Shown: positions 1 through 25,179 of the stretch, in pieces
Layout of the letters: each line of letters begins with the position of its first letter
How positions within the stretch are numbered: position 1 is the stretch's first letter
From: a virus
Reading direction: 5' to 3' (one strand)
IMG/VR virus record: IMGVR_UViG_3300025601_000109
Location: 1-25,179 of that record
Length of the DNA: 25,179 nt
Program-made: the position numbers and the translations under genes
The notes under the pieces: model-generated
Seen by the model: the letters and a program-made list of their open reading frames with translations, nothing else
The model's database searches: none
Told to the model about the DNA's origin: nothing

Positions 1-1119
1 GTAGATTTCAACTGCGTCTGAGGTCGTAGCTGGAATTGCAGAAGGTAATGCTGTTGAATGACTATCAAGAGTTACTGTTACTGTTCGTTGTTGTTCTTGT
101 TCTGTTGATGATGTGAATGTATGTGCAAGTCTGCCACCTGCTGACCCACCATTCGCTGTGTCGTTTGTGATTACATTGTCACTTTCACTATCGCCCCAAT
201 CAATTGTATATTGAATAGTTGCTCCACCAATGTTAGTTGTTGTATTTTCTAAGTAGACTGTGGCTCCGTCGTCCCAATAATTAATTGCTGTTCCCCCTGC
301 TGATGCGGCAAAGATAGCAAAACTTACAACCGGGTCTGCAGTGTAAATTGTAATATAATTTGATCTAGTTTTACTTGCTGTTGATCCTGTGCCTGAACCA
401 CTGTTGTTAAATGCTGTTACTACAACATCAAATGGTGATCCTGAATTTGTTGAATATGTATGAGTAGGTGTTGAGTCTGTTGTGGCTGTAGTTGTTGATC
501 CGTCACCCCATACAATTGTATATCTATCTGCGTTTCCAGTAGATGTAATTGTAAGTGTTACTGCTGTTCCTGCGCCGCCTGCTGTTACATCTGCGGTAAA
601 GTCCACTTCTTTAACATACGTGCTATTACGTATGTTTTCCATAACTTCGTTTAAATCATCAATTGCGTCTGTAACTTTGGTAGCTGTTGTCCAATTAATA
701 TATGCGCCGGATGTAGTTAAACTCCCATCAAGTGCTGTGCCTAGCGGAACTACATTACCAATTGCGGAACCAGCTATAATTGAGTCATCAACATATTTTT
801 TACTAGCCACATCTTGGGCCTGTACTGGGTCAATTACATTGTTTATGTACGAAGTCGATACATTAATGTTCCCTGAACCGTTTGGCAATACTACTATGTC
901 AGCATTACTGTTAACTGATATTATTTGATTGTTTGATAATTGTATGTTGCCTGCTGTGACATTGCCTGCCACTGTGAGAAGATCTGTCGCAGTGCCTGTA
1001 CCGATAGCAACTTTGTTATTAACATAGTCAATTACTAGAGTTGTTGTGTCAAATGTTAAATTGGTATCTCTAGCAAGATTATCTCGCAAGAGTCTACCAG
1101 ATATGCGGCCTGTAGCCAT
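1..1119 (-). CDS. Tail fibre / virion protein with two PKD-like domains (3' end outside window)
   Basis: Open from ATG at 1119 to the window edge, 373 codons with no stop. GAGGAG lies just upstream of the ATG. Residues 1-170 look like the fibre/neck proteins of T4-like marine phages, with short beta repeats of the form NGSGNI (about 80-85) and the common DVASKKYVDD module (103-112). Residues 172-260 read as a PKD-type immunoglobulin fold: a WGDG turn at 204-207, then HTY and an FDVVV strand. Residues 262-373 hold a second, poorer copy with WGD at 308-310. PKD domains in phage virions are usually exposed and may bind glycans or cell envelope; receptor binding is an inference. It is the last of the small structural genes on this strand, behind its own late promoter and a structured leader. 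The true length and the C-terminal domain cannot be seen. Confidence 0.75.
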   Translation of the reverse strand, partial: MATGRISGRLLRDNLARDTNLTFDTTTLVIDYVNNKVAIGTGTATDLLTVAGNVTAGNIQLSNNQIISVNSNADIVVLPNGSGNINVSTSYINNVIDPVQAQDVASKKYVDDSIIAGSAIGNVVPLGTALDGSLTTSGAYINWTTATKVTDAIDDLNEVMENIRNSTYVKEVDFTADVTAGGAGTAVTLTITSTGNADRYTIVWGDGSTTTATTDSTPTHTYSTNSGSPFDVVVTAFNNSGSGTGSTASKTRSNYITIYTADPVVSFAIFAASAGGTAINYWDDGATVYLENTTTNIGGATIQYTIDWGDSESDNVITNDTANGGSAGGRLAHTFTSSTEQEQQRTVTVTLDSHSTALPSAIPATTSDAVEIY

Positions 1120-1210
1120 GGTATCTCCTCATCCTCCGTGTTTCACGGATAACCTTGAACAATCGCAGGTTTACCTCGGTTTGTCCCCAACACCATGTTG
1201 GTTATGTGTT
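1120..1210 (-). promoter_or_regulatory. Structured 5' leader of the fibre gene
   Basis: Between the late promoter (1211-1218) and the ATG at 1119, the transcript would hold three consecutive inverted repeats: CCAACA/TGTTGG (1187-1192 with 1196-1201, 3-nt loop), AACCT/AGGTT (1151-1155 with 1167-1171) and TCCGTG/CACGGA (1135-1140 with 1144-1149, 3-nt loop). The last ends about 8 nt before the GAGGAG ribosome binding site. A role in mRNA stability or translation control is inferred; it matches no riboswitch known to me. Confidence 0.45.
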
Positions 1211-1218
1211 TATTTATC
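1211..1218 (-). promoter_or_regulatory. T4-type late promoter (GATAAATA)
   Basis: On the minus strand this reads GATAAATA, one base from the T4 late -10 element TATAAATA. It lies about 92 nt ahead of the fibre gene start, just past the stop of the preceding gene. Confidence 0.5.
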
Positions 1219-1224
1219 TAGATA

Positions 1225-1635
1225 TTAATTTGGAGTTTGTGCGATACCCTGGATAACTGTTATAGTTTCTCCAGTGGGAGGTGCTTCGTCAAATGTTATG
1301 TCATCTGATGATAGTGTGTAATGTGTTGTTGATTCCTGAAATACTCCGCCAATGAAAACTAATACTTGAGTCACTGCAGACGGTGTTGTTTCTAGTGTGA
1401 ATGTTGCTGTTGATGCATCACCTGTGAATGTGTCAATGGTAAGTGTTTTCTCTCCTGCTTCTGAGACAGTCTTAAAGACTGTACCGTTATAATACTCTAG
1501 AGCCGCACTGTCTGTATTAAATCTAAAACTACCAAATCTTGGAGCACCTGGTCTATTTGCGGCCGCTCCAGATGGAATTACAATAGCTTTTGCAGTACTG
1601 TCTATCTGAGGTTCTTTGAGAAATTTACCTGCCAT
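1225..1635 (-). CDS. Small virion/fibre-associated protein
   Basis: 136 residues starting MAGKFLKEPQID, with AGGTAA as ribosome binding site overlapping the stop of the upstream gene. Residues about 28-60 (PGAPRFGSFRFNTDSAALEYYNG) carry the 'G-x-x-R-F-N-T-x-x-x-x-x-E-x-Y-N-G' signature common in phage tail fibre and neck proteins, where a head or collar motif precedes a beta-rich shaft. Residues 60-130 are Thr-rich and beta-like. It sits in a run of small minus-strand structural genes between the head module and the large fibre gene, so a fibre, whisker or head-decoration role is likely. The exact function is unknown. Confidence 0.6.
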   Translation of the reverse strand: MAGKFLKEPQIDSTAKAIVIPSGAAANRPGAPRFGSFRFNTDSAALEYYNGTVFKTVSEAGEKTLTIDTFTGDASTATFTLETTPSAVTQVLVFIGGVFQESTTHYTLSSDDITFDEAPPTGETITVIQGIAQTPN

Positions 1636-1642
1636 AGTTTAC

Positions 1643-1957
1643 CTAAATTGCTGTATAAGATGTTACACATGTGATTGCTGTTGCCGCATTTGCTGTAGCA
1701 ACAATAAAATCAGTGTTTGCTAATAGAATTTTTTCTCCACCGGCATATAACTGATACGTGTCTTTAGCCGCAATCTCTAATTCATTAACTACCAGGTTAG
1801 TGTCAGCAACTGCATCTCCTCCTGGCACTATGTTAATATCTAATGCAACTGTGGCACCTGAATAGTTTGTAAATGACATCCAAGTAACTGCTGTATTGTT
1901 AGTGGAGGTGTATACTGTTGTATTGCTATCATTGACTTGTAATGTACTAATTGCCAT
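1643..1957 (-). CDS. Small putative virion protein
   Basis: 104 residues, preceded by TAGGAAT as ribosome binding site. The sequence is beta-rich, with few charges and many Thr, Ala, Val and Asn residues (for example TVYTSTNNTAVTWMSFTNYSG), typical of small virion decoration or fibre-tip proteins. No catalytic motif, signal peptide or membrane segment is visible. It lies 10 nt after the gene at 1968-2612 and 7 nt before the one at 1225-1635, so it is probably co-transcribed with them. I do not recognise a named family. Confidence 0.5.
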   Translation of the reverse strand: MAISTLQVNDSNTTVYTSTNNTAVTWMSFTNYSGATVALDINIVPGGDAVADTNLVVNELEIAAKDTYQLYAGGEKILLANTDFIVATANAATAITCVTSYTAI

Positions 1958-1967
1958 TTTTTAATTC

Positions 1968-2612
1968 CTAAAATATAATGCCATATACAATGGCTTTTGA
2001 TTTACTTACTAATTCGTCTGGGCCAAATGTGTCGGTAACAAAGTATAATCCAGTACCACCACTACCTGCTTCTTTGGCATACAGTTTAGTAACATTTGCT
2101 TCACCGCTTGGATCACTTTCTTCACTAAGTTTAATAGCTGAATTAATTATTGTAATACCACTACCATTTGGTGCTATTGCTATATTACCGTTAGACGTAC
2201 TAACTATTGAGTTACTGTTAATATCTAAGTCACCACCTAATTGCGGGCTTGTGTCATCAACTACTGTTGTTAACCCAGATGCTGAGCTAACAATAGGAGT
2301 TAGTGTTCCGTTACCTTGGTCAATATTCCATTTGTCTACTGACTCAACATATGCTAGTCTAGCGTCAGTTGATGATCCTCTATCAAGTTGTATGCCTGAT
2401 ATGTTACCAGTAACACCTGCTCCGCTTTCACCTTTGTTTAAAACAATAAGTCTGTCAGCAATATCAGTGTCAGTTGAGTTAACTGTGGTCTGTGTGCCAG
2501 CTACATTTAAATTACCTGTAATGGTTACAGTGTGTGTGGTTATAGAAACATTATCACTAGCACCAACAGTGCTAATTGCATAATCTCCATTTACTCTTTT
2601 ATGTGTGCTCAT
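1968..2612 (-). CDS. Fibre-like virion structural protein
   Basis: 214 residues with TAGGA upstream of the ATG. It contains fibre-type repeats: NLNVAGTQTTVNSTDTDI near residue 34, a central block (GNISGIQLDRGSS) and NGNIAIAPNGSGITIINSAIKL around 141-162. The NG-I-I-PNGSG-I-I element is shared with the large fibre gene at 1-1119, which suggests the two are related parts of one fibre or neck structure. The C-terminus (LYFVTDTFGPDELVSKSKAIVYGIIF, here only named by its ends) may be an assembly tip. It has its own late promoter at 2633-2640. Which fibre or neck component it is cannot be decided from sequence alone. Confidence 0.6.
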   Translation of the reverse strand: MSTHKRVNGDYAISTVGASDNVSITTHTVTITGNLNVAGTQTTVNSTDTDIADRLIVLNKGESGAGVTGNISGIQLDRGSSTDARLAYVESVDKWNIDQGNGTLTPIVSSASGLTTVVDDTSPQLGGDLDINSNSIVSTSNGNIAIAPNGSGITIINSAIKLSEESDPSGEANVTKLYAKEAGSGGTGLYFVTDTFGPDELVSKSKAIVYGIIF

Positions 2613-2624
2613 TTGCTTTTCCTA

Positions 2625-3194
2625 TTATAGCTTATTTATCTTTAACTTAAACTCGGCCATAGCTATTGTTTCTACATTATTTTTATTAAATTCAACATCG
2701 GCAGATTCGGGCCCTGTGACTCTAAAAAATGTCACTTTAGGAAATGCTTTAGCTATATCGTTTAGCTGATATATCCAGTTTCCGGCAAATGTTGGATCAT
2801 CTGTGCTTTGTCTATAAAATTCAGTATCTGCATAAATGTTATTAAATTTACTATCTGTTGAGCCTAGATCAAATCCTAATAAAAATATGTGTGTTGCTCC
2901 GTCTAGACAAGCTCTGGAGACCGCCGCTGGACCTGAACTATTTCCGTAATACGGTCGTTCTAATTTGTGTGCTCTTGATCCTTCTATAGGCCTACGTGTC
3001 CAAAATTTAACTTGTTTATCTATACCGTCTTCTTGAATTTTATTTGAAATTAATCTGTCTGTTGCTATTAATACATGGGGCATAAACTCTCTATAGATCG
3101 CATTGCATCCGTAGATTAACCCTTTAGGTTTTAACTCCACAGGATCTACTGCTAGTCTACTTTTACCGTTACCTAATACAAATGCTATTGTCAT
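2625..3194 (-). CDS. DUF115/MptE-like enzyme, possibly glycan-related
   Basis: 189 residues. The N-terminus has a nucleotide-binding style loop VLGNGKSR (residues 6-13), then YGCNAIYR (28-35) and an IATDRLI segment (43-49), the layout of the DUF115 / Rossmann-like family found in phages and in polysaccharide loci. A second motif HIFLLGFDLGS lies near residues 102-112. Such proteins are often annotated as glycosyltransferase-like; the reaction is not established, so no substrate is given. It lies among virion genes under late-type control, so modification of a fibre or capsid protein is possible but inferred. Its start codon directly follows a terminator hairpin whose 3' arm supplies the ribosome binding site. 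Confidence 0.6.
   Translation of the reverse strand: MTIAFVLGNGKSRLAVDPVELKPKGLIYGCNAIYREFMPHVLIATDRLISNKIQEDGIDKQVKFWTRRPIEGSRAHKLERPYYGNSSGPAAVSRACLDGATHIFLLGFDLGSTDSKFNNIYADTEFYRQSTDDPTFAGNWIYQLNDIAKAFPKVTFFRVTGPESADVEFNKNNVETIAMAEFKLKINKL
2633..2640 (-). promoter_or_regulatory. T4-type late promoter (GATAAATA)
   Basis: Minus-strand GATAAATA, embedded in the last codons (K-I-N-K) of the gene at 2625-3194 and about 20 nt ahead of the fibre-like gene starting at 2612. Confidence 0.5.
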
Positions 3195-3230
3195 AAAAAA
3201 ATCCTCTCAGTGTATTTACTAAGAGGATTT
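3195..3230 (-). terminator. Rho-independent terminator with late promoter in its loop and SD in its 3' arm
   Basis: On the minus strand AAATCCTCT (3230-3222) pairs perfectly with AGAGGATTT (3207-3199) and is followed by a run of seven T ending at the ATG (3194-3192). The 14-nt loop (3208-3221) contains GTAAATA at 3213-3219, a T4-late-like -10 box. The 3' arm includes GAGAGG, the only good Shine-Dalgarno sequence for the gene starting at 3194. Transcripts reading in from upstream would terminate or have the site paired; transcripts starting from the loop promoter would lack the 5' arm and leave it free. Confidence 0.7.
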
Positions 3231-3254
3231 CTGTAGCTTAAAAAAGTATTAATT

Positions 3255-3614
3255 TTAAAGAGCTGTTAAGCGTAGCATTGATTCAGCTGAATCGTCTTCT
3301 ACTGCCCAAGTGTAAACAACACCATCATAATCAACAGCTTTGTTTGCTGAAATTTTTGTAATGGCTTTTGGTTCTCCAGCGGTGTTTAGTCCAATGATTG
3401 ACATTTCACCTGCACTGTGTCCTGTAATTTTATTAACTAAAATACATTCACCTACTGATGATCCTGCGTCATTTGATACACGGAAAGTTTTTGAACCTTT
3501 CTGTGCTTGGATGTATCCTTCAAATACTCCGCCTACATTAGCCCGAATTGGTATAGTCGGTAATGCGTTAACTCCTGTTAACCCTAGTAATCTCTTGTTT
3601 ATTGGTCTACCCAT
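3255..3614 (-). CDS. Small virion structural protein (MGRPINKR family)
   Basis: 119 residues from the ATG at 3614. An in-frame ATG at 3641 exists, but AAGGAGA sits 8-14 nt ahead of 3614, and MGRPINKR at the N-terminus is the typical beginning of a small virion protein in marine T4-like phages ('M-x-R-P-I/L-N-K-R/K'). The body is beta-rich and has no enzymatic motif; it ends in AEDDSAESMLRLTAL-like acidic and hydrophobic residues. It is the first gene after gp23, behind a terminator and its own late promoter (3707-3714), so a separate late transcript is likely. Its position in the particle is unknown to me. Confidence 0.65.
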   Translation of the reverse strand: MGRPINKRLLGLTGVNALPTIPIRANVGGVFEGYIQAQKGSKTFRVSNDAGSSVGECILVNKITGHSAGEMSIIGLNTAGEPKAITKISANKAVDYDGVVYTWAVEDDSAESMLRLTAL

Positions 3615-3706
3615 TTTATATTTCTCCTTAAAGAAGTCCAATGTAGGTTCTACCTACTACGCAGAATGTTAAAACTGCATAAAACGCCGAATTGCGTTTG
3701 TATTGT

Positions 3707-3714
3707 TATTTATC
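3707..3714 (-). promoter_or_regulatory. T4-type late promoter (GATAAATA)
   Basis: Minus-strand GATAAATA about 92 nt ahead of the start at 3614 and just beyond the terminator that closes the head operon. Confidence 0.5.
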
Positions 3715-3740
3715 TGTTTTAACTTATTAATTATTAAGTC

Positions 3741-3769
3741 AAAAAAAAGCACTCCGAAGAGTGCTTTTT
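3741..3769 (-). terminator. Rho-independent terminator after gp23
   Basis: GCACTC/GAGTGC (3749-3754 with 3759-3764) extends through A-T pairs on both sides and closes on a TTCG tetraloop when read on the minus strand, followed by eight T. It ends the head-gene transcript 27 nt past the gp23 stop. The A and T runs on both sides could make it work in either direction. Confidence 0.85.
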
Positions 3770-3795
3770 AAGTTGCTTGTAAAAGCAATGTTAAC

Positions 3796-4971
3796 TTAGC
3801 TAAATGATAAGTTTGACATTACGATCTCACCAAGGTAGTCACCAGCATTACCAAACGATGATGCTGTGTTTGATAATTCAACGTAACCGTATCTTGTTAA
3901 GAACGAAACTACTGGTTCGAATGTTGATGGATCTAAAACAACACCTGAACTCATTAGTGGAACGTATGGGCAATAAAACGCCGCCGCATCTGATTCACTT
4001 GAACCTTTGTAACCAACTAATACTGCTTGTGTATCTGCCGCATATGAATCAACATAAACTTTCATAGCACCGTTTAAAGTACCTACGAATTTAGTGTTTG
4101 TTGGAGCTTCAAAAGTACCTTCTGTACTACGAGCAAAAGCTGAAGTAGTTGCAGATTGTAGTACTGTTAATGCCGCTGGAGATACAACTGCCCAGTTACC
4201 AGCACCACGTCTTGTACGTTGTGCAATTTTGTTAGCAGTTCTGTTAATAAGAACTGCTAGTGCCGCATGCTCGTCACCAACAAAAGTAGCGGTACCTGAT
4301 ACAGTAGCTTGATTGTAAGTTTCTTCTGTAGCCGCTAATGCTCTTAGTGATGCAAGAACTTCCTGGTCGATTTCAGCAGTAATTTCTTGTGCTAGAGCCG
4401 CCATTATTTCTGCTTCAACATCGATACCGTGCATTGCTTGAGCATCTTGAGCCGCTTCAAACGTCCAACGTGCTTGCAATTTACGTGTTTTAGCTTCAAC
4501 AGCTTGTTTAAGAATTTGTACAGAAATCTTACGACCCCCGTTACCTTCTTTAGCCGCTGTTGCGTCTGCTAGTCCAGCAGTTCCGTCACCGGAATATGCA
4601 GTAGCAATTTTAAATGGGCTTAATGCTTCATCACCTGCTAATACATCGTTTGCTGTTCCTGTTGCATTGTTTGCTTCAGCATATCTTACACGCAATGTGT
4701 GGATTTGTCCAACTGGACCAGTCATTGGTTGTACACCAACTAATTCGTTTGCAATAACTGTCGGCATTACACGTCTGATTACAGGTAGGATTACACGGTT
4801 AAGTGTAGCTACGTTACCAGCTGTTGTAGTGCCTGCGACTGATGCTTCAGCCAAGTGCCTTTTAGTATTTTCTAAAATAACACTCATTGAGTTGCGTTTA
4901 GAGCCTTGTAGACCTTCTAATAATGCTTCTTTGGTCTCACCCCAACGGCTTTCAAGTAGTTCATTTGACAT
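3796..4971 (-). CDS. 23: Major capsid protein gp23
   Basis: 391 residues, with TAGGAGA before the ATG. It matches T4-type gp23: an N-terminal stretch with amphipathic helices (residues 1-45), then the conserved shell domain beginning near NRVILPVIRRVMPTVIANELVGVQPM (from about residue 58; only its ends are meaningful here) and continuing to a LTRYGYVELSN region near the C-terminus. In T4 the prohead protease gp21 removes the N-terminus after an (L/I)-x-E site; HLAE at 39-42 before Ala43 is a good candidate here. It forms the hexamers of the head shell. It follows gp22 by 25 nt and is last in the head operon before a strong terminator. It is shorter than T4 gp23 (521 residues), as is common in marine relatives. 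No gp24-like vertex paralogue is seen. Confidence 0.95.
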   Translation of the reverse strand: MSNELLESRWGETKEALLEGLQGSKRNSMSVILENTKRHLAEASVAGTTTAGNVATLNRVILPVIRRVMPTVIANELVGVQPMTGPVGQIHTLRVRYAEANNATGTANDVLAGDEALSPFKIATAYSGDGTAGLADATAAKEGNGGRKISVQILKQAVEAKTRKLQARWTFEAAQDAQAMHGIDVEAEIMAALAQEITAEIDQEVLASLRALAATEETYNQATVSGTATFVGDEHAALAVLINRTANKIAQRTRRGAGNWAVVSPAALTVLQSATTSAFARSTEGTFEAPTNTKFVGTLNGAMKVYVDSYAADTQAVLVGYKGSSESDAAAFYCPYVPLMSSGVVLDPSTFEPVVSFLTRYGYVELSNTASSFGNAGDYLGEIVMSNLSFS

Positions 4972-4996
4972 ATCTAATTTCTCCTAATGTCGGTAC

Positions 4997-6088
4997 TTAA
5001 ATTCCAGCTAGTTTTCTTAAAGAGATGATATTGCTATCTTCTTCTTTAACTTCAACTGGCTTGGATTTATCCCCAGTAACTTCCTTAACGGATTCTGTAA
5101 GTGTTGTTTTTTTAGACTTCACTACATTTTCGTTAAGCACCGCTGGGAGATACTTGTTAAAAGTGGCATCTAATTTCTTAGTTTGCACACTTTCTAATAA
5201 ATTTCGCATAACATCTGCTTTTTCATCGTTTAACGGACTTAAAAGCTCGTCTAATTTTGCTGTACGCTCATTAGAGTCTTTAATAATACGAATGTCTTGT
5301 TCTTTGCTCTCAACCAACTGTTTTGTTTCGTTGAGTGCATTGGTTGCTTCTTCTAGTTGCTCGTTCTTTTCTTCGATAGCTGACATTAACTTGCGAATTT
5401 CTGCGTTCTCATTTAAATGAGTACCGGCAAATTCACTTGCAAATGATTCAAATATCTTACGTCCAAAGCTGTTCTCACGAGCAACTTTGATGTCTTCTTG
5501 CAACTGAGAGAGTTCTGCTTTCAAGTGCTTGGCAACTGCATTAGTCATCTTCTCGCTTGATTCTGTAACGAACTTATTTTTAAGTTCTTCTAGTTTCTGA
5601 CGAGCTTCTGCAACAAGTTTAACTTTAGTTTCTACAACATCCTGTTTGTCTGTTGCAAATTCTTTAATTTCTTTTGCTAATGCTTCAACAACAAATGCTT
5701 CTAATTTTTCAACTGTGGCACCTTGTTGTTTTCTGTCTTGTCTAAGATCTTTGATTTCTTCCGCTAATTTAATAACCATAAAGTTATTAAATTTATTAGC
5801 GTTTTCTTTCATTGATGCGTTAAACTTGACGCGGTCTTCTGCTAACTGAGCTTTTTCAGTTTTCACATCTTGTAGCTCTGTAGTTAGACCTTCTGTTACC
5901 ATGCGATCGATCGCTTCAACCATGTTACTTTTATCATGTTCATAACGTTGTGCAAATTCCTCACGGAGCTCTGCACGAACCTGATCACGTGTTTCTTCTA
6001 GTTTTGATTCCCAAGCTTCTTGGATATCTTGCCTAGTTTCTTCGTTAATCAGATCGCTATCTAGCAATGGTTTGATTACGTCTAGCAT
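4997..6088 (-). CDS. 22: Prohead core scaffold protein gp22
   Basis: 363 residues, preceded by TTAGGAGA. Almost all of it is highly charged, Glu/Lys-rich and predicted coiled coil (about residues 20-300), as expected of the internal scaffold that the capsid assembles around and that gp21 then digests. It starts with a short helical motif, LLDSDLINEETRQDIQEAW, shared by gp22 proteins of marine T4-like phages. The C-terminus is a short conserved IISLRKLAG(I) tail that probably contacts the shell or protease. Its place between gp21 and gp23 is the standard T4 order. No frameshift or break is seen. Confidence 0.9.
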   Translation of the reverse strand: MLDVIKPLLDSDLINEETRQDIQEAWESKLEETRDQVRAELREEFAQRYEHDKSNMVEAIDRMVTEGLTTELQDVKTEKAQLAEDRVKFNASMKENANKFNNFMVIKLAEEIKDLRQDRKQQGATVEKLEAFVVEALAKEIKEFATDKQDVVETKVKLVAEARQKLEELKNKFVTESSEKMTNAVAKHLKAELSQLQEDIKVARENSFGRKIFESFASEFAGTHLNENAEIRKLMSAIEEKNEQLEEATNALNETKQLVESKEQDIRIIKDSNERTAKLDELLSPLNDEKADVMRNLLESVQTKKLDATFNKYLPAVLNENVVKSKKTTLTESVKEVTGDKSKPVEVKEEDSNIISLRKLAGI

Positions 6089-6097
6089 GCGATTCTC

Positions 6098-6724
6098 CTA
6101 AATCTTGAGATCTTTGATTAGCCGTGTTACTTCGCTTTTCAAATATCTCTGTAATTTCGAATCTCCACCCGCTTCCTTAGCCATTTCCAACACCTTATGT
6201 CCATATTTCATGTTCATAAGTCCTTCGTATATCGCTGTTGGATAAGCACCCGGTGCACTTGGTTGAGATACTATGTCGACAGTGATAATTTCAAAATCAC
6301 TGACTTGTCCTGAGCCTTCAGAAACGTTACCACTTCCTCGACTCGAAACCCCTAATTTGACACCTGACTCAAGCATAGTTTTAACTAGCTGACCCATTGG
6401 TGTCGGTAATATTTTCAATTTACCATGTCCGTTTGGTCCATCCATCCACATTTCTGTGATCATATGGCTTACGCGGTCTAGGTTAATTTTTAAATCATCT
6501 GGGTGATCAACTTCACCAAGAACTGAATATCCACCTTTAACTTGTTCATTAAGGCTTTTTACAGCCGTTTCAATTTCGTCAACTGGGTATACACGTTCGT
6601 TAGCATTTTTGACACCACCCTGGATACAGATACCTTTCATAAAAAGGTCCTTGCCATCTTTAGAACTTTCCGTGACTATGTTAGCCGCCGTAAAGTTTAG
6701 ATGTTCTCTTAGGTATGTTGTCAT
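6098..6724 (-). CDS. 21: Prohead core protease gp21
   Basis: 208 residues. This is the maturation serine protease of T4-like heads, with the herpesvirus-assemblin type of fold. The visible active-site motifs are GEVDHPD with His74 and GVSSRGSG with Ser127/Ser128; the segment DFEIITVDIVSQPSAPGA (about 142-159) is the typical conserved region after the serine. It cleaves gp22, gp23 and other core proteins at (L/I)-x-E sites. It lies 9 nt before gp22 and 17 nt after the acidic core protein gene, so these are co-expressed. The length matches T4 gp21 (212 residues). Confidence 0.93.
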   Translation of the reverse strand: MTTYLREHLNFTAANIVTESSKDGKDLFMKGICIQGGVKNANERVYPVDEIETAVKSLNEQVKGGYSVLGEVDHPDDLKINLDRVSHMITEMWMDGPNGHGKLKILPTPMGQLVKTMLESGVKLGVSSRGSGNVSEGSGQVSDFEIITVDIVSQPSAPGAYPTAIYEGLMNMKYGHKVLEMAKEAGGDSKLQRYLKSEVTRLIKDLKI

Positions 6725-6741
6725 TCTTTAGTTAATCCCTA

Positions 6742-7482
6742 TTAAACTTTCTTAAGATCTGGTGCAGTAGTTCCGCCCATATCTTGTGATTTTGGTGTTG
6801 TTGCACCTTTTTCTTGTTCAACTTTAGCTGGATGTGCATCTGCTAATTTTTCTTTAGATCCACCGTTAGCTGGTACTGGTGATTTAGCTGTAGAGTCTGT
6901 ATGATCAGCTGTATCTGCTTTAACTGCTGTTAAAGATACTGCTTCTTCAATTGCTTCTTCTGTAGCTTCTTCTTTAGCTTCAAATGGCATTTCAACTTCT
7001 TCTTCGGCTTCTTCAGCGTCTACTTCTTCTTCAGCTTCTGGTTCCATTTCCATGTCGCCTTCTTCTGGTTCTGGTTCTGCTGGCGCTTCGTCGGCCATTA
7101 AGCCTTCAAATTCTGCCATAAGCTCGTCTAGTTTGTCTTCAAGATCAACTACACGGTCTTCTAATTCTTCTTCTGCTTCTTCATCTTCTAAAGCAATACC
7201 TTCTTCGTCAGCTTCAATTTCGCCAATAAGGTCATCAGCGGCATCGCCACCAATTTCAGTTGTGTCATCTTCAAAAGATTCTTCAACTGTTTCTTCTTTA
7301 TCTTCTTCTACAGTTTCTTCTGCAACTTCTTCAACAGCTTCATCAACTGTTTCGTCTTCTTGCATTAGGTTTTCGTAGATTTCACGTGATTTTTCCACTA
7401 CTACTTCGTGGAACAGGTCTTTAGCTTTATCTTCTTCATCGTTGATGATGAATTCAATTAGCTGTTCAAATTTATTTTCCAT
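6742..7482 (-). CDS. Acidic prohead core protein, gp67/gp68-like
   Basis: 246 residues, extremely Glu/Asp-rich, with GGAGA before the ATG. The first 45 residues (starting MENKFEQLIEFIINDEEDKAKDLF) form a helical head resembling T4 gp67 and the equivalent core proteins of marine relatives. Residues about 45-180 are low-complexity acid repeats, including a likely coiled coil ELEDRVVDLEDKLDELMAEFE (113-133). The tail is Ala/Lys/Pro-rich and ends in DLKKV. In T4, gp67 and gp68 sit between gp20 and gp21 and are internal core proteins cut by gp21; this gene holds the same position. I cannot tell which of the two it represents, or whether it replaces both. Confidence 0.75.
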   Translation of the reverse strand: MENKFEQLIEFIINDEEDKAKDLFHEVVVEKSREIYENLMQEDETVDEAVEEVAEETVEEDKEETVEESFEDDTTEIGGDAADDLIGEIEADEEGIALEDEEAEEELEDRVVDLEDKLDELMAEFEGLMADEAPAEPEPEEGDMEMEPEAEEEVDAEEAEEEVEMPFEAKEEATEEAIEEAVSLTAVKADTADHTDSTAKSPVPANGGSKEKLADAHPAKVEQEKGATTPKSQDMGGTTAPDLKKV

Positions 7483-7598
7483 TGTAAAATTTCTCCATAT
7501 ATATGTAATACTGTATTACTAAGGCTAGTATACTATTTAATAGGAAAGAGAATTATAGTGGAGTTTTTCGGCCAAAACTGGCCATTTTAAGGTATTTT
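7483..7598 (-). promoter_or_regulatory. Gap with possible late promoter and inverted repeats
   Basis: 116 nt between two head genes. Minus-strand ATTAAATA (7534-7541) is a weak late-promoter match. A near-perfect palindrome GTAATAC-T-GTATTAC lies at 7505-7519, and GGCCA/TGGCC around 7571-7584 forms a small hairpin. GGAGAAATTTTACA precedes the ATG at 7482. Confidence 0.3.
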
Positions 7599-7820
7599 TT
7601 AGAAGCTTGGTGCTTCTACTGCCGGTGCGTACTGTTTTCTTACTTTAACTAGCTTTTCTGACTGTTCGTATGCACGAATATCATTCATTTGTCTTAGCTT
7701 AGTTAGTTGCTTAAGAGTTAATTTAGTTTTACGTAAATCGCCAAGTTTAATTCTACCGTTGTCATCTTCGACGTCTTGGTAACCTGGTTCTGCTCTATCA
7801 TACATTTCGTTTAGTGTCAT
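7599..7820 (-). CDS. Small conserved head-cluster protein
   Basis: 73 residues, beginning MTLNEMYDRAEPGYQDVEDD, then a basic helical stretch LRKTKLTLKQLTKLRQMND (29-47) and a short tail. Short proteins of this kind are found right after gp20 in marine T4-like phages, where T4 has gp67/gp68. It starts 9 nt after the portal stop codon. CATAAATA at 7826-7833 overlaps that stop but is too close to the start to be a convincing promoter for it. No known function; a minor head-core or portal-associated role is inferred from position alone. Confidence 0.7.
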   Translation of the reverse strand: MTLNEMYDRAEPGYQDVEDDNGRIKLGDLRKTKLTLKQLTKLRQMNDIRAYEQSEKLVKVRKQYAPAVEAPSF

Positions 7821-7828
7821 AGTATTAT

Positions 7829-9550
7829 TTATGTTCCTGGGGGCGTTTCTGCACCTGGTGCACCGCCTAGATCTGGTTCTGTAATATCTGGGTTAGCCAT
7901 ATCTGCTTCTAGGTCAGCACCTGTATCTAGGTCACCTTCAATGGCACCTGGGCTAATTCCTACTGATCGCATGTCAGACCCGCTAACTGCTGGGCTGTCA
8001 CTTTCGTTACGTTCTTCTGCCCATAGTGTTTCGTTTTCTAATAGTTCTTCTTCACTAAGTCCTAAGAACCGTTGCATCATAAAACGTTTACTCATATACG
8101 GTAATGGTTCCATTTGTCCAAATACATTAACCCGTTGTACGTCTAACTCTGCTTGTCTGTATGATGCAAAGTTTTGTGGTGGGTTAAATTTAATAGAGAA
8201 TATGCTTGAATCAATGTTAAATCCTCTCCATCGCATAAACATTTTAAATTCATCGTCTAACTTTTGTCCAATTTGGTTCTGTAGACGCATACAGTATTGG
8301 TTAAATCTATACTCTTGTATAAGTGCTGTACCAACTCTACCATCATTCATGGCCTGAGATGAATCTTCTGGCCCACTTGGTAAGTATGAACTTGGTACTC
8401 GTAAGCCACGTGATAATTTATTGTTAAAGTATTTTAAGTCATCAATCTCACCTAGGTTTTGTCCACCTGGTAATACTTCAACTGATGATCCTCGATTATC
8501 TGCTGTTGTTGGAAAGAAGTAATCTTCATTAATCGATAGTGGATTATATGTTGCATCCATAGTACCTGCGCCGCCGCCTGCTGTGGGTATACGTCGTTGA
8601 TGTACTTCGTTTTTAATACGTTCTACAAAGGCCATCGCCATATGACTAGGCATATTACCTACGTCAATTTTAAACACTCTACGTTCCGGTGCACGTTGTA
8701 CACGATATATTAGTAGTGCGTCTTCTAGTAGTTCTTTTTGTTTAAAGACCTTATATACGTTTTCTAGTATACTTGTACCAAACGGCCATGAACTGTCTAA
8801 CCCTTCACTAAGGCTTAAATGCACAACATGTTCTGCATCAATACACATTTCATTTATCCCGGGCTGGAATCTTCCGCCGCCGCCGCCTGTTGCATTAGGT
8901 GCTGAATAGTTATTTGGTGCCGAGTATCCTGCTCCTGATGTAGGTGGATTAGTTGCTATATCTTGTGTTGTTTTTGCGGCTACTGTTAAGTTTTCAAAAT
9001 TTGGATTAACGTCTCTAACTACATACTGCTCAGGTTTTTTACCTTCGCTCTCGTTAACAATAACTTTTGATACTTTTGACATATCTACCCACATCAGTTC
9101 AAATGTTTCTGGGTCACGTATGAATACTTGATCGCCGTACTTAATAGTATTACGGAACATTTTAAATGCACGTTGATCAAATTGATTTAGTTTAGTCCAC
9201 TGCTGTAGTTGTTTCTTAATGATTGCAATTTCGTTGTCTGTTGGATTGTCATTGAATTGGATATCAAATGTTGTACTATTTTCTTCATTGGCTTGTGTTG
9301 AAAATTCTGCAATAATGTCTAAGCAGGCATTAATTTCTGAATCCATGTCCATTGCTTCGTATTGATTATATCGTTCAACACGGTTTGGATGTCCTGAATA
9401 TACTTCTGGAAGTCTAGATTGGTAATTTCTAAATGCAATGTCATTACCGCCACTATATGTGCCGCCTCTCCCTGAGTCTGTGTTCATTCCACTAATTGGA
9501 CTAAGTGAGCCGTCTGTTCTTGAACTAAAATGTTTTTTGTATGATGCCAT
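7829..9550 (-). CDS. 20: Portal vertex protein gp20
   Basis: 573 residues. It matches T4-type gp20 across its length: YSGHPNRVERYNQYEAMDMDSEI (start near residue 51) and INACLDIIAEFSTQA in the N-terminal part, the IKYGDQVFIRDPET and MWVDMSKVSKV strands near 130-160, RVQRAPERRVFKIDVGNMP (about 282-300), and the LRVPSSYLPSGPED and FNQYCMRLQNQIG segments. A Gly/Ser/Asn-rich insertion lies at about residues 198-230. The C-terminus is acidic and low in complexity. The dodecameric portal is the site of head initiation, DNA entry and neck attachment. A late promoter lies 26 nt upstream, so this starts the head operon. Confidence 0.95.
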   Translation of the reverse strand: MASYKKHFSSRTDGSLSPISGMNTDSGRGGTYSGGNDIAFRNYQSRLPEVYSGHPNRVERYNQYEAMDMDSEINACLDIIAEFSTQANEENSTTFDIQFNDNPTDNEIAIIKKQLQQWTKLNQFDQRAFKMFRNTIKYGDQVFIRDPETFELMWVDMSKVSKVIVNESEGKKPEQYVVRDVNPNFENLTVAAKTTQDIATNPPTSGAGYSAPNNYSAPNATGGGGGRFQPGINEMCIDAEHVVHLSLSEGLDSSWPFGTSILENVYKVFKQKELLEDALLIYRVQRAPERRVFKIDVGNMPSHMAMAFVERIKNEVHQRRIPTAGGGAGTMDATYNPLSINEDYFFPTTADNRGSSVEVLPGGQNLGEIDDLKYFNNKLSRGLRVPSSYLPSGPEDSSQAMNDGRVGTALIQEYRFNQYCMRLQNQIGQKLDDEFKMFMRWRGFNIDSSIFSIKFNPPQNFASYRQAELDVQRVNVFGQMEPLPYMSKRFMMQRFLGLSEEELLENETLWAEERNESDSPAVSGSDMRSVGISPGAIEGDLDTGADLEADMANPDITEPDLGGAPGAETPPGT

Positions 9551-9575
9551 TAGTAATCTCGTTTGTCTTAGCGTA

Positions 9576-9583
9576 TATTTATC
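9576..9583 (-). promoter_or_regulatory. T4-type late promoter (GATAAATA) for the head operon
   Basis: Minus-strand GATAAATA, 26 nt ahead of the gp20 start, in the 88-nt gap after the tape measure gene. I see no clear terminator in that gap. Confidence 0.55.
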
Positions 9584-9638
9584 GTCATACTACCATAGTA
9601 ACAAATTCTAGTCAAATAGTCAATTGTAATTTAACCAA

Positions 9639-11651
9639 TTACGAATAGCTTGATGATAATATTTTCCTGCTGGTTGAATTGTTTTGCGTTAGTACGGCTA
9701 TCATCTGATCCATTTTGCTCACTTGTTCTCTTAGTAACCCTACTTGCTCGTCCATTGCTTTGCTTTGTCCTTGCATGTCTACAGGTATACCCGAACTGCC
9801 TTCTAATGGTACTATTGCTTCTGTACCGTGTAGCATTGCTTTATATCCTGTCTTGGGTCCTGTGGCAACACCACCTTTAGCATATCCAGCTTCTTTATTA
9901 ATCATGTCTTTCACTGATATGTCTATGCCGCCGTCAAACTTTCTTCCTCCAAAATAGCCAAAAGTGTCTGCAACAGTTCGGCTTCTGTCGCCAGTGTATG
10001 CTTCTTTAGTAGCTTTAAGACCGTACTGTTTAGCAAAGTCCTGTGCATGCCCTTCTTTGAGAGTATCGATGCCCATTCCCTTTAATGCCGTTATTAATTC
10101 TTCAGATGAAACCTGGTCTACTCCGCCGAGTCTTTGGCCCGCTAATCTCTTATCTAAATCGTCTAGTGCTTTATCACCTATATCAACAGCTTCACCGGTC
10201 ATTTCAAAATATTTTTCATTCATTTTTTTAGCAAGTTCTGGATTAAACATTGCTGTTACTGATATAATACCTTTGTTCATAGCACCAGTAAATTCCTCAA
10301 CTACACTTACTGCTGTTGGCATTGCTGTAAAAAATAGAGTTTGTAAATTAATCTGAGCTCTTTCTAGTGCTTGTTGTGTAGCAACTGCTGAATCTGTTAA
10401 GCCTTCGGTTCCTTTAATCTGACCTTCTTGTGTCTTATTGGCTTTCCTGATATACTCGCCATTTTTGCCCATTTCGGCATTTATAATATCAAACAGTCCT
10501 GCAGTATTTCCAACAATGCTAGCATTATCCCCTAATGCACGACCTGCAAATATTAACTGCTCTCTGTTATTTTTAAGAGCTTGTTGCATCTGCTCTCTAG
10601 CTTGTAATTCATTAATTTGGCCACTTTGCAGTTGTGCCATAATTTTGCTAGCTCGGCCGCCTGTTACAAATTCTGCTCGACGAGCCGATTCAGTTGCTGT
10701 AAAGCCCGACGCTAGGTCTCTAACTCCAGCACCCAAGGTCGAATCCATGTCGCTTATACTTGATTGGAAATTTAGTATACTGTTGATTGCACTTTCGTCT
10801 ACTGTTCCTCGCATGCCTTCTATACTAGCACGGAATCTAGTTTCGCTTAAGGCCGCATCTTGCTGAGCTTGTATTGCTTTTCTACTTTGTCCTGTTACTT
10901 TTGACAGAGTATCTAATTCTTTGATATAAGACGTAGTAGATTGTGCTAGCTGAGAAGTAGTTAAGCCCTGTGAAAGTCCTAATCTTGTTTGTCGACTTAA
11001 AAATGCTTCTGTGCTTTCGCCCATTTGATCTGCACTTAGGCCCATCCTTCTTAATCCGAGATCTGTGCTCTGTGTTAGAGACCCAACAATTTTGCTAAAG
11101 TCTTCTGCGCCAGCTCCGGTTAATCCTCTAAATCTTGCTAGTGATCGTGCTGAGTTTTGCACTGCTTTAGTATAGCTTTCTAGAGTAAGTCCAGAAGCTA
11201 AGAATTGACGTTGTAATCCTGTTAATCCATCAGCAGTTAATCCACCAACTTCACCAATTGTTTGAAATGCATCAACTTGTCCTTGTAATTGGCTTAGCAT
11301 TAGTTTTGAGCCTTCGGCTACTAACTTTGCACCTCCTTCAACTGCTTTGCCTATAATTGGAATAAAACTAGTCATGGCAGTTAATGCACCAGCGGCTAAA
11401 TCAATTGCTGGATTTAATGCGTCGAACCCTCGCTTGCCGCCAATAAGTCCTGTAGCTAGGTCTTTACTGGCTCCTCCTACTGCTTTAAAACTTTTTAATG
11501 CTAAGTCTAGCCCTTGCTTACGAAATCTTTCAACGCTCATGCCTGTTTTTTCTATCTCGTCATTAAGCTCGTTGGTTATTTTGCCGCTATTTTGCATTTG
11601 CGACATAAATTCTCGCATCAGCCTGGGATCATAATCATCTTCAAACGCCAT
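9639..11651 (-). CDS. Tail tape measure protein (gp29-like)
   Basis: 670 residues, with CCAGGA 11 nt before the ATG. It is long, helical and rich in Ala, Gln, Ser and Gly, with hydrophobic stretches near residues 80-105 (LAAGALTAMTSFIPIIG) and about 440-460, as in tape measure proteins that line the tail tube and set its length. Near the C-terminus, GYAKGGVATGPKTGYKAMLHG followed by TEAIVPL (about 590-620) is a hallmark of phage tape measures. T4 gp29 has 590 residues. It is transcribed divergently from the gp26/51 gene, whose relatives act with the tape measure in hub assembly, and carries its own late promoter. Homology to gp29 itself is inferred from motif, size and position. Confidence 0.8.
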   Translation of the reverse strand: MAFEDDYDPRLMREFMSQMQNSGKITNELNDEIEKTGMSVERFRKQGLDLALKSFKAVGGASKDLATGLIGGKRGFDALNPAIDLAAGALTAMTSFIPIIGKAVEGGAKLVAEGSKLMLSQLQGQVDAFQTIGEVGGLTADGLTGLQRQFLASGLTLESYTKAVQNSARSLARFRGLTGAGAEDFSKIVGSLTQSTDLGLRRMGLSADQMGESTEAFLSRQTRLGLSQGLTTSQLAQSTTSYIKELDTLSKVTGQSRKAIQAQQDAALSETRFRASIEGMRGTVDESAINSILNFQSSISDMDSTLGAGVRDLASGFTATESARRAEFVTGGRASKIMAQLQSGQINELQAREQMQQALKNNREQLIFAGRALGDNASIVGNTAGLFDIINAEMGKNGEYIRKANKTQEGQIKGTEGLTDSAVATQQALERAQINLQTLFFTAMPTAVSVVEEFTGAMNKGIISVTAMFNPELAKKMNEKYFEMTGEAVDIGDKALDDLDKRLAGQRLGGVDQVSSEELITALKGMGIDTLKEGHAQDFAKQYGLKATKEAYTGDRSRTVADTFGYFGGRKFDGGIDISVKDMINKEAGYAKGGVATGPKTGYKAMLHGTEAIVPLEGSSGIPVDMQGQSKAMDEQVGLLREQVSKMDQMIAVLTQNNSTSRKILSSSYS

Positions 11652-11676
11652 TTATTTTTTCCTGGTTTTTTACTGT

Positions 11677-11684
11677 TATAAGTA
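11677..11684 (+). promoter_or_regulatory. Possible late promoter (TATAAGTA) for gp26/51
   Basis: TATAAGTA differs by one base from the T4 late box and lies 36 nt ahead of the ATG at 11720. It is the only plausible plus-strand promoter seen in this divergent gap. Confidence 0.35.
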
Positions 11685-11701
11685 ATATTGTATTATTACA
11701 C

Positions 11702-11709
11702 TATTTATG
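11702..11709 (-). promoter_or_regulatory. T4-type late promoter (CATAAATA) for tape measure
   Basis: Minus-strand CATAAATA about 50 nt ahead of the start at 11651, in the divergent gap shared with gp26/51. Confidence 0.45.
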
Positions 11710-11719
11710 GTAATTAAAA

Positions 11720-12559
11720 ATGACTGAAAATAACCCTTTACAAAAATACTTCCGACAGCCGGCAATCTATGTAAAATTACCCAGCGATGGACAATTTTAT
11801 CCAGAAGGCACGTTGGAAATGCCTGTTAATAAGGAAATACCAATATATCCAATGACAGCAATGGATGAGATTATGGCAAGAACCCCTGATGCATTGTTTA
11901 ACGGGTCGGCTGTTATGCAGATCTTTAAAAGCTGTGTTCCTAATATAAAAGATCCATGGGGGATACCACAAACTGATGTTGATCTATTGTTAACTGCAAT
12001 AAAGATCGCTAGTTACGGGCACGAAATGGAAATGTCTGTTACTTGCCCACATTGCGAAGAAGTACAAGATTACACATTAGATTTAAGAACTGTTATTGAT
12101 AAGTTTATTAGTCCTGATTATTCTAAAGGTGCTCAACTAGGTGATCTAGAAGTGTACTTTAGACCATTGAGTTATCACGAAGTTAATGATGCCGCTAAGG
12201 TACAGTTTGAACAACAAAAAACTTTGCAGATCTTAGAAAATCAAGAAGGTGCAACCGAAGAAGCTAAACTAACGGCAATGAGTGTAGCGTTACAAAAAAT
12301 TACAGAACTATCGTTGGATGCACTTGCCCACAGTATATCATTAGTTAAAGTAGACGGGCAACCGGTCAGTGATCCAGATCATATTAAAGAGTTTATGGTC
12401 AATGCCGACAGAGAAGTGTTTAATCGTATACGTGATCATTTGACTAAGATTAGAGAAAACACAGAAATGAAGCCTCTAAAGATTACATGTAGCAATGAGG
12501 AATGTAAAAAAGAATACGATCAACCATTTACAATGGATATGTCAAATTTTTTCGTATAA
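11720..12559 (+). CDS. 26: Baseplate hub / tail assembly protein gp26-like (frameshift donor)
   Basis: 279 residues. The N-terminus (LPSDGQFYPEGTLEMPVNKEIPIYPMTAMDEI, named here by its ends) is typical of gp26-like baseplate hub proteins of T4-like phages. Two Cys pairs, CPHCEE (about 110-115) and CSNEECKK (about 259-266), suggest a zinc-binding fold. It is needed for hub assembly in T4. The gene ends at a run of T: the last codons AAT TTT TTC GTA TAA include the heptamer A-AAT-TTT (12544-12550), an X-XXY-YYZ slippery site. The -1 frame continues open for 77 codons. Tail genes of many phages, such as lambda G and G-T, make a short and a frameshifted long chaperone next to the tape measure gene, as here. 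The ribosome binding site is weak (GGTAA). Confidence 0.8.
   Translation: MTENNPLQKYFRQPAIYVKLPSDGQFYPEGTLEMPVNKEIPIYPMTAMDEIMARTPDALFNGSAVMQIFKSCVPNIKDPWGIPQTDVDLLLTAIKIASYGHEMEMSVTCPHCEEVQDYTLDLRTVIDKFISPDYSKGAQLGDLEVYFRPLSYHEVNDAAKVQFEQQKTLQILENQEGATEEAKLTAMSVALQKITELSLDALAHSISLVKVDGQPVSDPDHIKEFMVNADREVFNRIRDHLTKIRENTEMKPLKITCSNEECKKEYDQPFTMDMSNFFV
12544..12550 (+). promoter_or_regulatory. Putative -1 ribosomal frameshift site A-AAT-TTT
   Basis: The heptamer is in the correct zero frame (TCA AAT TTT), so both tRNAs can re-pair after a -1 slip (AAA TTT). A small inverted repeat TAAG/CTTA starts six nt downstream at 12557. A slip gives a 354-residue product: 277 zero-frame residues plus 77 from the -1 frame. 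Confidence 0.65.
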
Positions 12560-12783
12560 GGCTCCTTACCTTAAACCCTGATGAAATTGCTGACTTTGTA
12601 GACAGCTTAGAAAAAGATGTTAAAAACATCAAAAACGATTCATTAAAAATGTCATGGTATATGAGAGGGGGCCTGAGCTACACTGAAGCTATGCACTTGA
12701 GTATGGATGAACGAGACCTTATTAATGCTATTATCAAAGAAAACCTAGATACAACCAAAAAAACAAAAATGCCATTCTTTTAA
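12550..12783 (+). CDS. 51: gp51-like extension read by -1 frameshift
   Basis: The -1 frame is open from 12508 to the TAA at 12781-12783. It encodes a conserved-looking domain after the slip: LTLNPDEIADFVDSLEKDV, SWYMRGGLSYTEAMHLS, DERDLINAIIKENLDTTKK and a GMPFF-like end (KMPFF). This has the character of the gp51-type hub assembly proteins of T4-like phages (the WYMRGG and IIKENLETTKK motifs). It has no plausible start of its own: the first ATG is at 12649, in the middle of the conserved part, with no Shine-Dalgarno sequence, and stops lie in frame at 12490, 12496 and 12505. Expression as the C-terminal part of a gp26-gp51 fusion is therefore the simplest reading. Confidence 0.7.
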   Translation, partial: FRIRLLTLNPDEIADFVDSLEKDVKNIKNDSLKMSWYMRGGLSYTEAMHLSMDERDLINAIIKENLDTTKKTKMPFF

Positions 12784-12787
12784 ATGG

Positions 12788-12816
12788 TTGACAAAAAATA
12801 CTATAGGTGTTACTAT
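12788..12816 (+). promoter_or_regulatory. Sigma70-type promoter
   Basis: TTGACA (12788-12793), a 17-nt spacer and TACTAT (12811-12816), five nt after the gp51 stop. It would be read by the host polymerase early in infection and leads into a long leader before the gene at 13012. Confidence 0.65.
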
Positions 12817-13011
12817 AGTAGTTGGGCTCAGAGAAGTAACCCTATATGATACCGCGGCACTATATATGCCGTCTGTAAATTCTATATAACTATGTAGAAT
12901 ATATTGGTCTAGGGGCCTAAATAAATAACCACAGAGAAGTTTTGTGTGGTATTGCTGTGTAGAAGCTTACACAGTGTTTTTAACAGGGGCTTTTCCCCAG
13001 GAGGAAGTAAA
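12817..13011 (+). promoter_or_regulatory. Structured leader before the small membrane protein
   Basis: About 190 nt with no ORF and several inverted repeats: CGGCA/TGCCG with a 7-nt loop near 12854-12870, ATTCTA/TAGAAT near 12879-12900, CCACA/TGTGG near 12929-12950, CTGTGTA/TACACAG with a 6-nt loop near 12955-12975, and GGGG/CCCC at 12986-12989 with 12995-12998. The last abuts the Shine-Dalgarno AGGAGG. A late-type AATAAATA sits inside at 12920-12927. Translation control is inferred. Confidence 0.45.
12920..12927 (+). promoter_or_regulatory. T4-type late promoter (AATAAATA)
   Basis: Second promoter for the gene at 13012, inside the leader. Late transcripts from here would lack the first hairpins of the leader. 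Confidence 0.4.
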
Positions 13012-13245
13012 ATGGAAGTATTAACACACGTTAAGAAATGGGCGGCAGGTATCGCTGACGTAGCAGTATCGCTAATGGCAATGTTTATTGCATTAGAAAT
13101 TCTACTCAAAGGATCTGCAGTTGCATTCTTACCAGCAACTGACGTAATTGGTTCAGTAACTGGCGTTATCAAAACCTTAGGAGCTGAAGGCTTAGTAGGA
13201 TTGGTAGCAGTATGGGTACTATACTCAATCTGGAATAAGAAGTAA
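13012..13245 (+). CDS. Small two-helix membrane protein
   Basis: 77 residues from the ATG at 13012, chosen because AGGAGGAAG lies at the right distance. An upstream in-frame ATG at 12946 lacks a ribosome binding site and would cut through the leader hairpins. Two hydrophobic segments are predicted: residues about 13-33 (GIADVAVSLMAMFIALEILL) and 58-74 (AEGLVGLVAVWVLYSIW), joined by a short loop, with Lys at both ends. Size and layout resemble small phage holins or membrane accessory proteins, but I see no diagnostic sequence, and a virion or host-membrane role is equally possible. It forms its own unit between a sigma70-type promoter and a strong terminator, unlike its late-gene neighbours. 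Confidence 0.7.
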   Translation: MEVLTHVKKWAAGIADVAVSLMAMFIALEILLKGSAVAFLPATDVIGSVTGVIKTLGAEGLVGLVAVWVLYSIWNKK

Positions 13246-13276
13246 GCTAGGCTTACACCATTTCCACAAGATATTA

Positions 13277-13303
13277 AAATACCCCAATTTGGGGTATTTT
13301 TTT
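13277..13303 (+). terminator. Rho-independent terminator
   Basis: AAATACCCCA/TGGGGTATTT (13277-13286 with 13290-13299), 3-nt loop, followed by T to 13303. It closes the membrane protein transcript 32 nt after its stop and separates it from the next gene, which has its own late promoter. Confidence 0.9.
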
Positions 13304-13317
13304 GATTTGCTAGTTTA

Positions 13318-13325
13318 GATAAATA
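13318..13325 (+). promoter_or_regulatory. T4-type late promoter (GATAAATA)
   Basis: GATAAATA 28 nt ahead of the ATG at 13353, immediately after a terminator, so it is the likely sole promoter of that gene. Confidence 0.6.
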
Positions 13326-13352
13326 TTAGTAACTTGATTAGGAGATAATACC

Positions 13353-13730
13353 ATGGCAACATTAGTAAAGACACACCCGGCGGCAATTGATATAGCCTCT
13401 ATACAATATTTTGGCACTAGACCGTTAACATGGTTTGAAGTAGATTTTGGTGCGGCAGTTAATGGAAAGACAGGACCTGCTTCTACAATACAAGCAGTAA
13501 TAAACAAAATTTCAGAACATGTAACTATCTTTTTACGCAGTGAATTACATTCAACAAACCAAGTAATGACGTTTGCAATGGAACAAACAAACGCTACAGA
13601 TACGTGGGATGGTACAAATGCAGAAACACTAGTAACATTTTTACAAACAGAAATAGTAGCATTAGGAACACAGGATTCGATAAATTTAGCTAGTGCAACA
13701 GCAACAGCTAAAACATCACTCGACTTGTAG
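13353..13730 (+). CDS. Unknown 125-residue protein, late-expressed
   Basis: 125 residues, with TTAGGAGATAATACC directly upstream, an excellent ribosome binding site. A longer ORF on the opposite strand overlaps it, but the promoter, ribosome binding site and terminator all favour this strand. The protein is soluble-looking, Thr/Ala-rich, without Cys, signal peptide or membrane segment. A motif like FGTRPLTWFEVDFG lies at residues 20-33, and the C-terminal half is helical. It stands alone between a GATAAATA promoter and a terminator with a TTCG loop. I do not recognise the family; late expression suggests a virion or lysis-stage role. Confidence 0.65.
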   Translation: MATLVKTHPAAIDIASIQYFGTRPLTWFEVDFGAAVNGKTGPASTIQAVINKISEHVTIFLRSELHSTNQVMTFAMEQTNATDTWDGTNAETLVTFLQTEIVALGTQDSINLASATATAKTSLDL

Positions 13731-13756
13731 TCTAGAATTATTAGCAAAACAAAACA

Positions 13757-13784
13757 AAGCATTACATTCGTGTAGTGCTTTTTT
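13757..13784 (+). terminator. Rho-independent terminator, probably bidirectional
   Basis: AGCATTACA/TGTAGTGCT (13758-13766 with 13771-13779; one G-U pair) closes on a TTCG tetraloop and is followed by six T. On the minus strand it is followed by a T-rich tract too, so it may also end the operon coming from the right. Confidence 0.88.
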
Positions 13785-13962
13785 GTGGCTTCTTAAAGAT
13801 GTCTTTGACATCTAACTTCTTCGTTTTCACTCGAAGTTTCTTTTTTAAATTAGATAAGTTAATTATTGTTTATTACTGTTTGTTCTTAACTGCTTTATCT
13901 AGATCTTTCAGCCATACTTCACCTATTGCAAGGCAAAGTATGAAAGACACTTTATCTGAGTC
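13765..13962 (-). pseudogene. Possible remnant coding stretch (two in-frame pieces)
   Basis: One minus-strand frame is open for 29 codons (13962-13876; reads DSDKVSFILCLAIGEVWLKD onward), then has tandem TAA TAA, then is open for 35 more (13869-13765; includes KKLRVKTKKLDVKDIFKKPQ). Neither piece has a convincing start or ribosome binding site. The residue pattern looks protein-like, so this may be the decayed end of a gene, but chance cannot be excluded. Confidence 0.2.
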
Positions 13963-13996
13963 TTACGCACATACTAATTAAAAGAGATTGTATTTC

Positions 13997-14223
13997 TACA
14001 TGGAGGCGGTCAGCCTGTACCCCCTACTCTAGCTTCATCTGGCGGATGCTTTGATAACCGTAATTAGCCAATTATCAAATGCACGTAGGTTGCTTTTTCT
14101 CAGAGCCTACATCTTTCGGTTTTTACACCTAGTTGTTGTTGCGTCGTCCTGTGTGTAGTCTTCTCTACACGTTCCAAATAAGGTATTATCTTATCATCGC
14201 CTCAGGACACGGAGAACACTCCG
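13997..14223 (-). ncRNA. Putative structured RNA in the gene-free region
   Basis: The stretch 13785-14232 holds no intact gene. From 13997 to 14223 at least eight helices can be drawn: CGGAG/CTCCG with an AACA-size loop (14210-14214 with 14219-14223); GTCCTG/CAGGAC (14146-14151 with 14203-14208), which encloses GTGTAG/CTACAC (14153-14158 with 14165-14170) and ATAAG/CTTAT (14178-14182 with 14190-14194); GTAGG/CCTAC (14085-14089 with 14106-14110); TTTGATAA/TTATCAAA (14050-14057 with 14072-14079); CATC/GATG near 14036-14048; AGGC/GCCT near 14004-14016. It looks more GC-rich than its surroundings. The strand is uncertain: the minus strand is favoured because plus-strand transcripts stop at 13784. 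I recognise no known RNA family. Confidence 0.4.
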
Positions 14224-14232
14224 CATCATTGA

Positions 14233-14676
14233 CTATTTCTTTAAATCTTCTATTAATATATTCTTTACACTGCCTATACCAAGTCTTATATTGATAATAC
14301 CGTTGTAATTGTCATCACGTAGTAATACATTTTCATTAAACTGAAAATAGGCTTCCATGTAATTTGTTTCACCTCTTGCTTTACACAAGTAGATTATTTC
14401 TCTTGTAAAGTTGTTTTTACCTAACTCTTCTATATCTCTTGTCAAACGCTCACTAGATCCCCAGTAGGTCTTCCAGTCTGTTTCCACAGTAGATCTTCTC
14501 TTATTTTTCTTACCTTTCAATGGAGGGCGTTTCTTAACTGTCCAGAAAAACTTCTTTCCTATGTAGTCGTGCCCGTTGGTAGTATTAGTAATTCTATAAA
14601 CGAAACCATAGTCGTCACCAATGTCTTCTGTATTAAAGATCTTGTCCTGATACGTCCAGGGATTTTCGTATGACAA
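14233..14676 (-). CDS. GIY-YIG nuclease, TTG start
   Basis: 147 residues from a TTG at 14676. AAAGGA lies 7-12 nt upstream, and the start falls just after the stop of the radical SAM gene. An ATG further upstream (14808) would give a long out-of-frame overlap with that gene, so it is rejected. GIY-YIG motifs: GFVY at 24-27 (the GIY half) and YIG at 38-40, followed by a basic stretch PPLKGKKNKRR and a conserved Tyr-Trp-Gly-Ser-Ser segment; the Glu in NYMEAYF is a candidate catalytic metal ligand. Proteins like this occur as free-standing nucleases in T4-like phages (Seg type), where they can act as homing endonucleases. Whether this one is mobile, or has a repair role, is not shown. Confidence 0.75.
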   Translation of the reverse strand: MSYENPWTYQDKIFNTEDIGDDYGFVYRITNTTNGHDYIGKKFFWTVKKRPPLKGKKNKRRSTVETDWKTYWGSSERLTRDIEELGKNNFTREIIYLCKARGETNYMEAYFQFNENVLLRDDNYNGIINIRLGIGSVKNILIEDLKK

Positions 14677-14692
14677 TATTATTCCTTTTGAT

Positions 14693-15706
14693 TTACCAAT
14701 TAGTTGCGTAGTCTTTATCAACGACGTTGCTATTACATTTATCCTTGCATTCCGACCAGGGGAAATTTTCAAAATCATTGGACCAAAATTCATCATTGAT
14801 AACAGCAACTAACGTTTTTTTAGTGAGATCAAAGTGCTGACTTAACGTCATCCACTCGTTGTTGTGAGTATATCTATTTGCCACCCAACAGCAAGGAAAA
14901 AACTTTCCTTGGCTATTTATAAACAATCCCTTGTTACCTATTCCGCACAATGGCTTAATGCCGTTTATCTCTTCTTGTTGCTGAAATAACCTGTCATTAG
15001 TAGTCTGACCTACAGTGCTAACAGACCGTGCTGTAAGGCTCCTTAATTCACGCTCAAACCTATGAGTATTACTAATATTATTATCTCTTGGCTGCAATTC
15101 ATCGTTAAACGGGTATATAGGATACACTTTGTTAAACTTAGTACTACGAGTTATTTGAAATTCATCAAATCCTAATTGTCTACTTTGCTCTTCAATGAAG
15201 TCTAAATGATCCTCATTGAACTTAAACAGAATAGTATCTCTGGTCATAAACACATCACTGGACTGTCTTAACATTCTAACTCCGGTAACAATACTATCCC
15301 AATCGCTATTTACTCGGTATTGTTCATTGCTCTCTTGGTCCCACCCATCCATACTAAAATGTATATGATCGTCAGCATCTAACACATGCCCTAACTCCAT
15401 CCACCAACTTGGTTTTTTATAACTTCCATTTGTAACTATAACTATCTTAACAGGTTTAACGCTTTTAAAATATTCTATAACTTCAAACAAATCGTGTGCA
15501 TAGATAGGGTCTCCGTCATCACCGCAAAATGTTATTTTTTCAACATGCTCTAAGATAAATTCAGGGGTAAAGTTCTTTTTAAAGAAAGCTAATCTAAGCT
15601 CACTGTTAACTAATGTGTCAGGCACTTCTTCTCTAGCACATCTAGGACACTTTAAGGTACACTTACTTGATATCTCTATATGCCAATGCCATAGTGCTAA
15701 CTTCAT
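14693..15706 (-). CDS. Radical SAM/SPASM-like protein 2
   Basis: 337 residues. A radical SAM iron-sulfur motif C-x3-C-x2-C lies at Cys16, Cys20 and Cys23 (CTLKCPRC). The TIM-barrel pattern follows: FCGDDGDPIY (about 59-68), IVTNGSY (89-95) and HFSMDGWDQ (about 114-122). The C-terminal part has Cys in PLCGIGN, then GKFFPCCWVA and CKDKC, as in SPASM/twitch domains that bind extra clusters. Such enzymes cleave S-adenosylmethionine to make a radical and modify peptides, proteins or small molecules. The substrate is unknown. The start overlaps the stop of the upstream paralogue by 4 nt (ATGA), so translation is probably coupled. Confidence 0.85.
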   Translation of the reverse strand: MKLALWHWHIEISSKCTLKCPRCAREEVPDTLVNSELRLAFFKKNFTPEFILEHVEKITFCGDDGDPIYAHDLFEVIEYFKSVKPVKIVIVTNGSYKKPSWWMELGHVLDADDHIHFSMDGWDQESNEQYRVNSDWDSIVTGVRMLRQSSDVFMTRDTILFKFNEDHLDFIEEQSRQLGFDEFQITRSTKFNKVYPIYPFNDELQPRDNNISNTHRFERELRSLTARSVSTVGQTTNDRLFQQQEEINGIKPLCGIGNKGLFINSQGKFFPCCWVANRYTHNNEWMTLSQHFDLTKKTLVAVINDEFWSNDFENFPWSECKDKCNSNVVDKDYATNW

Positions 15707-16614
15707 GAAAATTCAACCTCACGTTGCCATTGATTAGAAAAACTTGAACCTGATTCATTTGTTTTACATGTTAAACTGCATATATCAACAGGCGTGCTAG
15801 TGGACCAGCTCTTAATAACTTCGTCAAATTTATCAATGGTATTATTTGTCGATGCTATGTAACAACATGGGAAAATCCTCCCATCTGCTGATATATATTT
15901 ACTTTTCTCTAGTATCGCTTCACACTCGATCTTGCCAGCAGTTACAACAGGGTCTTTCCATCCCTTAGGGGGATGTAAAAAAGTTACAGGAATAAAACTG
16001 TGTCTTCTAGATACTTTTGCTCTAAACCAGGCAAATCCTAAATCTTTAGCTTGCTGTTCACATAAGTTAACTTGGTGTTGGTTATGTTCAAATACTATCA
16101 TATCCCAATGGGCAGGCCCACCGGCGGTTATAAACGTGGTAACATTATCTATAACCTTACTCCAATTAACATTTACTCTATAGATGTGATTAGTATCTTC
16201 TAATCCGTCGATACTGAACACAACATAATCTTTTTCACCGGACATTATGCCAGCTAACTCTCGCCACCACTTGCTATCTCTTAACCCACCATTAGTATTC
16301 ACACCTAGTGTAATAGTTGGATTAATACTTCTGAAGTATTTAAAAATTTCTAAAGTGTGCTTACCCGCGGCAGGGTCACCGTAAACGCCACACATAAACA
16401 TCTTGTCTAACTGTCTAATTTCATCTATGGTTATTAACTTTGACAATTGATCAACAGTGAGATGATGTACATTCGATTTGTCAAAGTTAGTATCAGTTTC
16501 TCTTAGACATTGAGGACATGCCGCCTGACAGGCATCTGTTGGTTCTATATGTAAAATCTTACTAAGATCTAAATTAGATTGTGTCAACGTCAGTGCCATA
16601 GGTAGTAAAGCCAT
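15703..16614 (-). CDS. Radical SAM/SPASM-like protein 1
   Basis: 303 residues from the ATG at 16614, or 298 from the ATG at 16599; neither has a strong ribosome binding site, and both lie inside the end of gp46, which suggests translational coupling. The C-x3-C-x2-C motif is at Cys29, Cys33 and Cys36 (CQAACPQC) after HIEPTDA. Conserved radical SAM strands follow: MCGVYGDPAAGK (about 74-85), GVNTNGG (104-110) and FSIDGLED (133-140). Towards the C-terminus IECEAIL, GRIFPCCYIA and CSLTC resemble a SPASM/twitch cluster domain. It is a clear paralogue of the next gene. Both follow gp46 in the same operon; no peptide substrate gene is recognised beside them. Confidence 0.85.
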   Translation of the reverse strand: MALLPMALTLTQSNLDLSKILHIEPTDACQAACPQCLRETDTNFDKSNVHHLTVDQLSKLITIDEIRQLDKMFMCGVYGDPAAGKHTLEIFKYFRSINPTITLGVNTNGGLRDSKWWRELAGIMSGEKDYVVFSIDGLEDTNHIYRVNVNWSKVIDNVTTFITAGGPAHWDMIVFEHNQHQVNLCEQQAKDLGFAWFRAKVSRRHSFIPVTFLHPPKGWKDPVVTAGKIECEAILEKSKYISADGRIFPCCYIASTNNTIDKFDEVIKSWSTSTPVDICSLTCKTNESGSSFSNQWQREVEFS

Positions 16615-18559
16615 TTTCTTTGGTCACAGTTAAAATGTTGTTTACACGACTACTTAGCTCGTCTTTGTGTGACACTAACCATATTGATTTCTTATGTTCA
16701 CGTGACATCTTCTTAAGTATAGCCAATGCAGATTCAACACCACTTTGGTCCATACCTGAGTCAATAAGTTCATCAATGAACAACAAGTTTATAGGGTCGT
16801 AGAGGCTCTCGTAGACATCTCTAAATGCCCATGACAGTGACAAGATCAATCTATTACGCTCGCCTCTACTTAAATTGTCAAAATCTAATTCTCTGCCTAG
16901 TTCTGATATTTCTACAGAAAGATCGCTAAGGAAGGTGACTGTGTGTGGCAGTCCGATTCTTTCTAAGTACTGACCTAAACGAGCGTTTAAGTAGCTAAGA
17001 TTTTGATCAATTATTCTTTTTCTAATAAAACTGTCTTTGTTGGTTAACAGTTTTTGTAGGAATTCTTGATGATCTCTAAGTTTATCAAGATCATTCATAA
17101 TACTGAAGTCTATAACACTAAGTGCAGTATCCTCCATTTCTTCAATTTGTTCTTCATACGGGTCTGTTTCATCTTGCTTGCTTTCTAATTGTGTTTGCAA
17201 GGTTGTCAATGAGTTTTTATGTTCAAACGCATCTTGTTCCGTGGGGTAATATGTTTTAGGAGTAACTCCAGCAGTGCCAACTTCGACTAATGCTTGCTCT
17301 AGTTGTTCTAGTAATTCCGAGTGAACAACGTGCTCTGCTGTTGCGGTTGTTAAGGTGTCTTCTTTTCCTTTAAGTATTTCTTCGTGCTTGTCGTCGTGAA
17401 CCTCTTGCCCGCAAGCATAGCACTTGTGCTCTTTAAGGTCAGCTATTTCTTTTTCAATTTTCGTAATAGAAGTAAATTCACGTGCAATGTCTGAGTTAGC
17501 TCTTGTAATAGAAGTAGATAGGTCATTAATATCTTTAACTTTCTGATTAAACACTACTAACTGTTTGTGTGCATCTAATTCACTGTCGACATCTAATTTT
17601 AACAGGTTATCTAACGCACTTTGTATTTTAGCAACATCTTCGGCATGTTTAGCAAGCCACATTGTTTGTCTACGTTTTAAACTATCAATTTGGTCTTTAA
17701 TCTTTCCATTAGCATCTTGCTCTGCTTTAATACGATACTCTTCTTCTTTAATCGCATCTTTTGTTTGTTTAAGTTTTTCTTTTAAACTGTCTGCTTTCTC
17801 ACTTAACATAGTGATGCCTAGCAGTTGCTCTATAATAGCTTTTTGATCGTTAGCACGAAGGTTTAAGAAGGGTTCTGTGTAGGTGTTTAACGCCACAACA
17901 TGCTTAAACATCTCATGGCTCATACCCAACATTGCTTCTATTTGTTTTTGTGTTTCACGGCTATCGCCTTGTGCTTCATCTGTAATTTCTTGTTCAGTGT
18001 CGCCTACATAAAACTTCATGGTGTTCGGTTTGCGACCGCGTTCGATTCTATATATTTGACCATTGTGATCAAACTCAACTGTGACCAACATACCTTTAGA
18101 GTTAGTTTTATTAATTAAGTTATCACGTTTAATGTTGGTTAATGCTTGCCCATATAAACTGTACGACAGGGCATTAATGATTGTTGTGTTATGAGATAAA
18201 ATGTCGTTTGAATAAAAGCGGTGATCGCTAGAATCCACTGTAACATCATACATGTTTTCTTTATGATCTTTTTGTTTAACAGAAATAACAGTTTCGGGTC
18301 CGTTTCTTGTAATAACCTGTGAGATATTTTCCTGCAAGTCTTTTACAAAGATCTCACAATAATTCGCATCAAATAATATGTGAGTATCAGCGCACTCAAG
18401 AATAATGCCAGATTCAGTTTGAATCTGCCATACTATATATTCGACTGTTTTATGTATTGCAGTCACTGGCCGCCACCCTGAATCAGTGTCAATCTCAAGA
18501 TTGCTAAGATCGATGCTACTAATAAATTTTCTATCTACTGTTTGAGAAATTGTATGCAT
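16574..18559 (-). CDS. 46: Intein C-fragment fused to C-terminal part of recombination ATPase gp46
   Basis: 661 residues. Residues 1-124 are the C-terminal part of an intein: a block-B-like LECADTHILF (His60), a block-F-like MYDVTVDSSDHRFY (about 103-116) and the splice end ILSHN with His123-Asn124, before Thr125. From Thr125 on it is gp46: TTIINALSYSLYG completes the P-loop, then long coiled coils with a CYAC zinc hook (Cys380, Cys383), the ABC signature LSRGERNRL (563-571), Walker B NLLFIDE (591-597) and the SHKDE H-loop (630-634). gp46 with gp47 is the Mre11/Rad50-type nuclease for phage recombination and host DNA breakdown. The ORF alone lacks Walker A. GAAGG precedes the ATG, and the start overlaps the endonuclease gene by 25 nt. 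N-extein plus C-extein would be 589 residues, against 560 in T4. Confidence 0.93.
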   Translation of the reverse strand: MHTISQTVDRKFISSIDLSNLEIDTDSGWRPVTAIHKTVEYIVWQIQTESGIILECADTHILFDANYCEIFVKDLQENISQVITRNGPETVISVKQKDHKENMYDVTVDSSDHRFYSNDILSHNTTIINALSYSLYGQALTNIKRDNLINKTNSKGMLVTVEFDHNGQIYRIERGRKPNTMKFYVGDTEQEITDEAQGDSRETQKQIEAMLGMSHEMFKHVVALNTYTEPFLNLRANDQKAIIEQLLGITMLSEKADSLKEKLKQTKDAIKEEEYRIKAEQDANGKIKDQIDSLKRRQTMWLAKHAEDVAKIQSALDNLLKLDVDSELDAHKQLVVFNQKVKDINDLSTSITRANSDIAREFTSITKIEKEIADLKEHKCYACGQEVHDDKHEEILKGKEDTLTTATAEHVVHSELLEQLEQALVEVGTAGVTPKTYYPTEQDAFEHKNSLTTLQTQLESKQDETDPYEEQIEEMEDTALSVIDFSIMNDLDKLRDHQEFLQKLLTNKDSFIRKRIIDQNLSYLNARLGQYLERIGLPHTVTFLSDLSVEISELGRELDFDNLSRGERNRLILSLSWAFRDVYESLYDPINLLFIDELIDSGMDQSGVESALAILKKMSREHKKSIWLVSHKDELSSRVNNILTVTKENGFTTYGTDVDTI

Positions 18560-19723
18560 TGTTGAATTGTACCTTCTCTGTTATTTTTAAAATCACGTTC
18601 CCACACTACTAAAACTTCATATCCTTGCTGTTTGGCAAATTCTATTTTTGACTTGTCTAGTATCCATTTTTCTGAAGCTTGCAGTTTAGTTCTCGGATTT
18701 ACATACTCCGGAGGATAAATTTTAGGATTACAATGCCAGAAGTCTCCATTGTATTCGATTATTTTATTAGCAACCGCTATGTCATAGACGTATTGTTTTT
18801 TAGAATTAATTGCTAGAGTAAGCTGAGCTATGATTGGCAGACTGTTATCAACTTTTCTGATTTCGTTTATTATTTCTCTCTCAGCTACAGATACTGATAT
18901 TCCTTTTGTGAGTTTTAGTTTATTAATTCTTGCTTTTTCCTCGTCTGTCTTTGCATTTAGCGTTGCCTGCCAGCTATCTTGCCTATCTTGCCAAATTTCC
19001 AGACCTTTAGTTTTACCGTGCCTTGCTATACAAATTTCTTTCGAGAAATGTTTCTGGTTAGCTGATACTAATTTCTTTGCTTCATCTTTGCTAGCTCCTC
19101 TCGCAGTGTAATACTCTAAACATCTTTTTGACGAGATTTTGCGTACAGTAGAATCGGCTGAAGCACTAGCCCCTTTCTTGTTGTTGCTTTCTTTTGTGCA
19201 AGCAGCAAAATCCTGCGCATCGCTATTACTATAACCTTTTTTAATCCAGTATTCTTTTTTAATAGGTCTACGAGAGTTCCGTTCGAAGTCAGCTTCGTCT
19301 ACTAAATAGTGCTTGTTTGTCGCAGGATTAATTTTTTCTAACCAAAATTCCTGGCTATAAACACTTTTGCAATTTTTCTGTTTATTTTCTTTAGCTTTTA
19401 CATACGCTTCGGCTGTGCTCCATCCTCTCAGTATCCAATAATTTCTAGTATGTCTAGAGTCAGAAGTAACAAGACCTAATTTGGTTCGAACATATTTTTC
19501 TATTTCTTTTTTAGAGTTCTTGATATTAGCCTGAGCTATGTCAGTTAGTAACGTTTGGTATGTGTTGGGTTCTATATTTTTGATAACTGTTTCCATTACT
19601 TGCGTGCAGTTATCATTTAGGCTGTTGTTCCATCGCGGCATTGTGTAAATCCCCTATTGTCGTTTCGTAAATTTCACCGGTTACTGTGTTTTTTACTTTT
19701 ACAATAGTATTTATGCCTAGACA
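18188..19723 (-). mobile_element. Split intein with endonuclease gene inserted in gp46
   Basis: The element runs from the first intein codon (Cys, 19723) to the last (Asn, 18188). It consists of a 36-codon N-fragment (19723-19616) with a TGA stop, the endonuclease gene (19641-18535) and a 124-codon C-fragment (18559-18188). Removing it rejoins the gp46 P-loop as NGTGK-TT exactly. This is the 'fractured gene' layout described from marine metagenomes by Dassa and colleagues (2009). The N-fragment ends before intein block B, like the atypically split AceL-TerL intein, and unlike the common split after block B. Confidence 0.9.
18535..19641 (-). CDS. Vsr/EDxHD-like homing endonuclease between intein halves
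   Basis: 368 residues. The C-terminal nuclease domain (about 284-350) has YVYDIAVANKIIEYNGDFWH and then KSKIEFAKQQGYEVLVVWERDF (positions about 330-350), the pattern of the very-short-patch-repair-like EDxHD homing endonucleases. The N-terminal and middle parts hold repeated helical motifs: YWILRGWSTAEA, YWIKKGYSNSDAQD and EYYTARGASKDEA, followed by a longer SWQATLNAKTDEE element. These look like NUMOD-type DNA-contacting modules. The enzyme would cut intein-less gp46 alleles so that the element is copied in by repair; that is known for the class and inferred here. Its start overlaps the N-fragment gene by 29 nt and its end overlaps the C-fragment gene by 25 nt. An alternative ATG at 19596 lacks a ribosome binding site. 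Confidence 0.85.
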   Translation of the reverse strand: MPRWNNSLNDNCTQVMETVIKNIEPNTYQTLLTDIAQANIKNSKKEIEKYVRTKLGLVTSDSRHTRNYWILRGWSTAEAYVKAKENKQKNCKSVYSQEFWLEKINPATNKHYLVDEADFERNSRRPIKKEYWIKKGYSNSDAQDFAACTKESNNKKGASASADSTVRKISSKRCLEYYTARGASKDEAKKLVSANQKHFSKEICIARHGKTKGLEIWQDRQDSWQATLNAKTDEEKARINKLKLTKGISVSVAEREIINEIRKVDNSLPIIAQLTLAINSKKQYVYDIAVANKIIEYNGDFWHCNPKIYPPEYVNPRTKLQASEKWILDKSKIEFAKQQGYEVLVVWERDFKNNREGTIQQCIQFLKQ

Positions 19724-19879
19724 CTTGCCCGTACCATTACGTGCACCTGTATCATCACCTCCAAGGTCTACGTTAACGCCTAGTACCAAGGTTAGGTCAT
19801 CACGGTCAAAGTTAACTGCTTGTGTAGCATTACCTACACTCATGAAATTTTTCACTGTGAGTGTTTTTATTTTAAACAT
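19613..19879 (-). CDS. 46: N-terminal part of gp46 fused to intein N-fragment
   Basis: 88 residues. Residues 1-52 are the start of gp46: MFKIKTLTVKNFMSVGN, as in Rad50/SbcC-type ATPases, up to the P-loop GARNGTGK. Residue 53 is Cys, and 53-88 (CLGINTIVKVKNTVTG onward) fit intein block A: a Cys nucleophile, then a T-I-V-K-V strand and an ETTIGDL turn. The ORF stops at TGA without any intein block B, which is found in the other piece. The break falls after the P-loop Lys, so neither half can bind ATP alone. AAGG lies upstream, and the start overlaps the previous gene by 8 nt. Confidence 0.92.
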   Translation of the reverse strand: MFKIKTLTVKNFMSVGNATQAVNFDRDDLTLVLGVNVDLGGDDTGARNGTGKCLGINTIVKVKNTVTGEIYETTIGDLHNAAMEQQPK

Positions 19880-20408
19880 TATTAATTTGTGCCTTAAATT
19901 TCTCTAATTGGATACTACTTAAATTTAACAAGTGTGCTCGATTGTGAGTTAATACATCTGTAATTTTATATAAGTCTTGTTTAACATCTTCTAATGGTTG
20001 ATCAACAAACGTTTTAATAGAATCACATACTGTGTAAAATCGAGACTCAGGGTGTTGAATATCATCATATGACTCATTTATTATAGCAGAAAATGTTTTA
20101 AACCCATTCTCTTTAAGAAATTTTAAGGTATGATAAGCCCCAACTATAATAAAAGGTCTCAATGATGCCATTGATCTATAAGTTTTTTCGGTAATATACG
20201 GGTAAGGGTAATCAAATACCGTTTCTGCAACAATATCAACTCCAATTTTATTATAAAAATCTGAGTTAAATCGATATTCAACATTTGGTAATCCCTTAAC
20301 AATAGGATCTTTACAATCTTCTGATATTGAGGCAAAATTAATGTCGCTGTTCTCACTAGCAAACAAATCATTAATACGAGTCGTTGGATATGTGTTTAAT
20401 AAAGTCAT
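19872..20408 (-). CDS. Glycosyltransferase-like protein, C-terminal-half type
   Basis: 178 residues. The core motif PYITEKTYRSMASLRPFIIVG (residues about 70-90) followed by LKFLKENGFKTF and NESYDD resembles the donor-binding half of fucosyltransferase-like (GT10-like) proteins found in many marine T4-like phages. The N-terminal domain usual in that family is absent. The start overlaps the preceding gene by 4 nt (ATGA), and that gene looks like the missing N-terminal half, so the two may form one enzyme. The reading frame has a stop (TAA) three codons before the ATG, so a simple frameshift joining is not supported. Substrate unknown; surface or DNA glycosylation are possibilities. Confidence 0.6.
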   Translation of the reverse strand: MTLLNTYPTTRINDLFASENSDINFASISEDCKDPIVKGLPNVEYRFNSDFYNKIGVDIVAETVFDYPYPYITEKTYRSMASLRPFIIVGAYHTLKFLKENGFKTFSAIINESYDDIQHPESRFYTVCDSIKTFVDQPLEDVKQDLYKITDVLTHNRAHLLNLSSIQLEKFKAQINNV

Positions 20409-20971
20409 TGTTTGTTAAAATTAGTTTGTAGTGCTATGTTTGGTAATAGATTAGTATCTTTTATAAAATTACACAGTCCTACTCTATGAGACCTTTCGGC
20501 CCCTAGCATACATAACCCGGCTTTTTCAATTTTATTAAAATCAAAATTAGTGTTATCGGTATAATTAATAGCTGTACCTAAATCTGTGTTAGACAACAAA
20601 GTTTCTATTATAGTTGGACGATCTCTTAGGTGATGGTTGATTAACAGTTGGTTAAATTCTTTTTCAATACCGTGGTGATTAGTAACAAATAGTAATAGGT
20701 ACAACGGGATATCTTTATTTTTAAATAATCTAATTAAATTTATAATTAGTAACCCCTGAGACAACAGCGGATCATAATAATCAGTGTCCATGTGAACTAA
20801 TAAAATTCTATCTGATGGAGAATATTGTTCTTTTTTAATATTAGTTAACAATTCCTCTAGATACGGTAAGTTAGTGTCAATGGACATGCAATTCATAGAC
20901 AACAATACATTAAATTTTTTACTAATTATTTCCTCAGCCTCAGGATGAAGTTCGGTACCTAATATACTCAT
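20405..20971 (-). CDS. Glycosyltransferase-associated protein, N-terminal-half type
   Basis: 188 residues. It contains RILLVHMDTDYYDPLL (55-70) and, near the end, CMLGAERSHRVGLCNFIKDTNLLPNIAL (154-181, named by its ends), a 'G-x-x-R-x-H-R-x-x-L' segment that in related single-chain phage proteins precedes the ITEKT domain. Here that domain is encoded by the next gene, reached by a 4-nt ATGA overlap. Its own start overlaps the gp47 stop by 4 nt. I cannot name an activity; the pairing with the next gene is an inference from order and motifs. Confidence 0.5.
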   Translation of the reverse strand: MSILGTELHPEAEEIISKKFNVLLSMNCMSIDTNLPYLEELLTNIKKEQYSPSDRILLVHMDTDYYDPLLSQGLLIINLIRLFKNKDIPLYLLLFVTNHHGIEKEFNQLLINHHLRDRPTIIETLLSNTDLGTAINYTDNTNFDFNKIEKAGLCMLGAERSHRVGLCNFIKDTNLLPNIALQTNFNKQ

Positions 20972-21984
20972 AAGTCCCTATAAATTTCTAACAACATCTT
21001 AGGATCATAGTGATCACTTTCAATGTTAGTCAACTGATTAGTAACAATAGTATCTACTGATTCAAACTTCAACTGTCCAGGCGCAAAGTCTTGTGATAAG
21101 TCAGCATTTTTAATAGGTATTAGAGTAAGTTCACGTAGACCATATGTGCCTACAAATGTTTCTCGTATGTAACTAGCTTCTTCGTAACTGATATCAATAT
21201 CAATGTTTACCCTGGTGTGCATACCTTTGTGTAATAGATCTGCTGGTGCCTCTAATACATCACTGAGTTTGTATACTCTGTATCTAGGTTGATCAGGCCA
21301 CGAATAAAACTCTGGATCTTCACCCCAAGTTAACACGGTCATTCCTCGGGCATCATCACCAGCATCTGCATAGTTGTGAGGAAAGCAATTACCAGTATAG
21401 ATAATGTTTTTCTTTTGTTGTCTTTTGTGAAAGTGACCTGTGTATACTGACTCTAAACCTTGGAAGTCTTCTCCTTGTATCTCACCTGTGTCTGGCATTT
21501 GTACCATGGCATTCATAAAGAAATGTGGAAGTTCTAAATGACCAAACAGATAACGACCTTCTAGTTTCTTAACTTTTTTATGATCATCACCTACTAGCCA
21601 CGGTGCAAACTGTACATCACCTTCTTTGTAAAAGTCATTTACTATCTCAACATTAGGAACATGTTTGGCCCATGCCGCACTTTGTACATCTCGTTTGTCT
21701 CTATAATATAGATCGTGATTACCAGGAATAAAGAATACTCTGTCGAATGCTTGTCCTAGTAATTCAATTGCTTGTAGACTGTAGTTAAGTGTAACAATGT
21801 TGATAGCAGAACGATTGTTGTGCCAGTCACCCATCATGATACAGGTTTCGCAACCCTCTTCTTTGGCCTTAGTGATAAACCATTTGACGAAATTCAAACA
21901 GTCTTCGTTGTGTAGCTGGCTATTTGACTTTAATCCAAAATGTATATCTGTCAGAATAGCCGCTTTTTTAAATAGATTACTCAA
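20968..21984 (-). CDS. 47: Recombination nuclease subunit gp47
   Basis: 338 residues, matching T4 gp47 (339). It is the Mre11/SbcD-type metallophosphoesterase: ILTDIHFG with Asp13 and His15, MGDWHNN (51-57), PGNHDLYY (87-94), FGHLELP and TGHFHKR further on. It pairs with the ATPase gp46 to process DNA ends in recombination-dependent replication and to degrade host DNA. It lies between gp55 (25 nt upstream) and the glycosyltransferase-like pair that separates it from gp46. All motifs are intact. Confidence 0.95.
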   Translation of the reverse strand: MSNLFKKAAILTDIHFGLKSNSQLHNEDCLNFVKWFITKAKEEGCETCIMMGDWHNNRSAINIVTLNYSLQAIELLGQAFDRVFFIPGNHDLYYRDKRDVQSAAWAKHVPNVEIVNDFYKEGDVQFAPWLVGDDHKKVKKLEGRYLFGHLELPHFFMNAMVQMPDTGEIQGEDFQGLESVYTGHFHKRQQKKNIIYTGNCFPHNYADAGDDARGMTVLTWGEDPEFYSWPDQPRYRVYKLSDVLEAPADLLHKGMHTRVNIDIDISYEEASYIRETFVGTYGLRELTLIPIKNADLSQDFAPGQLKFESVDTIVTNQLTNIESDHYDPKMLLEIYRDL

Positions 21985-22009
21985 ATAACCTTCCTTAGGA
22001 GTTAATAAG

Positions 22010-22933
22010 TTATTTTGCTTCTGTTTCTTTTTCTTTAGTATCAGCTACTTGCTGTTTGTTGTGCTTCTCTGCTAGTTTAACATCTATTTCACTGTTTTGT
22101 CTAGTCCAACTTGGGTTCAATCCGTTCATTTCTAAGATATCATCACGTATTGATTGGTTTTTCTTTTCGATATTAAGGATACGTGTAAACGAGTTAGTAA
22201 TAGCCGCTGTATAATATGCAAACGGATTTTGTGACTTAGCTTCATCAAATTGTAGACCAATTTGACTTAATTGTAGCAATGCTTGTCCACGCATTTCTTC
22301 GTTGTAGGTATAACCTCTCCAATTACTTCGAGTAGCATAACGCTCGCACAGTTTAATAAACATGTGTGCTAGTTTGCCTGTCATTGCTCCGTGATCTTTT
22401 GAAAACTCACCAGTTTCTAAATCACCTTTCCAATGACTTTTACCTACTAGATAAGGAGTGCCCTCTTCGGTAATCATATAATGGAAGAATGGAGGGAAAT
22501 TACATTTAGTGTACACTTGTTCAGTGATACCATAATCTTCGTCTTCTCTGGCTTCTTCAATATCATCAAACATATCTTCTAGTTTGGCTCGTTTTTTTAG
22601 CTGTGCTTTAGTAGGTTTTTTGTCAACTAACGGAATATGTTCCCATGTCATTAAACGAAATACTAAACTAGTGTCTGGAATCTCTCTAGGTTTTAATATT
22701 TCACCTGTTGCTCTTTTGTGTCGATCAATCACTTCTGCTTTGGCTTCTTTAATTCTAGCCTTATTAATTTTAGCAAGATCGTAAACAATAGCATCCTGTT
22801 GATGCTGTGTTTCTTTATCTAAGAATGTACAATAGGTTGCTTTTGATTTATGAATTTCTTTAAGGATATCTCTATTGTTTAGATAGTTTACCTTACGTCC
22901 AGTTCTTGTTACTACTTTAGGTTCTTCAGCCAC
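22010..22933 (-). CDS. 55: Late-transcription sigma factor gp55
   Basis: 307 residues, starting at GTG (22933) with AAGGAG 8-13 nt upstream. The conserved core is FFHYMITEEGTPYLVGKSHWKG (149-170), then NWRGYTYNEEMRGQALLQL (204-222) and NPFAYYTAAITNSFTRILN (236-254), which correspond to the sigma region 2 part of gp55. It directs host RNA polymerase to TATAAATA-type late promoters, several of which are in this window. It is much longer than T4 gp55 (185 residues), with about 140 extra N-terminal residues rich in Lys/Arg and Glu. It is first in the operon after a near-consensus sigma70 promoter, fitting early or middle expression. Confidence 0.9.
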   Translation of the reverse strand: MAEEPKVVTRTGRKVNYLNNRDILKEIHKSKATYCTFLDKETQHQQDAIVYDLAKINKARIKEAKAEVIDRHKRATGEILKPREIPDTSLVFRLMTWEHIPLVDKKPTKAQLKKRAKLEDMFDDIEEAREDEDYGITEQVYTKCNFPPFFHYMITEEGTPYLVGKSHWKGDLETGEFSKDHGAMTGKLAHMFIKLCERYATRSNWRGYTYNEEMRGQALLQLSQIGLQFDEAKSQNPFAYYTAAITNSFTRILNIEKKNQSIRDDILEMNGLNPSWTRQNSEIDVKLAEKHNKQQVADTKEKETEAK

Positions 22934-22958
22934 TATATATCTCCTTGTTATACAATTA

Positions 22959-22986
22959 ATTATACAGTCTTAACGGCCCCTGTCAA
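22959..22986 (-). promoter_or_regulatory. Sigma70-type promoter for the gp55-gp47-gp46 operon
   Basis: On the minus strand TTGACA (22986-22981), a 16-nt spacer and TATAAT (22964-22959): two perfect consensus hexamers. It lies 26 nt ahead of the gp55 GTG and back to back with the late promoter for gp48/54. Confidence 0.85.
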
Positions 22987-23027
22987 CCTTTTTTGGTTTA
23001 GCAATTATAGTGGGTTATTATTATTCC

Positions 23028-23035
23028 AATAAATA
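23028..23035 (+). promoter_or_regulatory. T4-type late promoter (AATAAATA)
   Basis: AATAAATA 22 nt ahead of the ATG at 23057; a short AGGAAACAAG ribosome binding site follows. Confidence 0.5.
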
Positions 23036-23056
23036 GTATTATAATGAGGAAACAAG

Positions 23057-23965
23057 ATGGCAGAAGATAATATAGCAAATAGTCCGTATGGAACAACAGA
23101 ACCAGCTCCAGTGGTACCTCCTATACTGACCCCAACACCAGAGAATGCTTTTGATTACGGTTTTGAGAACAATACCAAAGAACAAGCAAATATAAGAGCA
23201 ACAGACAACGATGCTAGCGATTGGCGGTTCCGTGTACGTTTGGCTCCTGGTAGTCAAGTATTATACAAGTCAAGTGACTCGGGCATACTAGATCCATTAA
23301 AATCTACAGATGGTGTTATATTTCCATATACTCCTCAAGTAATGATTAATTATCAGGCCAACTACAATAAAACAACACCAACGCATTCAAACTATGCACA
23401 GTATTTTTATCAAAGTAGTGAAATCAGTGATATACAAATTACAGGAACATTCACTGCACAAAGTACTAAAGAAGCAGACTACTTGTTGGCCGCAATACAC
23501 TTCTTTCGTTCAGCAACTAAAATGTTTTATGGCCAAGACAGCAACAGAGGAACTCCACCTCCGCTGGTATTTTTAGATGGATTTGGTGAAAATCAATTCA
23601 ATGATCATCCTTGTGTGATACAACAGTTTAATTACATTATGCCACCTGATGTTGACTATGTGCGTACTAGTGGAACAGGTAATGCCACAATTGACCTTAG
23701 TGAACGAAGAGTACAGAATAATGGGTACCAAAGTCCGTTGTCGAGGATACTACAGTTATTCAGCCAGGGCGTTAGCAAAGGTGCAGAAAATAGATATTAT
23801 GGATCAGGTACAGGACAATTAGATCAAACTAATTCAAGCTATGTTCCAACTAAAATAGAATTAACAATGACACTACATCCAATTGTTGGTCGTAAACGGT
23901 CAAGCCAAGAGTTTAGCGTTGCTGACTATGCACAAGGACAAGGTATTAGAAGAGGGTTCTGGTAA
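23057..23965 (+). CDS. Baseplate-tail tube protein, gp48/gp54-like
   Basis: 302 residues. After a Pro-rich leader (residues 15-35), the central part has VIFPYTPQVMINYQANYNKTTP (about 87-108), THSNYAQYFYQSSEISDI, FTAQSTKEADYLLAAIHFFRSATKMFYG and PPPLVFLDGFG, all typical of the tail-tube-cap and initiator proteins gp48 and gp54 of T4-like phages, which share a tube-like fold. Size is nearer gp54 (320 residues in T4) than gp48 (364), but marine phages often keep a single annotated gp48, so I leave this open. It is followed by gp53 with a 1-nt overlap, a usual baseplate cluster. Confidence 0.8.
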   Translation: MAEDNIANSPYGTTEPAPVVPPILTPTPENAFDYGFENNTKEQANIRATDNDASDWRFRVRLAPGSQVLYKSSDSGILDPLKSTDGVIFPYTPQVMINYQANYNKTTPTHSNYAQYFYQSSEISDIQITGTFTAQSTKEADYLLAAIHFFRSATKMFYGQDSNRGTPPPLVFLDGFGENQFNDHPCVIQQFNYIMPPDVDYVRTSGTGNATIDLSERRVQNNGYQSPLSRILQLFSQGVSKGAENRYYGSGTGQLDQTNSSYVPTKIELTMTLHPIVGRKRSSQEFSVADYAQGQGIRRGFW

Positions 23966-24270
23966 TGGCAAAAGTAAAATACGCATCAACATCTCCTTAC
24001 TTCACTTCACAAGTTGAAGACAATTATCTCGGAGTAATGCAGAATAGACCAATTCCTAAACAAGCAGATGATCAGATGTTTACGGTAACTATTACCTATC
24101 AGCATCGCCCGGACCTGCTAGCTCAAGATTTATATGATGATCCCAGTCTGTGGTGGGTGTTTGCACAACGCAATCCAAATTCAATAGTGGACCCGATTTA
24201 CGATTTTAAAGTTGGCACAAAAATATTCTTACCAAAGATTTCAACTCTTAAATCAGCGTTAGGTTTCTAA
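23965..24270 (+). CDS. 53: Baseplate wedge protein gp53-like (short)
   Basis: 101 residues; the ATG overlaps the upstream stop by one base (TAATG). The motif YQHRPDLLAQDLYDDPSLWWVFAQRNPN (48-75, named by its ends) followed by DPIYDFKVGTKIFLP is the conserved part of gp53-type wedge proteins, with a LysM-like Trp-Trp and 'G-x-x-I-x-x-P' end. T4 gp53 is longer (196 residues), so this is the core domain only, as in many marine relatives. It helps join wedges to the hub. Confidence 0.8.
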   Translation: MAKVKYASTSPYFTSQVEDNYLGVMQNRPIPKQADDQMFTVTITYQHRPDLLAQDLYDDPSLWWVFAQRNPNSIVDPIYDFKVGTKIFLPKISTLKSALGF

Positions 24271-24271
24271 G

Positions 24272-25179
24272 ATGGCAGTAACATCAGTTCAATCTACCCA
24301 ATACGAAAATCAAGCATCTAGCCTTAGCTCCAGAGCTGTTCGAATTTCAGCACAGGTTAATGTGTATGTTTCTACAACTAATCAAACAGAGATAGCAGGC
24401 AGAGAACTAGATGCAGAAGCCCTTGACACACTGAATGCCGTCACAAGTTTTTTAAACCAAGGTGAAGTTAGAGAAGGACAATCTGATCTAGTATACGGTA
24501 CTCGAGTGATTGACGCTGTAGCACAAGCACGCGAAGCCAAAGCAATTGCTCAAGCGGCCTTAGACACAATTAGAGATTCACTTAGTGACGGTCGATTAGG
24601 CTTTGACAAAAAGACAGGCACAAACAGTGTTGGGGAGATTGTCTCAGACGACAAGGCAGGTAGAGAAGAAAGTGCCACAACCCAAACTCCTCCATTGGAA
24701 AGTGAATTAAATTCACTTAAAAAAATAACTCCAACTAATGCTAACGAAACACAAACACAGCAGGTCGGTGGACTACCAAGCGATGATCTTGCAGGAACAA
24801 AATTTGATGAAGACCGTGCTCGATCTACCGGAGGTAATCTAGTAGGACAAGGTGACATTAAATATCCAGGAGCATTTGAACAAAATATACAAGCAAAATT
24901 AAATTCATTAGCCAGTATGGCAACTTATACATATCAGTTAAGCATATACCTAATGACTCCTGAACAGTTTTCTACAATGAGTGCAGAAGAAACTAAGTCT
25001 GTAGCAGGACTAAGTTTATTAATGCAAAGTGGCGGAAGTGGCGGTGGTGGACTAGAAGCTGACCTAAACGGAGCTACGCGAAATAGACATTTTGATCTAG
25101 ACTACTTTATAGAAGATTTAGAAATGGAAAGTCTAATGCCTAGAGCAGTTAGAGGAGCAACTAATCAAACAAGGTTAAA
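24272..25179 (+). CDS. Virion (baseplate/tail) structural protein, 3' end outside window
   Basis: ATG at 24272, two bases after the gp53 stop, then 302 codons open to the window edge. The first 200 residues are helical and polar, with an Ala-rich helix VAQAREAKAIAQAALDTI (about 89-106) and a low-complexity linker. From about residue 212, LASMATYTYQLSIYLMTPEQF, then SLLMQSGGSGGGG and FDLDYFIEDLEMES look like the 'Y-T-Y-x-L-S-x-Y-L-x-T-P' domain that starts many large virion proteins of marine T4-like phages. The rest, likely the major part of the gene, is missing. Function unknown. Confidence 0.75.
   Translation, partial: MAVTSVQSTQYENQASSLSSRAVRISAQVNVYVSTTNQTEIAGRELDAEALDTLNAVTSFLNQGEVREGQSDLVYGTRVIDAVAQAREAKAIAQAALDTIRDSLSDGRLGFDKKTGTNSVGEIVSDDKAGREESATTQTPPLESELNSLKKITPTNANETQTQQVGGLPSDDLAGTKFDEDRARSTGGNLVGQGDIKYPGAFEQNIQAKLNSLASMATYTYQLSIYLMTPEQFSTMSAEETKSVAGLSLLMQSGGSGGGGLEADLNGATRNRHFDLDYFIEDLEMESLMPRAVRGATNQTRL

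What the first reader, a model, noticed from the sequence alone, without database searches (positions are those of the whole stretch)
16574..19879. gp46 broken inside its P-loop by a split intein with a homing endonuclease between the halves
Seen: the upstream ORF ends gp46 at GARNGTGK and continues as Cys-starting intein sequence; the downstream ORF starts as intein, ends SHN, and resumes gp46 at TTIINALSY. A separate endonuclease ORF overlaps both. Known: fractured genes with split inteins and EDxHD endonucleases were described from marine metagenomes (Dassa et al. 2009). Inference: the phage must trans-splice two proteins to obtain any ATP-binding gp46, so recombination depends on intein activity. 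I do not know of a characterised split intein at this gp46 site.
Basis: partly seen in the sequence, partly recalled or inferred. Interest (0 to 1): 0.95.

Follow-up and report, generated by a model that had tools for sequence, protein, structure and literature searches.

The report
Mobile split intein fracturing phage gp46
A phage DNA-repair gene (gp46, the phage version of Rad50) is cut in two inside its ATP-binding loop by a mobile element that encodes the two halves of a self-splicing protein with a DNA-cutting enzyme between them, so the phage probably has to weld two proteins together to make the working enzyme; the arrangement is of a known kind, but I found no earlier report of it in this gene.

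Summary
On the minus strand, gp46 stops after ...GARNGTGK, runs on as a 36-aa intein N-fragment (Cys1) and ends. A 368-aa endonuclease ORF overlaps both neighbours. The third ORF is a 124-aa intein C-fragment (...ILSHN) followed by the remaining 537 aa of gp46. It is not an assembly error: a second contig is 99.96% identical, and more than a dozen distinct relatives share the layout. 77 close relatives have an empty site at exactly GK^T. IntC matches solved inteins (gp41-1, VidaL, Cat) by sequence and predicted fold, with the splicing residues conserved. A contiguous homologue (Vibrio phage Kuja TerL) holds both halves in one ORF. The element is mobile: a 1,536-nt unit is 99.8% identical between two gp46 genes whose flanks are 72% identical, with identity breaking at both splice junctions. 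The same intein-endonuclease family also occupies TerL and DnaB-like helicase P-loops. Most likely this is an atypically split, homing, trans-splicing intein of the AceL-TerL/GOS-TerL type in a 'fractured gene' (Dassa et al. 2009). gp46 appears to be a new host gene; the kind of system is known. Splicing and cleavage were not shown experimentally.

The parts
19724..19879 (-). gp46 N-extein (52 aa), ends ...GARNGTGK (P-loop up to the Lys)
   Evidence: PHROG_77 match ends at profile position 333; uninterrupted homologues continue directly with TTIINALSY
19613..19723 (-). IntN, 36 aa (CLGINTIVKVKNTVTGEIYETTIGDLHNAAMEQQPK) plus stop; Cys1 codon 19721-19723
   Evidence: conserved in gp46 and TerL relatives, C1 I4 T6 T15 G16 T22 G24 invariant; IntN profile found in the same ORF as IntC in contiguous Kuja TerL, E 8e-4, and in L227, E 9e-18
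18535..19641 (-). homing endonuclease ORF, 368 aa, VSR/EDxHD-like C-terminal domain (...YDI..KIIEYNGDFWH...)
   Evidence: 11 full-length relatives 55-75% identical; tblastn to annotated VSR endonucleases E 2e-10 to 4e-10; I-Bth0305I catalytic domain in fold search, prob 0.92 but E 0.47
19650..19655 (-). AGGGGA, Shine-Dalgarno-like site of the endonuclease, lying inside IntN coding sequence
   Evidence: GGAGA/GGGGA at the same spacing in 11 of 11 sequences compared
18188..18559 (-). IntC, 124 aa, ends ...SNDILSHN; Asn124 codon 18188-18190
   Evidence: PDB hits gp41-1 1e-9, VidaL 2e-9, Cat 2e-6; model pLDDT 85 matches VidaL, TM 0.77, rmsd 1.0
18572..18576 (-). GAAGG, Shine-Dalgarno-like site of the C-ORF, inside the endonuclease 3' end (relatives mostly AGAGGAAG)
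   Evidence: SD-like motif in 10 of 11 sequences compared
16574..18187 (-). gp46 C-extein, 537 aa plus stop: TTIINALSY..., zinc hook CYAC, signature LSRGE, Walker B LLFIDE
   Evidence: PHROG_77 positions 334-952, E 6e-82; motifs in the joined 589-aa extein
20968..21984 (-). gp47/SbcD-like partner gene upstream (context)
   Evidence: PHROG_100 E 2e-58, Metallophos Pfam

Best explanation
A mobile, atypically (S2-) split class 1 intein (Cys1 ... His-Asn / Thr+1) is inserted between Lys and Thr of the gp46 P-loop. Three proteins are translated from overlapping ORFs, each downstream ORF with its own ribosome site: gp46N-IntN, a homing endonuclease, and IntC-gp46C. The 36-aa IntN docks on the 124-aa IntC to form a Hint fold, which excises itself and joins the halves to a 589-aa gp46 with a complete P-loop. 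The endonuclease cuts gp46 genes lacking the element, so that repair copies the IntN-HEG-IntC unit into them. Shown here: architecture, exact insertion site, conservation of splicing residues, Hint-like fold of IntC, a contiguous homologue containing both halves, purifying selection, and movement of the unit as a block precise at both splice junctions. Inferred: splicing, cleavage specificity, and that the phage depends on the spliced product.
For: Exact profile join 333|334. 77/77 empty-site relatives. Conserved layout. Invariant Cys1 and His60, Asp105, His123-Asn124 in IntC across 28 sequences from gp46, TerL and helicase hosts. PDB sequence and fold matches to gp41-1, VidaL, Cat and NrdJ-1. 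Kuja TerL carries IntN and IntC homologues in one ORF around a short linker. pN/pS medians 0.32-0.37 for IntN, IntC, HEG and extein. Homing: L033-type and L168-type gp46 share a 1,536-nt element at 99.8% identity with flanks at 72%, identity dropping at both junctions, each genotype in at least three assemblies. The extein tree needs 9 presence/absence changes (at least 5 on starred branches), and the window sits inside an otherwise empty clade. Split gp46 persists where the HEG has decayed (L161, L179). AceL-TerL (25/104) and GOS-TerL (37/115), with near-identical fragment sizes, are reported to splice (PMC11766414).
Against: No experiment. IntN is too short to match solved inteins alone and Pfam finds no Hint domain in either ORF; NCBIfam intein_Cterm is just below cut-off (14.1 vs 15.6 bits). 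Endonuclease family assignment rests on weak profile and fold scores. The extein tree is a quick tree with several long branches. IntC synonymous divergence does not differ from the exteins, so mobility rests on the IntN and HEG values, the near-identical pairs and the tree.
Confidence: 0.9

Rival explanations
1. Pseudogene: gp46 was inactivated by insertion of a free-standing endonuclease and the intein-like pieces are decaying remnants; recombination is supplied by the host or another gene.
For: gp46 is physically broken; some relatives carry damaged endonucleases (L179, L184).
Against: Both exteins, IntN and IntC are intact in the window and in the distinct lineages compared, under purifying selection; splicing residues are invariant; halves stay intact where the HEG is lost.
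Confidence: 0.04
2. Assembly or sequencing artefact (false stops, chimeric contig).
For: The contig is a metagenome assembly; L047, a relative, looks like a chimera with frameshifts.
Against: A second contig is 99.96% identical over 5,555 nt; the same architecture occurs at 50-83% protein identity in many other assemblies; 44 in-frame stops separate the halves.
Confidence: 0.01
3. Not protein splicing but RNA-level repair: a group I/II intron or frameshifting/bypassing joins the halves.
For: Phage genes often carry introns with homing endonucleases; N and C ORFs are in the same frame.
Against: No Rfam intron match in 16000-21000; the insert is coding at both ends with intein motifs and Hint-like fold; more than 1 kb and 44 in-frame stops lie between the halves.
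Confidence: 0.01
4. The halves associate without splicing and gp46 works as a two-chain, nicked ATPase; the intein parts act only as a docking domain.
For: Not excluded by sequence.
Against: Residues needed only for chemistry (Cys1, block B His, block F Asp, His-Asn, Thr+1) are kept; a nick between the P-loop Lys and Thr would be unusual for an active site.
Confidence: 0.03

Closest known systems
AceL-TerL / GOS-TerL / Cat atypically split inteins (terminase)
   Same: Same split near the N-terminus (IntN 25-37 aa, IntC 104-115 aa; here 36/124), related IntC sequence (Cat 2e-6); related split inteins with the same endonuclease family occur at TerL P-loops
   Different: Host protein is gp46 (Rad50/SbcC-like), nucleophiles Cys1/Thr+1 instead of Cys1/Cys+1 or Ser1/Cys+1 (PMC11766414)
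Fractured genes with split inteins and EDxHD endonucleases (Dassa et al. 2009; gp41, NrdA, NrdJ, IMPDH)
   Same: Free-standing endonuclease ORF between intein halves in a phage gene; IntC profile matches gp41-1 and NrdJ-1
   Different: Those are, from general knowledge, canonically split (long IntN, short IntC); here the split and the HEG lie after ~36 residues. The paper is not held in the library
Aeromonas phage Aes123 PolB split intein with putative VSR endonuclease (JN377899)
   Same: N-ORF/VSR-like HEG/C-ORF with short overlaps; HEG related, E 2e-10
   Different: DNA polymerase host gene, cysteine-less intein, longer IntN
Contiguous TerL inteins of Ackermannviridae (e.g. Vibrio phage Kuja)
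   Same: IntN and IntC homologues, same P-loop site type
   Different: One continuous ORF, cis-splicing, no endonuclease, other host gene
Salicola phage SCTP-2 gp46 intein
   Same: Insertion at the identical gp46 P-loop position
   Different: Contiguous, ~330 aa, Ala-starting, not recognisably related by the IntC profile: probably an independent invasion of the same site

Membership tests
Intein (Hint domain, class 1) | N-terminal Cys/Ser, block B His, block F, C-terminal His-Asn followed by Cys/Ser/Thr | tested here: met
   Cys1, His60, Asp105, His123-Asn124, Thr+1 conserved; block B Thr is replaced by Ala, as in VidaL
Intein (Hint domain, class 1) | Hint fold | tested here: met
   IntC model pLDDT 85; 50 PDB matches at E<=1e-3, nearly all inteins or related Hint/Hog domains; IntC alone, IntN not modelled
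Intein (Hint domain, class 1) | In-frame insertion in a conserved host-protein site, with uninterrupted homologues | tested here: met
   77 empty-site homologues
Intein (Hint domain, class 1) | Autocatalytic splicing | not testable with these tools
   needs expression
Atypically (S2) split intein | IntN of 15-37 aa, block B located in IntC, two separate ORFs | tested here: met
   36/124 aa, CADTH in IntC, separate ORFs with SD-like sites; size range from PMC13014065
Fractured gene with EDxHD homing endonuclease | Free-standing endonuclease gene between the two intein-carrying gene halves | tested here: met
Fractured gene with EDxHD homing endonuclease | EDxHD/Vsr-type catalytic domain | tested here: inconclusive
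   conserved E254, D287, H303, D329; Vsr hits E 0.7; I-Bth0305I TM 0.60 of target, E 0.47; related to annotated VSR nucleases E 2e-10
Homing element | Presence/absence polymorphism and transfer as a unit into homologous alleles | tested here: met
Homing element | Endonuclease cleaves the intein-less allele | not testable with these tools
   needs biochemistry
gp46/SbcC/Rad50 | ABC-ATPase motifs and zinc hook in the joined protein, gp47 nearby | tested here: met
   P-loop variant ARNGTGKT, CYAC, LSRGE, LLFIDE; gp47 at 20968-21984

The most novel reading that the evidence does not exclude
The IntN-HEG-IntC unit is one three-ORF mobile element that interconverts between a fractured state (as in this gp46) and a contiguous state in which the endonuclease is overprinted in another frame inside an unbroken intein ORF, as a TerL relative (L227/L229) suggests; and, because it sits in gp46, whose product may help resect the breaks used in homing, the element controls the assembly of part of its own mobility machinery.
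Probability: 0.25. Interest if true: 0.75.

Novelty: new member of a known kind. Interest (0 to 1): 0.55.

Why it matters
It adds a recombination/repair ATPase to the genes known to be fractured by split inteins, and shows from natural sequence pairs that a split intein plus its separate endonuclease moves as one precise unit. It supplies a family of short-IntN split inteins (36/124 aa) with dozens of natural variants for protein ligation. It also makes a question testable: can a phage tolerate making a Rad50-type enzyme only by protein trans-splicing, and does the element depend on the gene it occupies, given that gp46/gp47 may take part in homing (PMC2988022)?

Tried and rejected
Apparent intein matches in Asteriusvirus gp46 (tblastn from query residue 78) proved to be chance extension: 121Q and Munch gp46 are uninterrupted. 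Group I/II intron: no Rfam support. Readthrough or frameshift: 44 in-frame stops. Assembly artefact: rejected. IntN alone against the PDB: no intein match, only short chance hits. Pfam on the endonuclease: only weak MTES_1575 and DUF559 matches. The whole-chain endonuclease model has low pTM (0.35), so its fold matches are only suggestive. I tested whether N and C always share a reading frame: true in nearly all readable loci of the window's group, not in several TerL and other gp46 relatives, so it is ancestry rather than a rule. Dassa 2009 and Bachmann & Mootz 2015 are not in the paper library; searches for intein + gp46 found nothing relevant.

Full report
Observation. On the minus strand the window carries gp46 in two pieces. 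The N-ORF (19879..19613) encodes 52 residues of gp46 up to the P-loop lysine (GARNGTGK) and then 36 residues beginning with Cys. The C-ORF (18559..16574) begins with 124 residues ending ILSHN and continues TTIINALSY... for 537 residues of gp46. Between them lies a 368-aa ORF (19641..18535) that overlaps the first by 29 nt and the second by 25 nt. The SbcC-like PHROG_77 profile is matched up to position 333 by the N-ORF and from 334 by the C-ORF, so the break is exact. The joined protein has 589 residues with zinc hook, ABC signature and Walker B.

It is not an artefact. A second IMG/VR contig covers the region with two mismatches in 5,555 nt. Relatives from many other assemblies, 50-83% identical in the intein parts, have the same three ORFs; the endonuclease/IntC overlap is exactly 25 nt in all but one (L047, which looks chimeric), and the N/endonuclease overlap is 17-38 nt in those whose endonuclease start could be placed. 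SD-like sites precede the endonuclease start (11 of 11 sequences) and the C-ORF start (10 of 11). 44 stops in the shared frame rule out readthrough. Median pN/pS is 0.32-0.37 in IntN, IntC, endonuclease and extein.

It is an intein. A profile of 28 IntC sequences finds gp41-1 (1e-9), VidaL (2e-9), Cat (2e-6), NrdJ-1 and others in the PDB. The AlphaFold model (pLDDT 85) matches VidaL with TM 0.77 and rmsd 1.0 over 102 columns. His60, Asp105, His123 and Asn124 are invariant across gp46, TerL and helicase hosts; Cys1 is invariant in IntN. IntN alone finds no solved intein, but in Vibrio phage Kuja TerL, a contiguous 748-aa protein, the IntN profile (E 8e-4) and the IntC profile (2e-42) occur in order around a short linker. 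So the window's fragments are the two halves of one intein, split in that linker. Sizes 36/124 match the atypical S2 class: AceL-TerL 25/104 and GOS-TerL 37/115, both splicing-active (PMC11766414; PMC13014065).

It is mobile. All 77 of the closest readable gp46 relatives are empty at GK^T. On the extein tree, occupied and empty alleles need 9 changes, at least 5 on starred branches; the window lies inside an otherwise empty clade, nearest relative 74% identical and empty. The nearest endonuclease relative (L022, 75%) sits in a gp46 whose C-extein is only 59% identical. The strongest evidence: L031-L034-type and L168-L170-type gp46 genes share a 1,536-nt IntN-HEG-IntC block at 99.8% DNA identity while both flanks are 72% identical; identity breaks within about 20 nt of each splice junction, and each genotype recurs in at least three assemblies. 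Synonymous divergence is lower in IntN (0.50) and HEG (0.73) than in exteins (0.84); IntC (0.80) does not differ significantly. The endonuclease is a mosaic: residues 1-148 are 89-95% like L022, residues 260-333 about 89% like L029. Split gp46 outlives its endonuclease: in L161 the HEG is reduced to a 36-aa ORF and in L179 it is broken, while both intein halves are intact.

The endonuclease resembles annotated VSR nucleases, including the one between the split PolB halves of phage Aes123, and weakly the EDxHD enzyme I-Bth0305I (prob 0.92, E 0.47) and Vsr (E 0.7). The assignment is likely, not proven.

Family range. The same IntN/HEG/IntC family occurs at the P-loop of TerL, of a T4-type gp46 subfamily and of DnaB-like helicases. 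Contiguous relatives exist (L243, L246, Kuja). Salicola phage SCTP-2 has a seemingly unrelated contiguous intein at the same gp46 position, so this P-loop has probably been invaded at least twice.

Mechanism. Best reading: trans-splicing restores gp46, and the endonuclease drives homing into empty gp46 alleles. Splicing, cleavage and dependence of the phage on them are inferred. That gp46/gp47 may take part in homing in T4 (PMC2988022) makes the choice of host gene interesting, but no consequence was shown.

Novelty. Fractured genes, split inteins with short IntN, and P-loop insertion are all known. gp46 as host was not found in the literature searched, which lacks several key papers. I file it as a new member of a known kind.

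Noticed in passing
L227:412-1944 and L229 (TerL contigs IMGVR_UViG_3300032753_001047, IMGVR_UViG_3300032561_000875): The IntN-to-IntC frame of a TerL intein is open throughout while a 279-aa endonuclease is encoded in another frame of the same DNA: 0 stops observed against about 19 expected, none of 5,000 synonymous shuffles of the endonuclease reached 0. This looks like a contiguous intein with an out-of-frame nested endonuclease. L230 carries the same IntC DNA (100%) in a TerL whose extein is 71% identical.
   Followed up: partly
L161:3180-3900 (gp46, IMGVR_UViG_3300023049_000060): Split gp46 with the endonuclease deleted down to 36 aa; the two halves lie in one frame separated by a single TAA.
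   Followed up: partly
window 19616-19723: IntN coding sequence has unusually low synonymous divergence (pS 0.50, falling to 0.27 in the overlap with the endonuclease start) starting right at the splice junction. Cause unknown: gene conversion, ribosome-site or RNA constraint.
   Followed up: partly
window 14233-14808: SegE-like GIY-YIG homing endonuclease ORF (Pfam SegE_GIY-YIG 2e-37) downstream of gp46, a second homing-endonuclease-type gene near the locus.
   Followed up: no
window 14693-16614: Two adjacent, paralogous-looking proteins with CxxxCxxC motifs and C-terminal cysteine clusters (radical SAM/SPASM-like by eye) directly downstream of gp46.
   Followed up: no
L003:2352-5117 (Salicola phage SCTP-2): Annotated 'hypothetical protein' gene 539 is gp46 with a contiguous Ala-starting intein at the same P-loop position; the phage's annotated TerL (L250:2492-3385) starts with an IntC-like sequence, suggesting a second, split TerL intein.
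   Followed up: partly
L047: Contig with L033-type sequence upstream and L168-type gp46 downstream of the element plus single-base indels: probably a chimeric assembly through the shared element.
   Followed up: yes
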